DNA of 64,000 nt from Candidatus Woesearchaeota archaeon (GTDB taxonomy: Archaea; Nanobdellota; Nanobdellia; Woesearchaeales; JACPBO01): positions 86,844 to 150,843 of the forward strand of contig JAUSCS010000009.1 of NCBI GenBank assembly GCA_030651135.1, written 5' to 3'. The position numbers and the translations under genes are program-made. Each line of letters begins with the position of its first letter. Position 1 is the stretch's first letter. Below the pieces are notes generated by a model. The model was not told the origin of the DNA. It saw only the letters and a program-made list of their open reading frames with translations, and did not search any database. Below are positions 1 to 64,000 of the stretch, piece by piece.

Positions 1-3000
1 TCTGTCCTGGTTGCCCCGGTATTGTCAGTCCATGTCCATTCAAGGACAGCTGTATCATACCTTACTTTTGATTCTGTTAATGGAACATAGGTGTCGCTGT
101 CTAAGATTTGTCCGGAGGTCAGAGTTCCTGTTCCGCCTTCTGCAGCAACACCCATGGTCTGCTCTGCGCCGGTGCAGTCGCACTTTCCCCCTGCGAAATT
201 AGTTGTATCGCAGGTATATCCGCTTGAGCATTTCAGATAAATTCTGTAACTCAAAGGAGAGCCTGCAACCAATCCGATTCCAAGATGATAACTCCATGTT
301 GTCAATCCAGATGGATTGCTTACAGGATTATACGCAATAAATCTTCTTGTACATGGATATAATATCGGCTGGCTTTGTATACTGACTGAAATGTTCTCAT
401 TCAATAATGTATTTACATCAAGATTCCAGTCGCCAGTGAATGCAAACAGGCAGATTGCATGAACTAACTTTCTTTCAGCAAACATTGTGCGCCATATTGT
501 TGAGCCGCCGTATCTGCCTGATATTGATTTCTGCACACCTGTTCCTGCAGATGTCAAAGCTCCCAAAAATCCTCCAATGCCTCCGGCAGATCTTCCGCCA
601 AAGCCCGAGCTGTATTTCTTTGTAAAGCACTTTATAAGATCATAAACAAGATCGCACACATACTGCGTCAATACTGCCTGGCATATTCCCGGATTTCCGT
701 CTCCCGTCAATAAGATTGTGTTGAAGCATGTTCTTATAGCATCCATCATGGATCTGTAAAGCGAAAGATAGCTTGTGATCCCCGGCAGGCAGACGCATTG
801 GATTGATCTTAACAAGCCAGAGGTCGGATCAACAATGTATTTCTTGTCTGTTGTGCCAAGGGCTGATAAAATATCATTGAATACTTTATCGGCGTTTGTT
901 GTAGTACTGGGAGTAGAATAACCTGCGTTGGTTACTGATGGGTTTGCTACATTCTTATAATCAGTTCTAAATGCATCAAGAGCAGTTTTATACGCTGGCT
1001 GTTCTTTATCTAATACCTGTAGATCTTTGAATATACTTGTCAGGTCTTCATCAGGAATGAATTCAGAAACTTCTGTTAATGGAATATGCCCTACTGCTGT
1101 TGGTATTGCTGCCGCTGTAATTTGTTTTCCCTGGAATGTATAGCCTCTCTTGACAGTATTTGTCGGCGGTTTGGTTGTATCGTCAGTCGTTATGCTGTAG
1201 AATATAGCCTCTCCATGCACATCTTTACTTTCTATTTTATGGCCTTCCTTATAATTTCCCAAGCCGCTTACAAGCTGCGGCGTTGCCTTTCCCTGAGGAT
1301 CGCAGAATCCTGCAACAGAATTAAAGATCTTTCTCGGAGTTGTACAAACATTCTTGTCATCAGGATTAACCAGACAGTAAGATTCTTCTAATTCATTAAA
1401 CCCGAACTTAGGATATGCTCCGCAAGCAGAATCCCATTCGCGCATGTATTCAAAGCCGCAGCAAGTTTTATCATAAGGATGAAGTTTTTTGCACTCTTCT
1501 GCAGATAAAGGAACTGTACTAGAAGAAGTCTCGCCTTTGTACCATTTATAAATGTCTTCCACTTTCTTTGCACCAACACCGCCTGTTGCCGTGTCTATAT
1601 CAACAAGCCCGCAGTCAGAATTTGCATTAACAACAAGATCTTTTGCACTAACTATTGTTGTTTTTTTACCGAGATCCGTTTGACCAAATAAATCTATACT
1701 TTCTTTTTTCTTTTCTTCAACATAATTCTGCAATGTAGGCGCAGCAGGGCAGAATATCCTGTCGCAGACCCAATGCATTGTCTGATCCCAGCTTATTCTT
1801 CTTTGTATTGAATCGCTGCAGGATTTGCATGCCTGATTCTTTCCGTTGTCATCGCTTGCAGTTGGCGAGAATGCTTGGTCGCACAACCCCTGCTCTGCAA
1901 CCTTTTTCATAGTGCCGCTGCCGCCAACAAGATTCTTTAATATCTCCCCTAATCCGCCTGAATACTCACAGTTCCATTTTTCATTGAACCAGTTGAAGAA
2001 GGAATATGCCCATGATCCCATGCAGCCATAAAACACCCATGTCTTGACCTGATTCAAAGGCTTCAATATCATATCTATCAATTCTATTGTTACATTCAGC
2101 AATTCAACAGATGAAGTTAAAAATGCCTTTGGAATTTTATCTGAGGGCGCTCTTCTGTCAATATTGACAATCACATCCCAGCACTGCTTCTGAGTCAGTG
2201 TCTGCGTTTGCGTCAAAGTTCCCTGCGTTCCTCCGACTCCTGGCGAGATGCTGTAGCCTGGAAGATTCGGGTCATGAAACCTTATTGTGAGCAGCAAGGG
2301 AATCTTAATGCAGCCCATTCCCGGGACAGGGCATTCATCGCTTCTGTGGTCGCTTAGATTATTTTCTTTCTCAAGTGATGTGTTGCCTTTTATTATTGAA
2401 TCGAGCCTTTTTATTTTGAGAATAACGTAGCCTGTTTTTTTGTCGCCGCTCCATATTGCCTGCGAGCTCTGCAGCCAGTCTTCATCATATTTTTCCTTCT
2501 GCTCTGCGCTTAACGGCATTATTTCCACAGTCGGGTTAGCTATTATATTTCCGTCCAGATAGCCGCTTTGCCATCCTATCTGGGAAGTTATCCCGATCTG
2601 CGACATTCCAATAAGCATCAGCTTCGGAGTGAGCATATCAGGAGTGGCTTCGCTTATGTTGACCTGCCACCATGCTCCGAATCCGCACTGCGTGTATTTT
2701 ATATCGCCCATAACAGGAGTGCTTTCCCTTTCAACAGAATCCTTTGCAATTAATTTTATTTTGTTTACATAAGCCGGAGAGTATTCTCCGCTTAGCCCTG
2801 TTGACGGCGTCCCAGCTATTCCTGTTGTTTCATATTCTTCCAATGTGCCTTCTTTTGTCAGGCTGATATCAACACTGAAAGTTCCGTCTGGCTCTGTCAC
2901 TTTTTCATATGAAGGCGTTGATTCATCATCATAATTGACATAAACATAAACAGTTGCATTTTTGCTTACTTTGCCTTTTACTGTAACATCCGGGATGTAG

Positions 3001-4538
3001 GACGGGCTTAATGCGCCAAGATTATTTTCAACTATCACAGGCGGATTAGGGTCAAACAAAGTTGTGTTCTCCTGAATTGTTACATGGCCTATGTTATCAG
3101 TTGCCTCGATTTTTATTTTGTTATAGCCGTTCTGCAGGCTAAGGCCAGTTGAAAAGTTGCCATGCACATTGTTCAGTATGGTTCGCGGGGTTATGATGTC
3201 AAAATCAACCACAGGAGGAAGCTGCGTTATCACGCTGCCGCCAGCCAAAGTTGTTGCGTAAAGCATTGCTGATTTCTGGCCTTCATTTCCCGATGCATCA
3301 ACTGCGCTGGCTTGGTAAGCATATGTTTTATTTGTGCTTACCATAACATCTGTGAAATCATTTGCAAGCCTTGTTGCTATTCTTCCAACATCTGTTCTGT
3401 AAACAGCATATTTGCTTAAGTCAGTTACATTGACGGGATTCCAGATTATCTTTATCGAACTGGCAGTTACAATGCTTTGGGAAACATTCTCTACAGCAGG
3501 CGGCGGGGTTGTGTCAAAGCTTTCTAAGCTGACATAAAATTTTATTGTTGAGTTCTTGTCAACTGTGCCGTTAACCTTTAATGTTTGCACTGGAGAAATT
3601 TGGGGAATTGGCGCTATGTCCAAATAAGGATATGTCAAATCAACAGTTATATTGTAATTTGCATCATTCTCATTTCCACTAGCATCTTTTGCATGCAGCC
3701 TTATCTTGTTCGGCACAACAGCAGGGTCAAGCACAACAGCAGGGAACAAAAATGTTCCATTGTAATCAGTTGTCAATGCCCTTTTCAGCACATCATTCTG
3801 ATAGAGCTGCACAGTTGTGTATTGCTTTGTTCTTCCGCTTATATCGAGCTGGGATGAGCCGTATAAAGTCGGAATTGTTGCATTGATGAAGGGGGGCGTT
3901 GTATCTGCATACTGCGCAACAAAGCTGAGCAAAGAAGAATTTGCGCAGTTGTTATAGGCATCGCATGAATTTGCGATATAGAAGTACTGTGTGTTGTTTG
4001 TCAAATCTGTCAGCTGGACATTATGCTGCGTAAGCATTCCGCCTACGCTGACTTCAGATCCGAGGTCAGTTGTTCCGCCATAATAAATCTTTGAAGTTGA
4101 AGCTTCATTAGTTGTCCAGCTTATTGTCGCAGTTGTTTCTGTTGTTGAAACTAAGATAGTTGATATAACCGGCGCAATAATATCACCTACGTTTGTATAG
4201 AAATAATAAGTATCTCCGCCGATTGCCGCGCTGTCACTTCCGCTTGCTGATGTTATGCTGTAATAATATTTTGAATCAGGCAGCAAATCAGGCAATGTTA
4301 AAGCATGCTCTGTTAAAAGAGCGGCATCTGAAACTGAGAAATCCCTATAGGAATAATTTCCATATATCGCTTTTGAATCAGCTGCAGCATCTGTATCCCA
4401 TAAAATATCAGCTGAACTTGAAGTAAGGTTTTTCACCCTGATGTTCGATATTGTCAGCGCATTTGCAGAATAAACCGGGAGCAGCAGCATCAAAGCTATT
4501 AAAAACAATGCAGTGATTTCTTTTTTGTTTGCTTTCAT
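1..4538 (-). CDS. Giant secreted Cys-rich surface protein with FnIII-like modules (3' end beyond window)
   Basis: An open frame of 1512 codons without a stop runs off the left edge. It starts with a signal peptide (MKANKKEITALFLIALMLLL, then PVYSANA). The N-terminal part has fibronectin-III-like and other Ig-like modules (TTETTATISWTTNEAST, SSIKIIWNP) for roughly 600 residues. The C-terminal half is rich in paired cysteines (CKSCSDSI, CCGFEYM, CVCLPGITSYLSLYR). Its ATG overlaps the stop of the upstream anchored protein by four bases (ATGA), so the two are probably co-translated. It resembles the 1008-residue protein at 14021-17047, including the C-x-PGI-...-YR block near 620-805. Role is inferred to be cell-surface adhesion or envelope structure; substrate unknown. 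Confidence 0.85.
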   Translation of the reverse strand, partial: MKANKKEITALFLIALMLLLPVYSANALTISNIRVKNLTSSSADILWDTDAAADSKAIYGNYSYRDFSVSDAALLTEHALTLPDLLPDSKYYYSITSASGSDSAAIGGDTYYFYTNVGDIIAPVISTILVSTTETTATISWTTNEASTSKIYYGGTTDLGSEVSVGGMLTQHNVQLTDLTNNTQYFYIANSCDAYNNCANSSLLSFVAQYADTTPPFINATIPTLYGSSQLDISGRTKQYTTVQLYQNDVLKRALTTDYNGTFLFPAVVLDPAVVPNKIRLHAKDASGNENDANYNITVDLTYPYLDIAPIPQISPVQTLKVNGTVDKNSTIKFYVSLESFDTTPPPAVENVSQSIVTASSIKIIWNPVNVTDLSKYAVYRTDVGRIATRLANDFTDVMVSTNKTYAYQASAVDASGNEGQKSAMLYATTLAGGSVITQLPPVVDFDIITPRTILNNVHGNFSTGLSLQNGYNKIKIEATDNIGHVTIQENTTLFDPNPPVIVENNLGALSPSYIPDVTVKGKVSKNATVYVYVNYDDESTPSYEKVTEPDGTFSVDISLTKEGTLEEYETTGIAGTPSTGLSGEYSPAYVNKIKLIAKDSVERESTPVMGDIKYTQCGFGAWWQVNISEATPDMLTPKLMLIGMSQIGITSQIGWQSGYLDGNIIANPTVEIMPLSAEQKEKYDEDWLQSSQAIWSGDKKTGYVILKIKRLDSIIKGNTSLEKENNLSDHRSDECPVPGMGCIKIPLLLTIRFHDPNLPGYSISPGVGGTQGTLTQTQTLTQKQCWDVIVNIDRRAPSDKIPKAFLTSSVELLNVTIELIDMILKPLNQVKTWVFYGCMGSWAYSFFNWFNEKWNCEYSGGLGEILKNLVGGSGTMKKVAEQGLCDQAFSPTASDDNGKNQACKSCSDSIQRRISWDQTMHWVCDRIFCPAAPTLQNYVEEKKKESIDLFGQTDLGKKTTIVSAKDLVVNANSDCGLVDIDTATGGVGAKKVEDIYKWYKGETSSSTVPLSAEECKKLHPYDKTCCGFEYMREWDSACGAYPKFGFNELEESYCLVNPDDKNVCTTPRKIFNSVAGFCDPQGKATPQLVSGLGNYKEGHKIESKDVHGEAIFYSITTDDTTKPPTNTVKRGYTFQGKQITAAAIPTAVGHIPLTEVSEFIPDEDLTSIFKDLQVLDKEQPAYKTALDAFRTDYKNVANPSVTNAGYSTPSTTTNADKVFNDILSALGTTDKKYIVDPTSGLLRSIQCVCLPGITSYLSLYRSMMDAIRTCFNTILLTGDGNPGICQAVLTQYVCDLVYDLIKCFTKKYSSGFGGRSAGGIGGFLGALTSAGTGVQKSISGRYGGSTIWRTMFAERKLVHAICLFAFTGDWNLDVNTLLNENISVSIQSQPILYPCTRRFIAYNPVSNPSGLTTWSYHLGIGLVAGSPLSYRIYLKCSSGYTCDTTNFAGGKCDCTGAEQTMGVAAEGGTGTLTSGQILDSDTYVPLTESKVRYDTAVLEWTWTDNTGATRT

Positions 4539-6565
4539 TCCAGTACAGGCACCAGCTGTGTTTGATATTCCTGTTTTTCCAGGTCGCCTATTAAGTTCAT
4601 CTGATCGTCATTTGTTACAGGAGTTGGAGCCTTCTCAATAACATTAAACTTAATCTTTGTCTTGCCTTCCAAGTCAAGCTCGCTGACTGACCATATTCCC
4701 TTATAGCCGCCAATCATCTTTTCGCCCTTTGTTAAAATAAGAAATAAGTTATATGTTGTATCTTCGTCAAGCAAATCGATCTTTTTGTCAGATTCAGGCA
4801 TTGTGCTGTCAAAGGGATATGCCCTATATAAATCGTAGCTTCCATCTTCCTGCGACAGATATATCGTAACTGACTCATCACCTGCAAGCTGCAATTCTGA
4901 TGCAGGCGCTGTTGTTTTTCGCTTTACAATTTCAAAGTCAAGTGATTTAAGCGCTTTGAGCTCTATTGTAAATGGCGATTTGATAAATTGGTTTACAGCA
5001 TCCATGTATCCTTCTTTTCTCGCTTCTATATTGCCATACTTGCAGAATGAAGGCAAATTTGTTATTAGCTGATAGCTTCCAGATGATTGCTTTGTCTGCC
5101 CTAGATTGCATCTGTATCTTCCGCATGTAAAAGATATATTGACTGCATTTAATTCCATGTTTGAAAGCCCTTCTCTTTTGCCAGTTGCCCTTATTTCAAC
5201 TGCCTCTGGGCTGCGCTGGCCGCAATATGCTGCATCTTCTATTGGCGGATTGAATTCTGCCGGTGCAATTTCAGTTGTTCTCCTTGCTTCATTGCTCTTC
5301 AGCATGATTGGAATTGCAAAATGGAATGAAAAGCCATTGCCGTTGAATGCGGCGTCATCTGATAGCATTACTTCAACCGGATAAGAAACATCATAGGTGA
5401 AATGATAAATATTTACGCACATGAAGCTGAGGAATTTCTGCGATGTTTTCCCTGTATTTGATTTCAGCAATCCGTCTTTTGAAGGCCTCACAGCCAGGTC
5501 AATGCCCCATATTGGCTGATACCTGAATCCTACTTTCAAGTCGCTCGGCTTTGTTTTTACATCCCAGAAATAATGGAAATAATCATATGCATCTTCTGGC
5601 AGCGGAGCAGAGGGAGCTTTAACGCTGCTCAATTCAGCCTGCGTGTCTGTAAACTCTGGAATTGAAAAAAGACCCTCGTCTTCAGGAAGATAATTTATGT
5701 TTGCTGCTTTTTTTCTAAGCTCATCATGATATTTGCCATATTCCTCATACACTGATTCAGGCGCTGAAAAAGGAGCATAGCCTGTATTCTTTATTCTTAC
5801 AAGCGGAGCAGTGTAATAGACCATGCTTTGCAGCTCTTTTCTTACATCCAAAATATTCCACGTAAGCTGATCGCATCTGAAGTCCATCCCGGTTAAGGGC
5901 GTTTTCGGATTCATTGCAATCAAATTCACAGTCATGTTCTCAAACAGCCCGTCCTTGTTTTCAGCTTCAAGGATTTTTTTTGCCAGCTCATAGATCTTTT
6001 TCAGCTTAACGTCTGAATGCACAGAGAAATCCTTCAGCTTTGTTTCTTCACCCGTTATTATATTTTTGATTTTAAGCCTGTAATCAACATTGATCACAAC
6101 ATCATTTTCAGCGATTTTTGTCTGCGCTGCAGGCTGCTTTACTATTTCAATATCAAAATCCTGCCTGAATGAAGCAAGATCCTGTATGCAGTCATTGATG
6201 TTTTCCTCTATATAATCGCTTATCTGCTGCTCCATCTGCTTCTCTGAAGGAATATGCGAGGCAGCATCATAATACCAGTAAGGCACTTTGTAAGGCCCGA
6301 AGAAGAATATGTTTTTTGCAGGGTTATTTTTTATTGAGTTTGGCAATACAACATAGCCGCCTTGCTGGCCCAATCTTGCTATTGCATCCTGGCTGACAAC
6401 ATTGACGCAGGAATCTATGTAATTGCGGATTGGCGAGATGTAGGGTGGAATTACCCTGCTTGGGAAGAACATCGTCTTTTGTGAAAGAAAAGAAATAAGA
6501 GTGGCAGCAGCTATTACAATTACAAGTGCGACTATCATGAAAACTGTTATCTGCGCTCTTTTCAT
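4535..6565 (-). CDS. KAQIT-type N-terminally anchored surface protein (676 aa)
   Basis: The protein starts MKRAQITVFMIVALVIVIAA, a short basic stretch and A-Q junction followed by one hydrophobic helix. This resembles a class III (type IV pilin-like) signal, although cleavage is not shown. The long remainder should be extracytoplasmic. It shares with the proteins at 17049-19184 and 42586-43626 a Y/F-x-D/E-SC motif followed by GGY near residues 50-75, a PYWYYD-like block, and a second conserved cysteine near residue 150 (NDCIQDL). These two cysteines may form a disulfide. Genes for a 246-residue membrane protein and a giant secreted protein flank it on the same strand, and its stop overlaps the giant protein's ATG. 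I know no assigned function for this family. Confidence 0.85.
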   Translation of the reverse strand: MKRAQITVFMIVALVIVIAAATLISFLSQKTMFFPSRVIPPYISPIRNYIDSCVNVVSQDAIARLGQQGGYVVLPNSIKNNPAKNIFFFGPYKVPYWYYDAASHIPSEKQMEQQISDYIEENINDCIQDLASFRQDFDIEIVKQPAAQTKIAENDVVINVDYRLKIKNIITGEETKLKDFSVHSDVKLKKIYELAKKILEAENKDGLFENMTVNLIAMNPKTPLTGMDFRCDQLTWNILDVRKELQSMVYYTAPLVRIKNTGYAPFSAPESVYEEYGKYHDELRKKAANINYLPEDEGLFSIPEFTDTQAELSSVKAPSAPLPEDAYDYFHYFWDVKTKPSDLKVGFRYQPIWGIDLAVRPSKDGLLKSNTGKTSQKFLSFMCVNIYHFTYDVSYPVEVMLSDDAAFNGNGFSFHFAIPIMLKSNEARRTTEIAPAEFNPPIEDAAYCGQRSPEAVEIRATGKREGLSNMELNAVNISFTCGRYRCNLGQTKQSSGSYQLITNLPSFCKYGNIEARKEGYMDAVNQFIKSPFTIELKALKSLDFEIVKRKTTAPASELQLAGDESVTIYLSQEDGSYDLYRAYPFDSTMPESDKKIDLLDEDTTYNLFLILTKGEKMIGGYKGIWSVSELDLEGKTKIKFNVIEKAPTPVTNDDQMNLIGDLEKQEYQTQLVPVLE

Positions 6566-6577
6566 CTATCCTCTTTT

Positions 6578-7318
6578 TTAATTGCTATCAAGCATTATCG
6601 CCGTGTAGCTTCTGAACCAGGCAAGGCAGTACAAAAGCACTATTGCCGCAATTATGGGTGCTGCCGGCATGCCCAGCAATGCTATGAAATTTGAAGCGTA
6701 AGCCGCTATTCCCGCTATGACCAAAGCTATGAAAATATAAAGCTCTTCCACACCTAACTGCAATGCTGTTTTTATTGATTTAAATACTTTTCCTCTTTTT
6801 GCGAGCAATATGTAGAGGATATTTGTGAAGTAGATTGTTAACAGTAATGCCAGCATAAACAGGCTGATCATCACATTTTCCTTGAACAATTTAAAAATTG
6901 CAAAAAATAGGATTAAAACTGCGGGAATCCATATGAGATTTGCAAGAAAGAAGTTTTTGAAATAGTTTAAATCAGGCTTTTTGCCTAATAAAACAGCGTA
7001 AACAATGCCCTGGAAAATTACAATCATTAAAAAAGCAAACAAAACGAATAAAAAAGCGTAAAGGTATAATGCATTGAAAAAGGACTGCATCGCGGCTGTT
7101 GTTGCTTCTAACTGGGTTAAAGATGTTGTTGCGAGATCGCTTATCTTGTTTTTTCCGACTATTGCTGCTGCTTGATTTATTCCATACTCAAGAAAATAGG
7201 CTGCATTGGCCAGCAGGAACAGGAAGATAAAGTCGAGCAGCATTATTAGCAGGAATCTTGGCTTCGGAATAAAGGAATGAAGCAAAGTCCTTAACCAGCT
7301 TTCTGTTTTTTTTGGCAT
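6578..7318 (-). CDS. Polytopic membrane protein, unknown function
   Basis: This 246-residue protein has about six hydrophobic segments, near residues 20-42, 85-110, 120-142, 148-172, 190-212 and 215-238, with short charged loops. No catalytic motif is visible. It lies 12 bases upstream of the KAQIT-type protein and starts one base after the stop of the nucleotidyltransferase gene at 7320-7940, so all are probably on one transcript. Its place at the head of the surface-protein genes suggests a role in membrane assembly or export of those proteins, but this is inference from position only. Confidence 0.75.
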   Translation of the reverse strand: MPKKTESWLRTLLHSFIPKPRFLLIMLLDFIFLFLLANAAYFLEYGINQAAAIVGKNKISDLATTSLTQLEATTAAMQSFFNALYLYAFLFVLFAFLMIVIFQGIVYAVLLGKKPDLNYFKNFFLANLIWIPAVLILFFAIFKLFKENVMISLFMLALLLTIYFTNILYILLAKRGKVFKSIKTALQLGVEELYIFIALVIAGIAAYASNFIALLGMPAAPIIAAIVLLYCLAWFRSYTAIMLDSN

Positions 7319-7319
7319 T

Positions 7320-7940
7320 TTAATTCCTTTTTAATTCATCTAAAATCTTGGTCTTTTTCAGCTTTAGCTGCCTTGGATTTAGCTCAAGGTATTGCATGTC
7401 TTTGAAATTCTTTATTATTTCAGTTAATCTGTATTTAAAATGTTCTATTTTGTATTTTTTTAGCAGCTCAAGATATTTTTTAAAGTTTATATCGGTGAAG
7501 CACAATAAAGTCATTATATCGATCCTGTCCTTTCCGCCTTTGACTGATTTTTCCCTGTCAATTTCTGCGCCTTGCTTTAATATTAATAGAGCTTCTGGGA
7601 TCACAACATTAAAGTTTTCTATTTTTGTGGAATAATTTTTAAGGTCCTCAACAGGAATCGCCAATTTTGAGAAAAATGGGGCGTAAATATCAACATCAAT
7701 CTCTTCGAAGCTTATCTCATATTTTTTAAGATTGTCATTCTTTTTTAAATTATAATTTTCCTTCAGATACTCCAATTGCCTCAGATCTGTTAATGCTATA
7801 TCAAGGTCTTTTGATTTGTGCAGCTTTGTCCACAGGTAAGCAGCCCAGCCGCCAATAACTATAAATCCGAATGGCTTTTTATTTAATTCAACAAGAATGT
7901 CCCAGCTTTTTTCAGTCAATAAGCTATTCCAAAATTCCAT
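7320..7940 (-). CDS. Nucleotidyltransferase-fold protein (AbiEii-like)
   Basis: The 206-residue protein carries IGGWAAYLWTKLHKSKDLDIA near residues 29-49, the GG-x-A-x(n)-K-DLDI pattern of the minimal nucleotidyltransferase/AbiEii superfamily, with a further acidic strand EEIDVDIYAP near residue 90. A basic helical tail follows. Its start overlaps the end of the helix-turn-helix gene at 7924-8508 by 17 bases, which is the gene order regulator then nucleotidyltransferase seen in AbiE-type (type IV) toxin-antitoxin systems. It could instead be a housekeeping nucleotidyltransferase of unknown substrate. The downstream neighbours are surface-protein genes. Confidence 0.75.
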   Translation of the reverse strand: MEFWNSLLTEKSWDILVELNKKPFGFIVIGGWAAYLWTKLHKSKDLDIALTDLRQLEYLKENYNLKKNDNLKKYEISFEEIDVDIYAPFFSKLAIPVEDLKNYSTKIENFNVVIPEALLILKQGAEIDREKSVKGGKDRIDIMTLLCFTDINFKKYLELLKKYKIEHFKYRLTEIIKNFKDMQYLELNPRQLKLKKTKILDELKRN

Positions 7941-8508
7941 TTAATCGCTTCTCCAGGGCCTTTAAAAAATCCTTTGCATACCATTCCCTTAAATTCCACA
8001 AATCGGCAAATAACTGGGCTGTTGTTGAGCTTTTGCCGTATTTATCTATGGCGCTGTCTTTTTTTAACACAAATAAGTTGGGGTTGTTGATATTTTTCGG
8101 AAATCTTTTTTCAATTTCTTCATCGCCATAAACATAAACTTCTGAATAATCCGCAGGGACATCCCCGAATTTCATTCTATACGCGGAATATGCGGCGTAT
8201 ACGGCAGTATCAGGCATTTCAGACTCTATTTTCCTAACAGGCTTTTCGACCCTTGTTTTATATATTGCGTCTTTTTCTATGTTCCTTGTGCTTGCCCAAT
8301 AATAGAGGATTTTCTTGGCATCAATAACATCAAAATTCCTTTGGTTCACCTTTACTGAATTCATCTTTACTAATGGCTTTAATGCAAGATTCACTGTGCT
8401 TAATGAGATCTTTAAAGTTTTAGCTAATTCGGACTGCGTCAATGTCTTATTTTTCTTCTCTATAAACTGGTAGAGCACTTCCCTGTAGACAAATTCGATC
8501 TTTTTCAC
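7924..8508 (-). CDS. Winged-helix regulator paired with nucleotidyltransferase (AbiEi-like)
   Basis: The first 60 of 194 residues form a winged-helix domain (LTQSELAKTLKISLSTVNLA is the recognition region). The rest is a mixed alpha/beta domain without a recognised motif. It is the first gene of a minus-strand operon that continues through the nucleotidyltransferase and the surface-protein genes. A BRE/TATA promoter lies 22-37 bases before the ATG, so the mRNA is probably leaderless. A perfect 7-bp palindrome further upstream (8579-8593) may be its operator. By analogy with AbiEi it would repress its own operon and restrain the partner. Confidence 0.72.
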   Translation of the reverse strand: MKKIEFVYREVLYQFIEKKNKTLTQSELAKTLKISLSTVNLALKPLVKMNSVKVNQRNFDVIDAKKILYYWASTRNIEKDAIYKTRVEKPVRKIESEMPDTAVYAAYSAYRMKFGDVPADYSEVYVYGDEEIEKRFPKNINNPNLFVLKKDSAIDKYGKSSTTAQLFADLWNLREWYAKDFLKALEKRLNGILE

Positions 8509-8527
8509 GATTTAAATTAAAACACCT

Positions 8528-8545
8528 TTATTTATAAATCTTTCG
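8528..8545 (-). promoter_or_regulatory. BRE/TATA promoter of the AbiE-like operon
   Basis: On the minus strand the sequence reads CGAAAGATTTATAAATA, an archaeal BRE followed by a TATA box. The box centre is about 25-28 bases before the ATG at 8508, which predicts a leaderless transcript. Confidence 0.65.
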
Positions 8546-8578
8546 ATTTTCTAAGAAAGATATTTAAGTTAGGTCATA

Positions 8579-8593
8579 GTAACTTAAAGTTAC
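8579..8593. promoter_or_regulatory. Perfect 7-bp palindrome, candidate operator
   Basis: GTAACTT and AAGTTAC are separated by a single A. The site is about 35-50 bp upstream of the TATA box of the regulator gene that starts at 8508, in the gap between the two toxin-antitoxin modules. Binding by that regulator is inferred, not shown. Confidence 0.45.
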
Positions 8594-8619
8594 CATATGG
8601 AAACTCACAGCACTAGTGA

Positions 8620-8643
8620 AGCTTTCGCTTTTTGGTGAAAGCT
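8620..8643. other. Hairpin between two toxin-antitoxin modules
   Basis: AGCTTTCGC pairs with GTGAAAGCT (nine positions, one of them a non-Watson-Crick pair) around a six-base loop. It lies just downstream of the AbiEii gene that ends at 8670, so it may mark that transcript's end. No uridine run follows on the minus strand. Confidence 0.4.
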
Positions 8644-8669
8644 ATAAAAATACAGTAGAATGTGTATTG

Positions 8670-9590
8670 TTACACTTCAATTTCTTTAAGGATTTTTTGC
8701 AAAAATAGCCTGATTCTCACTGCAAAATCTTCAAACTCTTCTTTTTTCAAGTTCTGAACTATTAAGTGCTTTACTTCATCATAAGAAAAATCAATATTGC
8801 CGATTTTTTCCTTGATTAATATGAGGCTCTCCTTATATTTTTCATAATATTTGATTGCGAAAGCTATTTTTTCTTTTGCCTCTTTTGCCAAATCTTCCGG
8901 TTTTATCTTAAATCTTTGATAAATAAAAAAAAGATCAAGAGCGTCTCTTGATTTTTTGGCTTTTCTTGTAACTAAAGAGCGTATCTTTTCTGCTGCAATC
9001 TCTCTGATATCATAAGCAAGAAGCTCCCTTTTTTCATAAAAAACAATAAACTCCTGAAAGTAAATCTTTTCCTCGCTTCTTAGGCCCTCTTTTATCAAGG
9101 AGAGCGTTTCCATTGATTTTACTTCAAACTTAATTTTTTCTAGAAAGTTAATTTGCAGCTTTATAAAAGAAAAGGCGCCTGTAAAAACCGACTCATACCA
9201 AATTTTAAATGTAACAAGTTTGTTATTGCTCCCTAGCTCCACATATTTTCGGTCAGCCTTGTCAAAAACAAAATTTAAGCCAATAGCTTCAAGCTGTTTT
9301 CCAAGCTCATTTATCTTCTCCTTGCAGAGTTTCTTTATCTGGTTTGCAGATTTGTTCTCTAATAATTTTTGATTTGCAAACGTAAAATCCAAATCTTCCG
9401 AAAATCTGAAATAATCAAGGTAGATTTTTGCCAGGCAAGTTCCCCCTTTGAAAATATACTCCTCCAGATTTAATTTTGATAAAAGCACATTCAGGTAAAA
9501 ATCCTTTTCGATAAGCTCAAGAGAGGCTGTCCCTGTCTTCTCTTGGATAAACAGCAGAAATTCCCTCAGCTTGGCTTTGTTTATTTCCAT
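8670..9590 (-). CDS. AbiEii/AbiGii-family nucleotidyltransferase toxin
   Basis: The 306-residue protein has the family hallmark FKGGTCLAKIYLDYFRFSED followed by LDF near residues 43-66: KGGT-x-L-x-K, then R-x-S-x-DLDF, which forms the nucleotidyltransferase active site. Length and order fit AbiEii, the toxin half of type IV toxin-antitoxin (abortive infection) systems, which transfers nucleotides to RNA in characterised relatives. The start overlaps the end of the AbiEi-like gene by ten bases, indicating translational coupling. No key residue is obviously missing, so it is probably active. The target in this organism is unknown. Confidence 0.88.
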   Translation of the reverse strand: MEINKAKLREFLLFIQEKTGTASLELIEKDFYLNVLLSKLNLEEYIFKGGTCLAKIYLDYFRFSEDLDFTFANQKLLENKSANQIKKLCKEKINELGKQLEAIGLNFVFDKADRKYVELGSNNKLVTFKIWYESVFTGAFSFIKLQINFLEKIKFEVKSMETLSLIKEGLRSEEKIYFQEFIVFYEKRELLAYDIREIAAEKIRSLVTRKAKKSRDALDLFFIYQRFKIKPEDLAKEAKEKIAFAIKYYEKYKESLILIKEKIGNIDFSYDEVKHLIVQNLKKEEFEDFAVRIRLFLQKILKEIEV

Positions 9591-10192
9591 TGTAAAATTT
9601 GATTCACCCTCTTTTCTGTTGATCTGCCGTATCTGGGCAAATATTTTAAAAATATTTGCTTGCTGAATTTATATTCCTTTAGATCAATGCCCCTTTTTAA
9701 GTAAATGAAGTCCAATAATGTTTTTTCCAAATCACTATAGTTTAAAATAAGCTTATTTGAAGTTTTTATCCTTTCAAGCCCAAAAAACAGGGAAGGCTTT
9801 ACTTTAATGAAAAGAAAGCTTGTACCGGCAATTTTCATGGGCTTGAGCCTGTTAAACCTGTCATTAATAACATAATTTACTGGAAAGACTTCATGTGTGA
9901 GATTCAGGAATTTTAATGCGGAATTCAGCCCAAAATGCCATTTTACCCCTTTAAGCTTCAATCCTGCTGACAATAATTCATACGGAGAGTATCCGATTCT
10001 ATTGAAGTTTTTTTCTTCATAGCTTTTAAGGTAATATATCCCCCTGAAGATAGTTACCAAGTAGCCTTTGTTTAGCAAAAGTTTTCTTAAAGAGAGCCTG
10101 TTAAACTTGTACTTATCGGCAAGGCCGTCTAAATCTTTTCTTGTTATAATCTTGCTTTTCATCTCTCTTAAAGCAATCTCTGTTTTTTTCAT
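9581..10192 (-). CDS. AbiEi-like antitoxin / transcriptional regulator
   Basis: This 203-residue protein has an N-terminal winged-helix region (ITRKDLDGLADKYKFNRLSL, residues 16-35, then RGIYYL), followed by an AbiEi-type C-terminal domain containing YSPYELLSAGLKLKGVKWHF and NYSDLEKTLLDFIYLKR. It overlaps the AbiEii toxin gene by ten bases and precedes it, the usual antitoxin-toxin order. A BRE/TATA site at 10230-10246 and a GGTGG ribosome binding site about ten bases before the ATG give it its own leadered transcript. It probably represses this promoter. Confidence 0.8.
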   Translation of the reverse strand: MKKTEIALREMKSKIITRKDLDGLADKYKFNRLSLRKLLLNKGYLVTIFRGIYYLKSYEEKNFNRIGYSPYELLSAGLKLKGVKWHFGLNSALKFLNLTHEVFPVNYVINDRFNRLKPMKIAGTSFLFIKVKPSLFFGLERIKTSNKLILNYSDLEKTLLDFIYLKRGIDLKEYKFSKQIFLKYLPRYGRSTEKRVNQILQWK

Positions 10193-10229
10193 ATTACATT
10201 TCCACCTTTTAGTTGAAATATGATATAAC

Positions 10230-10246
10230 TATTTAAATCTTTCTTT
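10230..10246 (-). promoter_or_regulatory. Promoter of the AbiEi-AbiEii operon
   Basis: The minus strand reads AGAAAGATTTAAATAG, a BRE/TATA pair about 40-50 bases before the ATG at 10192. The 5' leader carries AAAGGTGG as ribosome binding site. Confidence 0.6.
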
Positions 10247-10264
10247 TTCAGAACAAGTAATTTT

Positions 10265-12892
10265 TTACCAATCTTCCCAGGAAGATGCTGTGCCGCCAGT
10301 GGTTGTTGTGCCTGTTTCTGTTCCTTTCAGCACTATGCCGCTTGCTTCAGGTATTGTGTTGCATGTCATGTCTATGCCGCCAGATTCGAATACGAGGCAG
10401 ATTGTGTTATAATAATTAAAGCTGTATTTTACGATAATAGCATCTCCGGTCAGAGAGAAAGTTTGGCCGCTCTCATTGATCATCCGCGATCCATTAAAAA
10501 CAGGCTTTTTCATGCCAGATCCCATGACATAGATGTTGAACTTTGTGTTGTCTTCCACTGCCTTGACATAAGCTGAGATCTTGTAAAGGTATTGGACTAC
10601 ATTCTGCGTTATGTTTATTGTTTCATTCTCAAACGGAACTGGCGGAGACCTTTCTGCTGATATTGTAGCAGCTGCCTGGAAAACTCCAGGTGCAGTTTCA
10701 ACCATTGCAACATTTGACGGAACGCTTTCAATATTTGACTTGCAGATCTCGCTTGTCCAGTATTCTGTGCCAAGATAAGCGCTTGCAAATGCCTTGTCAA
10801 CAGACTCTCTCCATTCATTAAGCTTGTCATCACCCCAGATCAAGGATGAGAATCCCGACAATCCAGAGAATTTTGTGAGGGCAAAGTCAAGGCGACCGAA
10901 GAACTGCTGTGTTTTAAACTGGGTTACTTCAGATTTGATGTATTTGAGATCATTGTCATTACAAGTTCCGCCATTACAAGTGTATGTTTTAGTTTTCTCA
11001 TCATATTTATATAGTGAGTTACCAAGCCCATCTGTTACCTCATAAGAAGCCATATTTCCGTTTTCAGTGGTTACAACAATCTGTTTATTTTCACTGTAAG
11101 TTGTATCCACAGTTGTATATGAAGTAACTTGATTTTGGTCATCACGCGTATAGGTCAGTTTTGTTCTTGATAGAATCTGCCCAGTCGAGTCTGTTGTCAC
11201 TGTCGCCAAATCTTCAATAAGATTTTTGTTATTATATTCAGTTGTTCTTTTAGTTGTTACACCGTTCTCTGTAGTGCTTGATGTGGTGGTTACAACACCA
11301 TTAACTACGCCAGTAACCTCCTCATTATTATAGTAAAGAACATCCTTGTCCTCTTCTTTTTTAGTGCTAAATTTAGAATAATCGGTGCTGTCCCAATCAA
11401 CCACGTTGGTAATTTTGTTAGAAGTATCAAAATGAAATTTCAGTGGTGCAACTGCCTGCGTCTGCACTGCAGGCTCTGCTACTCCAGACGCGGTTATTGG
11501 TGGTTCTTGAATTGGCAGACTGCTTGCTGGCAGTGCTATCAATCCTGCAGGAGGTTCAGTTGTACTCGTACCTAAAGTAGGATTATCATACTGCCCTGTA
11601 GCAGGATTATAATCCCATCCTGTAGCAAGATCTGTATATATGCCTGTAGTTACATCATAACTCCATCCTGTAGCAAGATTGATAAATGTGTTCGTTTTAA
11701 AATCATAATCCCATCCTGTTGGTGTAGGTGTTTGTGGTTCTACTTCTGTTGGTGGCAGTGTTACTTCTAGAGGTGATCCCAGTACTTCTATTGACTGTAC
11801 ATTACTCATACCACTCACTGCTGTAGCACTGCTAACCCATTTTTGGTTTGTGTTATCCCACCAGTAAGATTTAGTTCCCGATATGCCATCCCACCAACTT
11901 CCTTCCTTATAGTAATTTATTGTGCCATCAGCGCTCTTTATAAAATAAGTTGCTCCTTCTGGTGGAACAATTGATGTTACTACTATTGGTGTGGTTGGTG
12001 CTACTTCTGCTGGTGGTGCTTCTGGTGCTGGTGGTGGTGCTATTGCATACTCCTCAGTAATCACTGTCCCGTCTGAATTGTAATGTACTGCCAGGCTAGC
12101 TCCAGTAGCTTGCACATCATACCGCCCATCTTCATAAGAAAAAACATAATAACCTTCAGCTATTTTATTGCCAGATGAGTCGTATAATACATCGTTGCCA
12201 TATGCAGTATCTTTCACACTATATCTGCCATCTTCATAAGAAAAAACAGAATAACCTTCAGCTATTTTATTGCCAGATGAGTCGTATAATACCTCTTTGC
12301 TATCTCCAGTAGCTTGCACACTATACCTCCCATCTAAATAATCACTAACAGAATAACCTTCGGCTATCTTTGTTCCATCTTTGTATAAAACTTGTCCTCC
12401 TTCTTCTATTTTAATATCATAACCTGATGTTGCCACGGAAACTGCTGGAGTTGTTTGTGCTGTTGCTTGTTGCGCGTTTAGATCTGCAATACTAGATACT
12501 ACATCATTGTAATATGGAAGTGTTGAAGAGGTCCCATAACCAGTTGCAGTTTTGCCTTCAGCTGTTGCAGTCACTTCATAAGCGCCTGTGTTTGAATTCC
12601 ATACCGCTTCAGAATATGTCGCTGGTGGCATGTTTGTTCCATCTCCATATTGTTTCACCCAATTATTTTGAGCATAACTTTTAGCTGCTCTCTCCGCCAT
12701 CAATTTTTGTTGAGTGTCACTTGGTTCAGCATAAGTTATAGTGGTTGTCACCATCCCCGTCACTTTCTCAAGCCCAGCCGCTCCTGTTGCTTTGTTCTCC
12801 CTCTGTACTGCGCTGAACAGGCCGAATGTAAATATAGCTGTAACTATTAAAACCATTAAAAGCGCTGCTCCGACTGATGGGTTTTTGCTCAT
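10265..12892 (-). CDS. Repeat-containing surface protein with KNPSxGAA N-terminal anchor (875 aa)
   Basis: The N-terminus (MSKNPSVGAALLMVLIVTAI...) is a single hydrophobic anchor followed by QRENKATGAAG. Residues about 155-280 hold four tandem copies of a repeat of roughly 38 residues (VLYDSSGNKIAEGYSVFSYE then DGRYSV). Around residue 395-445 there are three copies of a GWDYNPATGQY-type repeat. Proline/threonine-rich linkers separate them, and the C-terminal 250 residues include NESGQTF and CNTIPEAS segments. It should lie outside the cell. It follows the DUF1016-type gene by one base. Its first 47 residues are nearly identical (43/47) to the stub at 13858-14007. Function unknown. Confidence 0.82.
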   Translation of the reverse strand: MSKNPSVGAALLMVLIVTAIFTFGLFSAVQRENKATGAAGLEKVTGMVTTTITYAEPSDTQQKLMAERAAKSYAQNNWVKQYGDGTNMPPATYSEAVWNSNTGAYEVTATAEGKTATGYGTSSTLPYYNDVVSSIADLNAQQATAQTTPAVSVATSGYDIKIEEGGQVLYKDGTKIAEGYSVSDYLDGRYSVQATGDSKEVLYDSSGNKIAEGYSVFSYEDGRYSVKDTAYGNDVLYDSSGNKIAEGYYVFSYEDGRYDVQATGASLAVHYNSDGTVITEEYAIAPPPAPEAPPAEVAPTTPIVVTSIVPPEGATYFIKSADGTINYYKEGSWWDGISGTKSYWWDNTNQKWVSSATAVSGMSNVQSIEVLGSPLEVTLPPTEVEPQTPTPTGWDYDFKTNTFINLATGWSYDVTTGIYTDLATGWDYNPATGQYDNPTLGTSTTEPPAGLIALPASSLPIQEPPITASGVAEPAVQTQAVAPLKFHFDTSNKITNVVDWDSTDYSKFSTKKEEDKDVLYYNNEEVTGVVNGVVTTTSSTTENGVTTKRTTEYNNKNLIEDLATVTTDSTGQILSRTKLTYTRDDQNQVTSYTTVDTTYSENKQIVVTTENGNMASYEVTDGLGNSLYKYDEKTKTYTCNGGTCNDNDLKYIKSEVTQFKTQQFFGRLDFALTKFSGLSGFSSLIWGDDKLNEWRESVDKAFASAYLGTEYWTSEICKSNIESVPSNVAMVETAPGVFQAAATISAERSPPVPFENETINITQNVVQYLYKISAYVKAVEDNTKFNIYVMGSGMKKPVFNGSRMINESGQTFSLTGDAIIVKYSFNYYNTICLVFESGGIDMTCNTIPEASGIVLKGTETGTTTTGGTASSWEDW

Positions 12893-12896
12893 TTTA
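12751..12896 (-). repeat. 146-bp direct repeat, copy 1 (N-terminus of the 875-residue protein)
   Basis: This segment covers the start codon and first 47 codons of the 875-residue surface protein. It matches 13866-14011 without gaps, with about 13 differences counted by eye. Confidence 0.85.
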
Positions 12897-13856
12897 GTCT
12901 TTTAGCTTTTCTTTTATCTCTTTTTCAGAGGGCAAATAAGCCTTATACTCAGCTACAAAAATATCTTTGCTTAACTTTCCTAACGCGTAATGAACTTCTT
13001 CATCGTTTTTCTCTTTGCAGATTATCAAGCCAATAGGATCTCTTTCGTCCTCAAGCTTGTTTTCCCTAAAATAAGTTAAATATTTATTTGCTTGGCCTAC
13101 AAACTCTGGCTTGAATTTTTCTGTTTTTAATTCAACTAAGACAATGCATTTTAAAAATCTGTGATAAAAAACCAGATCAACTTTATGCCATTGGCCAGCA
13201 ATTAGTATCTTTTGTTGGCTGCCCATAAACGCAAAACCATGCCCGAATTCCAAAAGAATTTTTTGGATGTTGTTTAATAAGGCACCTTCCAGTTGTTTTT
13301 CATCGTGATTCTTTTCCAGCTCTAAAAAATTCCAATTGTAAACATCCTTAAATACATCTTCAGGAGCAGGTAATTGTGGGGGCAATTTAACAGTTAATTG
13401 CCCTTTTTTCTTAATTTGCTTGTATTCATTATCCTTTATTTTTTTCCTAAGTTCTCTAATGCTCCAGCCTTCCCTTACTGACTGGATTTCATAAAATTTA
13501 CGTTCTTCTCCTTTAATCTTTATTAACTCTACATAATGTGACCAGCTCAATTGTTGTGACACTGTCACGACAATCGGGTATGTTTTATAAAATTGAACTA
13601 TTCTATAAAGTTCGTCTCTTCTAAAACTAAGGTCCTTAGCTAAATTGTCAATTACCCTTTGTCCATAATCAGCCCTATTCTTATGCGTTAATTCCTCTCT
13701 CACAATCCTATCGCCCACCTGCCAGTATGTTTGTACTTTAATATTATCGACTGCTTTATAAGCTCTGCCGAGTCCTTTTTGAAGGATAGACCGTATATCC
13801 CTGACTAAATCATTATATCCCTCAATCTCCTTTTTCATTTCTATCTCTTTTCCCAT
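12894..13856 (-). CDS. YhcG/DUF1016-family PD-(D/E)XK nuclease
   Basis: The 320-residue protein has the DUF1016 N-terminal helical domain (YWQVGDRIVREELTHKNRAD near residues 44-63; ALLNNIQ near 185) and a C-terminal PD-(D/E)XK nuclease core, with HKVDLVFYHR supplying the aspartate and VLVELKTEKF the E-x-K. The family is widespread on mobile and defence islands and in bacteria is often linked to restriction-modification loci; its substrate is not firmly known. It starts one base after the stop of the 49-residue stub and ends one base before the 875-residue surface gene, so it sits exactly between two copies of the same N-terminal coding segment. A second in-frame ATG is six codons in. Confidence 0.85.
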   Translation of the reverse strand: MGKEIEMKKEIEGYNDLVRDIRSILQKGLGRAYKAVDNIKVQTYWQVGDRIVREELTHKNRADYGQRVIDNLAKDLSFRRDELYRIVQFYKTYPIVVTVSQQLSWSHYVELIKIKGEERKFYEIQSVREGWSIRELRKKIKDNEYKQIKKKGQLTVKLPPQLPAPEDVFKDVYNWNFLELEKNHDEKQLEGALLNNIQKILLEFGHGFAFMGSQQKILIAGQWHKVDLVFYHRFLKCIVLVELKTEKFKPEFVGQANKYLTYFRENKLEDERDPIGLIICKEKNDEEVHYALGKLSKDIFVAEYKAYLPSEKEIKEKLKD

Positions 13857-13857
13857 T

Positions 13858-14007
13858 TTATCTATCCATCCCCATCACTTTCTCAAGCCCAGCCGCTCCC
13901 GTTGCCTTGTTTTCTCTCTGTACTGCGCTGAACAGTCCGAATGTGAATATTCCTGTAACTATTAAAACCATTAAAAGCGCTGCTCCGAGCGATGGGTTCT
14001 TGTTCAT
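13858..14007 (-). pseudogene. Truncated duplicate of the KNPSxGAA anchor (49 aa)
   Basis: MNKNPSLGAALLMVLIVTGI and the following residues match the N-terminus of the protein at 10265-12892 at 43 of 47 positions, then the frame ends within two codons (DR, stop). It retains its own ATG in a TAAAATG context, so it could still make a short single-helix membrane peptide. The simplest reading is a 5' gene fragment separated from its body, with the DUF1016 gene now in the gap. I chose the ATG at 14007 because it aligns with the start of the intact gene. Confidence 0.75.
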
Positions 14008-14011
14008 TTTA
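13866..14011 (-). repeat. 146-bp direct repeat, copy 2 (stub)
   Basis: This is the upstream copy of the repeat at 12751-12896. Most of the roughly 13 differences are third-position changes, which suggests that both copies were under coding selection for some time. Confidence 0.85.
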
Positions 14012-14020
14012 TTGTTTGCC

Positions 14021-17000
14021 TCAGATCTTCTTGCAGTAATCCTCGCCTTCCAGCTTCCATCCTTTGCCCATTGCCTTGACATCTTGTATTATGTCGCCTA
14101 TTAATGAAAGAGTGTCGGTTATTGTGCAAATTAGATAGGGTTCATGTTGACCGATAAGCGGCTTACAATACCATGCTACAAGTGTTCCTAATATTTTTAA
14201 CGGATCAGACAGCATATCTTTTATCATACCCATATAATAATCAAACATAGCAGTGAATGGAAATACCTTGAAAATTTCTCCTACAAAATACTTGCATGTT
14301 TCCTGGCTTTGGACTGCATCACAGGCGGAAATTGGAATTCCCTGCGGCACTTCATTCTGCAGGCAGTCTATGTACTGGCATTTTATCTGCCTGTATTTTT
14401 CAAGATTATAAATTATTCCGGGTATGCAAAATGTCAGCATACTCAATACAATGCTGTCTTTTGGGTTCATATAGCCGCTTGGATCTCTGCCAGTATAATC
14501 AAAGTTAAATGGTGTCTTGCCAGTCCAGCTCCAAACAAGGTCTCCACCCATTTTATCTATTAAACTGGTTCCTCCTGTTTGAATTTTGCCAATTATCCCA
14601 AATTTTCCATTTGGATCAACGTAAAGGCTGCAGGAAACGAATTTGCAAAAGCCATCTAAATAATCTGTTGCCTTTTTTAAGCCAGTTGTTGTAACTTCAT
14701 TAGATGTTTGAGTAGTCATCAAAACTGGCTGCACAGCAATGGGTTGAAATTTCGCAATTACTGTCGTCCACTGAGTGATCTGAGTCCAAAGAGCCTTTAG
14801 CTTTCCCAAAGTATTCAGCAATCCGCAGATCTTCTCAGCATAATACAAAAACTTCTTCAATGTGCTTATCCATTTGCTATCCACAAGCCAGTTGTCTTTT
14901 TCTTTCTCTATTTTATCTTCAACGTTATCCCCAAATCCGCCCAGGTCGCCTTTATAGAAGCTCACAGCCAGGCTCAGATTCTCAACTTCAGGATAGTCCA
15001 TTATTGTATTGCCAACCTGCGACATTATGTTCAGCGAGCAGTTATAAACCAATTCTGTAAGATTGTCTGCTGTTGCTGCAAACTGCAGTAAAATGTAAGG
15101 GTTAAGGCTCTGCTCTGCATTTATCAAAGAAGGATCTTCAGATAAATAAGCAACATCGCCAGTGCAGCTTCCAAGCTCCATGCTTAAAATTCCGGCATCA
15201 GGATTCAATGAACTTAAAGGAATGCTAAAATACATCCTCTGCTCGATAAGATTCATAACACCCAATTCAAGCGCATATGGCATTGCTGTTATTGTGCCAA
15301 GCTCCCAGTAATCCGGAGAAGTTTCATTGCCCACAGCAAGAATAACAATCGGGTAAGAATAAAGCAGGGAATTCCCAAAAGGATCTGAAAAATTAAATTT
15401 CAGATATGTTGAAAGAGGGCCTGATGCAATTCCGGTAGTCTCCCATAAACAGCTCCATTTTGAGCTTCCTAAATCAACACATGCGCCAGGCTCATTTTCT
15501 CCTAAGCCAATGCCTGAAAAATTAGCCATTGCATTTAAATCCTTGTCTTCTGTTAAATTCACAACAAGGGTAAGCAAATCACCTGATTTTGTATAGTTGT
15601 GGCTGCCAAGGGCATCAAAAGAAGACATAATTATAGAATCAACAGAAGGTGTTAATAAATCTGCTTTTACTGTTCCATAAGTAAGTCCTGTATAAGTATT
15701 GCCTGATCTGTCCTTTAAATCGCCGTAAATCCATATCTTACCATCTATATTGTTCGCAAGCGTTGATGTTACATTATACCAATAGCAGTCCCATGTTGAG
15801 CCAGATGCTGTGCAGTTGTTTGCTGCTACAGATGCTCCCCCGCCAATTTCGCTTAAATCAAGATAAACAGCATCAATGCCGGATTCTGCTTCTGTTATTG
15901 TAACCTTCAATGTATTGTAGCCAGAAACAATATAGCTTGTGCCATTAAATATGTTGTCTGTCCCAATGAATGTTACATCAGGAGCAGTATTGTCAATCCC
16001 GAAATTATATGTTATCTGCTCTGTCTTTGAATTGCCAGCACTATCAGTTGCTGTTATATTAATAATCTGAGTTGAATTTGCCGTCACAATCCTGCTGTTC
16101 CAATAGCATGTGAATGGCCCTGGCCCGGTGCAGCTGTCTGCTGGAACTGACACAGCATAGATTGGATTTATTTTCGACAAATCAGCTGAAACAGCTGGAA
16201 CTATTCCGGAATCGTCGCTGACATCAACCGAAACAGTTGCTGAAATGCCTGCAGCCGGGATATAAAAAATTGAAACATCATTGCTTTTTATTGCGAATGA
16301 AGCTGTATCAATCGTAGGCGCGCTTAAATCAACAGACAATGTCTTGCATGAAGCAGATGATGAAAAATTAAATTTATCGTAAGCAGTTATGCAGACTGAA
16401 ACATCGCTGCTTGTTGCTGTCAGCTGCGATGAATTAACTCCGAATGCGCCTGAAACAGAGCACGATGATGAGTTCAGGCTTATTTTCTGCAAAAATGCAT
16501 TATTGCCGTAAACATCAATATTATTTATCCCCGAGCATTTTCCCGAGCATGTTGCATCTGTGCATGCTGTGTCATCCACTGTATAAGAAAAATTAATATC
16601 CTCTGCTCCAACAGATGTCTGCGTTGTATCAAAAGAAGATACAGCAGGCGCAGTATTGTCAACAGTTATTTCTGAGCTTGCTGTTGACAGCGAAACATTA
16701 GTGTCATTCCATAAATAAAGCGAAACAGTGTAGCTTTTCGGTGTTATTGCAAACTGCAATGAAGAATAGCTGCACTGAAATATTCCGCCTCCGATATTAA
16801 CACAGGTTGAAAAGCTGTCAGTCCCAAATCTAACCTGATTCGGGGTTATATCAGAATCTCCGTCAAGCTCTGCCTGCGCTGTTATTAATGTCTGATCATC
16901 ATATCGCCTATATCCATTAACGCCGTCTTTGCCGCTTATCGTATAGACAGAAAAGCTTGTTGCAATTGCATTTGCGCTGTAAACAGGGATTAAAATAATT

Positions 17001-17047
17001 AAAGCCATCATGAAAAGGGCAATTGAAGCGATTTTTTTATTCAGCAT
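14021..17047 (-). CDS. Large secreted Ig-like and Cys-rich surface protein (1008 aa)
   Basis: It begins with a signal peptide (MLNKKIASIALFMMALIILI, then PVYSANA). About 550 residues of repeated Ig/cadherin-like modules follow, each introduced by VDNTAPAVSSFD, FGIDNTAPDVTFIG or similar, with cysteine pairs such as CTDATCSGKC. The C-terminal third contains FCIPGIIYNLEKYRQIKCQ and further cysteines, the same kind of block as in the protein at 1-4538. It begins one base after the stop of the KAQIT-type protein at 17049. It is probably exported and held at the surface with that partner. Binding target unknown. Confidence 0.85.
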   Translation of the reverse strand: MLNKKIASIALFMMALIILIPVYSANAIATSFSVYTISGKDGVNGYRRYDDQTLITAQAELDGDSDITPNQVRFGTDSFSTCVNIGGGIFQCSYSSLQFAITPKSYTVSLYLWNDTNVSLSTASSEITVDNTAPAVSSFDTTQTSVGAEDINFSYTVDDTACTDATCSGKCSGINNIDVYGNNAFLQKISLNSSSCSVSGAFGVNSSQLTATSSDVSVCITAYDKFNFSSSASCKTLSVDLSAPTIDTASFAIKSNDVSIFYIPAAGISATVSVDVSDDSGIVPAVSADLSKINPIYAVSVPADSCTGPGPFTCYWNSRIVTANSTQIINITATDSAGNSKTEQITYNFGIDNTAPDVTFIGTDNIFNGTSYIVSGYNTLKVTITEAESGIDAVYLDLSEIGGGASVAANNCTASGSTWDCYWYNVTSTLANNIDGKIWIYGDLKDRSGNTYTGLTYGTVKADLLTPSVDSIIMSSFDALGSHNYTKSGDLLTLVVNLTEDKDLNAMANFSGIGLGENEPGACVDLGSSKWSCLWETTGIASGPLSTYLKFNFSDPFGNSLLYSYPIVILAVGNETSPDYWELGTITAMPYALELGVMNLIEQRMYFSIPLSSLNPDAGILSMELGSCTGDVAYLSEDPSLINAEQSLNPYILLQFAATADNLTELVYNCSLNIMSQVGNTIMDYPEVENLSLAVSFYKGDLGGFGDNVEDKIEKEKDNWLVDSKWISTLKKFLYYAEKICGLLNTLGKLKALWTQITQWTTVIAKFQPIAVQPVLMTTQTSNEVTTTGLKKATDYLDGFCKFVSCSLYVDPNGKFGIIGKIQTGGTSLIDKMGGDLVWSWTGKTPFNFDYTGRDPSGYMNPKDSIVLSMLTFCIPGIIYNLEKYRQIKCQYIDCLQNEVPQGIPISACDAVQSQETCKYFVGEIFKVFPFTAMFDYYMGMIKDMLSDPLKILGTLVAWYCKPLIGQHEPYLICTITDTLSLIGDIIQDVKAMGKGWKLEGEDYCKKI

Positions 17048-17048
17048 T

Positions 17049-19184
17049 TTATTCCCTGCTAAACAGCGGCTCTAGTTCCGGCCTTCTGTATTGGCCGCTG
17101 TAATCCTCTGTTTTTCCCATCTGCTCCAGATCCTCAATATGCCTGAAGCTGTAAGGATCTGCCTGCATTATATAAAATGTTACAAGATTGCTGCTGTCAA
17201 GCGAAGCAGCTTTCACATCCCACAATCCGGTTGCATTATTCAGCATTAAGCCGCCTGCTGTTATGCCATCTTCTGCTTTGAATTTCACTTCAGGAATTGT
17301 GTATTCAATATCATCGCTGAACAATCCACCGCTTTCTTTTCTTGTTTCTTCAGGGATTGTAATATTATCATACAGTATATTGTTGATTGTGACCTCATAT
17401 TTCCCTGGAATTAAATTTATCTCGAATGTTTCGCTGATGTTTTTTCTAAACTCAGATGCCTGAACAAAATCTGTATCATAAACTGAATTAACCCTGCTAA
17501 GCACTAAGCTTGAAACTTCCTTGTTTGACAAGCTCAAAGGATTGGTGCTCAGAACCCAGTCTCCAACTGCATTTTTCCTGATCACTTTTTTCTTTATTGT
17601 AAAGTTCAGTGTCCTGTAAGGCTCCACGGACATTTTAACTGATTTTTCTTCATCGAGTTTTGTATCAAGGGCAGACAGCGGAGAGTAATAATTTTCTTTC
17701 ACAACTGAAACAAGCCCGCCTGTGCAGATCGGGAACTTTGTATTCAACAATCCGTTCTCATCTGTTTGGCCGATAAAGCACGCATTTTCACCGCAGCCAT
17801 AACTTATCTGGACATCTTTCAAAGCCGCTTTTGTTTTTGCATCTGTGATATTTATTGTTATATTGCCTGAATTTCTCTGGTTCTGGTTGCAGAAAAGAGA
17901 CTTGCCTACATCTTCCTGTTTCTGAGCTATGTAGCTTTCATTGAATGCAGCATTATTCCGTATATTTGCTTCAAGGGCAATCCAAAATGTATAGCCTCTC
18001 TTGTTCAGGTCATTCGGGCTTCTGATTTCAACAACAACAGGATAAGAAACATCATAATAAAATTCATACTGCTGCATTCCAAAGTTGAAGCTTTTAAAGC
18101 TGGTTGATGCTGATGTCGGAGTTATGAGCTCGCCCTCGCTGTTTATGTCAAAGTAAATCGGCCAGCCAAGATAATTGAAGCTGAATGAAAGGTCATTTGA
18201 AATTTCAGGAAGAATAACTTTGTTGTAAAGCGCATCCTGATAGTCGCTGCCAGTTGTTATTCTTTTGTAAGTCAATGATTTATTGACCTGCATTAAAGGA
18301 ATGTATGCCATTAAAATCCCTTCAATCTTGTTTTTGGTTTCTGTCTTTGTCCAGTATGTTGTCGGGCCAAAGTCAAACCTGAATTCTGATATTGGAGGAA
18401 GCTTTGACCTGTCAACATCTGAGAATGCTGAAATAAGGTTCATCGTATAGCGCTCAATATAGCCAAAAACAGGCTCCATCAATGCAAGATTCATCGCTGC
18501 ATCATAAACCTTTTTCAAGTCGACAGGGACTTTGGCATTAAAGTGCTGCATTGCGCTTGCTGTCTGCTTTTTGACTGTGAGAGGGTAATCAACTGCTATG
18601 ATGACTTGGTCTGTTATTATAACTTTTGCATCAACAGCAGCACTCGGAGTTATTGCAAATTCTGGCTTGAATGCATCATAATTCTTCAGGCACTTCGGAA
18701 GCTCCCTGTTTACATACCTTTCAATCTGCGCTTTTATTGAAGTGCTGCCTTCCTCAAGAGGGGGAATCTTGCCAAAGCTGAATCTGCAGTTTCCAGAGCA
18801 TGCATTCGGAGAGGTCATATAATACCAGTAAGGGATCTTAAAATTACTGCCCGGAGAAAAAGCAACTGCATCTGATTCTGTAGGATTGTTTGTTATAATG
18901 AAAGAATACGGTGTTTGCAGCAGATAAGGATCATCCAGGCTTATATAGCCGCCGTGCTTTCCTATTTCAACAACAGCCTCTTCCCCCAGCTTTGCGATGC
19001 ACGATTCTGTGAATGTTCTTATCGGCTCAAGCTCTGCAGGAATCTGGTCTATTGTTAACTTTACTTCCTCTTTTTTCTGGCTGACAAAAATAAGAATCCC
19101 GGCTGCAATAACGATGATTAAGCCGATTATTATAAATACTGTTATCTGGGCCTTTTTGCCTGAAAAACCTCTTTTAATTGGCAT
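17049..19184 (-). CDS. KAQIT-type N-terminally anchored surface protein (711 aa)
   Basis: The N-terminus reads KKAQITVFIIIGLIIVIAAG, the same anchor as at 4535-6565 and 42586-43626. The shared ectodomain signature follows: FTESC at about residue 54, GGYISL near 80, IPYWYY near 120, and a second conserved cysteine (PKCLKNYD) near 170. Later parts include carboxypeptidase-regulatory-like beta modules (ITINITDAKTKAALKDVQIS) with the pair CGENAC. It heads a probable operon with the 1008-residue secreted protein, the stub, the DUF1016 nuclease and the 875-residue protein. A TATA element (ACTATATATAG, minus strand, about 19214-19224) lies 30-40 bases upstream. Confidence 0.85.
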   Translation of the reverse strand: MPIKRGFSGKKAQITVFIIIGLIIVIAAGILIFVSQKKEEVKLTIDQIPAELEPIRTFTESCIAKLGEEAVVEIGKHGGYISLDDPYLLQTPYSFIITNNPTESDAVAFSPGSNFKIPYWYYMTSPNACSGNCRFSFGKIPPLEEGSTSIKAQIERYVNRELPKCLKNYDAFKPEFAITPSAAVDAKVIITDQVIIAVDYPLTVKKQTASAMQHFNAKVPVDLKKVYDAAMNLALMEPVFGYIERYTMNLISAFSDVDRSKLPPISEFRFDFGPTTYWTKTETKNKIEGILMAYIPLMQVNKSLTYKRITTGSDYQDALYNKVILPEISNDLSFSFNYLGWPIYFDINSEGELITPTSASTSFKSFNFGMQQYEFYYDVSYPVVVEIRSPNDLNKRGYTFWIALEANIRNNAAFNESYIAQKQEDVGKSLFCNQNQRNSGNITINITDAKTKAALKDVQISYGCGENACFIGQTDENGLLNTKFPICTGGLVSVVKENYYSPLSALDTKLDEEKSVKMSVEPYRTLNFTIKKKVIRKNAVGDWVLSTNPLSLSNKEVSSLVLSRVNSVYDTDFVQASEFRKNISETFEINLIPGKYEVTINNILYDNITIPEETRKESGGLFSDDIEYTIPEVKFKAEDGITAGGLMLNNATGLWDVKAASLDSSNLVTFYIMQADPYSFRHIEDLEQMGKTEDYSGQYRRPELEPLFSRE

Positions 19185-19369
19185 TTTTATTTATCATCAA
19201 TAACCTTTAAGATTACTATATATAGTTTTCGGTTTTCTCTTGGATTTTGTTTTCGTCACCAATATACGACGATGAAAAAGTATTTTGCTAATTTACTGCA
19301 TTCATTATTTTTGGAAATCACCATTACAGAATAGAAAATTATTTAAACGAATGAACTTTTTGATTTCTG

Positions 19370-21007
19370 ATGGGGAATAAAACTGAACCGGTGATAATTA
19401 GCGAAAAGACTTCTAGAACTTTTGGGGAGTATAGGTTTTTGATAAATGAGGAAAAGACATACGAATATACTCCGGGAAATATTAATCTTCGTACACCCTT
19501 GACAAAATTCAATAACGATAAATGTGAGAAAGCTCTGATCGAGTTAAACACTCCTGTGATCTCTGCAGCAATGCAAGCCGTAACGGGGATTGATATGGCC
19601 GTGGCACTTTCATTGGAGGGCGGTATCGGAGCTATCTATTGCAGCCAATCTATAGGTAATCAAGCTGCGATGGTTGGAAGTGTTAAACGGTATAAAGCGG
19701 GTTTTCAAAGAAACGTTGTTTCAATATCGTCTACTGCATCAGTAGAAGAGGCCAAGGGTTTAATTAATAAATCCGGTTATTCGAATATTGCTGTAACACA
19801 AGATGGTTCTTCCAATTCAAAATTTTTGGGCGTAATAAATCAAAATAGGCTTAAAGATATTGCAGGAGATGAAAAAGTCAGCAATGTTATGATTCTTTTT
19901 ACAAGTGATTCGCTTGAAAGAATAATCAACAACCTGATAAAAACAAATAGTAAAGACTGCACGATAGAAGTAATAAGAGCTGTCCGTGATTATATCACTT
20001 ATGCAAAAAGCGGGGTTTCTTTGGAAGAAGCAAACTGCATTCTAAGTGAAAGCATGGTTAAATTTTTGCCAATAATTGGAAAAGAGGATATATTGGAATC
20101 AATGGTTTTTTCAAAAGATAAGGAAAGACATACAAACTACCCTTTTGAATTAGCAGATGACGACAAAAGGCTACTTGCATCAGCTGCGATAAACACACGC
20201 GATTATAGCGAAAGAGTACCTGAGTTAGTCAAAGCAGGAGTCAATATTCTTTTTATAGATGCTTCAAATGGATTTTCTCAATACAGCAGAGAATGTTTGC
20301 AATTTATGCAAAAGCATTTTCCGCATATTCCTATTGTTGCAGGCAATTATATAACAAAAGAAGGTTTTAGGCATGCTGTTGAAAATGGGGCATGGGCAGT
20401 TAAAATTGGAATGGGTGGCGGTTCTATATGTATCACTCAAGAGCAGAAAGGAACTGGAAGAGGGCAAGCAACCGCTTTATACGAGATAGCTGAAGAAAGA
20501 AATAAGTATTTAAAAGAGACTGGAATCTACATTCCGCTTATATCAGATGGAGGCCTGGTAAATGCGAAAGACATTGCTATGGCTTATGCATTCGGGGCAG
20601 ATTCTGTCATGATGGGAAGATGGTTTGCAAGGTTAAAAGAAAGCCCTACTGAAATTGAAGAAAGAGGCGGACATAAGTTGAAACCTTATTGGGGGGAGGG
20701 TTCTATGAGGGCAAGAAACTGGCAAAGATACGGCCAAGAAAATTTTGAAGAGGGCGTTGAAGGATATGTTCCATTTGCAGGAGATCTTAAAAGCAATCTT
20801 ATCGGACTAATGCCTAAAATAAAAGAAGCAATGTGCGATACAGCAAGGAAAAGCATACTGGATATGCACAAAAGGCCTGTTACGGTTGAGGTGCCTTCAT
20901 TTCTTTCAATAAGAGAGGGAAGAGTTCATGATATAATACCAAAAGATGATGGCTCATTTTTTTCAGATAGATTGGGTCAATATAAAAACAATGAGTGGTC
21001 AGTTTAG
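19370..21007 (+). CDS. guaB: IMP dehydrogenase (divergent, protist-like type)
   Basis: The 545-residue protein should oxidise IMP to XMP with NAD+, the first step to GMP. The catalytic loop is GGGSICITQEQKGTGRGQA near residue 350 with the active-site cysteine, followed by SDGGLVNAKDIAMAYAFGAD, WGEGSMRARNWQRY and an FEEGVEGYVPFAG block. This wording resembles, from memory, the Tritrichomonas foetus enzyme more than the usual GSICTTR form. A CBS-like insert lies near residues 110-225. A TATA element (ATTATTTAAACG) 25 bases before the ATG suggests a leaderless mRNA. PurA follows 19 bases downstream, so both branches from IMP are encoded together. Confidence 0.9.
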   Translation: MGNKTEPVIISEKTSRTFGEYRFLINEEKTYEYTPGNINLRTPLTKFNNDKCEKALIELNTPVISAAMQAVTGIDMAVALSLEGGIGAIYCSQSIGNQAAMVGSVKRYKAGFQRNVVSISSTASVEEAKGLINKSGYSNIAVTQDGSSNSKFLGVINQNRLKDIAGDEKVSNVMILFTSDSLERIINNLIKTNSKDCTIEVIRAVRDYITYAKSGVSLEEANCILSESMVKFLPIIGKEDILESMVFSKDKERHTNYPFELADDDKRLLASAAINTRDYSERVPELVKAGVNILFIDASNGFSQYSRECLQFMQKHFPHIPIVAGNYITKEGFRHAVENGAWAVKIGMGGGSICITQEQKGTGRGQATALYEIAEERNKYLKETGIYIPLISDGGLVNAKDIAMAYAFGADSVMMGRWFARLKESPTEIEERGGHKLKPYWGEGSMRARNWQRYGQENFEEGVEGYVPFAGDLKSNLIGLMPKIKEAMCDTARKSILDMHKRPVTVEVPSFLSIREGRVHDIIPKDDGSFFSDRLGQYKNNEWSV

Positions 21008-21026
21008 ATGACCATAAAATAATAAA

Positions 21027-22394
21027 ATGCCAAACACAATCGTCGTAGGACTGCAATGGGGGGATGAAGGAAAAGCAAAAATTCTGGATGATTTAGTCCA
21101 GGAAGCAAAACAGGCCAATGATAAAAAAATATGGGTTGTTAGATTTCAAGGCGGCCCAAATGCAGGCCATACGAATTACATTCTTATGCCTGATGGAAGA
21201 CTTGTCAAATTTGTATCCCATGCTGCGCCAATCGGAGTAACTAGCAATTCAGAAATAGGAATAGGCCCCAATGTTGCTTTTGATCCTGAAAAATTCATAA
21301 AAGAGGTTGAAGAAGCAAGGAAATTATTTGGCTATAATGCCGGAATCCATATCTCTGAAAGAACAGGAATCTTATTTGACTATCACAGAAAGCTGGATGC
21401 CTGGCAGGAGAGCTTAAGAACTGGCAATTTAAAAATAGGAACAACAGTTTCAGGAATCGGTCCTTTCTATATGGACAATGCTAATAGGGCAACAAGAATA
21501 ACATTTGCAGAGTATGTAAGTGACAACTTCCATGATACGTTAGCAAAAGTCCTGGAACAAAAAAGCCATGAGCTGGTAGCAGCAAGAATACCCGGCCTAG
21601 TAACTGGCAAATACCTTGATACGCTGATTGCAACACACGATCCCATAAGAAAAGAGTTAAAAGAATGTGCCTGCGAACTTGAATATATATTAAGGGAGGC
21701 ATTGGAAAAAGGAGAAAATATAATCCTTGAAGGAGCTCAAGGATCAATGTTGGATATAGACATGGGAACTAAGCCAACTCAAACTTCTTCCCACCTTTTA
21801 GCTACAGATCCGCTGGCGGGTTTGGGATTGCCGAGAAGCGCATTCAGGATATATGGCGTTGAAAAGCTTTATCCTACAAGAGTTGGCGAAGGTGTCATGC
21901 CAACATTGGCAGAAGATAATTTTGGAATTGAAACCCAGAAAAATGCTGGAGAAGTAGGAGCTAGTACAGGAAGAGACAGAAGAGTCGGCTATCCGGATTG
22001 GGTCATAATAAAATATACCGCTATGCTTAATGATATAGACGGAATTTATTTAACAAGAGTTGATAATGTACAAGATAGAGACATAAAAGTTTGCACAGCC
22101 TATGAGGTCAACGGGAAAAGAACAGAAAGGGTTCCTTCAAAATTAGAAACAGCAACGCCAATTTACTCTGATAAAATTTATAGCTGGCATTTATGGGACG
22201 GTCCTGCTGATTTATCCAAGCCCGAAGAAGTTGACAAAGCGCTTCATGATAAAAGAGCAGATTATGTTAAAGAAGGAAGTGGGAGCCTTCCTAAAAGTCT
22301 AAAAGAATACATTATTGATCATGAAAATTACATCAAAAAACCCATTATCGGCATGTCGATAGGTCCGGCAAGAGGAGAGATAGTTAAACTATAA
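21027..22394 (+). CDS. purA: Adenylosuccinate synthetase
   Basis: The protein (455 residues) couples IMP and aspartate using GTP to give adenylosuccinate. The N-terminal phosphate loop is WGDEGKAK (usually GDEGKGK, so one glycine is alanine here), containing the catalytic aspartate; GGPNAGHT holds the catalytic histidine; EGAQGSMLDIDMGT and VGASTGRDRRVGYPD are further family blocks. The length is normal. It follows the IMP dehydrogenase gene closely and is probably co-transcribed. The G-to-A change in the P-loop is worth noting but does not by itself argue for loss of function. Confidence 0.92.
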   Translation: MPNTIVVGLQWGDEGKAKILDDLVQEAKQANDKKIWVVRFQGGPNAGHTNYILMPDGRLVKFVSHAAPIGVTSNSEIGIGPNVAFDPEKFIKEVEEARKLFGYNAGIHISERTGILFDYHRKLDAWQESLRTGNLKIGTTVSGIGPFYMDNANRATRITFAEYVSDNFHDTLAKVLEQKSHELVAARIPGLVTGKYLDTLIATHDPIRKELKECACELEYILREALEKGENIILEGAQGSMLDIDMGTKPTQTSSHLLATDPLAGLGLPRSAFRIYGVEKLYPTRVGEGVMPTLAEDNFGIETQKNAGEVGASTGRDRRVGYPDWVIIKYTAMLNDIDGIYLTRVDNVQDRDIKVCTAYEVNGKRTERVPSKLETATPIYSDKIYSWHLWDGPADLSKPEEVDKALHDKRADYVKEGSGSLPKSLKEYIIDHENYIKKPIIGMSIGPARGEIVKL

Positions 22395-22435
22395 CCCCGA
22401 AACATAAATATCTATATAAAACCCAAAATTCTCTG

Positions 22436-22516
22436 TGTTAATACTAACAGAAAATGTTGTTATTGTTAACAGAATAGTATGTTATGATTAACGGAAAAAT
22501 ATGTTAACATTAACAG
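22436..22516. promoter_or_regulatory. Array of four 15-bp palindromic operators at 22-bp spacing
   Basis: Imperfect palindromes TGTTA-n5-TAACAG start at 22436, 22458, 22480 and 22502: TGTTAATACTAACAG, TGTTATTGTTAACAG, TGTTATGATTAACGG and TGTTAACATTAACAG. The spacing is exactly 22 bp each time, about two DNA turns, so all sites face the same side of the helix. The last one abuts the BRE/TATA of the operon that starts at 22552. Cooperative binding of a dimeric regulator is the natural inference. Confidence 0.75.
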
Positions 22517-22530
22517 AAAGATTTAAATAT
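22514..22530 (+). promoter_or_regulatory. BRE/TATA promoter of the nucleotidyltransferase operon
   Basis: ACAGAAAGATTTAAATA lies 22-38 bases before the ATG at 22552, consistent with a leaderless transcript. Its upstream edge overlaps the fourth palindrome. Confidence 0.7.
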
Positions 22531-22551
22531 CCGGACATCACAAGATAGAAC

Positions 22552-22863
22552 ATGACGACAGAAGAAGAGCATGAAACCATTCAGGATGAGCTCGAAGAAG
22601 ATCTGAATGAAAAAATCAGCAGAGGCATTATAGGGAAGCGGCAGAAACTAATCGGCTTTTCAACATCAGAAGCGTCAGCCAATCTTTTTGCCAGATTGTT
22701 GCATAAACTAAACTTGATCAGCCCGGGTTTTAATGTGAATCATAGGTTTTTTGCATCGGTGGAGAGGGCAAAAGAAAAGTTTGGTTTTGAGTTTCAAAAC
22801 AAAGCTAAAATTCTTGAGCTTTTGGTAAAGCAGGAGAAGTACAGGGACATGCTGTGCTACTGA
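22552..22863 (+). CDS. Acidic-N-terminus protein of unknown family, interrupted by an in-frame TGA
   Basis: The 103-residue frame begins with a strongly acidic helix (MTTEEEHETIQDELEEDLNE) and continues with a basic, helical segment (RGIIGKRQKLIGFSTSEASA). It stops at TGA 22861-22863 after MLCY. The same frame stays open beyond that codon for 35 more codons, to a TGA at 22969-22971 that overlaps the start of the nucleotidyltransferase gene. The original gene therefore was probably 139 residues. It is the first gene behind the four-palindrome control region and by position could be the regulator or antitoxin partner of the downstream enzyme. I do not recognise the family. Confidence 0.6.
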   Translation: MTTEEEHETIQDELEEDLNEKISRGIIGKRQKLIGFSTSEASANLFARLLHKLNLISPGFNVNHRFFASVERAKEKFGFEFQNKAKILELLVKQEKYRDMLCY

Positions 22864-22971
22864 AAAAACAAAGATGAGTCCCTTGCAAAAGAAGCCATAG
22901 GAAATTACTTCAATTTAAAAGAGCTGATTGAAAATGAGCTGGAAAAGAGCGGTAAAAATGAAGAGGAATGA
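22861..22971 (+). other. In-frame continuation of the 22552 gene beyond an internal stop
   Basis: After the TGA the frame reads KNKDESLAKEAIGNYFNLKE and continues in a helical, charged style like the preceding part. It ends in a TGA overlapping the next gene's ATG at 22958 by 14 bases. A nonsense mutation, assembly error or recoding could each explain this. No selenocysteine element is apparent. Confidence 0.6.
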
Positions 22972-23602
22972 AATATTTTCATACATTGGTGATTTTTTAT
23001 CTGTTTTGTATTTTAAAAAGGATTTTTTAGATAAAATAAATAATGTCATATTGTTTGGTTCTGTCGCCAGAGGAGATTTTGATAAGGACAGCGATATTGA
23101 TCTTTTCATTGATGTAAAAGACAGAATAGAAGTAAAAAACACGGAAGAGATTGTAGACTCGACAATAAACGAGTTCGAAATAAAAGCAAGGGAAGTCTGG
23201 CATATACGCAATATCAAAAACCCAATAAAATGCGTTATCGGGGCACTAAAGGACGAAAAGTGGAGGGAGCTTAAGAAAGAGATTCAGTCTTACGGCATTG
23301 TGCTTTATGGCAGCTTCAAAAGCGGTTATGAGAATCTTGAATCGCACAGCTTGTTCGAATACTCGCTTAAGGATTTCAAGCAGAAAGACAGGGTTGCTTT
23401 CTTGAGGGAGTTGGTAGGATATAAATCGAGGAAAAAGAAGAAAACATACGTTCATGAGGGTCTGATTAAAAAAATAAGCGGCGTAAAACTGGAAAATAAC
23501 AACATAATAGTTCCGTCAAAAGAAGCCGTTGTTGTGCAAAAATTTTTTACAAAGAAGAAAGTAACACCCAAGATTACAGAGATTTGGGTCAGAGAAAAAT
23601 GA
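22958..23602 (+). CDS. MNT-type nucleotidyltransferase
   Basis: The 214-residue protein has the minimal nucleotidyltransferase motif NNVILFGSVARGDFDKDSDI followed by DLFIDV near residues 29-54: GS-x(10)-D-x-D. The remainder is helical and basic, ending with a wHTH-like region. I place the start at the ATG 22958, inside the tail of the preceding frame, rather than at the upstream TTG. The stop overlaps the DUF4416 gene in an ATGA. The upstream palindrome array suggests tightly controlled expression, as in toxin-antitoxin operons. Substrate unknown. Confidence 0.8.
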   Translation: MKRNEIFSYIGDFLSVLYFKKDFLDKINNVILFGSVARGDFDKDSDIDLFIDVKDRIEVKNTEEIVDSTINEFEIKAREVWHIRNIKNPIKCVIGALKDEKWRELKKEIQSYGIVLYGSFKSGYENLESHSLFEYSLKDFKQKDRVAFLRELVGYKSRKKKKTYVHEGLIKKISGVKLENNNIIVPSKEAVVVQKFFTKKKVTPKITEIWVREK

Positions 23603-24114
23603 AGATTATCACAACAGCCCATCCGGCAAAGCTTCTCATCGGCATCATGTTCTCGGATAAGAAGCTCTATAGCAATGCCATGAATGATCTAAAATCCAGA
23701 TTCGGCGATATTGAAGCTGAAAGCAAGGAATATGAATTCTCAAAGATAACTGATTATTACGCAGATGAAATGGGCAGCAGGATTTTAAAAAAATTTTTAG
23801 TTTTTAAGAATAAAATAAATAAAGATGATCTGGCAGGAATAAAATTATTCACAATAGAAGTAGAAAACAAATATAAGAGATACAAAAAAAGAAAAGTAAA
23901 CATTGATCCGGGCTGCCTGACAAATGATTCCCTAGTCCTGGCTTCTTTCAAGAAAGGCACAAATTACAAGGAGCAGATAAGCGAGAGGGTTTATGCGCAC
24001 AAAGTGCTGGAATTCAGGAAAAATGAAGCAATCATGTTTTGGCATACGTTTCCGGATTATAGGGAGAAAAAGAATCAGGATTTTATCAAGAAGATAATCA
24101 CATCTTTAATATGA
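23599..24114 (+). CDS. DUF4416-family protein
   Basis: This 171-residue protein shows the pattern I associate with DUF4416: AKLLIGIMFSDKKLYSNAMN near the start, then FGDIEAES, ITDYYADEMG, FTIEVENKY and VNIDPGCLTNDSLVLAS. The family is conserved but its biochemical role is not established. ATG 23599 overlaps the stop of the nucleotidyltransferase (ATGA), so it is co-translated with it. The association with a nucleotidyltransferase operon is unusual as far as I know and may only reflect local operon assembly. Confidence 0.75.
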   Translation: MKIITTAHPAKLLIGIMFSDKKLYSNAMNDLKSRFGDIEAESKEYEFSKITDYYADEMGSRILKKFLVFKNKINKDDLAGIKLFTIEVENKYKRYKKRKVNIDPGCLTNDSLVLASFKKGTNYKEQISERVYAHKVLEFRKNEAIMFWHTFPDYREKKNQDFIKKIITSLI

Positions 24115-24117
24115 GAC

Positions 24118-24963
24118 TTAAACACGGCCTTTTCTATCTTTCTTTTCAACATAATTTATGCTTGGATCGAAAAAGTGGAAATTAAGTATGCCTTTTTCAG
24201 TCTTGGCAGGGTTGGTTTTTGCATAGTACATTGCTTTATCACCATGATCTTTAAGCTCTTCCTTATTCTCGGCATCTTTTTCGTAGAATGACATTCCCAA
24301 GCTGACGCTAACTGCTGCTTGCTTATCTGGGTGTTCAAGCCCAATCTTCTTCTGCACATAACTGTTGATCTTGGCGGTCAGGTTCATCAGAAAATCATTT
24401 GGGTTTTGCATATTAAAGGGATCAAATACAAGTATAAATTCATCGCCGCCCACTCTTGCCTTCAAATCTGTATCCCTCGTATATTCTTTAAGTGCGCCAG
24501 CAACGTATTTTAGCACATCATCGCCGAATTTATGGTCATATTTGTCATTTGCTTCTTCTTTAAATCTATTTATATCAATAAACACCAATGCAACATACTT
24601 GCCCAATGCTTTGTATCCTTCTCTATTTGCTCTCTTTATGCACCTCTCAATGCCGCTGTTATACCCTTTTACATTTGTCAATCCTGTAAGCTCATCAGTT
24701 GTAGTTGATTCCTCTATTTCATTTGAGGCTTCCTTTTCTTTACCTATGATATAGCCTTCCAGCCCTCTTTCCAGAATTGGATGAATATCTCCTATAAGAG
24801 CGTCATTTTTTATTGTTTGGCACAGTCTGAGTAAATCAAAATTGCTGTTTAATTGCTTCTGCCACTTTAAAACATCATCATAGCCTATAGGCTTCTGATC
24901 TCTCTTTAATTTTTCATATTCCCCGATTATTACACTTAACCTGTCGTCTGTATCTTTATCCAT
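24118..24963 (-). CDS. GGDEF-domain diguanylate cyclase (cytosolic)
   Basis: After an 80-residue helical N-terminus without membrane segments comes a complete GGDEF domain: TTDELTGLTNVKGYN (88-102), FIDINRFKEEAND (128-140) and RVGGDEFILVF (170-180). An RxxD inhibitory-site motif (RDTD, 163-166) stands exactly five residues before GGDEF, as in product-inhibited bacterial cyclases. This predicts synthesis of cyclic di-GMP from two GTP. Such enzymes are rare in Archaea. A BRE/TATA (GAAAGATTTATATAG on the minus strand, about 24990-25005) precedes it. No EAL or PilZ protein is in the window. Confidence 0.87.
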   Translation of the reverse strand: MDKDTDDRLSVIIGEYEKLKRDQKPIGYDDVLKWQKQLNSNFDLLRLCQTIKNDALIGDIHPILERGLEGYIIGKEKEASNEIEESTTTDELTGLTNVKGYNSGIERCIKRANREGYKALGKYVALVFIDINRFKEEANDKYDHKFGDDVLKYVAGALKEYTRDTDLKARVGGDEFILVFDPFNMQNPNDFLMNLTAKINSYVQKKIGLEHPDKQAAVSVSLGMSFYEKDAENKEELKDHGDKAMYYAKTNPAKTEKGILNFHFFDPSINYVEKKDRKGRV

Positions 24964-25079
24964 TTTATCCCTTAATAACCAAGCACAGCTACTATATAAA
25001 TCTTTCTATTTTATAGTCACTTTTAAGTAGTTATTTTATTTGATAAACCTTTATAAGCAAGCTTTCACCGCAGAAATAT

Positions 25080-25913
25080 ATGCTGATAAAGGCAAGAGTT
25101 GACTTCAAAAAGCCCAATTTGAAGGCGCTGAAAAGAAAGAAATTCACAGTTGCTGACATGCATGTTCATTCAAGGTATTCTGACGGCGTTAATAAGATAA
25201 AGCGCATAATGAACAGGGCCAAAAAGCTTGGAATTGGCATAGCGATAACAGACCATAATGAAATCAGGGGTTCGATAGAAGCCCATAAAAGCAGAAAAGT
25301 TTTTGTTATTCCTGGCATTGAAACAAGCTCAAGTGAGGGGATCCATGCATTATTTTATTTTTACACAATAAAAGAGCTTAAGAATTTTTATAACAGCATT
25401 GTTCTCCCAAACAAAGTAAAGAGAGACTTCTTTTTGAGAATAAGCTTAAGAGACATCGTAAAGGCATCTTCTAAGTTCAAGTGCATAATGGCAATTGCGC
25501 ATCCTTATGCCCCTGGCTGGACAGCGATGTTCAATAAGATTCACAGCAAAATCGTAAATAAAAATCTGATAAACTGCTTTCATGCAGTTGAAGTTTTATC
25601 TGCCTGTAATCTAAGGAAAAGAAACTTAAGGGCATTAGACCTGGCTGAGAGAATAAAAAAGCCCATAACTGCAGGATCAGACGCCCACACATTAATGGAA
25701 ATAGGAAAAGCAGTCACTTATGTAAAAAAAGAGCAAGGTTTAAATGGGTTCTTAAATTCTATTCTAAATAACACCAACTTTGTTGTTGGAAAGGAAAGAA
25801 GATTTTTGCCTAATGCCGCCTCGCAGACACTTAAAGTAAGGAAACATTTAAGAAAGCCGTATGTTCTGCTTAAAAGAGGAGTACGGTATTTCAGGGCAAT
25901 TTCAAGAAGATAG
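25080..25913 (+). CDS. PHP-domain phosphoesterase
   Basis: The 277-residue protein has the four PHP metal-binding motifs: DMHVHSRYSDG near residues 27-37, ITDHNEIRG near 58, AIAHPYAPGW near 143 and AGSDAHT near 204. PHP proteins hydrolyse phosphoesters using two or three metal ions; this stand-alone archaeal type could act on nucleotides, histidinol phosphate-like compounds or DNA ends. A TATA element (CCTTTATAAGC) about 30 bases upstream suggests a nearly leaderless transcript. Its TAG stop is separated by a single base from the 5' end of the tRNA-Arg gene, so the tRNA may be processed from a joint transcript. Confidence 0.82.
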   Translation: MLIKARVDFKKPNLKALKRKKFTVADMHVHSRYSDGVNKIKRIMNRAKKLGIGIAITDHNEIRGSIEAHKSRKVFVIPGIETSSSEGIHALFYFYTIKELKNFYNSIVLPNKVKRDFFLRISLRDIVKASSKFKCIMAIAHPYAPGWTAMFNKIHSKIVNKNLINCFHAVEVLSACNLRKRNLRALDLAERIKKPITAGSDAHTLMEIGKAVTYVKKEQGLNGFLNSILNNTNFVVGKERRFLPNAASQTLKVRKHLRKPYVLLKRGVRYFRAISRR

Positions 25914-25914
25914 T

Positions 25915-26019
25915 GCCCCTATAGTTCAGCCTGGATAGAATTTGGGTTTGCGGCAAAGCGAATCTGGGATTTGCTGATGTAAACAACCTAAGACCGGAGT
26001 TCAAATCTCCGTAGGGGCG
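25915..26019 (+). tRNA. tRNA-Arg(GCG) with a 31-base intron
   Basis: Acceptor GCCCCTA pairs with TAGGGGC; D arm is GTTC/GAAT with AGCCTGGATA loop; T arm is CGGAG-TTCAAAT-CTCCG; discriminator is G, no CCA encoded. The anticodon stem TGGGT/ACCTA encloses TTGCGG...A, giving anticodon GCG. An insertion at 25954-25984 falls between positions 37 and 38, the usual archaeal intron site, and contains its own GCAAA/TTTGC stem. Removing it leaves a 74-base tRNA. The variable loop is four bases long. Exact splice junctions were assigned by pairing, not by a bulge-helix-bulge search. Confidence 0.85.
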
Positions 26020-26067
26020 TATAAACATTTAAATATAGTGTTATGTTAATATACGTGGGGGGCAATA

Positions 26068-27429
26068 ATGAAACTAGTCACAATCGGCTATGACAATTTC
26101 CTGAAAAAAGATGTAAAAAAAATAAACTTTGAAAGCAAGGATCTCCCTAAAGTCCAGCTCTTCAACACAGCCGACGTAATAGCAGGCAATCCTAATTCTA
26201 ACATTGCAATAGCATTTGTTTACAACTGGAAAACAGATGTTGCCCCTGAAAATATAAGAAATTTGTTTCAAAGGCTCTCAAATTATGCTGCGCTGACTGG
26301 CTACTGGCGCACTACAAATGGGGCAAGGTATGCATTTGCAAATATCCTTTCAAACCCGAACATAAACAAGCTTCTATTGCTTGTTTTTGAAAGCGAAGAT
26401 AATGGCCATCTCTTAGTCGATGCCTTGAGAAACTTCTGGAAAAACGGCATTAATGACAACAATGTTATAATCAGCTCAAAAGCGCCGAATCCAAAATTCG
26501 AGCAGGTGCCGAAAGAAGCATTGGAAAGAATAAGGCAGCAGGCAGATTTACTGATTTTAAAGAATATAAAAAATAATTATAATGAAATTGAATCCTTATT
26601 GAAGGAATTAATCCAAGAGCCGGAAAATGCAATCAGCTTAAATGAATTTCAAAAATTAAATCTTGAATTCCACTCAAACACTATAAAAAACGATATGTTT
26701 TATGACGATGGAGCAAGGTTTGAAGAGCCTTTTATTCTGGATCTTTCAAGCTCTGCCCAGAATGTCAAGTTTGAGCAGAAAAACCTCATTGCATCTGTAG
26801 GCCAGTCAGTGCAAGCCAATAACCTTAAAGATGCCTTGGAAAACACAGTGGCGTTTATCTTAAAAAACGGCTCTACAATACTCGATCAAAGAAACATCAT
26901 AACAATTGAATGCAGGTCAATAGCAATAACCATTTTATGCCCTCTTGAAAAAATCCCGGATAATTTTTCAAAAGAATACCTGGACAAATACCTTGATGAA
27001 TTCCTCAATGGCAGGGGAGAAAAACTCGACGAATTCGTCTATACATACCATGAGAGGATTTTTAAAAAATGGGGCAACCAGCCTGAAAAAATCATTGCTC
27101 TGCTAAAGCAAAATCCGAATACAAGAAGGGCATTAATAACATTGTGGGATCCGAATGATGATCTGGGAAATGAAAGCCCTCCGTGCCTTGACTTCATATG
27201 GGCTGTTATAAGGGACAATGCTTTGGAATTCCATGTCGTCTATAGAAGCCACCATATTGCAACTGTCACAGAAGATGGAAAATTATTGCCCGGAGAGGGC
27301 GCTTTTGTCCCGAATATTTATGCAATTGCTTCACTGCAGCAGAATATGGCAAAAGCTTTAAATATCAAATCTGGTCCATTGGTTTTGACAGACTTCAGCG
27401 GCCATTTGTATGTGAGCAGAATAAGGTAA
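26068..27429 (+). CDS. Thymidylate synthase-like protein with N-terminal extension
   Basis: The C-terminal part carries thymidylate synthase signatures: NPNTRRALITLWDPNDDLGN (arginine pair binding phosphate) and SPPCLDFIWAVIRDN with the catalytic cysteine at about residue 373, then HVVYRSHH. The first 200 residues form a separate domain resembling the pterin-binding DUF4346 region found with archaeal thymidylate synthases. It should methylate dUMP to dTMP using a folate-like or methanopterin cofactor. It is followed two bases later by dTMP kinase. A GGGGGG-type leader sequence precedes the ATG at 26068, and a TATA (ACATTTAAATATAG) lies about 40 bases upstream. Confidence 0.8.
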   Translation: MKLVTIGYDNFLKKDVKKINFESKDLPKVQLFNTADVIAGNPNSNIAIAFVYNWKTDVAPENIRNLFQRLSNYAALTGYWRTTNGARYAFANILSNPNINKLLLLVFESEDNGHLLVDALRNFWKNGINDNNVIISSKAPNPKFEQVPKEALERIRQQADLLILKNIKNNYNEIESLLKELIQEPENAISLNEFQKLNLEFHSNTIKNDMFYDDGARFEEPFILDLSSSAQNVKFEQKNLIASVGQSVQANNLKDALENTVAFILKNGSTILDQRNIITIECRSIAITILCPLEKIPDNFSKEYLDKYLDEFLNGRGEKLDEFVYTYHERIFKKWGNQPEKIIALLKQNPNTRRALITLWDPNDDLGNESPPCLDFIWAVIRDNALEFHVVYRSHHIATVTEDGKLLPGEGAFVPNIYAIASLQQNMAKALNIKSGPLVLTDFSGHLYVSRIR

Positions 27430-27431
27430 AA

Positions 27432-28052
27432 ATGCAAAAAGGAATCTTCATTGTTTTCGACGGAATGGATGGAACTGGCAAAAGCACCAATTTGTACAAG
27501 TCAGCAGAATACATCTTCGAAAAAACAAAGCAGTACACTCATTTATTATTGACAAGAGAGCCGACTTATTCCCCTTATGGGCAGGAATTAAGGAAAATGC
27601 TTCGTGAGGAAAAAGATCCGCTAAAGAATGCCAAGATGTGCTTTGAGCTTTTCATAAAAGACAGGAAGCACCACGTTGATAATATGATCGCCCCGGCACT
27701 TAAATCAGGCCAGATTGTTCTTATGGACAGGTATAAATATTCAAACATTGCATTCCAGCAGACTCAGGGGATAGATAAAAAAGAGCTGATCGAGGCAAAT
27801 GCAAAGTTCATAGTTCCTGATTTAATTATAATCCTGGATCTGGACCCTGAAGCTTCATTGGCCAGGATAAAAAACAGAAGCGAAACAGAGAAATTCGAAA
27901 ATCTTGAATTCATGAAAAAGCTGAGGCATAATTTTTTGAATTTAAAGAAAGATCTTCCAAACGAGAACATTGTAATAATAGACGCTTCTAAGTCAAGGGA
28001 AGAAGTTTTCAATGAGATAAAAAAGGAACTGGATAAAGTATTGCCTTATTAA
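27432..28052 (+). CDS. tmk: Thymidylate kinase
   Basis: The 206-residue protein has the P-loop FDGMDGTGKST at residues 9-19, the substrate motif TREPTYSPYGQELRKML near 40-56, and the DRYKYSNIAFQQTQG block near 99-113. It phosphorylates dTMP to dTDP. Placement directly after the thymidylate synthase-like gene and near dUTPase makes a compact dTTP pathway. Its 3' end overlaps the convergent radical SAM gene by four bases. Confidence 0.93.
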   Translation: MQKGIFIVFDGMDGTGKSTNLYKSAEYIFEKTKQYTHLLLTREPTYSPYGQELRKMLREEKDPLKNAKMCFELFIKDRKHHVDNMIAPALKSGQIVLMDRYKYSNIAFQQTQGIDKKELIEANAKFIVPDLIIILDLDPEASLARIKNRSETEKFENLEFMKKLRHNFLNLKKDLPNENIVIIDASKSREEVFNEIKKELDKVLPY

Positions 28053-28762
28053 ACTTCAATCCTCAGATTCGGATTCTTCTTCAGGCAGTAAGCTTTCAGA
28101 TTCTCAAGAAACTCTTTTGATGGTGATTTGATATTCTCAAATTTTGGATCAACTGTCTTATCATCTGAGCTGAACTGCTGCAGCCTCCACATGCAGTTGA
28201 TCTCTTTTATCTCGTCCCCGATTTTAGCAATATCCTCTTTTTTATAAATAAGCGACGGCACAATTGTTGTTCTTATCTCAACATCAACTTTCGATTCGTT
28301 CTCCTTCAGAATCCTAAGGGTTTTTTTGATGTTTTCAATTATTTCTTTTGTTTTTTTAAAAAAAGTATTTGATCTTGTCGCATTTTCAAATATGCTCTCA
28401 ATCAAAGGAGCTTTAATATCCAGTTTTATCACATCAGCCAGTTTCTTGTTTATCAGCTCCAATATAACATCCGGATTGCTGCCATTGGTTTCAAGAATGT
28501 TTTTTTTATTTAGTTTTTTACAGAAAGACATTAATTCGATTAGCGCATCTTTCTGAAGGCATGGTTCTCCGCCGGAAAAAACAACATAACCTGACTTGCT
28601 TGCTTTAATGTCTTTTTTTATGATCTTTAAATCATTCAGGAACCTTTTGTCAAAATTCACAAGCTCAGCCTTGCTGCAGAAAGGGCATTTGAAATCGCAG
28701 CCTGCAAAATTAACAGTGCAAAGATCCTTCTTGACAACTATATCGCTGATATACCCCTCCAT
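28049..28762 (-). CDS. Radical SAM protein, NrdG/anaerobic RNR-activase-like
   Basis: The 237-residue protein has the cluster motif GCDFKCPFC (C22, C26, C29; C-x3-C-x2-C), the SAM-binding VVFSGGEPCLQ near residue 60, and an ILETNGSNPD strand near 89. The opening TVNFAGCDFKCPFCSKAELV is typical of archaeal activases of the anaerobic ribonucleotide reductase. It would install the glycyl radical on NrdD, but no nrdD is in the window. Its neighbourhood of dTMP kinase and dUTPase supports a deoxynucleotide role. Confidence 0.82.
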   Translation of the reverse strand: MEGYISDIVVKKDLCTVNFAGCDFKCPFCSKAELVNFDKRFLNDLKIIKKDIKASKSGYVVFSGGEPCLQKDALIELMSFCKKLNKKNILETNGSNPDVILELINKKLADVIKLDIKAPLIESIFENATRSNTFFKKTKEIIENIKKTLRILKENESKVDVEIRTTIVPSLIYKKEDIAKIGDEIKEINCMWRLQQFSSDDKTVDPKFENIKSPSKEFLENLKAYCLKKNPNLRIEV

Positions 28763-28809
28763 AAGGCACAGAAATAGCTGTTTGTTTTTATAATTTGTTG
28801 TTTTAAAAA

Positions 28810-28923
28810 CTATTCTTCAACTGCTTTCTTAGCATCTTCCTTCTTATCAAAAAACCCTTCCAGTGTTTTGTTGTTAACTATGGTCTTGTAGCTTATCTTT
28901 TTTGTCTTCTCTTTGTCCTTCAT
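28810..28923 (-). CDS. Small basic protein, 37 aa
   Basis: A 37-residue frame begins MKDKEKTKKISYKTIVNNKT and ends KKAVEE. It has a strong ribosome binding site (AGAGGTGAT) eight bases before the ATG, placed right at the stop of dut, so it is probably translated from the dut transcript. The pattern FFDKKEDAKKAVEE resembles the end of a small beta-hairpin/helix protein. No function can be assigned. Confidence 0.55.
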   Translation of the reverse strand: MKDKEKTKKISYKTIVNNKTLEGFFDKKEDAKKAVEE

Positions 28924-28940
28924 TAAAATCACCTCTTTTT

Positions 28941-29363
28941 TTACAGCCCTGTGCTTCCGAATCCCTTTTCATTCCTTGTTGTCTCATCCAATGCTTCAAC
29001 TTCTTCAAGTTCAGCCTTTTCAACTTTCTGCACAAGCATCTGGGCTATCTTCATCCCTTTTTTGATTATAAAATCCTCTTTTCCAAGATTAACCATTACA
29101 ACCTTTATCTCCCCCCTATATGAAGAATCAATAACTCCGCCTTTTGTCTTAATGCCATTATTCAGCGCAATTCCGCTCTTGTCCCAAACCAAGCCCACAT
29201 AGCCATTTGGAATTGCAATCTGCACTCCTGTCTTGATTGCAGCCCTTTCGCAGACTTTCAGAATAAAATCCTCATCAGAGTAAAGATCCAAGCCGGCATC
29301 CCCTTCATGCGCGTATGAAGGCAGTTTCGCATCTTTGCTTAGCTTTTTTATTTTTATTTTCAT
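28941..29363 (-). CDS. dut: dUTP diphosphatase
   Basis: The trimeric dUTPase motifs occur in order: GDAGLDLYS near residue 20, WDKSGIALNNGI near 60, GGVIDSSYRGEI near 75 and a C-terminal GFGSTG. The 140-residue length is normal. I start it at ATG 29363 (MKIKIKKLSK), since the upstream ATG adds seven residues absent from the family. It hydrolyses dUTP to dUMP, supplying the thymidylate synthase encoded nearby and keeping uracil out of DNA. Confidence 0.93.
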   Translation of the reverse strand: MKIKIKKLSKDAKLPSYAHEGDAGLDLYSDEDFILKVCERAAIKTGVQIAIPNGYVGLVWDKSGIALNNGIKTKGGVIDSSYRGEIKVVMVNLGKEDFIIKKGMKIAQMLVQKVEKAELEEVEALDETTRNEKGFGSTGL

Positions 29364-29452
29364 AGGAGAACAAAAATAAAGCATTCATCTGCATTTAAAT
29401 ACATTATCAAAGTTTAAAATATAGTATGGAAAGGGTATTTTGAAGTTAAAAA

Positions 29453-29935
29453 TTAATTCAGGTTATTTTTGATTTCGCTGTACAGCCTTGGGCAGATTCT
29501 TTCAGCCAAAGGCAGATAATACTTCTCACAAAAATACTTGAACCTCTCTGCCTTCTCATTGCTCAATGCCGAGCCTATATTGCCGGAATTATGCGCAACA
29601 TCCGCCAGCTTAATCAACTGCGCCCTTCTGTCTGTATTCAGAAATCTTTTTACGTATTCTTCTTTGTTGTCGCACTTTGTCAATATTTTTACAAGATCAG
29701 CAATTTCCTCATTGAATTCTCTTGCTATTTCATCCAAGCTTACATTGCAATCTTCTGCAACATCATGAAGCCATGCAACTGACAAGGTTATGTCATCATT
29801 GACTCCCATCATTTTAAGGATCTTTACAACACCCCCGGGATGTGTTATGTAAGGCACATCTGAAGGGTATTTTCTATACTGGCCCTGGTGTTTTTCTATT
29901 GCAAATTCTTCTGCTTTTTCCAAATGCATTTCCAT
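29453..29935 (-). CDS. HD-domain hydrolase (SpoT/MESH1-like)
   Basis: The 160-residue protein has HQGQYRKYPSDVPYITHPGG near residues 17-36, VAWLHDVAED (the HD pair) near 57 and LIKLADVAHNSGNI near 115, the pattern of single-domain (p)ppGpp hydrolase-like HD proteins. No synthetase domain is present. The start at 29935 follows the stop of the upstream 146-residue gene by one base. A near copy of its first 19 codons lies upstream at 30383-30442, beyond the intervening gene. Its substrate might be ppGpp or another nucleotide. Confidence 0.8.
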   Translation of the reverse strand: MEMHLEKAEEFAIEKHQGQYRKYPSDVPYITHPGGVVKILKMMGVNDDITLSVAWLHDVAEDCNVSLDEIAREFNEEIADLVKILTKCDNKEEYVKRFLNTDRRAQLIKLADVAHNSGNIGSALSNEKAERFKYFCEKYYLPLAERICPRLYSEIKNNLN

Positions 29936-29936
29936 T

Positions 29937-30377
29937 TTAATCATCCAATATTCTTTTGTGTCCTTTAGGGCATTCCCCTTTTGTGTAATCGGAGAAACTC
30001 CCATCAAAAATCGAGTTAAGTTGCCAGTGATCATGGCAATAAACTTTCTTGCAATCAGGGCAATATCCATCAAGGCCATTGCAGTTGATAAGATATTGAT
30101 GAATAAAACCAAGATCCTTTTTTTTGAAAGAAATAATAATGTCTTCAAGTTGCTTGCTTTTTATTACAAAACTTCTCAAAGCACTTGATATTCTCATCTC
30201 TTTATATTTTTTATAAATATCAACCACCGCAGCCTTTTGATCACAAACGCCGCACTTCAATAAAAAGCCATTTTCTGGCTCTTCGTTCCTTATGGCATCA
30301 TAATTGGGATGCCCTTCATTTGTAGCTTTTACTCCTATGCTCGGTCTGTTTTTAATTTCAGGCAGTATCCTTGTCAT
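29937..30377 (-). CDS. Zinc-ribbon-rich protein of unknown family, cargo between HD gene copies
   Basis: The 146-residue protein carries CGVCDQKA near residue 42, GYCPDCKKVYCHDHW near 104 and GECPKGHKRIL at the end, giving several Cys/His pairs likely to bind zinc. The rest is helical. A good ribosome binding site (GGAGGTTGATGAAA) precedes ATG 30377; the same leader wording precedes the gene at 30905. Its stop is one base before the HD hydrolase ATG. It stands between the intact HD gene and a truncated copy of that gene's start, so it appears to be an insertion. Function unknown. Confidence 0.68.
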   Translation of the reverse strand: MTRILPEIKNRPSIGVKATNEGHPNYDAIRNEEPENGFLLKCGVCDQKAAVVDIYKKYKEMRISSALRSFVIKSKQLEDIIISFKKKDLGFIHQYLINCNGLDGYCPDCKKVYCHDHWQLNSIFDGSFSDYTKGECPKGHKRILDD

Positions 30378-30382
30378 TTTCA

Positions 30383-30442
30383 TCAACCTCCTTTATGTTT
30401 TTCTGTTGCAAATCTTTCTGCTTTTTCCAAATGCATTTCCAT
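30383..30442 (-). pseudogene. 5' fragment of the HD hydrolase gene (19 codons)
   Basis: MEMHLEKAERFATEKHKGG, then TGA, matches the start of the HD hydrolase (MEMHLEKAEEFAIEKHQG) at 15 of 19 positions, and the preceding GATTAAA is also shared. After the homology ends, the sequence becomes the ribosome binding site of the 146-residue gene. It is most simply a remnant left upstream of the inserted gene. Confidence 0.7.
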
Positions 30443-30527
30443 TTTAATCACTCTGATTCTACCCCTCTGCTTCTTTCTGGGCAGTACATTAATTGTTAAT
30501 TTCAATAAGCGAACGGGCTCAAAAGCA

Positions 30528-30905
30528 TTATTCTAAATTCCAAGTATCCCCGCCAAGGTATCCTCCTTTTGGATCATATGCGTAATAAACAGTTGCAACA
30601 TGTGAATCCGATGCTGATTCCATTGCTCCTCTTGTCATTTTTCTTGCTTCTCGCAATGCTTCATCTGCTGAATCATATTCTCCATGAACCCAATCGCCAC
30701 CATCAAATTTATCAATTCCAAGAACCCTATATTTACCAACATCAGATTTTCTCATTCCTGCAACTCTCTGCACATTTCTTTCTAAATTTCCAAGTAACTG
30801 ACTAGATGAAACTCCTAATTCATCCGCAACTTGTTTTGCTAAATCTCTTGTTGCTTTGTCAAATTTACCTTGGCAACCTATTATTTTTATTTTGGGCTTT
30901 TCCAT
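30528..30905 (-). CDS. Small soluble protein of unknown function (125 aa)
   Basis: It begins MEKPKIKIIGCQGKFDKATR and has a helical, possibly HTH-like segment VADELGVSSSQLLGNLER, then a glycine/acid-rich C-terminal half (YDPKGGYLGGDTWNLE). The start at 30905 is set by GGAGGTTGATGAAA immediately upstream, identical to the leader of the gene at 30377; the upstream in-frame ATGs lack this. No transmembrane segment is evident. I do not recognise the family. The segment 30443-30527 downstream holds no gene. Confidence 0.6.
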   Translation of the reverse strand: MEKPKIKIIGCQGKFDKATRDLAKQVADELGVSSSQLLGNLERNVQRVAGMRKSDVGKYRVLGIDKFDGGDWVHGEYDSADEALREARKMTRGAMESASDSHVATVYYAYDPKGGYLGGDTWNLE

Positions 30906-31032
30906 TTTCATCAACCTCCCTGATATCTGCATGGAAAAGAAAAAATATATTCTTTTTTATTATAGTATATATTCTGGTATATTCTTATATTCTTTAGAAA
31001 GCTTTAAATACAGCCACAGCCATAGTTGCTGC

Positions 31033-31953
31033 ATGAAAAGAAGAATAATAAAGCAGGGAGCGGCAACTTTGACTGTGTCATTGCCTTCTTCCTGGACAAA
31101 AAAATTCAGCCTTGAAGCAAAAGACGAGATAAATGTCGAGGAAGTGGGGAAAAATCTTCTTTTGTCAACAAAAAAGCCGTTCAAAAAGGAAAAAGCTGTT
31201 CTGGAAGTTTCAGCTCTGCAGAGAAAACTGCTTTACCGATACATTAATGCTTTTTATATATCGGGCATTGAAGAAATTGAGCTTTTATTCAGCGATCCTA
31301 AGAAGATGGAGTTAATACAAGACATATCGGGCTCTTTGATCGGCCTCACTGTGATAAGCCAGACAAAAAAAAGCTGCATAATAAGGGATATTGCAGACTT
31401 GAAGGAAAATGAATTTGACAATCTTTTGAGAAGGGCTTTTTTCATGATATTCCAGCTGACAGAAGACTGCCTTAACGGAATAGAAAATAAAGACAAAGCA
31501 CTGCTGGAAAGCCTTGAATCAAGGGACTGGGCAATAAACAAGATTCTCTACGCCTGTTTAAGGATACTGAGCAGAAAAGGCTACAGAGATTTTGATAAAA
31601 CAACCTATATTCACAGCATAATCTGGAATGTGGAAAATATAAGCGACTCGTATATAGACATTTCAAGGGATTGGTCTGCAAATAAAAAAATAACAGCCAT
31701 GATAAAAAGAACAAACTCTTTATTGAGGGATGTGCATGACAATTATTACAAATTCAGCAATGAGAGTGCCCTTAAAATATACCAGAAAAGAAACGAAATA
31801 AAGGAAGAAATGGGCAGATTGTTAAAAACAAACTCTGTAGCTGAGATAAGGATCCTGTTCCATATCAAAAAGATAGTTGAATTCCTCGTGGATGTTTTGC
31901 AATTAGAATTGATAATAAATCAGTCAAAAAGCCATTCAGAACCAAACATTTAA
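31033..31953 (+). CDS. AbrB/PhoU-like regulatory protein
   Basis: The protein (306 residues from ATG 31033) starts with a SpoVT/AbrB-type swapped-hairpin domain (MKRRIIKQGAATLTVSLPSS, then WTKKFSLEAKDEINVEE) followed by PhoU-like helical repeats to the end. This fusion is common in Archaea and is usually linked to phosphate-uptake control. No Pst genes are nearby. A TATA (GCTTTAAATAC) 28 bases before the ATG decides this start over the longer in-frame extension. Confidence 0.78.
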   Translation: MKRRIIKQGAATLTVSLPSSWTKKFSLEAKDEINVEEVGKNLLLSTKKPFKKEKAVLEVSALQRKLLYRYINAFYISGIEEIELLFSDPKKMELIQDISGSLIGLTVISQTKKSCIIRDIADLKENEFDNLLRRAFFMIFQLTEDCLNGIENKDKALLESLESRDWAINKILYACLRILSRKGYRDFDKTTYIHSIIWNVENISDSYIDISRDWSANKKITAMIKRTNSLLRDVHDNYYKFSNESALKIYQKRNEIKEEMGRLLKTNSVAEIRILFHIKKIVEFLVDVLQLELIINQSKSHSEPNI

Positions 31954-32000
31954 AAATAAGCATAGCCCTATAACAAAAATCAACTAAAGAGGTGGTCTAA

Positions 32001-32750
32001 ATGCCATATGCGCTATACGTCATTGGAGCAATAATCTTTTTTTTCTTGCTATCAGGGATCAAGCTGTTATACCAATATGAAAGAGGGGTTATTTTTACCT
32101 TAGGAAGATACAGCCATGTTAAAGATCCTGGCTTAAGATGGGTCATGCCCGTAATCCAAAATATGAGGAAGGTTGATATTCGCATCAAAACTGCAGATAT
32201 CCCTCGCCAGGAAGTTATTACAAAAGACAATATTCCGCTTCTTGCAAACACAGTTGTTTATTTTAAAGTTGAAAAGCCTGCAGATGCCATCATAAAGATC
32301 GAGGATTTTGAATATGCTGTGAAACAATACACGCAAGCTGCATTACGGGATGTTATTGGCAACTCAGAGCTTGACTTTGTTTTGACAGAAAGAGAAAAGA
32401 TAGCAAGCAGCATTAAAAAGATAGTCGATACAGAAACCTCAGGCTGGGGTGTTGACATAGAATCAATAAAGATACAGGAACTAGAGCTTCCGGCTGAAAT
32501 GAAAAGGGCAATGGCAAAGCAGGCTGAAGCAGAAAGGGAGAGAAGGGCAGTTATTATTGCTGCTGAAGGAGAGCTGGAAGCTTCGGAAAATCTGAGAAAG
32601 GCTTCTGACAACTTATCCAAAAGCCCGGCTGCTGTTCACCTTAGAACCCTGCAGACTATACGGGACATTGCAGCAGATCCATCAGAAAAAATTGTTTTGT
32701 TTCTGCCTTCAGATACGGCAGGCCTGATTAAAAAATTCACTAAGAAATAG
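32001..32750 (+). CDS. SPFH/stomatin-like membrane protein (slipin)
   Basis: One N-terminal transmembrane helix (residues 4-20) is followed by a band-7 domain beginning YERGVIFTLGRY and including PGLRWVMPVIQNM and VDIRIKTADIPRQEVITKDN, then a helical coiled tail with EAERERRAVIIAAEGE. A 249-residue length is typical. Stomatins form membrane oligomers and often regulate proteases; archaeal ones are usually next to a NfeD/SppA protease gene, which is absent here. An AGAGGTGG ribosome binding site precedes the ATG. Confidence 0.9.
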   Translation: MPYALYVIGAIIFFFLLSGIKLLYQYERGVIFTLGRYSHVKDPGLRWVMPVIQNMRKVDIRIKTADIPRQEVITKDNIPLLANTVVYFKVEKPADAIIKIEDFEYAVKQYTQAALRDVIGNSELDFVLTEREKIASSIKKIVDTETSGWGVDIESIKIQELELPAEMKRAMAKQAEAERERRAVIIAAEGELEASENLRKASDNLSKSPAAVHLRTLQTIRDIAADPSEKIVLFLPSDTAGLIKKFTKK

Positions 32751-32761
32751 GAGATGCTTAA

Positions 32762-33427
32762 ATGCTGGATCACAAAACCCGTTATTTACAGATAGCTTTC
32801 AATGACGACCTGGCATTGATAAATAGGATTCTTCCTGCAATCCCTGAAGATGACAGAATTCTGATTGAAGCAGGAACTCCTTTTATTAAAAGAGAGGGTT
32901 TTGCAGGAATAAGGAGAATTTCAGAAATATGGGGCGGCAAGATTGTTGCGGACCTGAAAACAATGGACGGCGCATTAGAAGAAGTTGACCTTGCCTATAA
33001 CGCAGGAGCTTCTGCAGCAACAGTTTTGGGAAGCGCATCAGTTGAAACAAAGAATTTATTCTTGCAAAGATGCAAAGAGTTTGGCATGGATTCAATGATT
33101 GACATGATCAATGTCGAAGAGCCTTTGAAAGCCATATTAAAGTTAAAACAGCCTCCGAGAGTTGTTATCCTCCACAAAGGCAGAGACGAAGAAACAACAA
33201 GAGGCAAACTAATACAATACAAGCACATAGCCAAAATAAAGAGCAAATATGATGTTCTGATCTCTGCTGCCGGCGGTGTTGACTTAAGGGAAGCAAGAAG
33301 CGCAATCTTCAACGGCGCAAATATAGTTGTTGTGAACATCGTATCTGCAGCAGATCCCTGGACCGGGATCAGGTCAGACGAGAATGTTGCTGAGATAGCA
33401 AGGCAGTTTTTAAGAACAATTGAATAA
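32762..33427 (+). CDS. 3-hexulose-6-phosphate synthase / OMP decarboxylase-family protein
   Basis: The 221-residue TIM barrel has VADLKTMDG near residue 61 (D-x-K-x-x-D), GASAATVLGSASVETK near 80 and AAGGVDLREARSA near 168. These fit hexulose-6-phosphate synthase, which joins formaldehyde and ribulose 5-phosphate; Archaea use it in reverse to make pentose phosphates. Orotidine phosphate decarboxylase has a related core, but the VLGSA wording favours the synthase. A partner hexulose isomerase gene is not in the window. It follows the stomatin gene by 11 bases. Confidence 0.8.
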   Translation: MLDHKTRYLQIAFNDDLALINRILPAIPEDDRILIEAGTPFIKREGFAGIRRISEIWGGKIVADLKTMDGALEEVDLAYNAGASAATVLGSASVETKNLFLQRCKEFGMDSMIDMINVEEPLKAILKLKQPPRVVILHKGRDEETTRGKLIQYKHIAKIKSKYDVLISAAGGVDLREARSAIFNGANIVVVNIVSAADPWTGIRSDENVAEIARQFLRTIE

Positions 33428-33475
33428 AATGACGACATACAAACTTTTATAAATCCCTTCTCTTTCTTATCGCCT

Positions 33476-34573
33476 ATGGCAGACGCAAAGCTGAAATTCA
33501 AGCTGAAGAAAGTAATAAAGGAATTAGATCAGTATAAAGGCAGGCATACAGAAATGGTCAGCGTCTATGTTCCGCAGGAATACGATCTCAATAAAATAAT
33601 CCAGCATCTTGACCAGGAGAAAGGCACTGCCACAAACATAAAGTCAACCTCTACAAGAAAGAATGTAATTGATGCATTGGAAAGGATGATCCAACATTTA
33701 AAGCTTTTCAAAAGAACCCCGGAAAATGGCTTGGCTGTTTTTTCAGGCAATGTTGCTGAAAGGGAAGGCCAGAGCGACATAAAGGTATGGAGCCTGGAGC
33801 CGCCAGTTCCTTTAAAGATAAGAATCTACAGATGCGACAAGGAATTTGTTTTAGATCCGTTGAGAGATATGCTTGAAATAAAAGAAGTGTATGGCTTGGT
33901 TGTCATGGATAGAAGAGATGGAACAATAGCCATGCTAAAAGGAAAGGCAATTATTCCGCTTGTCAGGACTCACTCGACAGTGCCTGGAAAGTACAAGAGC
34001 GGAGGACAGAGCGCTAAAAGATTTGAAAGCAACCGTGAATTGGCAGCAAAGGAATTCTATCATAAAGTTGCTGATTATATGAAGGATCAATTTTTGACAA
34101 AAATAACCGAGCTGAAGGGTATATTGATTGGAGGCCCTGGCCCGACAAAATACGAATTAGTTGAGGGCGATTACATAACGGGCGATTTAAAAAAGAAAAT
34201 AATTGCAATAAAAGACATTAGTTACACAGATGAGTTCGGCCTGCAGGAATTGCTTGATAAATGCCAGGATATTCTTGCGCAGGAGGGCATTGCAGAAGAA
34301 AAGGCAATAATGGCCAGATTCTTCGAGTTGCTGGCCACAAAGCAGGGAATGGTCGGCTATGGCAGGGAAGAAGTTACGAATGACCTGAAAATGGGCGCAG
34401 TTGATGTTCTGCTTCTGTCTGAGGACTGCGAAGATTCTGTTGTTGAAGAGTTTGAAAAAGAAGCTGAAAAAGTAGGCACAAAAGTCATGATGATCTCAAC
34501 TGAAACAAGAGAGGGTGTGCAGCTGAGAGATATAGGGAAGATAGCTGCGATACTAAGGTATGAAGTAAGGTAA
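33476..34573 (+). CDS. prf1: Peptide chain release factor aRF1
   Basis: The protein recognises all three stop codons and triggers peptide release. It carries TNIKS at residues 53-57, the YxCxxxF motif (YRCDKEF, 118-124) and GGQ at 176-178 in PGKYKSGGQSAKRF. At 365 residues it is shorter than the roughly 410 usual in Archaea; the missing part is in the C-terminal domain, which otherwise binds aRF3-like partners. A TATA (CTTTTATAAATCCC) about 27 bases before the ATG suggests a leaderless mRNA. The next gene begins one base after its stop. Confidence 0.95.
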   Translation: MADAKLKFKLKKVIKELDQYKGRHTEMVSVYVPQEYDLNKIIQHLDQEKGTATNIKSTSTRKNVIDALERMIQHLKLFKRTPENGLAVFSGNVAEREGQSDIKVWSLEPPVPLKIRIYRCDKEFVLDPLRDMLEIKEVYGLVVMDRRDGTIAMLKGKAIIPLVRTHSTVPGKYKSGGQSAKRFESNRELAAKEFYHKVADYMKDQFLTKITELKGILIGGPGPTKYELVEGDYITGDLKKKIIAIKDISYTDEFGLQELLDKCQDILAQEGIAEEKAIMARFFELLATKQGMVGYGREEVTNDLKMGAVDVLLLSEDCEDSVVEEFEKEAEKVGTKVMMISTETREGVQLRDIGKIAAILRYEVR

Positions 34574-34574
34574 A

Positions 34575-35240
34575 ATGGATCTCATTACAGACTCCTTCAA
34601 AAGGCTTTATCCTGAAAAAGAGCCTGACTTCAGTTCTTCATTAAAATATTCGGGAAGGTTCAACGGCTATAATGCAAATATAAGGTTCAACAGGCTTCTA
34701 AGAAAACTTGAAATAAACCTGAGCAAACAATGGAGGGGTGTTGACAGGGAAATTCAGATCGGCTTGATGCAATCATTGCTTTTGAAGATTTTTAAAGCTA
34801 AAAAAAAGACGATAAACATCGACATGTACAATATATTCATGAAAAAGATCCACATAGCCATCCCAAAGGTTTATTCTGATCCTGTTCTTGAAAAAAGCTT
34901 CAATGATGTAAATGAAAAATATTTTTTCAGCCTTATTGAAAAGCCAAATCTGAAATGGGGCTCTCACTCGAAAACAAAGCTAGGCTGCTATGATTATGGC
35001 AGCGACACAATTACAATAAGCAGGGTATTTGAAAAAAACCTAGATCTGCTTGATTACATAATGTACCATGAATCGCTGCACAAGAAGCACAAGTTTGAAA
35101 ACAGGAATGGAAGGAATTATTCTCACACAAAAGAATTCAGGATTAGGGAGAAAGAATTTGAGAATTCTGAAATAATGGAAAAAAGGATCTCCCATCTGAT
35201 ATCCAGAAAAAGGGTTTTTGATGTGTTTAGATTTGCTTAA
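34575..35240 (+). CDS. SprT/WLM-like zinc metallopeptidase-fold protein
   Basis: The 221-residue protein has a zincin motif HESLHKKHKF at about residue 165 (HExxH), followed by a third candidate ligand in RNYSHTKEFRIREKEF near 184. Upstream, WGSHSKTKLGCYDYGSDTI resembles the beta-sheet that leads into SprT-like active sites. It has no signal peptide, so it is probably cytosolic and may process DNA-protein crosslinks or act in protein quality control. It directly follows prf1. Confidence 0.72.
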   Translation: MDLITDSFKRLYPEKEPDFSSSLKYSGRFNGYNANIRFNRLLRKLEINLSKQWRGVDREIQIGLMQSLLLKIFKAKKKTINIDMYNIFMKKIHIAIPKVYSDPVLEKSFNDVNEKYFFSLIEKPNLKWGSHSKTKLGCYDYGSDTITISRVFEKNLDLLDYIMYHESLHKKHKFENRNGRNYSHTKEFRIREKEFENSEIMEKRISHLISRKRVFDVFRFA

Positions 35241-35293
35241 ACAGCATAAAAACTAAAAACATTTATAAACCACCTTGACCAAAATTAAATATC

Positions 35294-36148
35294 ATGCTAG
35301 AAGAGCTTTACTCGCTGGAATTCATTGAAAAGCATTCAATAATTGCATTTGTAATGGGCCTTGCTTATTCAGTTATCGGCATTGGAGCCGCGCTTATCCT
35401 GTTTCCGGAGGATCCAGCTATTGTTGCTGTCGCCTTCACTGCAATAATGATCGTGCCGACATTGAGGAAATTGCTAAAGCGCGAAGAAGAAACTGAGAGC
35501 AAGAAGGAAGGCTTCAGCTTGTTTGGATTTTTCTTTGATCATAAGACCATATTCAAGGTCTATGTATTTTTATTTTTAGGCATTCTATTGTCATTCTCGA
35601 TTTTTGCCTTGGTCCTGCCAAGCCTGGCAACAAACTATATTTTCAAAAATCAGATTGATGTGCTTTACGGCGCTACAACAGGCGGCGCAGTATTCAGCTC
35701 AGGCCTGTTCAAAAGCATTTTTTTCAACAATCTTGGTGTTTTGATATTGTGCTTTATCGCCGCCTTCATCTTCGGAGATGGCGCAATCTTCCTGCTTGTT
35801 TGGAATGCTTCTGTGTGGGGCACCATATTCGGAAATCTGGCTAAAACAGCTGCCTTGAATGTGGGCCAGAATCCATTCATCTACTTCATAATTGTTTTTG
35901 TTGTTGTTTTCCCGCACATGATCCTGGAAGCATTCTCCTACTTCTGCTCAGCATCTGCAGGCGGCATTATATCAAAAGCAATAATCAAAGAAAGCTTTTT
36001 CTCAGAAAAATTCCTCAGGATAATAAAAAACACATTAATATTGTTTGTGTTTGCAGCTATAGTGCTTGTCATTGCCGTAACAATTGAAACCTATGTTCTC
36101 GGCAACGTAGAAGTCTATAAGATAATAATCCAGAGGAGCTTTTTATAA
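35294..36148 (+). CDS. SpoIIM-like integral membrane protein
   Basis: The 284-residue protein has about six transmembrane helices and the SpoIIM family features NNLGVLILCFIAAFIFGDGA, WNASVWGTIFGN and FPHMILEAFSYFCSASAGG. Archaeal homologues are common, but their role is unknown and unrelated to sporulation. A charged cytosolic loop (KREEETESKKEG) lies near residues 60-73. A TATA (ACATTTATAAACC) is about 27 bases upstream. Confidence 0.82.
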   Translation: MLEELYSLEFIEKHSIIAFVMGLAYSVIGIGAALILFPEDPAIVAVAFTAIMIVPTLRKLLKREEETESKKEGFSLFGFFFDHKTIFKVYVFLFLGILLSFSIFALVLPSLATNYIFKNQIDVLYGATTGGAVFSSGLFKSIFFNNLGVLILCFIAAFIFGDGAIFLLVWNASVWGTIFGNLAKTAALNVGQNPFIYFIIVFVVVFPHMILEAFSYFCSASAGGIISKAIIKESFFSEKFLRIIKNTLILFVFAAIVLVIAVTIETYVLGNVEVYKIIIQRSFL

Positions 36149-36210
36149 AGTGAAAACAAAAACCTTATAAATAAAACAATAACTTTCAAGTGTATTATAA
36201 AGGTGATATG

Positions 36211-36609
36211 ATGGGAGAGATAAGGCAGGCAAACGCTGTTTCAATGAAGAAAGGCAATTACATCATAATAGACGGCGTAGCATGCGTTGTCAATGGCACT
36301 CAGACTTCGAAGCCGGGAAAGCACGGCCATTCAAAAGCGAGGATTGATGCTGAAGGCATATTGGACGGCAAAAGCAGGCAGATTGTCATGCCTGGCCAGG
36401 ACATGGTTGACATTCCTATAATAGACAAAAGGACTGCGCAGGTGCTTTCAATACACGGCGATGCTGCAAATGTAATGGACTCTGAGACTTTCGAAACTTT
36501 TGATTTAAAGGTTCCGGAAGAACTAAAGGAGCAGATTACAGAAGGCGTTAATGTGCTTTATTGGACTGTTTTGGATGAAAGAGTCATGAAGCAGATAAAA
36601 ACAGGTTAA
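36211..36609 (+). CDS. Translation initiation factor aIF5A
   Basis: The 132-residue protein helps the ribosome through poorly reacting peptide bonds. The hypusine loop is TSKPGKHGHSK, with the modified lysine in GKHGH near residue 35, followed by an OB-fold domain (RQIVMPGQDMVDIPIIDKRT). I start at ATG 36211 because the AGGTGAT ribosome binding site (36201-36207) would abut the ATG at 36208. eL40 follows two bases after the stop. Confidence 0.94.
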   Translation: MGEIRQANAVSMKKGNYIIIDGVACVVNGTQTSKPGKHGHSKARIDAEGILDGKSRQIVMPGQDMVDIPIIDKRTAQVLSIHGDAANVMDSETFETFDLKVPEELKEQITEGVNVLYWTVLDERVMKQIKTG

Positions 36610-36611
36610 AA

Positions 36612-36773
36612 ATGGTAAAATTTCCAGAAGCTGATATGAGGATTTTCCGCAACAAGTTTGTATGCAGGAGATGCAACACTGTAATCAGCTCTTCAAATCT
36701 AAAAATAATTGCTGGCAAGATCAAGTGCAGGAAATGCCACGGAAGGGCATTCAGGCCTAAAAGGAAGAAATAA
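36612..36773 (+). CDS. rpl40e: Ribosomal protein eL40
   Basis: A 53-residue basic protein begins MVKFPEADMRIFRNKFVCRR and has two CxxC pairs (CRRC, CRKC) forming the zinc ribbon, ending in AFRPKRKK. Size and layout match archaeal L40e. It lies two bases after aIF5A and two bases before the S2P-like protease, forming a tight operon. Confidence 0.92.
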   Translation: MVKFPEADMRIFRNKFVCRRCNTVISSSNLKIIAGKIKCRKCHGRAFRPKRKK

Positions 36774-36775
36774 GA

Positions 36776-37990
36776 ATGAATGTTGCTGATATTGTTTCAA
36801 TAAGCGTGTTTGTATTGTTAATGGCTTTCTTCTTATACAAAAAAAGAGATAAAATTTCCATTGAAAAAATTGTTTATCCTGCGCTTTACATGATCATGTA
36901 CAGGACTTCTTTCGGGCTTAAATTCATGAACAGCGTTGCAAAAAAGCGCAGAAATCTTGTGCAGTTTTTAGGCTATACCTTTATCGGTCTTGCTTTTTTA
37001 GGCATGGTCTATATATCTGTTGCAATAATTGTTGTCATAATCATGTTTTTAATAAAGCCTGCTGCTGTTGACACTGGCTTTGTTCTTGTTCTGCCGGGCA
37101 CCTCAATCCCGGGCATTGGTTATTTATCATTCTGGTATTGGATAATTTCTATTTTCATCCTCGCCATTGTCCATGAATTCGCGCACGGAATTGTTGCAAG
37201 AGCGCATGATCTTGATCTTAAAAGCAGCGGATTTGCCTTTCTCGCAATATTCCTGCCTGTAATCCCAGCAGCTTTTGTCGAGCCTGATGAGAAAAAATTA
37301 GTCAAGAGAAAAGACATTGTGCAGTATTCTGTATTTGCAGCAGGCCCAATGGCAAATATTATCCTGGCTTTTATTATTTTTTTGCTGATGCCATATGTGT
37401 GGAATCCATCTGCTTATGCTCCTTTTGAAATAAAGATTACAGAGCCAGTTGGCTTCTCATTTTCTGTTCCAAACGCAACAGCTCCAAGCGCAATTGCCGG
37501 AATACAGTCAGGCATGATTTTCAATTCAATAGATAATGTGAATGGTACTGAATCACTTTTATTCTTAAGAACGATGCTCAGCCTGAAGCCAAACCAGACT
37601 GTTGTTTTAGGCAGTGTAGAAGGCAAAACTTATTCTGTTTTAACAATAGAGCACCCTGATTTGAAGGGAGCAGGCTATTTTGGCGTTAACTTAAACAGCA
37701 TAAAAAATGAAAGAATGATAAAGAATGAATACAAATCAATTTCTCCTGCATATTACTGGTTTAAAGGATTGTTCAAATGGCTTTTTATACTTAACTTTTT
37801 GATCGGCCTGGCTAACTTATTGCCTCTCGGCATAGTTGACGGCGGAAGAATGCTGCAGGTTGCATTGCACAACATAATGAAGGACAAGAAGAAGGCAAAC
37901 AAAGTATGGGGATTTATAACAATATTGTTCGTCCTTCTCCTTGTTGTCGGTTTGGCAGGGCATTATCTGAAAGTATGGGGATTGTTTTGA
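36776..37990 (+). CDS. Site-2-protease-like membrane metalloprotease (M50)
   Basis: The 404-residue membrane protein has the zinc motif HEFAHG at 133-138 within a helix, a PDZ-like insert between about 215 and 310, and the second active-site motif NLLPLGIVDGGRML near 345. Six or more transmembrane helices are evident. Such proteases cut membrane-embedded substrates such as anti-sigma factors or signal-peptide remnants. It overlaps no gene but starts two bases after eL40. Confidence 0.9.
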   Translation: MNVADIVSISVFVLLMAFFLYKKRDKISIEKIVYPALYMIMYRTSFGLKFMNSVAKKRRNLVQFLGYTFIGLAFLGMVYISVAIIVVIIMFLIKPAAVDTGFVLVLPGTSIPGIGYLSFWYWIISIFILAIVHEFAHGIVARAHDLDLKSSGFAFLAIFLPVIPAAFVEPDEKKLVKRKDIVQYSVFAAGPMANIILAFIIFLLMPYVWNPSAYAPFEIKITEPVGFSFSVPNATAPSAIAGIQSGMIFNSIDNVNGTESLLFLRTMLSLKPNQTVVLGSVEGKTYSVLTIEHPDLKGAGYFGVNLNSIKNERMIKNEYKSISPAYYWFKGLFKWLFILNFLIGLANLLPLGIVDGGRMLQVALHNIMKDKKKANKVWGFITILFVLLLVVGLAGHYLKVWGLF

Positions 37991-38064
37991 ACGAAGGGCA
38001 TTTAATGCCGTTAATGTGCAATCAACTTAAATAAATTTATATAGCCACTAATTTTCTTTTATTC

Positions 38065-38901
38065 ATGCAGACCAAAAGATTGTCAAATGGCTTTAAACTT
38101 CAGGTATTGGCAATAGGCACTTATGGAATGGGTGGAGAAGATTGCAAGCCAGATTACAGCCAGGATAATAAACATATCAAAGCAATTCAAGAAGCCATAA
38201 ACATGGGTTACTCGCACATTGATACTGCTGAAATCTATGGTGGAGGGCATACAGAAGAATTGGTTGGCAAAGCAATCAAAAAATTCGATAGGAAAAAATT
38301 GTTCATCACAACGAAAGTTGCCAAAGAACATCTCAAATATGATGACCTCATTAATTCTGCGAAAAAAAGTTTACAGCGCTTGAGCATAAATTATATTGAC
38401 TTGTATTTAGTACATGCGCCAAACCCTGATATTTCCATTAAAGAAACAATGGAGGCGATGAATTATCTAGTTGATAATGGCCTTATAAAAAATATCGGTG
38501 TGAGCAACTTCAATTTGAAACAAATGAAAGAGGCGCAAAAATATTCAAAGCATTCAATTGTTGCCAACCAGTTAAAATATAACCTCTGGGCAAAATTTAT
38601 TGACCTAAAGACTATACTGTATTGCCAGCAAAATGATATTATGGTGATTGCGTACAAACCATTTGGCAGAGGAAGTTTAACAAAAGAAAAAAGTATCCTA
38701 TTATCCGCTTTAGCAAGAAAATACAATAAAACAGAAGCCCAGATAATTTTGAATTTGCTGATATCCAAAAAGAATGTTGTTGCATTATTCAAATCCGGCA
38801 ATGTACAGCATCTAAAAGAGAATAAGAATATTTTTGACTTCAAATTAACCAAAGAAGAAAACAAGAAAATTGATGCGTTGATACATTATTCAGGAAAATA
38901 A
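38065..38901 (+). CDS. Aldo/keto reductase
   Basis: The 278-residue protein has the family motifs GYSHIDTAEIYGGG near residue 51 (catalytic Asp and Tyr), FITTKVAKEH near 77 (Lys) and YLVHAPNP near 115 (His), and IGVSNFNLKQM near 150. It reduces aldehydes or ketones with NADPH; substrate cannot be told. The tail ends near IDALIHYSGK. A TATA (AATTTATATAGCC) lies 25-30 bases before the ATG. Confidence 0.9.
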   Translation: MQTKRLSNGFKLQVLAIGTYGMGGEDCKPDYSQDNKHIKAIQEAINMGYSHIDTAEIYGGGHTEELVGKAIKKFDRKKLFITTKVAKEHLKYDDLINSAKKSLQRLSINYIDLYLVHAPNPDISIKETMEAMNYLVDNGLIKNIGVSNFNLKQMKEAQKYSKHSIVANQLKYNLWAKFIDLKTILYCQQNDIMVIAYKPFGRGSLTKEKSILLSALARKYNKTEAQIILNLLISKKNVVALFKSGNVQHLKENKNIFDFKLTKEENKKIDALIHYSGK

Positions 38902-38943
38902 AAATACGCCATATTTAAATAACCCTCATCATTCTCTTATTCT

Positions 38944-39639
38944 ATGTTGTCAATCGTTTTGATCCAGCCAGAGTACCCGTCTAACATCGGCGCAATTGCC
39001 AGAGCCATGGCTAATTTTGATTTTAATGATCTTATTTTAATCAGCCCAAAATGCGATCATCTCGATAAAGAAGCCATATTGAGGGCAAAGCACTCTTCCT
39101 CAAAAATCCTGAAAAATGCTAAAATAAAGAATTTTTCTTATTTAAACAGCTTTGATTATCTTGTTGGAACAACTTCAAGAATAGGCACAGACTACAACAT
39201 TCCGAGATCTCCTCTCGATATTGAAAAATTCTTGAAAATTTTAAAAAAAATAAACACCAAAAAATCAAAGATAGCACTTTTATTCGGCAGAGATGGCGCT
39301 GGCCTTAACAACAAAGAAATTCAGAAATGTGATTTTATCGTTGCAATTCCCACTTCTCCAAAATACGCGGCATTAAACATAAGCCATGCTGCTGCAATTC
39401 TGCTTTATGAAATCTTCAAGAATTCAAAAAACAGCAAAATAGGCGAAAACATAGCATTTGCTGATAAAAAAGACAAGGAAGTTGTTTTGAATTACGTCTT
39501 TAGAGCATTGGACAAAATGACTTTCCAGACAAAAGCAAAAAAAGAAACCCAGAAGAAGATCTGGAAAAGGGTTATCGGAAAATCAATGCTCACAAGAAGA
39601 GAGGCGTTTGCTCTGTGCGGCTTCTTTAAGAAAATATAA
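38944..39639 (+). CDS. SpoU-type RNA 2'-O-methyltransferase (TrmJ-like)
   Basis: The 231-residue protein has the SPOUT trefoil-knot motifs QPEYPSNIGAIARAMANF at residues 8-25, ALLFGRDGAGLNNKE near 115-129 and LNISHAAAILLYE near 145-157. TrmJ methylates position 32 of tRNAs in Archaea; the C-terminal helices (RREAFALCGFFKK) fit that subgroup. A TATA (CATATTTAAATAACC) about 25-30 bases upstream suggests a leaderless message. Confidence 0.87.
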   Translation: MLSIVLIQPEYPSNIGAIARAMANFDFNDLILISPKCDHLDKEAILRAKHSSSKILKNAKIKNFSYLNSFDYLVGTTSRIGTDYNIPRSPLDIEKFLKILKKINTKKSKIALLFGRDGAGLNNKEIQKCDFIVAIPTSPKYAALNISHAAAILLYEIFKNSKNSKIGENIAFADKKDKEVVLNYVFRALDKMTFQTKAKKETQKKIWKRVIGKSMLTRREAFALCGFFKKI

Positions 39640-39660
39640 CCACCAGAAAGTGACAAAAAA

Positions 39661-39676
39661 CCGAAAGATTTAAATA
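39661..39676 (+). promoter_or_regulatory. BRE/TATA promoter
   Basis: CCGAAAGATTTAAATA is the consensus-like promoter of this genome. Its TATA centre is 30 bases before ATG 39700 and only 18 before ATG 39688, which favours the later start for the next gene. Confidence 0.65.
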
Positions 39677-39699
39677 GTAGCTCTTATATGATATTAAGC

Positions 39700-40155
39700 A
39701 TGAAAGGGCGCTATTTAGGATTGGCAACAGCATTAGCTTTTTTCGGATATCTGAATAGTGCCAATGCTAACATTCCCGCCATCAAATCAAATGAAAAAGA
39801 ACTCGAAATTGATTATTCTGAAAAATCTGGGACTATTGAAAATTTAACAGATATTGTTTTACCTAAGGCGCTGGAAAGCACTATACCAGAACTCTTAGGA
39901 ACTAAATGGCATTACTTGGGGAAATATGTTGTTGGGAAAAAACTCTATTTTGACCTAAATGACTTTTTAGGTGGAAAGGTAGAGGCAGCAGAATCATCTT
40001 CACCAAATTTCGATGTTAAAAATGGCATCATAGATCATAAACTGGATAAATTCGACACAACACCTGAAGGTCTTCGTACAATTATAGAAATACGTTATCT
40101 TAAAGATGGCAAGAAAGGCAGGGCAATATTTACCTGTCATATAGCAGAGAAATAA
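39700..40155 (+). CDS. Small secreted protein of unknown function (151 aa)
   Basis: A signal peptide (MKGRYLGLATALAFFGYLNS, then ANA) is followed by about 130 hydrophilic residues with SEKSGTIENL, LLGTKWHYLGKYVVGKKLYF and a C-terminal RAIFTCHIAEK. There is only one cysteine outside the signal. It converges with the 810-residue secreted protein (two-base gap). Its promoter is strong, suggesting good expression. No family recognised. Confidence 0.68.
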   Translation: MKGRYLGLATALAFFGYLNSANANIPAIKSNEKELEIDYSEKSGTIENLTDIVLPKALESTIPELLGTKWHYLGKYVVGKKLYFDLNDFLGGKVEAAESSSPNFDVKNGIIDHKLDKFDTTPEGLRTIIEIRYLKDGKKGRAIFTCHIAEK

Positions 40156-40156
40156 T

Positions 40157-42589
40157 CTAAGATCCGATCTCCATCATCTTGTTCTTGACATCAGATTCAA
40201 CCAGTATCCTGAAAACATCTGTTATGCTTTTCTGCTGGTTGACCATCCCAACATGCTTCGCTGTCTCATCAATCAAATTGATGTCTCGAGTATTTATTTT
40301 TATTTTAATTGGAATATCTTCAGGTATACCATGCAAAACAAGATTGAAGAGAGCTTCATTCTTGTTGCCCTTTTCCTGATTTATGGTCGCTGTCAGTCCA
40401 GTAATCCTTTCAATATTGCTCAGCTTTTCTGAATATTGAAGCTCTTTTAGAGAGTCCTTTGTGCCATCTTTTATTGCAGATGCCAATGACCCCGGTATCA
40501 TGTTGCTTGCAGCCAGCTTGTCAACAACATCGCTAAAGGACTTTAATCCCTTTTCATCAGCAGTATATACTGCATCACGCACACTATTTGCCAAGTCCTG
40601 TTCAATAATTGTTGTTGGGTCTATTTTCGAAATCAACTCCTCTGGCTTATTTCTAGCGTAGTTTATCACTCCTCTTTGGCCTTCAATATTCGTCCGTAGT
40701 ACTATCTCCTGCTCAGTTATAGCCAAATCTCCAATTTGAATATTTCTGTCTTTGAAATAGCTTTTAAGAGGTCCTTCTACAATAGCACCAAAAGGAAGAT
40801 TTTTTTTGCCAAGATCTGCCAACATTGTGCTAACATCAGCATCAAAAGAGATTGTATTTTTTGTCACCCAAAAGTTCACATCAGTATAAAAATCAATATT
40901 CTTGCTCTTCTTTCCAGCAACCTCAAAAAGCTTGTTATCACTGATTTCCCACATCTGTTTTCCTTTTACATTAAATCCAAATTCGATTGGCTCGATTGGC
41001 ACTTTAGAGCCGACGCGCATTTGCTTTGAGAATATGTCTATCTTGTTCGCGTAAATCTTGTATTCTTCCTCCTCAACCCGCGTGTTCAACATTGTCGCGT
41101 ATATCTGGCTCCCCTTTAAGTTTACAGCCATCAATAAGGGCACATCCGACTTATATTTTTTAAAATCATCCACACTATATCTGCCCTTTCCTCGTATTTC
41201 ATACACTTCTTCACTGTTTTTAATTATGTCTCTGGCTTCTTGAGCTGTAAGTGGTTTAGGCAATTCCTCAACATTTTTAATGAGTGTTTTGTGAGTTCTT
41301 TCTAAAAATCCCAGATGTTTTTCGTCTTCGCTAGAAAGCTTGTCTTGTTCCTTGAGTTTCGCAATTTTTCCAGTAATCTCTTTTATTCTTTTTGCGTAAT
41401 CTTCTCTTTTTTCATTTATCTCGTCCATTAAAGCACCCCTCAACTCGTCAAGGGACGGCCTTTTTACAATATTCACGCCTTTGTCATCCATTGCGTAAAC
41501 AACACCATCCACGAGGCCGCCAGTTCCAATAATTTCGCCATCCTTTTCCAAGCTTACGCTGGTCTTGCCGCCAACCAGGATTTTTGAATCTTCAATTATA
41601 ACTGCTCTGTCAGATACTTCCTCGCCGCATTTAAAGCACAAGCTAATATCCTTTTTCACTGCATCTTTTGAAAGCTCTTTCCCGATAATATCTTCAACAA
41701 TGCTCGGCACATCTAACATGCCTATTTTTGTGTCAGTTATTGCATTAAAATCGCCTGTGATTTTATAGCCGCCATTCCTAAACTCCAATGTCGTCTTGCC
41801 ATTTATCTTGGCATCAACCCTATTGTCTTTTATTTTGTAACCTATCTTCATGCCCTCAGTCATCTGCACCTTGTCTTTTTCAATATTAAACACGCCGCCA
41901 TTTTGGTTGTCAATAACAAGAGAATCTCCATTGGCCATCTGGATTTTGTACTTCCCATTTTCATGCACAATCTCAGCCACATTACGATTATTTACAGTGT
42001 GTATTGTTCCTCTGTCATTTATCTCAAGGCTTCCTGTCTGCTGGTTGAAGTTTATATTCTGCTCTGCTCCTCCAGACAAAACGATTCCATTCGCATTCTG
42101 ATTTGGAAGAATTACAATAAACCCATTCTCCCCATTCGGCTTTATTTTCGTTCCTTTTGGAAAAGACGAAATGTCCTGAATCGAGAAGCCCTGGGTATTT
42201 TGTATTTTCTTATCGTTAACGTTTACATTTTCGAATTCGCCATCAAATTCAACATTGCCATTAGATTTGAATTTCAAATAAGCTTTTCCGCCTTCTCCGC
42301 CAAGATTATCCGGTTGAAAATGCTGCTGCGCATAAGTCGGATATTTTGTTATATGCTCTCCAATATCCCCTTGCGTGAAATACTTCTGTCTTATGTCCTT
42401 GTCCACTAAAATGGATCCCTCGGTTTTTTCAACCGCCATATCTGGATTTTTAGTAAAAGCTTCTTGCTTATGCGCCATAATGTTTTCAGGAGTCCATGAC
42501 TCTTCCTTGCTCCAGTCTACTTGCTCTCCCTGGGCGTAAACATTAGCAACTAGCAAAATAACCAATATTGCAAAAATTAACCTCTTCAT
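40157..42589 (-). CDS. Large secreted beta-rich protein, partner of a KAQIT-type anchor (810 aa)
   Basis: A signal peptide (MKRLIFAILVILLVANVYAQ) leads to an extended region of short beta repeats (LKFKSNGNVEFDGEFENVNV, NGKYKIQMANGDSLVIDNQN) that looks like a beta-solenoid, with a single cysteine pair CFKCG near residue 320, then charged helical segments (KRIKEITGKIAKLKEQDKLS). Its ATG overlaps the stop of the anchored protein upstream by four bases, as at 4535-4538. Unlike the other two giant partners it has few cysteines and no Ig-like repeats. Surface structure or adhesion is inferred. Confidence 0.8.
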   Translation of the reverse strand: MKRLIFAILVILLVANVYAQGEQVDWSKEESWTPENIMAHKQEAFTKNPDMAVEKTEGSILVDKDIRQKYFTQGDIGEHITKYPTYAQQHFQPDNLGGEGGKAYLKFKSNGNVEFDGEFENVNVNDKKIQNTQGFSIQDISSFPKGTKIKPNGENGFIVILPNQNANGIVLSGGAEQNINFNQQTGSLEINDRGTIHTVNNRNVAEIVHENGKYKIQMANGDSLVIDNQNGGVFNIEKDKVQMTEGMKIGYKIKDNRVDAKINGKTTLEFRNGGYKITGDFNAITDTKIGMLDVPSIVEDIIGKELSKDAVKKDISLCFKCGEEVSDRAVIIEDSKILVGGKTSVSLEKDGEIIGTGGLVDGVVYAMDDKGVNIVKRPSLDELRGALMDEINEKREDYAKRIKEITGKIAKLKEQDKLSSEDEKHLGFLERTHKTLIKNVEELPKPLTAQEARDIIKNSEEVYEIRGKGRYSVDDFKKYKSDVPLLMAVNLKGSQIYATMLNTRVEEEEYKIYANKIDIFSKQMRVGSKVPIEPIEFGFNVKGKQMWEISDNKLFEVAGKKSKNIDFYTDVNFWVTKNTISFDADVSTMLADLGKKNLPFGAIVEGPLKSYFKDRNIQIGDLAITEQEIVLRTNIEGQRGVINYARNKPEELISKIDPTTIIEQDLANSVRDAVYTADEKGLKSFSDVVDKLAASNMIPGSLASAIKDGTKDSLKELQYSEKLSNIERITGLTATINQEKGNKNEALFNLVLHGIPEDIPIKIKINTRDINLIDETAKHVGMVNQQKSITDVFRILVESDVKNKMMEIGS

Positions 42590-43626
42590 TTTATATTAAA
42601 CCTCAGCAATGCATAGTTCACAGTACCTTTTGAATCCGCTATATAAACCGGAACAAGGCGAAGCCCTTTATCTATTTCAGCTGGTGTAAAGCTTATTATG
42701 CCTGTAACCGCGTTAATGTTAAACATTGTTGTTTCAGACTCAAAAGTAATTGTATCATTCTCCAGATCATACGCTTCCACTTTATATAAAAATCCCTTCC
42801 CAGCGCTGATATTAAATTCTTTTTTTAGATCCTTGAATTGCGGGGCATTGTTTTCGGGCAGGAAGTATTTTGTTGTGTTAAACTGGGTTGCAAAAACAAA
42901 TATATAAGGTGAATTGTCTATTTTTGACTGATTGTCAATCATAAAATAAGCTATTGTATCCAGATATTTGCCCCTTATGCTGACATCAACGTCGTACGAT
43001 GAGAGCTTCTCCACGTCAATCCATTCTGGATGGTCTAATTCATCCCCAACAATATCGTCTACAATATCAAGTATATGCCCTAATCTTACATTATGCGATG
43101 CTGAAAATTCAGAGACTGTAAAGGTGCTGTCATGCCTTTGGAACTTCAATGGATAGTTCAGTGTAATTATTGCTTTGTTTTCTAAAATCGCTGTATTTGC
43201 TTTTATATTCCCCCTTGTAACATTATAACCCAAATCAGCCAAAAAGCTAAAGTTAATGCAGCCATCTATGCTTCTATCGATATATTTGGAAATTTCCTTG
43301 CCAACCTCTTCTTTTGAAGGAACAATTACCAGATCATCATAATACAAATAAGCAATATCGAAAAAGAAATTTGATGCATAAAATGGCGGATCTAGGTAGC
43401 CTCCTCCAAACCCGATTTCAACCAACGCACCTTTGCCAACCAAGCCGAGGCAGCTTTCGACATATTCTTTTATAGCCCTCTCCTGCGGCGATAATTGCCT
43501 TGTTTCCTCTGACTTAGCCTCAAGCTTTTCTTCTATTGAAGAATAATAAGAATAAATAAAGAATGCTACTCCTACCAAAAGCACAATTCCGAGCGTTATG
43601 TAAATCGTTATCTGCGCTTTCTTCAT
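42586..43626 (-). CDS. KAQIT-type N-terminally anchored surface protein with cadherin-like end (346 aa)
   Basis: MKKAQITIYITLGIVLLVGV is the anchor; the shared ectodomain signature follows with YVESC near residue 50, GGYLDP near 74, YLYYDD near 92, and DGCINFSFL near 120 with the second conserved cysteine. The last 90 residues resemble a cadherin/putative-Ig module (YKVEAYDLENDTITFESETT, ISFTPAEID). It is the shortest of the three family members here. Both ends overlap neighbours by ATGA: the winged-helix gene upstream and the 810-residue secreted protein downstream. Confidence 0.83.
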   Translation of the reverse strand: MKKAQITIYITLGIVLLVGVAFFIYSYYSSIEEKLEAKSEETRQLSPQERAIKEYVESCLGLVGKGALVEIGFGGGYLDPPFYASNFFFDIAYLYYDDLVIVPSKEEVGKEISKYIDRSIDGCINFSFLADLGYNVTRGNIKANTAILENKAIITLNYPLKFQRHDSTFTVSEFSASHNVRLGHILDIVDDIVGDELDHPEWIDVEKLSSYDVDVSIRGKYLDTIAYFMIDNQSKIDNSPYIFVFATQFNTTKYFLPENNAPQFKDLKKEFNISAGKGFLYKVEAYDLENDTITFESETTMFNINAVTGIISFTPAEIDKGLRLVPVYIADSKGTVNYALLRFNIK

Positions 43627-43937
43627 TTTTTCTTCTCCAAATATGCTTTAACCCTCTCATCGCCCTTCGGCTCTGCTTTTTTCCCAAGCTCATAATACAC
43701 TTTCTCAGCTTCATTGCCCCATGAGTATTCTCCTTTTTCTACTTTAACTTTCTCAATCTGTATCTCTCCTGTCTGCATCCCTTTTTTAAGGTGATAATAA
43801 ATTGAGCGCATTGTAACCTTTGGAAATATTTCTCTATAAATTCTATAAATGTCATAGCCATATCCTTTTTTAATGAAATAAAGAATCTCAATGATGTTCT
43901 GCCTTATCTCGCTTTTTACCGGGCGTCCTCGTGGCAT
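43623..43937 (-). CDS. Winged-helix transcriptional regulator (PadR-like)
   Basis: The 104-residue protein starts MPRGRPVKSEIRQNIIEILY; a winged helix with a MRSIYYHLKKGMQTGEIQ recognition region follows, then a beta wing (KVEKGEYSWGNEAEK). It is the first gene of the operon with the KAQIT-type and 810-residue surface genes and overlaps the former by four bases. A TATA (ATATTTAAATCAAAG, minus strand) is about 25 bases upstream of the ATG. It probably controls this surface operon. Confidence 0.75.
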   Translation of the reverse strand: MPRGRPVKSEIRQNIIEILYFIKKGYGYDIYRIYREIFPKVTMRSIYYHLKKGMQTGEIQIEKVKVEKGEYSWGNEAEKVYYELGKKAEPKGDERVKAYLEKKK

Positions 43938-44035
43938 ATTGTTCCTTTTCTGCTTTGATTTAAATATTTTTCGTATTTATTTTCAATAGTGAAAATAATT
44001 AACCTTAAATACCATATTCGCCATAATGCCATTCT

Positions 44036-44083
44036 ATGAAAAACCAGGCTAATAGAATTCTGGGAAAAAGACGAATAGCATAG
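44036..44083 (+). pseudogene. Decayed 5' fragment of the pcm gene
   Basis: From its ATG, about 35 bases match the start of pcm at 46694 (ATGAAAAACC, then GGCTAATAGAATTCTGG), with one-base insertions after position 10 and again in the A-run that shift the frame. It ends after 15 codons at TAG. It lies 2.6 kb upstream of intact pcm, with the GH19-like gene and repeat elements in between. Confidence 0.6.
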
Positions 44084-44116
44084 AAAAATATATATAGGAG
44101 CTTATTAGAAAGCCAT

Positions 44117-44144
44117 TAGGATTTAGTTATAAACTAATGTCCTA
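44117..44144. promoter_or_regulatory. Imperfect inverted repeat over the promoter of the GH19-like gene
   Basis: TAGGA and TCCTA flank TTTAGTTATAAACTAATG, giving an imperfect palindrome that contains a possible TATA (GTTATAAAC). It is 29-56 bases before the ATG at 44173 and might be an operator. Another A/T-rich box (ATTTTAAATTTA) is closer to the gene. Confidence 0.35.
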
Positions 44145-44172
44145 TAAGACAAAAATTTTAAATTTAGTTTAG

Positions 44173-46326
44173 ATGTGTTTCAAAATGTTAAACAAAAGAG
44201 GCAGGTTTCTGAGCATTTTGGTTTTAATTTTCTTGGTTCTTCTTACGGTTGCTTATGCTGGCCAGGCTGCAATCAATTCGGGCAATGACAGCAAATGCAG
44301 TATAAAGGATTTTCCAGGGCTATTCAAATACGATGAAGGGAAAAACAAGAACTTAGCAACTGCGTTATATTCAATTAGCATTTCTTTCAAGGAACAAAAT
44401 GTAAAAATCACTCCGAAATTATTGGCTGCGGTAATGGCAACGCTTGAAAAGGAAGTTGGCGCGGAAAACTTTCTGCCGGTTGAGGAAAATGGAGATTATG
44501 GGCAAGGAGGCGACTGCACTTATAAGATAAGCGGAAAATGCAGAAAAAATTCTTACGATGGAGGAGTGGATTATAAGGGAAGAGGTTATATTCAGATAAC
44601 GCACAAGGAGAATTATGCAAAGTACTGCGGCCAGGAGTGTGTTGGAAATTCAACTCCGGAACTGGATGTATGCGGCTGCAAAAACAAGAAGCACTGCGCC
44701 CAAACTGACGAGAGTTTATGCCCGCAGCTCAAGGCGCTGCGTCCAGAGTATGCTGGAAAAATATTTGCCTCATATTATGTCGGAACTAAATACAAAAACA
44801 GCAATCTTGTCCAGCTGGCAGAAAAAGAGGATTACCTGACGATTGGCGAAAAGATAAATGGCGGGCAGGGCTACGCTGATGACTTTGCCAAAAAAGCAGG
44901 CAATTATCTCCGGCTATTTAAATCAGACAAGAAAACCTCACAGTTGCTGGGTTGCCTGGACATCAGCACAGAAGGATACTGCGGTGAGAATTCAAATTGC
45001 GAGCCAGGAAAAGAATGCAACTTGAGCACTCACACATGCCAATACAAGCAAGCGCCTGAAGTGCCGGGCCCAATAGGATGCCCGAATGCATATTTATTTT
45101 CGTGCAATGACCCAGTAAGTTATGTTATCAAAAAAATTATGCCTGTCATTTTCAATAAAATTGTGCGCGAATGCTCTGAAGGATACATTTACGGAAAAGA
45201 CAGGCGTTGTCATTCAGAATGCGGCACTGGCGGAACATACTGCGCAGGAAATTCAGAATGCTTTAATGGCAATTGCTTTGATTGCGATATAGGCTATTAC
45301 TTAGAAACAGATGGATTTTGTTATCCAGAACCTGCAACCACCTGTGACCCTGGGTATATTTTAGGCAACGATGGCTTCTGTCATCCAGAATGCGGCAACA
45401 GCGGAACATACTGCATAGGAAATTCACAATGCTACAGCGGACAATGTGTAGGCTGCGACCCAGGATACTACCTAGCAATAGATGGGTATTGTTATCCTGA
45501 AAATGGCGGCGAAGATACAATCTGCCCTGAAAGCTACATCTACGGAGACGATGGATTATGCTATCCTGAAGATGGAGGTACTTGCGATCCAGGATATTAC
45601 CTAGCAATAGACGGATTATGCTACCCAGAAAATGGAGGTGATTGCGAACCGGGATATTACCTAGCAATAGACGGATTATGCTATCCTGAAAATGAAGGAT
45701 CAAGCTGCGATCCAGGATACATCCCGGGAGCAGATGATTACTGCCACCTAGAATGCGGCAACAGCGGAACATACTGCCTTGGAGATTCAGAATGCTTCAA
45801 CAACCAATGCACAGCCTGCGATCCAGGATATTACCTAGCAATAGACGGATTATGCTATCCTGAAGGAGGTACTTGCGAACCAGGCTATTACTTTGCAATA
45901 GATGGATTATGCTATCCTGAAGATGGAGGTACTTGCGAACCAGGATATTACCTAGCAATAGACGGATTATGCTACCCAGATACTTCTTGTAATTTTGGGT
46001 ATATTTTAGGCGAGGATGGGTTATGCCACAAAGAATGCGGGATCAGCGACACATACTGCATAGGCGATTCCACGTGCTACATGGGGCAATGCATTTCTTG
46101 TGAATCAGGTTATTATCTTGCAACAGATGGGTATTGTTATCCTGAAGGAGGCTCTTGTGAATCAGGTTATTATCTTGCAACAGATGGGTATTGTTATCCT
46201 GAAGGAGGCTCTTGTGAATCAGGTTATTATCTTGCAACAGATGGATACTGCTACCCAGAGAATGGAGGATTAAGTTGCAATCCAGGTTATTATCTTGCAA
46301 CAGATGGATACTGCTATCCGTACTGA
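44173..46326 (+). CDS. Secreted GH19-like muralytic/chitinolytic enzyme with Cys-rich repeat tail
   Basis: A signal peptide (LSILVLIFLVLLTVAYAGQA) leads to a domain of about 200 residues with the lysozyme-fold GH19 signature VDYKGRGYIQITHKENYAKY near residues 128-147, ATLEKEVGAENF before it (candidate catalytic Glu) and KINGGQGYADDF after it. This family cleaves chitin or peptidoglycan. From about residue 335 to the end are cysteine-rich repeats: eleven copies of C-x-PGYYLAIDG-x-CYP, one variant, and four longer units with CGNSGTYCIGNSQCYSGQC. The last repeats are almost identical in DNA. A second start at 44185 (MLNKRGRF) fits the promoter slightly better. The enzyme would act outside the cell, perhaps on a bacterial or host envelope. 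Confidence 0.8.
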   Translation: MCFKMLNKRGRFLSILVLIFLVLLTVAYAGQAAINSGNDSKCSIKDFPGLFKYDEGKNKNLATALYSISISFKEQNVKITPKLLAAVMATLEKEVGAENFLPVEENGDYGQGGDCTYKISGKCRKNSYDGGVDYKGRGYIQITHKENYAKYCGQECVGNSTPELDVCGCKNKKHCAQTDESLCPQLKALRPEYAGKIFASYYVGTKYKNSNLVQLAEKEDYLTIGEKINGGQGYADDFAKKAGNYLRLFKSDKKTSQLLGCLDISTEGYCGENSNCEPGKECNLSTHTCQYKQAPEVPGPIGCPNAYLFSCNDPVSYVIKKIMPVIFNKIVRECSEGYIYGKDRRCHSECGTGGTYCAGNSECFNGNCFDCDIGYYLETDGFCYPEPATTCDPGYILGNDGFCHPECGNSGTYCIGNSQCYSGQCVGCDPGYYLAIDGYCYPENGGEDTICPESYIYGDDGLCYPEDGGTCDPGYYLAIDGLCYPENGGDCEPGYYLAIDGLCYPENEGSSCDPGYIPGADDYCHLECGNSGTYCLGDSECFNNQCTACDPGYYLAIDGLCYPEGGTCEPGYYFAIDGLCYPEDGGTCEPGYYLAIDGLCYPDTSCNFGYILGEDGLCHKECGISDTYCIGDSTCYMGQCISCESGYYLATDGYCYPEGGSCESGYYLATDGYCYPEGGSCESGYYLATDGYCYPENGGLSCNPGYYLATDGYCYPY
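46090..46324 (+). repeat. Tandem coding repeat, C-terminal end of the GH19-like gene
   Basis: Units of 57 bases encoding CESGYYLATDGYCYPEGGS are repeated with almost no change, including two consecutive units that look identical. This suggests recent expansion and a site prone to length change. Confidence 0.8.
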
Positions 46327-46409
46327 GTGCGAGCTGATGTCCGCATTAATTTGTATATGGCTTTCCAGGTCATGTATACTTTCTAATCGTCTAACACTTG
46401 AAAATGATA

Positions 46410-46555
46410 TTGTCAAAAACCACCCATCATAGATGGGTGGCATGTAGCTACGTTCCATCGCATCAGGTGGTTTTTGAGCATGCTCAGAATTTTCCACATA
46501 CAAAAAAGGTTGGCTTTCTGCCACCAGTCAAAGACTGGATGGAAAATTCTGACAT
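46410..46555 (-). mobile_element. MITE-like palindromic repeat, copy A
   Basis: Read on the minus strand, this copy aligns along its length with 55093-55240 (ATGTCAGAATTTTCC... GAGCATGCTCAAAAACCACC ...GGTTTTTGACA). It contains a nine-pair hairpin CCACCCATC/GATGGGTGG with three-base loop (46420-46440), arms CAAAAACCACC/GGTGGTTTTTG, arms CAGAATTTTCCA/TGGAAAATTCTG and a small CCAGTC/GACTGG hairpin. No transposase is encoded, so it would be non-autonomous. Confidence 0.65.
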
Positions 46556-46588
46556 TTTTAAGCCAATAAAATTTATTTAAACTAAAGT

Positions 46589-46639
46589 ATGTCACCCGAA
46601 CTTCAGGTGGACTTATTAGTGAATGGTGGTTCTTGACAT
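46589..46639 (+). mobile_element. Short related element with ATGTCA...TGACAT ends
   Basis: This 51-bp stretch begins ATGTCACCC and ends GGTGGTTCTTGACAT, like the right end of the 55093-55240 copy. It lies 34 bp beyond copy A and may be a deletion derivative. With copy A it fills most of the 367-bp gap between the GH19-like gene and pcm; nothing else is seen there except a promoter region just before pcm. Confidence 0.5.
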
Positions 46640-46693
46640 CTATACTAGCGAAACCATTATAAAGATAAAATAAAAGTTTAAGCCATATATACC

Positions 46694-47323
46694 ATGAAAA
46701 ACCGGCTAATAGAATTCTGGAAAAAAGAAAAAATTGTAAAAAACGAAAAAGTATTGGAAGCGTTCAAAGCAGTTCCTCGCGAATTGTTCATTCTTGGCGG
46801 CTATGAACATGAAGCTTATGGAGATTATCCTTTGCCGATTCAAGCAGGCCAGACAATATCGCAGCCGACAACTGTGATGATAATGACTGATGCACTCAAT
46901 GTTAAAGAAGGACAAAAAATTCTTGAAATTGGAACAGGCTCAGGCTATCAAGCCGCGATATTAGCTGATCTCGTAGGTAAAAAAGGGAAAGTAATAACAA
47001 CAGAAATAATAAAAGAATTAGTTGAATTCTCAAAAAACAACATAGGAAAATTAAAAATAAAAAACATAAAAATCCTGCATAGTGATGGAAGTGAAGGCTA
47101 CATTAAAGAAGCACTGTATGACCGAATAATCGTCACTGCAGCCTGTCCGAAGATTCCGCAGCCACTGGTTGATCAGCTCAAGGAAGGCGGAATAATTGTT
47201 GCGCCAGTTGAAAGCATTCTGGGCCAGGAAATGGTAAAAGGCATTAAAAAGAACGGCAAATTAATAACAGCATCGCTTGGATATTTCAGTTTTGTTCCAT
47301 TAAAGGGAAAGCACGGTTATTAG
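46694..47323 (+). CDS. pcm: Protein-L-isoaspartate O-methyltransferase
   Basis: The 209-residue enzyme repairs isoaspartyl residues using S-adenosylmethionine. QTISQPTTVMIMTDAL near residue 54, the SAM motif ILEIGTGSGYQAA near 76-88, and YDRIIVTAACPKIPQPLVDQ near 136-155 are typical. Length is normal and the start matches the family. It converges with a small zinc-ribbon gene (four-base overlap). S-adenosylhomocysteine from this reaction would feed the hydrolase at the right end of the window. Confidence 0.93.
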   Translation: MKNRLIEFWKKEKIVKNEKVLEAFKAVPRELFILGGYEHEAYGDYPLPIQAGQTISQPTTVMIMTDALNVKEGQKILEIGTGSGYQAAILADLVGKKGKVITTEIIKELVEFSKNNIGKLKIKNIKILHSDGSEGYIKEALYDRIIVTAACPKIPQPLVDQLKEGGIIVAPVESILGQEMVKGIKKNGKLITASLGYFSFVPLKGKHGY

Positions 47324-47448
47324 AGCCCAACATCTACCCTGCACTTGCAGTACTGGCAGAAAACAGCTGTTACGCCTTCGCTCAAATTAGCGCGGATATC
47401 ATTGCTGCATGAAGGGCATTTATAGACCATTGATTCCTGTTCAGCCAT
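47320..47448 (-). CDS. Small zinc-ribbon protein, 42 aa
   Basis: MAEQESMVYKCPSCSNDIRA starts a 42-residue protein with two CxxC pairs (CPSC and CQYC), a typical minimal zinc ribbon. It ends convergently inside the last codons of pcm. A TATA-like AGCTTTAAATAAAAACC on the minus strand lies about 20-35 bases upstream. Tiny zinc ribbons of this type are common in Archaea; function unknown. Confidence 0.72.
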   Translation of the reverse strand: MAEQESMVYKCPSCSNDIRANLSEGVTAVFCQYCKCRVDVGL

Positions 47449-47501
47449 AAAATGCAGAAGATGGTTTTTATTTAAAGCTTTTGTTTAAAAAGCTAGGAAC
47501 A

Positions 47502-48485
47502 TTAGTGACTCTGCTTTTGCTTTGTTATTTTTCCGGGGTTCTTATTTATCATTTCCACTATTTCCTTCCAATGCAACAGTTTATTTTTAGCCCCGGGATG
47601 AGTTATAACAGATTCAGAATTTGCAATACCTAGCTGCAGGCAAAATTCAATGCTTTTTCCTTTCATCAACCCAGCAACAAACGAAGCTGCAAATGCATCT
47701 CCTGCGCCAGTCGCCTCTACAACCTTGATATGATGCGCCGCAATATGATATGAATACTTTCCATCATAGCAATAGGCTCCTTTTTTCCCATCTGTTATCA
47801 CAACAATGCCCGCTATAAGTTTTTTTAATTTTTTTAATAAAACTGCAATATCTTCGCTTTTTCCGGCTATATAGCCTGCTTCCTCTTTATTCAGAATTAA
47901 TACATCTATATTTCTCAGCAGTTTTCCTAAAAACCCGACTCCTTTTTCAGCCAGATAAGCGCTGGGGTTGAATGCTGTCTTTATATTGTTCCTAACAGCA
48001 AAATCAGCCAGCTTTTCAACTGTTTTATATGACTCGTTAAGCATTGACCCGATATAAAACCACTTCGTTTTTAACTTTGATTTTTTAACTTCATTATAGC
48101 GCAGGTCATCATTCGATCCTTTAAACGCCAAAATCGTCCTGTCATGCCCCTTTGCATCAAGTATAATTGAAAAGCCCGTCCTTCCTTTCGGAGAACAAAT
48201 AATTAAGCTTGTATCAACATGCTCTTTTTTCAGGGCATTTATTATCCTCTGCGAGTTCGTTCCGCATCCAGCCTTGCTTACACAGGCAGCCTTGAACCCC
48301 AATCTTGAAAATACAGTTGCTGTGTTTGTTCCTGCTCCGCCTGTATCAACCCTTACATTTTCAATAAGAATTTTCGATCCAAAAGGAACCCTTACACATC
48401 CCCTATGAACATCTTGAAAAAGCCTGTTTCCTGTATCAACAAAAGTATCAACAACAGCAGAGCCGATTGTTATGACATCGTACAT
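47502..48485 (-). CDS. PfkB-family carbohydrate/nucleoside kinase
   Basis: The 327-residue protein has the ribokinase-family N-terminal pattern GGAGTNTATVFSRLGFKAAC near residue 50-69 and the C-terminal ATGAGDAFAASFVAGL near 265-280 (anion hole and catalytic aspartate). Substrate could be ribose, another sugar or a nucleoside; the sequence does not decide. A TATA (ATTTATAAAGC region on the minus strand) is near 48508. Confidence 0.85.
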   Translation of the reverse strand: MYDVITIGSAVVDTFVDTGNRLFQDVHRGCVRVPFGSKILIENVRVDTGGAGTNTATVFSRLGFKAACVSKAGCGTNSQRIINALKKEHVDTSLIICSPKGRTGFSIILDAKGHDRTILAFKGSNDDLRYNEVKKSKLKTKWFYIGSMLNESYKTVEKLADFAVRNNIKTAFNPSAYLAEKGVGFLGKLLRNIDVLILNKEEAGYIAGKSEDIAVLLKKLKKLIAGIVVITDGKKGAYCYDGKYSYHIAAHHIKVVEATGAGDAFAASFVAGLMKGKSIEFCLQLGIANSESVITHPGAKNKLLHWKEIVEMINKNPGKITKQKQSH

Positions 48486-48565
48486 TTTATATTCTGAATT
48501 AACCTCATTTATAAAGCTTTTTATAAAAATCTAAAGAAAATAAAAATAAAAAATAAAATAAAAAT

Positions 48566-48928
48566 CTACTTTGATTTGGCCATGTCAACGATCTCTTTCA
48601 ATGAGACCACGATGACAGCAGGTACAACAATCGCCATTATGTACTTCACTATGCTATCGATATAATTACCGATATATAGTATTTCCTTTAGTCCTGCTGC
48701 TCCTCCTCCTACGTACAATACAATAGCCAATATTGCTGAAACCGTCAAGAACTGCATTGTCTCTTTTCCTGTTACATTCAAGAATCCTATTACCAGTCCC
48801 AATATCACAAGTATTGAAACCAGATATGGTTCAGCAGGTTGCAATGCTTCTAGACCGCCTAACAGGCCCAGCACTAATGCAATAATTATGCCCACTATGA
48901 AGGCATACTCTCCTACTTTTTTGTCCAT
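48566..48928 (-). CDS. Small four-helix membrane protein
   Basis: Starting at ATG 48928 (MDKKVGEYAFIVGIIIALVL), the 120-residue protein has about four hydrophobic helices. The start is decided by AGGAGGTG eleven bases upstream; the longer frame start has none. A BRE/TATA (CCGAAACCTTTATATATC, minus strand, 49001-49018) predicts a leader of roughly 45-50 bases, so this is one of the clearly leadered and probably well-translated genes. Function unknown. Confidence 0.72.
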   Translation of the reverse strand: MDKKVGEYAFIVGIIIALVLGLLGGLEALQPAEPYLVSILVILGLVIGFLNVTGKETMQFLTVSAILAIVLYVGGGAAGLKEILYIGNYIDSIVKYIMAIVVPAVIVVSLKEIVDMAKSK

Positions 48929-49000
48929 TTTATGAACACCTCCTTTTTTTAACCAAAAGCATCGCTTCTGATTTATAAGCATATATACCCTAGAATATGT

Positions 49001-49018
49001 GATATATAAAGGTTTCGG
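49001..49018 (-). promoter_or_regulatory. BRE/TATA promoter of the small membrane protein
   Basis: The minus strand reads CCGAAACCTTTATATATC. Transcription should start near 48975, leaving an untranslated leader that ends in AGGAGGTG. Confidence 0.6.
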
Positions 49019-49054
49019 AAATTGTTTATAAAGAAGAGGTTTTTGAACTTTTTG

Positions 49055-50095
49055 CTAAAAACCCATTTTATCCAGAATCTCATGCAGGTTCCTTGTATTC
49101 AGGAACGCAGCTATCTTCTTCCAGTCTTTTCCTGCCTTGACAGCAAATGCCATCTTCAGCGCCTCTTTTTCCTCATTTGTGATCCTCGCAAACTTGTCCG
49201 CTTCTATCATGCCATAAGGATAGCCTGGCAGCACAGGGTCAGAAGCATTAAGTGAAAGGCCTGAAACTATGCCGGCAATATCGAATTTAACGTTTTTATA
49301 AGCCTCAAATCTAAGGTTGTAGCTTGATCTTTCATCTAATTTAACAATAAACAGCTCTGCCTTGTGCTTTTCGCTGTTTATTTCAGCAACAGGATGATAA
49401 ACCCATTTCTTATAAGGTGAAATGCCATCAAGCAAGGCAATATACGATCCTCCGGTTTCAGTGAACAATGTTGAAGTCTTGGAAAGCGCTGTTATTATTA
49501 TGCCTCTTTCTTCGGCTTCATTATAAAGCATCTCCAGTACATTTTTTTCATTCGTATAATTTGCCTGCAATGTGCCGTCCAAAACTATAACGTCATTTGC
49601 TTCTAGATCTTTTGCAGTCTCTAGTGCAAGCTTTATCTCAGAGAATCTTCTTATCACATCGCCTATTTTTGATATGCTTATCTGGTTGTTTCCTTCTTTT
49701 ATCGTGGCATCGTAGGAATCAAATGAAAAGGATTCAATATCAAAATTCACAGGAAATATTTCTGTCTTATAAAAAATATTGCCGCCATCATTCAGCGAAT
49801 TGATCAATAAATAAAATTCAAATTTCTCTGCTTTGATCCTTTTATTTTTTTCATAGATCGTATAATAAAGCCTTATCAGCTGCAGAGAAAAGTTAGAGGC
49901 AGACAGTATCTCCGCATTGCCTCCGTCAATAAAGGCAATCTTGTTTTTATTATTGGCAGTTTTGATCTCCTTAAAATTATCTTTAGAAACCTTGACCGGC
50001 TTGTATGCCTTGTCTGAAAACATGCAGTAGCTTCCCTGGTTTTCTGTGTCTGTATTCAGGAATCTTATTATCTTTTCAAATATCTCGGAATTCAT
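49055..50095 (-). CDS. nurA: NurA-domain nuclease
   Basis: The 346-residue protein has the NurA acidic motifs IAFIDGGNAEIL near residue 53-64 and DVIVLDGTLQANY near 167-179, and a C-terminal PGYPYGMIEADKFARITNEE. NurA is a 5'-3' DNA nuclease acting with the HerA translocase and Mre11-Rad50 in end resection. herA is not in the window. A TATA (CTTTATAAATAGG, minus strand) lies about 25 bases before the ATG. Confidence 0.82.
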   Translation of the reverse strand: MNSEIFEKIIRFLNTDTENQGSYCMFSDKAYKPVKVSKDNFKEIKTANNKNKIAFIDGGNAEILSASNFSLQLIRLYYTIYEKNKRIKAEKFEFYLLINSLNDGGNIFYKTEIFPVNFDIESFSFDSYDATIKEGNNQISISKIGDVIRRFSEIKLALETAKDLEANDVIVLDGTLQANYTNEKNVLEMLYNEAEERGIIITALSKTSTLFTETGGSYIALLDGISPYKKWVYHPVAEINSEKHKAELFIVKLDERSSYNLRFEAYKNVKFDIAGIVSGLSLNASDPVLPGYPYGMIEADKFARITNEEKEALKMAFAVKAGKDWKKIAAFLNTRNLHEILDKMGF

Positions 50096-50146
50096 GAATA
50101 CAGAGTGTTTTGCCTATTTATAAAGATTTGTTCAAAACCTATACTC

Positions 50147-50265
50147 GCAGACAAAATAATTTGTAATAATTGTCTGCTTGTAATATCCCAGAGGGATACA
50201 AAAAACGCAAAGCGTTTTTTCGTAAGCAAATGACATAGTTTTGTATAAATAATTGTGTCATTTGC
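50147..50265. other. Cluster of four hairpins downstream of the UbiB operon
   Basis: Four inverted repeats follow each other: GCAGACAA/TTGTCTGC (50147-50177), TATCCC/GGGATA (50184-50198), AAAAAACGC/GCGTTTTTT (50200-50220) and GCAAATGACA/TGTCATTTGC (50226-50265, overlapping the stop of the 75-residue gene). Read on the minus strand, the third resembles an intrinsic terminator with a T-run. The other three are unexplained. Confidence 0.6.
50200..50220 (-). terminator. Terminator-like hairpin after the UbiB/75-aa operon
   Basis: On the minus strand AAAAAACGC, TTT, GCGTTTTTT form a nine-pair hairpin whose 3' arm ends in six T residues, about 40 bases after the stop at 50258. Confidence 0.5.
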
Positions 50266-50485
50266 TATATCTCAGCACTCTCTTGGCCAGTTTCCTCAGG
50301 TTCTTTTCAATCCCTTTGCTCTGCTTCTCTGCTTCGTTCATTATCTTGAGCAGCAATGCAAATCCGTCTTTTTTCGGTAATATGCCTTTCTTCATCAGGT
50401 ATTTTATCTCCCTCTCTGCAATGCCTTTTGTTATTGAAACTGCTTTTATCCCGAGCTTTGCTATTTTCTTCGCTTCTTTTATCAT
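50258..50485 (-). CDS. Small basic helical protein next to UbiB-like kinase (75 aa)
   Basis: The protein MIKEAKKIAKLGIKAVSITK... is almost entirely amphipathic helix, rich in lysine and ending NLRKLAKRVLRYSK. It resembles phasin/PHA-granule-type helical proteins often found beside UbiB kinases in bacteria, but the match is only by style. A strong AGGAGGTG is six bases before its ATG, overlapping the end of the UbiB gene, so both are on one transcript. Confidence 0.7.
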   Translation of the reverse strand: MIKEAKKIAKLGIKAVSITKGIAEREIKYLMKKGILPKKDGFALLLKIMNEAEKQSKGIEKNLRKLAKRVLRYSK

Positions 50486-50495
50486 TTTTCACCTC

Positions 50496-52124
50496 CTAAT
50501 ATTTTCCTTCCCTTAAAATTGATATTATTAATACTGCACCCAACACAAAAACAACAGCCATCCCGGCAAATGCATATGACTCGTACTGTGTTTTCATAAG
50601 CAGAGCCATACCAATTACAATTGCCCCGATTATCATGCCTAATGCCAATCTGTTGCTCGACTTATCTATTTCCATGCCGAGTTTCTTGATCTCTTCGTCC
50701 TCTATATCGATCTTTATCTTGCCTGCTGCTGCCTTGTCAAGCAATTCTTTTGCCTTCTCAGGAAAATCATCAAGTATCTCTTTTATCTCCCTGCCTTTCT
50801 TCAAGAATGATCTGATAAGCTCACTGGGCCTTGCCCTGCTAACCAGAATTTTTTTGACATATGGCTTAGCATACTCGTTGATATCAAACTCAGGGTCTAT
50901 CAGCTTGGCAGATCCTTCTAATGTCACAAATGCCTTTGCAAACAAAACAATATTCGTAGGCATTTTTATATTGTGCTTAAAGCAAAGGTTCAGCAGATTG
51001 CGCATCATACTGGTCATATTCATCTGCTTTATCTGCGCGCCGCGCCATTCATTGATTACTTCAGTAATTTCATCCTCAAATGTTTCTAAGCCAGTGGCAT
51101 TATCGGATTTCCCGATTTTCATCAATAAGTTTTTTACTTCTCTGGAATCCTTTTCCATTATTGCTATGAACAAATCCAATGACTGGTTCTTAAGCTGCTT
51201 GCTCATATAGCCCACTATCCCAAAATCAAGGAATGCTAGTTTATGGTCTGTCAGCAGTATGTTTCCTGGGTGAAGGTCTGCATGGAAAAATCCGTCTTCA
51301 AACACCTGCTTCAATATGGCATCAGCAGCTATTTTTTCTATCAGCTTTCTGTCAATCTTCTTGGTTTTTATCTCTTTCAGCTTTGTTCCTTTGATGCACT
51401 CCATCGTCAATACTCTGCTTGTTGTGTAATCCAGGTAGACTTTTGGAATTTTGATTGTTTTTGAGTTTTCAAAATTCTGGTAGAACTGGTCTATGTTTCT
51501 TCCTTCAAGAACATAATCCAGCTCTTTTTTTGTATATTTTTCAAATTCATTCACAATCTCTGTTGGTGTAATATTCGGGAATTTCCTGCCTTTTTCAATC
51601 ATCTTTGCAAAGGTATAAAGAATATCAATATCAGCCTTCATCATCTGATCAATATGAGGCCGCTGCACTTTCACAACAACCTTCTTGTTGTTTTTCAGCA
51701 CTGCTTCATGCACCTGGCCGATAGATGCAGAGCCGATAGGTGTTTCATTGAAAGACTTGAAGATTTTATTTAATGGTTTTTTCAATTCCTTTTCAACTAT
51801 TTTTTTAACTTCGGAAAACGGAAAAGCCGGCACATCATCCTGCAGCTTCTGGAATTCCTCGCAGTATTCAAAAGGAACCAGATCCGGCCTTAAGCTAAGC
51901 AGCTGCCCCAGCTTTACAAAAGTTCCCCCCAATTCCTCAAATGCCTGCCTCCATTTCACTTCCGGCTTTGACGGCGCAATAAATTTGTGCCTCATCAGTT
52001 TTTTATGGAATGGCAGATAAATATGCAAGCCATGCTTTTCAAGAAAATAGCCGAGCCTGTTTTTGAACAAAACATTCAGCACATGGTAGAATCTTCCAAG
52101 ATCTCTCATATCCTCTTTTATCAT
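50496..52124 (-). CDS. ABC1/UbiB (AarF)-family atypical kinase
   Basis: The 542-residue protein has the family-defining KLGQLLSLRPDLVP near residue 71-84, the alanine-rich loop PIGSASIGQVHEAV near 127-140, VVVKVQRPHI with the lysine near 152, FHADLHPGNIL near 280 and FLDFGIVGYM near 300. Two transmembrane helices close the C-terminus (residues 492-538). Relatives act in isoprenoid lipid or quinone metabolism as ATPases. A leaderless-type TATA (CCTTATAAACAACC, minus strand) precedes it. Confidence 0.9.
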   Translation of the reverse strand: MIKEDMRDLGRFYHVLNVLFKNRLGYFLEKHGLHIYLPFHKKLMRHKFIAPSKPEVKWRQAFEELGGTFVKLGQLLSLRPDLVPFEYCEEFQKLQDDVPAFPFSEVKKIVEKELKKPLNKIFKSFNETPIGSASIGQVHEAVLKNNKKVVVKVQRPHIDQMMKADIDILYTFAKMIEKGRKFPNITPTEIVNEFEKYTKKELDYVLEGRNIDQFYQNFENSKTIKIPKVYLDYTTSRVLTMECIKGTKLKEIKTKKIDRKLIEKIAADAILKQVFEDGFFHADLHPGNILLTDHKLAFLDFGIVGYMSKQLKNQSLDLFIAIMEKDSREVKNLLMKIGKSDNATGLETFEDEITEVINEWRGAQIKQMNMTSMMRNLLNLCFKHNIKMPTNIVLFAKAFVTLEGSAKLIDPEFDINEYAKPYVKKILVSRARPSELIRSFLKKGREIKEILDDFPEKAKELLDKAAAGKIKIDIEDEEIKKLGMEIDKSSNRLALGMIIGAIVIGMALLMKTQYESYAFAGMAVVFVLGAVLIISILREGKY

Positions 52125-52240
52125 AGCGCATAATGAACAGAGGTTGTTTATAAGGTTTTTTGTTGTTGCTATAAAAAGCCAATAGTCTCGTATTAAATCA
52201 GGGATTTTCTAAACTTGAAAACAAAACCTTTATATATGAC

Positions 52241-52255
52241 TATCAACTAACAGTT
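52241..52255. promoter_or_regulatory. Inverted repeat, candidate operator of the HTH-nucleotidyltransferase gene
   Basis: TCAAC and GTTGA flank TAACA; CTATCAAC also occurs twice as a direct repeat between the TATA (CTTTATATATG) and the ATG at 52272. The site would cover the transcription start, fitting self-repression by the encoded winged-helix protein. Confidence 0.4.
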
Positions 52256-52271
52256 GACAACTATCAACAAA

Positions 52272-52871
52272 ATGGAGACAGCAAAAACAACCAGCAGGAT
52301 TTTGAAATTAATATTCAAGGATTTTGCTACAAGGCATACTGTAACCACACTCTCAAAAGAAATAGGCATGAGCAGATGGGGTGTATGGAAGGTCCTTAGA
52401 AAACTCGAATCTGAAAAAATCCTTATCTTATCCCCTGTTGGCTCTGGAAAAACAAGCACCCATACAATCAGCCTGAACTGGGAAAATCCGATTGTTGAAA
52501 AAATGCTGGCCATGATCCTTACAGAAGAAACATTGAAAAATCAAAGATGGGTAAGCAGCTTTTCAGAGTTTGAGGGAAAAGCAAAATTCAGCATAATCTA
52601 TGGCGGCATTCTGAACAAGCCAAAAGAAGCGAATGACATTGATATAGTAAGCGTGATCTCAAATAGGAAAAACTTTATACAGATTGAGAAAATAACAGCT
52701 AATTTGCAGAAGACCCAGGTTAAGAAGGTCCATTCGTTAAATTTCACAGAAGCAGAATTCAAAAGTGAATTAAAAAAGCCAAATAAGGCGTTTATTGACG
52801 CTGTAAAAAAAGGAGTTGTATTATTTGGGCAGGACAGTTTCATCAGATTTATAAAGGGCTTGGCAAAATGA
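52272..52871 (+). CDS. Winged-helix / nucleotidyltransferase-fold fusion protein
   Basis: The 199-residue protein joins an N-terminal winged helix (TLSKEIGMSRWGVWKVLRKL near residues 34-53) to a C-terminal domain with YGGILNKPKEANDIDIVSVI near 118-137, an MNT-like GG...D-x-D pattern. The glycine-serine of classic enzymes is replaced by GG, so activity is uncertain. It looks like regulator and enzyme of a toxin-antitoxin pair in one chain. I start at the ATG 52272, not the upstream TTG at 52254, because it begins the folded domain. topA follows six bases after its stop. Confidence 0.75.
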   Translation: METAKTTSRILKLIFKDFATRHTVTTLSKEIGMSRWGVWKVLRKLESEKILILSPVGSGKTSTHTISLNWENPIVEKMLAMILTEETLKNQRWVSSFSEFEGKAKFSIIYGGILNKPKEANDIDIVSVISNRKNFIQIEKITANLQKTQVKKVHSLNFTEAEFKSELKKPNKAFIDAVKKGVVLFGQDSFIRFIKGLAK

Positions 52872-52877
52872 CTAAAA

Positions 52878-55109
52878 ATGGTTGAACTAATAATAACCGA
52901 AAAGCCTGCAGCAGCATTGAAGATAGCTGAGGCTCTTGCCGACGGAAAAGCGATAAAGGAATCGAACTTGGGAGTGCCTTATTACAAAGTAACCCATGGC
53001 AAAAACGACATCATTGTGGCATGCGCAGTAGGCCATCTCTATGGATTGGCTGAAAAAGAGAAGGGAAAATGGACTTATCCAGTTTTCGATATCGAATGGA
53101 AGCCGACTTCTGAAACAAATAAAGGAGCTGCATTCTCAAAAAAATACCTTCAGACAATCAAAAAGCTTTCAAAGGAAGCAAAAACATTTACGGTTGCAAC
53201 TGATTATGATATTGAAGGCGAGGTCATCGGCCTGAATGTAATCCGATTCATCTGCAATCAAAAAGATGCTGCAAGAATGAAATTCTCAACATTAACAAAG
53301 CCTGATTTAATTGAAGCTTATGAGAACAAGGCAAAAACATTAAACTGGGGCCAGGCAATGGCCGGCGAGACAAGGCATGAATTGGATTGGTATTGGGGCA
53401 TCAACACGAGCAGGGCATTGACAGCTGCGATAAAAGCAGGCGGGATGTTCAAGATAATGAGTTCAGGCAGAGTTCAAGGCCCGGCACTGAAAATAATTGT
53501 TGACAAAGAAAAAGAAATAAAAAATTTCAAGCCTGTTCCGTTCTGGCAGATCGATCTCAAAGGCAATGTAAACAAGGGAGACATAACAGCATTGCACAAA
53601 GAAGACAAGTTCTGGGAAAAGGAAAAAGCAGAAGCTGTAATGCACAAAGTTAAATCTGAGAAAAAAGGCCTTGTGCAGGAAGTCAAAAAAACACAGTTCA
53701 ACCAAAAAGCTCCTGTTCCTTTTGACCTGACAGCGCTGCAGATAGAAGCTTACCACATCTTCAAGATACAGCCGAAGGAAACATTGGAAATCGCGCAAAA
53801 TCTCTATCTTGCCGGATTAATATCTTATCCAAGAACATCAAGCCAACAGCTTCCTTTTGTCTTGAATTTTAAAAAGATTTTAAAAAATTTAAGCTCAAAT
53901 GAAAGCTACAAAAAATTAGCGCAGCTTTTGCTTGCAAAAGAAAAATTAATCCCCAACAACGGCAAAAAAACCGATCCTGCTCATCCTGCTGTCCATCCCA
54001 CAGGAGAATATCCAAAAAAGATTGATGCGAGGGAATATAAAATATATGATTTGATTGTAAAAAGGTTTTTTGCAACATTCGGCGAGGATGCAGTAAGAGA
54101 GACTGTAGCAGTCGACATAAATGTTAAAAATGAGATTTTTATTGCAAAAGGAACAAGGACAATAGCAAAAGGATGGCATGTTTTATACGAGCCTTATGTC
54201 ACATTAAAAGAAGAGGAGCTTCCTCCGATAAACAAGAGCGATATTGTAAATATAGATAAAATAACAATGTATGACAAAGAAACACAACCTCCTGCGAGAT
54301 TCACTCCAGCTTCAATTATAAAAGAGCTTGAAAAAAGAAACCTCGGAACAAAATCTACAAGAGCGCAGATCATTGACACCCTGTCACAAAGGGGATACAC
54401 AACAGGAAAAGTTATTGAAGCTACTGATTTGGGAATTAAAACAGTTGAAACTTTGGAAAAATATTCTCCTTTGATCCTTGATGAAGAACTGACAAGGCAT
54501 TTTGAAGAAGAGATGGAAGAAATAAGAGAGCAGAAGAAAAAGCCCAAGGAAATTCTTGAAGAAGCAAAAGCTGCTTTGATAAAAATCCTCAATGAATTTA
54601 AGGGAAAGGAAAAGAAGATTGGCGAGGGCTTGAAAGACACTTATCAGGAGCAGCTAAGGCAGGAAAGCGAAATTGGAAAATGCCCTAAATGCGAAAAGGG
54701 GACATTAAAGATGAGAAAAGGCCGCTTTGGAAGATTCATTGCATGCGACCAATATCCTGAATGCAAGACAACATTCAAGCTTCCTTCTTCAGGATTGATC
54801 AAGCCATCTGAAAAGATATGCGAGCAATGCAAATATCCGATGATAATGGTGATCATGAAAGGCAAAAGGCCGCAGGAAATCTGCATCAACAAGGAATGCC
54901 CCTCAAAGCAAATAATGGATGCAGCTTTGAAAAAAGAAGCTGAAAAGATCGAATCAGGCAAAATAGAAAGGAAATGCCCGAAATGCGGAACAGGCAATCT
55001 TGTTCTGAGAAAAAGTGTATATGGGTCATTCTATGGCTGCTCAACTTATCCCAAGTGCAGGCATATAGAAAAGATAGAGACTAAATCACAAAATGTCAAA
55101 AATTTTTAA
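52878..55109 (+). CDS. topA: DNA topoisomerase I (type IA)
   Basis: The 743-residue enzyme relaxes negatively supercoiled DNA through a tyrosyl intermediate. Motifs: Toprim IITEKPAAALKIAEAL near residue 4 and ATDYDIEGEVIG near 111, and the active site GLISYPRTSSQQ near 312-323 with the catalytic tyrosine. Three C-terminal zinc ribbons follow (CPKC...CDQYPEC, CEQC...CINKEC, CPKC...CSTYPKC). The last codons (NVKNF, stop) lie inside the repeat element that begins at 55093, so the C-terminal end has been supplied or altered by it. Confidence 0.95.
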   Translation: MVELIITEKPAAALKIAEALADGKAIKESNLGVPYYKVTHGKNDIIVACAVGHLYGLAEKEKGKWTYPVFDIEWKPTSETNKGAAFSKKYLQTIKKLSKEAKTFTVATDYDIEGEVIGLNVIRFICNQKDAARMKFSTLTKPDLIEAYENKAKTLNWGQAMAGETRHELDWYWGINTSRALTAAIKAGGMFKIMSSGRVQGPALKIIVDKEKEIKNFKPVPFWQIDLKGNVNKGDITALHKEDKFWEKEKAEAVMHKVKSEKKGLVQEVKKTQFNQKAPVPFDLTALQIEAYHIFKIQPKETLEIAQNLYLAGLISYPRTSSQQLPFVLNFKKILKNLSSNESYKKLAQLLLAKEKLIPNNGKKTDPAHPAVHPTGEYPKKIDAREYKIYDLIVKRFFATFGEDAVRETVAVDINVKNEIFIAKGTRTIAKGWHVLYEPYVTLKEEELPPINKSDIVNIDKITMYDKETQPPARFTPASIIKELEKRNLGTKSTRAQIIDTLSQRGYTTGKVIEATDLGIKTVETLEKYSPLILDEELTRHFEEEMEEIREQKKKPKEILEEAKAALIKILNEFKGKEKKIGEGLKDTYQEQLRQESEIGKCPKCEKGTLKMRKGRFGRFIACDQYPECKTTFKLPSSGLIKPSEKICEQCKYPMIMVIMKGKRPQEICINKECPSKQIMDAALKKEAEKIESGKIERKCPKCGTGNLVLRKSVYGSFYGCSTYPKCRHIEKIETKSQNVKNF

Positions 55110-55240
55110 CCAGTTTGTAAGTGGTGGCAAAAATCGATCAAGCTCCAGAATATGGAAAATTTTTGAGCATGATCAAGAACCACCTGATACGGCGAATAGC
55201 GGCAACATTGCACATACCTTTGGTGAGTGGTTCTTGACAT
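55093..55240 (+). mobile_element. MITE-like palindromic repeat, copy B
   Basis: It begins ATGTCAAAAATTTTTAACCA inside the 3' end of topA and ends GTGGTTCTTGACAT. Its sequence matches copy A (46410-46555, inverted) throughout, for example TGGAAAAT...TGAGCATG...TCAA-AACCACCTGAT. Arms TCAAGAACCAC (55173-55183) and GTGGTTCTTGA (55227-55237) pair perfectly. It fills the whole gap between topA and the Lon-like gene; no coding sequence is visible in it. Confidence 0.65.
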
Positions 55241-55269
55241 ATAAAAACTCAAAATTTTTCTTAATTACT

Positions 55270-57057
55270 ATGAAAAAGCTTGTACTTTTACTGTTACTCC
55301 TCTTAGCCATTCCCCTGGCTTATGCCAAAACAGGCAGTACAACGCTGCTTGCTGTTTCAGAGACAGACGGCGGCTTTATAGGCAGCACTGCTGATCTCTA
55401 TATCGAAATAAAAGAAGGCACAGGCAGGGTTTTTATTGATTCTTATCCGTTGACAAAGTTTGACACGCAGTTCTCGACAAGATTTGCAAAAAGCGTTGCA
55501 TGCGATTTTCTGAACAAAGACTGCAGCAGATATGACTTTTTCTACACAATAAGGGCAGACGCGCCGATAATAGGCGGGCCAAGCGCCGGTGCTGCAATGG
55601 CTGTTTTGACTGTTGCTGTGCTTGATGACCTGAAGCTGAGGGAAGATATTGCAATGACAGGAACAATAAACTCAGGCGGAATAATAGGCGCTGTCGGCGG
55701 AATAAAGGAAAAAACAGAGGCAGCTGCAAATGCGAGCATAAAAAAAGTGCTGATTCCTGAAGGTGAAAGATTTGTCGGCGAGGAAGGCAACAAGACAGAT
55801 ATCATTGAATATGGAAAAAAGATCGGAATAGATGTTGTTGAAATTCTCAGCTTGAATGACGCGGTATATGAATTTACAGGAAAGAAATACAGTGATGGAG
55901 TTGAAGCAATCAACATAACAGCAGACTATGAGGGAACAATGAGAAACATTTCAATAGACCTGTGCTCAAGGGCAGATTCCTTAAAAGCCAGCTTAAATGT
56001 TTCTGGGCAGAATGATGTTTTGGAGGCTGCAATTAATTCCAGCGAAAGGGGAAAAAATGCCTTCAGCCAGAAGAAATATTATTCTTCTGCTTCCTTCTGT
56101 TTCAGCGCAAATATAAAATACAATTATCTCAGCATAAAAGACATTAATGAGAGCAAATTAAGGGAAAAGCTCAACAGCACATCTGCCGAACTAAAAAAGC
56201 GCGAGGAAAAGCTAAAAAATGATTATAAAACAATAAACGATCTGGAAACATACATCATTGTAAAAGAGCGGATTGATGAAGTGAATGATTACCTTAACCT
56301 GAGCCTGGCAAGCCTTGGCGGGCAAGAACTGGATGACAGCGCATACTATCTTGCATATTCAATCGAAAGGCTCTACACAGTTAATTCCTGGTCTTTCTTT
56401 TTTGGAAAAAGCGGCATAAAGCTCGATATTGACGCTCAGATGCTCAGGGATTCCTGCACTCAGAAAATAGTTGAGGCCCAGGAGCGCTTTGATTACGTTG
56501 CCTTGTTTGTTCCTGTTGCCAATTTAGGCCAGATCAGCAATGAATTAGAAAACGCAAAGCAGGATCAAAAAAACGAAAACAACGAGCTTTGCCTTTTCAA
56601 AGCTTCAAAAGCGAAAGCGCAGGTTGATGTTGTAATGATGTCCATCGGCATAAGCGGGCAGAATTTAAGCAACATAATAAACAAGAAACTGGAGCTGGTG
56701 AACAGGCAGATATTGAAGGAAACAAATAAGGGAATCTTTCCAATATTGGGCTACAGCTATTATGAATACGCAAAGGAACTGAAAGAAGAAGATCCTTATT
56801 CCTCTCTTCTGTTTTCAGAATACGCCCTTGAACTGAGCAATCTGGATATTTATTTCAAAAAAGAAGAGATCCCCTACATATTCAGGAAAAAAATAGATAT
56901 TGACTATAATTTAGTTATTATTTTTGTTTCAGGTATTTTAGTCGGCTTTGTTCTAAGGAGCCTTGTAGTGAAGGTAAAAAATAAATCCAAGAAATCTGTT
57001 AAATTAAACCTTAGAAGCAAGCCTCTTTCGAAGCTCGCTTCCAGGAAAAAGAGGTGA
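55270..57057 (+). CDS. Secreted, ATPase-less Lon-type (S16) serine protease
   Basis: Starting at ATG 55270, a signal peptide (MKKLVLLLLLLLAIPLAYAK) is followed by a Lon proteolytic domain: GGPSAGAAMAVLTVAVLDD with the catalytic serine at about residue 105 and GAVGGIKEKTEAAANA with the catalytic lysine near 146. No AAA+ module is present. About 350 residues of helical and coiled-coil sequence follow, then a transmembrane helix (LVIIFVSGILVGFVL) and a basic cytosolic tail. It therefore works outside the membrane without ATP. The upstream 59 in-frame codons are repeat element, not protein. Confidence 0.85.
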   Translation: MKKLVLLLLLLLAIPLAYAKTGSTTLLAVSETDGGFIGSTADLYIEIKEGTGRVFIDSYPLTKFDTQFSTRFAKSVACDFLNKDCSRYDFFYTIRADAPIIGGPSAGAAMAVLTVAVLDDLKLREDIAMTGTINSGGIIGAVGGIKEKTEAAANASIKKVLIPEGERFVGEEGNKTDIIEYGKKIGIDVVEILSLNDAVYEFTGKKYSDGVEAINITADYEGTMRNISIDLCSRADSLKASLNVSGQNDVLEAAINSSERGKNAFSQKKYYSSASFCFSANIKYNYLSIKDINESKLREKLNSTSAELKKREEKLKNDYKTINDLETYIIVKERIDEVNDYLNLSLASLGGQELDDSAYYLAYSIERLYTVNSWSFFFGKSGIKLDIDAQMLRDSCTQKIVEAQERFDYVALFVPVANLGQISNELENAKQDQKNENNELCLFKASKAKAQVDVVMMSIGISGQNLSNIINKKLELVNRQILKETNKGIFPILGYSYYEYAKELKEEDPYSSLLFSEYALELSNLDIYFKKEEIPYIFRKKIDIDYNLVIIFVSGILVGFVLRSLVVKVKNKSKKSVKLNLRSKPLSKLASRKKR

Positions 57058-57111
57058 TCATAAACCAGGGCAAACGACCTTGCGGACATCTGCCCTGGAA
57101 AAAGAGGTGAT
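57044..57111. repeat. 15-bp direct repeat flanking a hairpin at the end of the Lon-like gene
   Basis: GGAAAAAGAGGTGAT occurs at 57044-57058 (last codons of the protease gene) and again at 57097-57111. Between them CCAGGGCA (57065-57072) pairs with TGCCCTGG (57091-57098). The unit may be a duplicated gene end or part of an RNA. Confidence 0.6.
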
Positions 57112-57155
57112 AGATCGTAATATGAATTTACCACGCCCCAACTTAACTTATCTAC
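57060..57155 (-). ncRNA. Candidate small RNA behind an orphan minus-strand promoter
   Basis: On the minus strand a consensus BRE/TATA (TTAAACCGAAAGATTTATAT, about 57177-57196) stands upstream of no minus-strand gene. Transcription from about 57153 would give an RNA containing GTTAAGTTGGGGCGTGG and the eight-pair CCAGGGCA/TGCCCTGG hairpin with an 18-base loop, running antisense toward the end of the protease gene. No known RNA family was recognised (not SRP, RNase P or an obvious C/D box). Confidence 0.35.
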
Positions 57156-57262
57156 TCTGGAGTAGTGTTACTAGTATATAAATCTTTCGGTTTAAGAGCA
57201 TTTTAAAGTGGTGACAACATGGTAAGAAAGGTATTTAAACAGTTCTTTGTTTTTTGGCTCTT

Positions 57263-57841
57263 ATGAAATGCATCTCATGCAACAAGCCGGCAACTATTAT
57301 TTTAAAGCACTTGCAGCCATACTGCTGCGCCTGCTTCTGCAGGATGATCGAAAAAAGAGTCAGAAAGTTTGTGAGGATCAACAAGATCTTTAAAAAAGGC
57401 GATAATATCTGCATTGTTGATGACAGCTCTCATGATTTTCTGAATACGCAGTTTTTATTGAAAAGCATAATAAAAGGCCTTCCTGTAAAAATAGAAGTTT
57501 TAAAAATAAGAATAGGGAATAGATGGGATTTTTTAAAGGACAAAAAAATAATAAAACTTTCAAAGAATTCAAAAATAATCATTCCGTGGACCATGGATGA
57601 TGAAGATTCTTTATTCTTGAAAAACGTATTTAATTCAAAAATCTCGATAAAATCACACTTCATAAAATTATTAATAAATATTACAGATGACGAAAGCGCT
57701 GCTTTTGCAAAATGCAGGGGTTTTAAGGTTTCAAAAAAAGGAAATAAAAACAATATAAAAAATCTTTTGAATGAAATTGAAAATAAATACCCCGGCAGCA
57801 AGTTTGGATTGCTGAAAAGCAGCCTGGAACTGGTGAAATGA
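57263..57841 (+). CDS. CTU2/Ncs2-like protein with a degenerate PP-loop
   Basis: The 192-residue protein has an N-terminal zinc site (CISCNKPATIILKHLQPYCC then ACFCRMIEKRVRKFV) like the tRNA-thiolation enzymes CTU1/Ncs6, then KGDNICIVDDSSHDFLNTQF, where the ATP loop SGGKDS of active enzymes is lost. This fits the non-catalytic partner CTU2. The C-terminal part (TDDESAAFAKCRGF) is short. A TATA (GGTATTTAAACAG) 25-30 bases before ATG 57263 decides the start. CTU1 is not in the window. Confidence 0.62.
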   Translation: MKCISCNKPATIILKHLQPYCCACFCRMIEKRVRKFVRINKIFKKGDNICIVDDSSHDFLNTQFLLKSIIKGLPVKIEVLKIRIGNRWDFLKDKKIIKLSKNSKIIIPWTMDDEDSLFLKNVFNSKISIKSHFIKLLINITDDESAAFAKCRGFKVSKKGNKNNIKNLLNEIENKYPGSKFGLLKSSLELVK

Positions 57842-58881
57842 GCATATTCCGGCTTATAGACAAATTATTAAAGAATTTTTTCACTTATATGGTTGTTCTG
57901 GCAATAATCATATCGGTTTCAAAATTCATGGATTATGAAAATAATTCAGGTAACAAAATAACAGGCCAGGCAATAATCAGCATTGTTGCTGAAAATAACA
58001 ATTTCACTCCCTCAGTCTATTTCTGCAGATATGATGACTGCGCAAAGGAATTCATCAGATTAATAGAAAACTCAAACAAGACTGTGCATTGCGCGCTTTA
58101 CGATTTTGAATATGAGAATATAACTGATGCAATGGTCGAAAAGCTTAACAGCGGAATTGACGTGAAGGTTGTTGTTGATAATGCAAACTTCAAGAAAGTC
58201 AAAAATCTCAATTTTGTAAGGCAAGACAATCAAAATCAGCTAATGCACAACAAATTCTGCGTTTTTGACAATAAAATCATCTTCAGCGGCTCATTCAACC
58301 CAACAGTGAAAAACAACATCAAAAACGACAACAACATGATTGTTTACAATTCAAATTACCTTGCAAAAAATTACGAAGATGAATTCAATGAAATATGGAA
58401 GGGCATCTTTGGAAAGGGAGAAAACGTAAAACACCCTATAATAATCCTAAATGGCAAAAAAATCGAGAATTACTTCTGTTCTGAAGACCACTGCAGCTCG
58501 CACGTCATAACTGCATTAAACAATGCTAAGAAAAGCATTTATTTTATGCAGTTCAGCTTTACAGACAACAATATCGGCAATGTTTTAATCAGCAGCAAAG
58601 ACAGGCTTGATATAAAAGGAGTCATGGAAAGAGCGCAAAACAACACATATGCGGAGTTTCAAAGGCTTGCAGACAGCAACATAAGTGTAAAATGGGACAG
58701 CAACAAATACAACATGCACCACAAGGTTTTTATTGTAGACAATGAAACCGTGATCACAGGCAGCTACAATCCTACAAGGAATGCTGATGAATCAAATGAC
58801 GAGAATGTTTTGATCATCAACGATGCCGGTGTTGCCTCAAAATACCTGGAAGAATTCAAAAGAGTTTATGGCGAATCATAA
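57838..58881 (+). CDS. Phospholipase D-family protein with N-terminal anchor
   Basis: A transmembrane helix (residues 14-31) precedes two HKD active-site motifs: HNKFCVFDNKIIFSGSFNP near residue 137 and HHKVFIVDNETVITGSYNP near 287, giving a complete bilobed PLD site. Members cleave phospholipids or nucleic-acid phosphodiesters; the outward anchor suggests an extracellular nuclease or lipid hydrolase. It overlaps the CTU2-like stop by ATGA, and its TAA shares one base with the next ATG (TAATG). Confidence 0.87.
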   Translation: MSIFRLIDKLLKNFFTYMVVLAIIISVSKFMDYENNSGNKITGQAIISIVAENNNFTPSVYFCRYDDCAKEFIRLIENSNKTVHCALYDFEYENITDAMVEKLNSGIDVKVVVDNANFKKVKNLNFVRQDNQNQLMHNKFCVFDNKIIFSGSFNPTVKNNIKNDNNMIVYNSNYLAKNYEDEFNEIWKGIFGKGENVKHPIIILNGKKIENYFCSEDHCSSHVITALNNAKKSIYFMQFSFTDNNIGNVLISSKDRLDIKGVMERAQNNTYAEFQRLADSNISVKWDSNKYNMHHKVFIVDNETVITGSYNPTRNADESNDENVLIINDAGVASKYLEEFKRVYGES

Positions 58882-59858
58882 TGAAAAAATACGATGTTTT
58901 CGGAATCGGAAGCGCTTTGATGGACTTTCTTGTCGAAGTAGACCATAAAGAGCTGCTCGAAATGGACTTAAAGCATGGCGAAATGCATCTTATTGATAAA
59001 GCCCACTCCAAAAAAATCTTTGAAAAGCTGAAAAAGTATAAATTCAAGATTGCCCCAGGCGGATCAGCTGCAAATGTTCTTGCCGGAGTTGCTGTTTTGG
59101 GCGGCAAGGTTGTTTTCTGCGGCAAAGTCGGCCAAGATGAGCATGGCGCAGTCTACGAGCAAAAAATGACAGAAGGCGGTGTTTTTTCAAACATTAAAAA
59201 AGGCAGCTTAATGACCGGCCATACAATAACCTTTATAACGCCAGATTTTGAAAGGACTTTCGCAACTCATCTTGGAGCAGCGCTTGAATTGGGAAAAGAA
59301 GATGTTCTGGAGGAAGAATTAAGGCAAAGCAAGATTCTGCATATTGAGGGCTACCAACTGGAAGGAAAAGCCATGAGGGAAGTTGCGATTCATGCAATGG
59401 AAATTGCAAAAAATAATAATGTTTTGGTTTCAATTGACCTGGCCGATCCGGCTCTTATAAGAAGAAACTTAGAGGACATGAAAAATTTAGTTAAAAAATA
59501 TGCAGATATTGTTTTTGCAAATGAAAAGGAAGCAGAGGCTTTCACAGGTAAAAAAGAAGAAGCGGCATTGGATGAAATTGCTGAATTTGCAGATGTTGCT
59601 GTTGTTAAATTAGGGTCTAAGGGTTCTTTAATAAAATCCAAAAACAGAGTATATAAAATAAATTCTTTTGAAGCAAAAGCAGTTGACACAACAGGAGCAG
59701 GTGATATGTATGCTGCCGGGATTCTATACGGAATAAGCCATGATCTTCCATTAGAAAAAGCAGGAAAGATAGCGAGTTATGCTGCTGCAAAAGTTGTAGA
59801 GCAGATTGGCGCAAGATTAAGCAAAAGCCTGAAAGATGAGATAAAGAAACTTATATAA
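58881..59858 (+). CDS. Adenosine kinase-like PfkB-family kinase
   Basis: The 325-residue protein has GGSAANVLAGVAVLGGKVVF near residues 54-73, the EGYQLEGK strand near 158 and DTTGAGDMYAAGILYG near 271-286. The long N-terminal lid with DFLVEVDHKELLEMDLKHGE resembles adenosine kinases rather than ribokinases. It would convert adenosine to AMP, removing the product of S-adenosylhomocysteinase encoded 3 kb further on. It is coupled to the PLD gene by TAATG. Confidence 0.8.
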   Translation: MKKYDVFGIGSALMDFLVEVDHKELLEMDLKHGEMHLIDKAHSKKIFEKLKKYKFKIAPGGSAANVLAGVAVLGGKVVFCGKVGQDEHGAVYEQKMTEGGVFSNIKKGSLMTGHTITFITPDFERTFATHLGAALELGKEDVLEEELRQSKILHIEGYQLEGKAMREVAIHAMEIAKNNNVLVSIDLADPALIRRNLEDMKNLVKKYADIVFANEKEAEAFTGKKEEAALDEIAEFADVAVVKLGSKGSLIKSKNRVYKINSFEAKAVDTTGAGDMYAAGILYGISHDLPLEKAGKIASYAAAKVVEQIGARLSKSLKDEIKKLI

Positions 59859-59862
59859 GATA

Positions 59863-60057
59863 TCAGTATTTCATGATGTTTCCTTGATTTCCCTGTATAT
59901 TTTGCAAACACTGCTGCTTCTGGCTGCTGCCTGTTATTTTATCGCAGATTGAAGAATCACTCAATGAGTACATCATATTTAGATAGCAGCCATCCCTTTG
60001 GTCAACACTTGAGATTTTATCGCATAAAGTTGCTTTATTTCCAACTATCTGAGTGCT
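59863..60057 (-). pseudogene. 3' remnant of a CDKI-repeat surface protein
   Basis: A frame without start codon for its first half reads TLCDKISSVDQRDGCYLNMM and SSICDKITGSSQKQQCLQNI, ending IMKY-stop. The C-DKI-...-C-Y spacing is a repeated cysteine pattern I associate with secreted proteins of Woesearchaeota-like archaea. Its 5' end is cut off by the overlapping 59-residue gene. It is probably the surviving end of a deleted surface gene. Confidence 0.55.
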
Positions 60058-60214
60058 TTACCCATGCCTTTATCCCTGCGATCTGCGAAGAAGAACAACT
60101 AAATTCTTTTGCCAATTCGTATATATCTTCATCACCTTCTCCAATTCTTTTTCTTATTTCTTTTTTTTCTTCCTCACTTAATTCTCTTGTTTTTCTTTCA
60201 GGATACTCGTTCAT
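60035..60214 (-). CDS. Small HTH-like protein, third gene of a nucleotidyltransferase module (59 aa)
   Basis: From ATG 60214 it reads MNEYPERKTRELSEEEKKEI and then DIYELAKEFSCSSSQIAGIK, a likely helix-turn-helix. It starts one base before the end region of the 71-residue gene and seems to be translated with it. It could be a small DNA-binding antitoxin. The next minus-strand frame downstream is the surface-gene remnant. Confidence 0.6.
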   Translation of the reverse strand: MNEYPERKTRELSEEEKKEIRKRIGEGDEDIYELAKEFSCSSSQIAGIKAWVKHSDSWK

Positions 60215-60215
60215 C

Positions 60216-60431
60216 TTAACCAAGCAACTTAGGATACCCCCTAACATTTCTAATTCCATACATCTTTATTATTTTATCCTTGCCGCCTTTTTGCTTCGCC
60301 AGCCTTTTAAGAAAAGCATATGTCTTCTCAAACTGAGCATTGATGAATTTTGTATGCTCTTTTTTCCAGTTTTTATTGTTTCTAACATAATTCGCCCATC
60401 TTATAACCGCTTCCATGCGCTCATCATTCAT
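60216..60431 (-). CDS. Small basic protein of unknown family (71 aa)
   Basis: The 71-residue protein MNDERMEAVIRWANYVRNNK... is lysine-rich and helical with FINAQFEKTYAFLKRLAKQK. Its ATG overlaps the nucleotidyltransferase stop (ATGA) and its stop is one base from the next ATG, making a tight three-gene operon. Accessory subunit or antitoxin is inferred by position. Family not recognised. Confidence 0.62.
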   Translation of the reverse strand: MNDERMEAVIRWANYVRNNKNWKKEHTKFINAQFEKTYAFLKRLAKQKGGKDKIIKMYGIRNVRGYPKLLG

Positions 60432-60988
60432 AGTCTCAGCCTTCTTATCAGTTCTTTTATTTTATTAATCTCCTTTTCATCAACAAGTTCTGCATAAACT
60501 ATTCTTAAATGTTTTGCATCTCCCATGTCCTTTTCTGATTTAAGGTACTCTTCCTTAAACGCTATATTCATATTAATTGAACCGAACCAAACATCTAATC
60601 CCGTTAATTTCAACTTTACCTTTGTTTTTAATTGATATTCGTCAAGCGCATCCTTGCTGAATTTTATTTCTGCTTCAGGTAAAGGCTCGTTTTTCCATGT
60701 GTATCTTATCGAAATATTTTCATTCATGTAGTCGTCATATAGTTTTGAAGCATCTAATCCCTGCATGCAGACAAATCCTTTTTTGACCAAATCATTATGC
60801 AGAAGAATAAACTGCTCTTTTATTAATTTTTCAAGTATTATGTCTATATCTTCAGTTCCCCTTGGCCTGCCGGAAGATATCGCTACAAAACCAGAAACAA
60901 CTATGTATTTGCAGTGTTTTTCCAGAACTTTGCAGAAGTTTAAACAAAACTTGTCAAGTATGTTTCTGTCACTTATTCTCCTTTCCAT
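60428..60988 (-). CDS. Nucleotidyltransferase-fold protein (186 aa)
   Basis: It carries VVSGFVAISSGRPRGTEDID followed by IILEK near residues 33-57: a GF-x-A-x(8)-T-DIDI variant of the nucleotidyltransferase motif seen in AbiEii-like and DUF6036-like proteins. The rest has acidic strands (AEIKFSKDAL) and a helical end. A TATA (TTTAAATATAAC, minus strand, about 61008-61019) is 25 bases before the ATG, so the module is probably leaderless. It heads a three-gene operon typical of toxin-antitoxin loci. Confidence 0.7.
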   Translation of the reverse strand: MERRISDRNILDKFCLNFCKVLEKHCKYIVVSGFVAISSGRPRGTEDIDIILEKLIKEQFILLHNDLVKKGFVCMQGLDASKLYDDYMNENISIRYTWKNEPLPEAEIKFSKDALDEYQLKTKVKLKLTGLDVWFGSINMNIAFKEEYLKSEKDMGDAKHLRIVYAELVDEKEINKIKELIRRLRL

Positions 60989-61022
60989 TTCAGATAGTTA
61001 AAGGAGCGTTATATTTAAACCT

Positions 61023-61439
61023 TTATATTTCCTCCTTTATATTTATCGTGCTTATCATCGTCAGGGTTTTTTTAATGTTTTTGTTTTTTCTCAGACTGAT
61101 GATGTAATCATTGAATTCATCAATATCCCTGAACTTGAGCTTCAGAAACAGGTCATGCTCTCCAGTTACGCCGAATGATTCCTTTATATGCCTATTCTCA
61201 AAAAAAGACGGCTCAAGATCCTTGTCAGTTGTCAGCAGCATGAAGACAATGAAATTCTCTCCAACAGCCTTGTTGCTTAATTTGACTGTGAATTTTTCTA
61301 TTACTTTGTCTTTCTTTAATTTTGTCAGCCTTTGGTGCACTGTTGACGGCCTTAAGTCTGCCTTTTTGGCAATGCTTCTGATTGATTCCCTGCTATTCTG
61401 CTTCAGTATCTCAATTATTCTGCTGTCTTTGGAGTCCAT
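61023..61439 (-). CDS. Lrp/AsnC-family transcriptional regulator
   Basis: The 138-residue protein has an N-terminal HTH (SRESIRSIAKKADLRPSTVH, residues 16-35, then QRLTKLKKDKVI) and a C-terminal RAM effector domain (VTGEHDLFLKLKFRDIDEFN). Such regulators sense amino acids or other small molecules as octamers. Its start overlaps the end of the MFS gene by 25 bases, so it may control that transporter. Confidence 0.88.
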   Translation of the reverse strand: MDSKDSRIIEILKQNSRESIRSIAKKADLRPSTVHQRLTKLKKDKVIEKFTVKLSNKAVGENFIVFMLLTTDKDLEPSFFENRHIKESFGVTGEHDLFLKLKFRDIDEFNDYIISLRKNKNIKKTLTMISTINIKEEI

Positions 61440-62620
61440 TCCACATACCTCGTTTTAAGGTGCATAAATATATACAAAATAACCAAATCAACGAACAAGA
61501 TTATTGCCGAAATCAAAAATGCTGTCTGTATTGACCACAAATCAGCAAGATAACCCAGAATAGGAGATAAAATGCTGAAAAACAGATCACCTCCGAGATT
61601 CTTCAATGAAAGTATTGTTGCGCGATGATGTGTTTGTATGTGCCTGTTGACGTAATCCTCAAGAACAGGCTCGGAGAAGCCTCCGATAAAAAACTTGATT
61701 ATTGGAAACAAGACGGCCAATGGAATGAGCAGCTTCCACAGGAACAAAAACGATATTATTGGGATTATGAGCATTGCGTATAATGTTGTTTTTTCTCCAA
61801 GCAATTTTTCTATGTTGTGCGCAAATTTCGATCCTATCGCTCCTGCAACATTCATCAAAAAGAATATAACGCCAAAATAAAAGATGTCAATCTTGATTAG
61901 CTTGAAATATGGTTGGTAAAAGAAATAAGCAGCAGCCCCCACACCGCTAAATATCATTGAATAAATGATGAAAAATTTAACTTTTGGGTGGCTCAATGAA
62001 AATTTAATAGCTTCTCTAATATGGGCAAGATACCTTTTTTCCAGCGGCTTGTGCACATAAGGCTCGACAAAAAATAGGGGAATAAGGCACGAAATAGCTA
62101 TAGGCAATGCCGTTGCCCAAAATGTCATTCTTAACCCATAAACTGAGGCAATATATCCGCCCGCAAGCGAAGCAATGCCCCACACAAGATAATTGATAGA
62201 TGTAACTGTCCCGAATATTTTCTTAAACTGCTCCTCCTTGCCTAATGCAGCCAACGTATCATAGATAAAAGCTGATGATGCAGAACCCCACAAGGCCGAT
62301 GAAACGCCTATCAGCGTTTCCGCAATCACAAATCCTAAAAAATTAGTTCCGAGCGCGTAAAAAATCCAGCTGGCTAAAAAAAGAAACTGGGACAAAATAA
62401 TTGCTTTCTTTCTTCCTGCAAAATCTGTAAATGTTCCTGCAGGTATTCTGAAAAAAACAAGTATGATTGCATAATACGCCTGCAGAATCATAACCTGCAT
62501 CAGTGTAAGATTGTTTTCAAGAAGGAATAAGACAAATATTGGAGTTACAAATATGAGAGTGCCTAAAACCCTGTAAATGTAAAATTTCCATATATTGTCT
62601 TCTATTCGCATCTTAATCAT
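61415..62620 (-). CDS. Major facilitator superfamily transporter
   Basis: The 401-residue protein has twelve predicted membrane helices and the MFS loop-2/3 motif GTFTDFAGRKKAII near residues 62-75. A helix pair with GVSSALWGSASSAFIYDTLA (about 110-129) follows. Substrate cannot be deduced; drug or metabolite efflux is common for this size. It is co-transcribed with the Lrp-type regulator, which overlaps its last codons. An alternative start (MRIEDN) is three codons in. Confidence 0.87.
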   Translation of the reverse strand: MIKMRIEDNIWKFYIYRVLGTLIFVTPIFVLFLLENNLTLMQVMILQAYYAIILVFFRIPAGTFTDFAGRKKAIILSQFLFLASWIFYALGTNFLGFVIAETLIGVSSALWGSASSAFIYDTLAALGKEEQFKKIFGTVTSINYLVWGIASLAGGYIASVYGLRMTFWATALPIAISCLIPLFFVEPYVHKPLEKRYLAHIREAIKFSLSHPKVKFFIIYSMIFSGVGAAAYFFYQPYFKLIKIDIFYFGVIFFLMNVAGAIGSKFAHNIEKLLGEKTTLYAMLIIPIISFLFLWKLLIPLAVLFPIIKFFIGGFSEPVLEDYVNRHIQTHHRATILSLKNLGGDLFFSILSPILGYLADLWSIQTAFLISAIILFVDLVILYIFMHLKTRYVEWTPKTAE

Positions 62621-62641
62621 TTTTCATTTAATGTTTAAAGA

Positions 62642-62703
62642 CTCTCTGAACAAGAAATCTTTAAAGCTAAGTTGGGGGCATGTTCAGAGAGCCTTCTTGA
62701 CAT
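62642..62703. other. Inverted repeat ending in TTCTTGACAT, upstream of ahcY
   Basis: CTCTCTGAACA (62642-62652) pairs perfectly with TGTTCAGAGAG (62681-62691). TTCTTGACAT follows at 62694-62703, the same end found in the repeat elements at 46639 and 55240. The rest of the 217-bp gap between the MFS gene and ahcY is A/T-rich and holds the ahcY promoter region. Confidence 0.5.
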
Positions 62704-62837
62704 GGAAATCAATTTGTACAGCTTATATTTAAATATTTCTATATTTGTCTTTATTTTTAATCAAATTATGGACAATGTTTACTTTTTATTGAAAAAAATA
62801 TATAAATGTGTATAAATTAATCAATTCAGGTGATAAA

Positions 62838-64000
62838 ATGGACAAAGGCGAAACTTATGAAGTTAAAGACATTAAATTAGCAGAGCAGGGAGGGATGAAC
62901 ATTGAGATTGCAGAATCCCACATGGGTGCTTTGTTAAAAATAAAAAAAAGATTTGAAAAAGAAAAGCCGTTAAAAGGTATCAGAGTTGGGCTGGCATTGC
63001 ACATTACAAAAGAAACAGCTGTTCTTGTTAAAACATTGATTACTGGCGGCGCAGAAGTTGCTATAACTGGCTGCAATCCATTAAGCACGCAGGACGATGT
63101 TGCAGCTGCGCTGGCAAAACAAGGAGTCAAGGTTTGGGGATACAAAGGAGAGAACAATGCAGATTACTACAGATATTTAGCAAATGTAATTGATTTTAAG
63201 CCCCACATAACAATTGATGATGGCTGCGACTTAGTTTCTGAAATACATTCAAAACACCCTGAACTAATAAAAGATATAATTGCAGGCTGCGAGGAAACAA
63301 CAACAGGGATTATACGGCTGAGAGCAATGAAAAAAGACAATGCCCTGAAATATCCGATAATTGCTGTTAATGACAATAAAACAAAGCATTTGCTGGACAA
63401 TTATTATGGAACAGGCCAGTCAACTGTTGACGGAATAATAAGAGCCACAAATATATTATTTGCCGGAAAAAATATTGTTGTTCTAGGATACGGAAGCTGC
63501 GGAAAAGGATTTGCAATGAGATGCAAAGGCCTTGGCGCAAATGTAATTGTGACAGAAGTTGATAATTTCTGCGCATTGCAGGCTGCTTATGATGGATTCA
63601 GAGTTATGAAAATGGAAGATGCCTGCAAAATAGGCGATATATTCTGCACTCTGACAGGAAACAAGCACGTTGTAAGAATAGAGCATATAAGGCAGATGAA
63701 GGAAGGCGCAATCCTGGCAAATTCAGGCCATTTTGATATTGAGATTGATGTCAAGGGATTGAAACAAATAGCTTCAGGCGAAAGAAGGGTAAGGCCTTTC
63801 CTTGACGAATACATTGTTGACGGAAAAAAGATCTTCCTCTGCGGAGAAGGGCGCTTGGTAAATCTTGCTGCTGCAGAAGGCCATCCGAGCGAGGTTATGT
63901 CAACCAGCTTCTGCGGACAGGTATTGGCAGTTGAATACGCTGTCAAAAACAAAGGAAAGCTTCCAGTGGATGTTATATTGCTGCCTGAAGAGATCGACAA
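62838..64000 (+). CDS. ahcY: S-adenosylhomocysteinase (3' end beyond window)
   Basis: 387 codons are visible. Motifs are in order: ESHMGALL near residue 27, CEETTTGIIRL near 155, NDNKTKHLLDNYYGTGQS near 178-195 with the catalytic lysine and adjacent residues, the NAD loop VVLGYGSCGKGFAMRCKGLG near 215-234, and NSGHFDIEID near 302. It hydrolyses S-adenosylhomocysteine to adenosine and homocysteine. An AGGTGAT ribosome binding site precedes the ATG. The adenosine kinase-like gene at 58881 would use its product. Confidence 0.94.
   Translation, partial: MDKGETYEVKDIKLAEQGGMNIEIAESHMGALLKIKKRFEKEKPLKGIRVGLALHITKETAVLVKTLITGGAEVAITGCNPLSTQDDVAAALAKQGVKVWGYKGENNADYYRYLANVIDFKPHITIDDGCDLVSEIHSKHPELIKDIIAGCEETTTGIIRLRAMKKDNALKYPIIAVNDNKTKHLLDNYYGTGQSTVDGIIRATNILFAGKNIVVLGYGSCGKGFAMRCKGLGANVIVTEVDNFCALQAAYDGFRVMKMEDACKIGDIFCTLTGNKHVVRIEHIRQMKEGAILANSGHFDIEIDVKGLKQIASGERRVRPFLDEYIVDGKKIFLCGEGRLVNLAAAEGHPSEVMSTSFCGQVLAVEYAVKNKGKLPVDVILLPEEID

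What the first reader, a model, noticed from the sequence alone, without database searches (positions are those of the whole stretch)
22436..22530. Four palindromic sites at exact 22-bp intervals before a nucleotidyltransferase operon
TGTTA-n5-TAACAG-like palindromes start at 22436, 22458, 22480 and 22502, with GAAA following three of them. The 22-bp period puts all on one DNA face, and the last one touches the BRE/TATA. Such regularity implies cooperative filament-like binding by a dimer. The likely binder is encoded in the operon, but its first gene has no recognised HTH.
Basis: partly seen in the sequence, partly recalled or inferred. Interest (0 to 1): 0.68.

Follow-up and report, generated by a model that had tools for sequence, protein, structure and literature searches.

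The report
Self-regulating archaeal HEPN–MNT-like operon
Four evenly spaced mirror-image DNA sites sit just upstream of the promoter of an archaeal operon related to HEPN–MNT toxin–antitoxin pairs; comparison with over a hundred related loci suggests that an undescribed domain on the nucleotidyltransferase binds them to control its own gene, with each operon carrying its own version of the site.

Summary
The array is real: four 14-bp dyads, TGTTA-N4-TAACA (spacer 4, not 5), at exactly 22 bp, ending at the BRE/TATA, and unique in the genome. The operon is a diverged HEPN–MNT (type VII toxin–antitoxin-like) pair. Gene 1 is HEPN-like and carries an in-frame stop here. The MNT nucleotidyltransferase is intact and fused to a ~90-aa C-terminal domain ("C-dom") with no Pfam, NCBIfam or PDB match. 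I surveyed 116 C-dom proteins from related genomes. Their promoters often carry palindromic arrays with spacing mostly 21–23 bp and the nearest site centred 17 bp upstream of the TATA centre, but with very different palindrome sequences. MNT genes without C-dom in overlapping genomes show little more than chance. C-dom is the common factor: arrays also precede solo C-dom genes, and they persist where HEPN is deleted (same-genus G001) or broken. Operator similarity follows C-dom similarity best. I conclude that the operon product binds its own promoter through C-dom, most likely as an autorepressor. DNA binding and the sign of regulation are inferred, not shown. This would be a new variant of HEPN–MNT regulation.

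The parts
22436..22449 (.). operator site 1, TGTTAATACTAACA
22458..22471 (.). operator site 2, TGTTATTGTTAACA
22480..22493 (.). operator site 3, TGTTATGATTAACG
22502..22515 (.). operator site 4, TGTTAACATTAACA; centre 17 bp upstream of the TATA centre, the most common position in relatives
22516..22529 (+). BRE/TATA-like element GAAAGA-TTTAAATA
   Evidence: sequence; position relative to sites
22552..22971 (+). HEPN-like gene with an in-frame TGA at 22861-22863 inside the conserved RxxLxYG motif; the frame is otherwise open to 22971. Intact in most relatives
22958..23602 (+). MNT nucleotidyltransferase (GSX10DXD intact) fused to C-dom, 214 aa
23330..23599 (+). C-dom, residues about 125-214: candidate operator-binding domain, also found as a solo protein
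23599..24114 (+). DUF4416 gene, start overlapping the MNT stop codon (ATGA); probably co-transcribed, also in G001

Best explanation
The array is the autoregulatory operator of a HEPN-MNT-type operon. The MNT protein carries a C-terminal domain (C-dom) that, as a dimer, recognises the 14-bp dyad. Dimers on sites two helical turns apart sit on one face and probably cooperate. The promoter-proximal dimer abuts BRE/TATA and most likely blocks TFB/TBP, so the operon represses itself. Shown by sequence: the array, its fixed promoter position across relatives, its association with C-dom rather than with HEPN or MNT alone, and co-diversification of operator and C-dom. Inferred: DNA contact by C-dom, dimerisation, cooperativity, and repression rather than activation. 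In this genome the HEPN partner is broken while MNT-C-dom and the array persist.
For: Same-genus G001 lacks gene 1 but keeps all four sites at the same spacing, and its MNT-C-dom is under purifying selection relative to the window's (dN/dS 0.15 MNT, 0.12 C-dom). Arrays also remain where HEPN is largely or wholly lost (L089, L147) or broken by stops (window, L065, L112, L113). Solo C-dom genes carry the same TGTTA/TGTAA..TAACAGAAA sites (L051, L071, L083). Array score >=20 in 47/67 HEPN+MNT-C-dom promoters and 12/24 solo promoters, against 10/143 other upstream regions and 5/27 MNT genes without C-dom from overlapping genomes (Fisher p 3e-21 for HEPN+MNT-C-dom vs other regions, 1e-6 for solo vs other regions, 7e-6 for HEPN+MNT-C-dom vs no-C-dom MNT). 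Adjacent spacing 21-23 bp in 76 of 146; proximal site centre at -16 to -18 from the TATA centre in 33 cases (44 loci had a recognisable TATA), +16 in 11. Partial Mantel: operator~C-dom given HEPN r=0.24, p=0.0005; operator~HEPN given C-dom r=0.14, p=0.009; operator~MNT part given C-dom r=0.10, p=0.054. Paralogues within one genome mostly have different operators (G000, G057, G267).
Against: No binding data. C-dom has no detectable homologue of known fold, and its model is low-confidence. The Mantel difference is modest, and genes of one operon share history. In the window all sites lie upstream of BRE, a position also used by archaeal Lrp-type activators (PMC2995911). Some C-dom promoters, mainly divergent solo ones, show no significant array with this scoring, and five of 27 no-C-dom MNT promoters also reached the threshold.
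Confidence: 0.72

Rival explanations
1. Same binder (C-dom), but the array activates or switches the promoter, as with Ss-LrpB/Ptr2-type upstream sites: the site abutting BRE recruits TFB/TBP, and further sites add cooperativity or repress at high concentration.
For: All four window sites lie upstream of BRE/TATA, with the proximal site next to BRE; 15 of 44 relatives with a recognised TATA have upstream sites only. Archaeal Lrp activators use a dimer site just upstream of BRE (PMC2995911).
Against: 29 of 44 relatives also have sites downstream of the TATA, near the start of transcription, which favours occlusion. The related Shewanella MNT antitoxin represses its promoter (PMC4621449).
Confidence: 0.2
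2. The HEPN protein, or only the HEPN-MNT complex, is the DNA binder.
For: Antitoxin/toxin complexes often co-bind operators; operator similarity keeps a weak link to HEPN after C-dom is taken out (r=0.14, p=0.009).
Against: Array kept where HEPN is deleted (G001, L089, L147) or truncated, and present at solo C-dom genes. The HEPN model is a plain four-helix bundle.
Confidence: 0.05
3. A host regulator encoded elsewhere (for example Lrp-like) binds the array.
For: Two-turn spacing and BRE-proximal position are typical of archaeal Lrp operators (PMC2995911).
Against: The array is found nowhere else in the genome; C-dom paralogues in one genome mostly have different operators; MNT genes without C-dom lack arrays beyond background; operator similarity follows C-dom similarity.
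Confidence: 0.04
4. The array is a neutral tandem repeat without function.
For: Exact 22-bp period with similar flanks (GAAA) suggests the array grew by tandem duplication.
Against: Dyads, spacing and TATA distance are conserved while sequence diversifies; in G001 the dyads are nearly unchanged.
Confidence: 0.02

Closest known systems
Type VII HEPN-MNT (HepT-MntA) toxin-antitoxin systems
   Same: Adjacent HEPN and MNT genes; MNT motif GSX10DXD; predicted folds match HEPN and MNT structures (8xeo, 8xeh, 7bxo, 1wol). The Shewanella MNT SO_3165 binds and represses its own promoter (PMC4621449).
   Different: HEPN lacks RX4HXY (it has RxxLxYG); HEPN gene first, whereas MNT almost always comes first in classical pairs (PMC3710099); the MNT carries an extra C-dom, whereas SO_3165 has no recognised DNA-binding domain.
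Archaeal Lrp-type autoregulators (Ss-LrpB, Ptr2)
   Same: Several palindromic sites spaced two or three helical turns apart, proximal site next to BRE, autoregulation (PMC2995911).
   Different: No Lrp or HTH domain was recognised by Pfam in the proteins of this operon; operator sequence differs from operon to operon.
Pyrobaculum paREP1 HEPN-RHH fusions
   Same: A HEPN-family protein carrying a DNA-binding domain (PMC2701414).
   Different: There the RHH domain is on HEPN, with no MNT partner; here a different domain is on MNT.

Membership tests
Type VII HEPN-MNT toxin-antitoxin | MNT catalytic motif GSX10DXD | tested here: met
   Exact in the window; GSX9-11DXD in 71 of 73 MNT-C-dom proteins
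Type VII HEPN-MNT toxin-antitoxin | HEPN motif RX4HXY / Rx4-6H | tested here: not met
   0 of 68 have Rx4-6HxY; 50 of 68 have [RK][DEN]x[LVIM]xYG
Type VII HEPN-MNT toxin-antitoxin | HEPN fold of partner | tested here: met
   AF2 pLDDT 92 on an intact ortholog; the first eight Foldseek hits include mostly HEPN proteins, probability 0.77-1.00 but E 0.04-0.44
Type VII HEPN-MNT toxin-antitoxin | MNT gene in 5' position | tested here: not met
   HEPN-like gene is first in the window and in relatives
Type VII HEPN-MNT toxin-antitoxin | HEPN toxicity and its AMPylation by MNT | not testable with these tools
   needs experiments
Archaeal Lrp-family regulator | Lrp HTH + RAM domains in the binder | tested here: not met
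   No Pfam match for C-dom

The most novel reading that the evidence does not exclude
C-dom is a previously undescribed DNA-binding domain, widespread in the window's archaeal phylum (hits in about 46% of genomes sampled). It gives HEPN-MNT modules and solo proteins operon-specific autoregulation, and its binding specificity has diversified so that paralogues in one cell are largely insulated from each other.
Probability: 0.6. Interest if true: 0.78.

Novelty: new variant of a known kind. Interest (0 to 1): 0.66.

Why it matters
How HEPN–MNT modules control their own transcription has been unclear: Makarova et al. 2009 suggested that a DNA-binding component might be encoded in trans (PMC2701414), and SO_3165 binds its promoter without a recognised DNA-binding domain (PMC4621449). 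This points to a dedicated domain fused to the antitoxin, testable with one protein and one promoter. It also offers a natural set of tens of protein–operator pairs with different specificities in poorly studied archaea, and promoters whose architecture is conserved while the operator sequence is not.

Tried and rejected
RNA element: no Rfam match, and all four sites lie upstream of the TATA. Genome-wide regulon of the TGTTA..TAACAG motif: only background outside the array. Plasmid or phage origin of the protein: no full-length match. Viral contigs gave only two partial MNT matches. Known fold or family for C-dom: none in Pfam, NCBIfam, PHROGs or PDB profile search; scattered single-member hits judged chance. 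Structure of C-dom: shallow alignment, block pLDDT about 37-74 over that region; secondary structure beta-alpha-(low-confidence stretch)-beta-alpha-beta, so a ferredoxin-like or hairpin DNA-binding fold is only a guess. Recoding of the in-frame TGA was considered; an ordinary nonsense mutation is simpler, because most relatives have an intact HEPN and others have stops elsewhere or deletions; an assembly error is not excluded. C-dom columns that vary with half-site bases were computed but phylogeny confounds them, so they are not used.

Full report
Observation. In the 1.4-Mb genome the perfect TGTTANNNNTAACAG motif occurs three times, all here, and near-matches are at background level. A pair at 22-bp spacing with up to three mismatches occurs only here, with no control hit. 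The units also share GAA(A) after the dyad; the fourth copy of this is the BRE itself, which suggests that the array grew by tandem duplication of the promoter-proximal unit (inference).

The operon. Gene 1 (22552) has no Pfam match. Its frame is interrupted by a TGA at 22861 inside a motif (RxxLxYG) conserved in relatives. An intact ortholog folds confidently as a four-helix bundle (pLDDT 92) whose best structural matches are HEPN proteins. Gene 2 (22958) is an MNT nucleotidyltransferase with GSX10DXD intact; its N-terminal part resembles MNT antitoxins by structure. Its last ~90 residues (C-dom) match nothing in Pfam, NCBIfam, PHROGs or PDB. A DUF4416 gene overlaps its stop codon.

The organism. 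The genome is of the same order as a MAG labelled Candidatus Woesearchaeota: L063 shares its core sequence with L091 of G189, a same-order genome.

Which protein is the binder? In same-genus G001 gene 1 is gone, yet the four sites remain with three substitutions and identical spacing, and the MNT–C-dom is 92% identical. dN/dS between the two MNT–C-dom genes is about 0.15, so it is maintained. HEPN is largely or wholly lost in L089 and L147 and interrupted by stops in L065, L104, L112 and L113; arrays are visible upstream of all of these except perhaps L104, which scored at background. C-dom also occurs alone in ~90-aa proteins, and several of these genes have the same TGTTA/TGTAA..TAACAG-GAA sites upstream (L051, L071, L083). 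C-dom is the component common to all.

Generality. C-dom matches were found in 147 of 353 genomes of the order and 129 of 279 sampled across the phylum. Of 116 unique C-dom proteins parsed, 68 had the HEPN-like gene plus MNT–C-dom, 27 were solo and 21 were other MNT-like or unassigned. I scored each promoter for two similar dyads at 17-48 bp. A score of 20 or more was reached by 47/67 HEPN+MNT–C-dom promoters and 12/24 solo promoters, against 10/143 other upstream regions in the same loci. MNT genes without C-dom from overlapping genomes reached it in 5/27, with a mean equal to background; Fisher tests. The 21 'other' loci scored poorly at least in part because their operon starts further upstream: several have another upstream gene, in part HEPN-like by eye, and some of those have palindromes before it (for example GTTGTA..TACAAC at L159 in the own genome, not scored).

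Anatomy. In the 63 loci with a high-scoring array, adjacent sites are 21-23 bp apart in 76 of 146 cases, and 33-34 bp in 14, mostly across the TATA. Where a TATA could be recognised (44 loci), a site is centred at -16 to -18 from the TATA centre in 33 cases, and 29 loci also have sites downstream of it. The window (-83, -61, -39, -17) is the upstream-only form. Operator sequences differ widely between operons, and paralogues in one genome mostly have different operators: mean operator distance within genomes 0.46, between 0.48. Operator distance correlates best with C-dom distance, also after controlling for HEPN or for the MNT part; the margin is modest.

Mechanism. I infer that C-dom dimers bind each dyad, that neighbouring dimers two turns apart cooperate, and that the proximal dimer blocks BRE/TATA, giving autorepression. 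Upstream-only placement would also suit Lrp-type activation (PMC2995911), so the sign of regulation is less certain than the identity of the binder.

Comparison. The pair works like a type VII HEPN–MNT system but fails two of its usual features: the HEPN RX4HXY motif, described in PMC7641770, and the MNT-first gene order, described in PMC3710099. I therefore call it HEPN–MNT-like. Makarova et al. 2009 noted the missing DNA-binding component of HEPN–MNT (PMC2701414); the Shewanella MNT binds its promoter without a recognised domain (PMC4621449). Literature searches turned up no description of an MNT fused to a DNA-binding domain of this kind; subscription papers and preprints were not searched.

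Limits. No experiment; C-dom fold unknown; the promoter score uses an arbitrary threshold and AT-rich sequence raises its background; starts were assigned automatically; the survey was seeded by C-dom, so HEPN loss without MNT loss is expected to be over-represented, although the hits of the independent HEPN search had an MNT beside them.

Noticed in passing
window 24118-24963 (-): A GGDEF (diguanylate cyclase) protein with an intact GGDEF motif, next to the operon, in an archaeal genome where c-di-GMP signalling is not generally expected (Pfam E 5e-28).
   Followed up: no
window 26068-27429 (+): A 453-aa protein combining an MtrA-like N-terminal domain with a thymidylate synthase C-terminal domain.
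   Followed up: no
L159 (G000:C9 about 52389-52610): Another C-dom operon in the same genome, with a different HEPN-like upstream gene and repeated GTTGTA..TACAAC palindromes before it.
   Followed up: partly
G422:C12:49234-49980: A 281-aa frame with two tandem C-dom matches.
   Followed up: no
window 45553-46319 and 12101-12367: Long tandem repeats (57-60 bp and 102 bp units), probably inside repeat-rich surface proteins.
   Followed up: no
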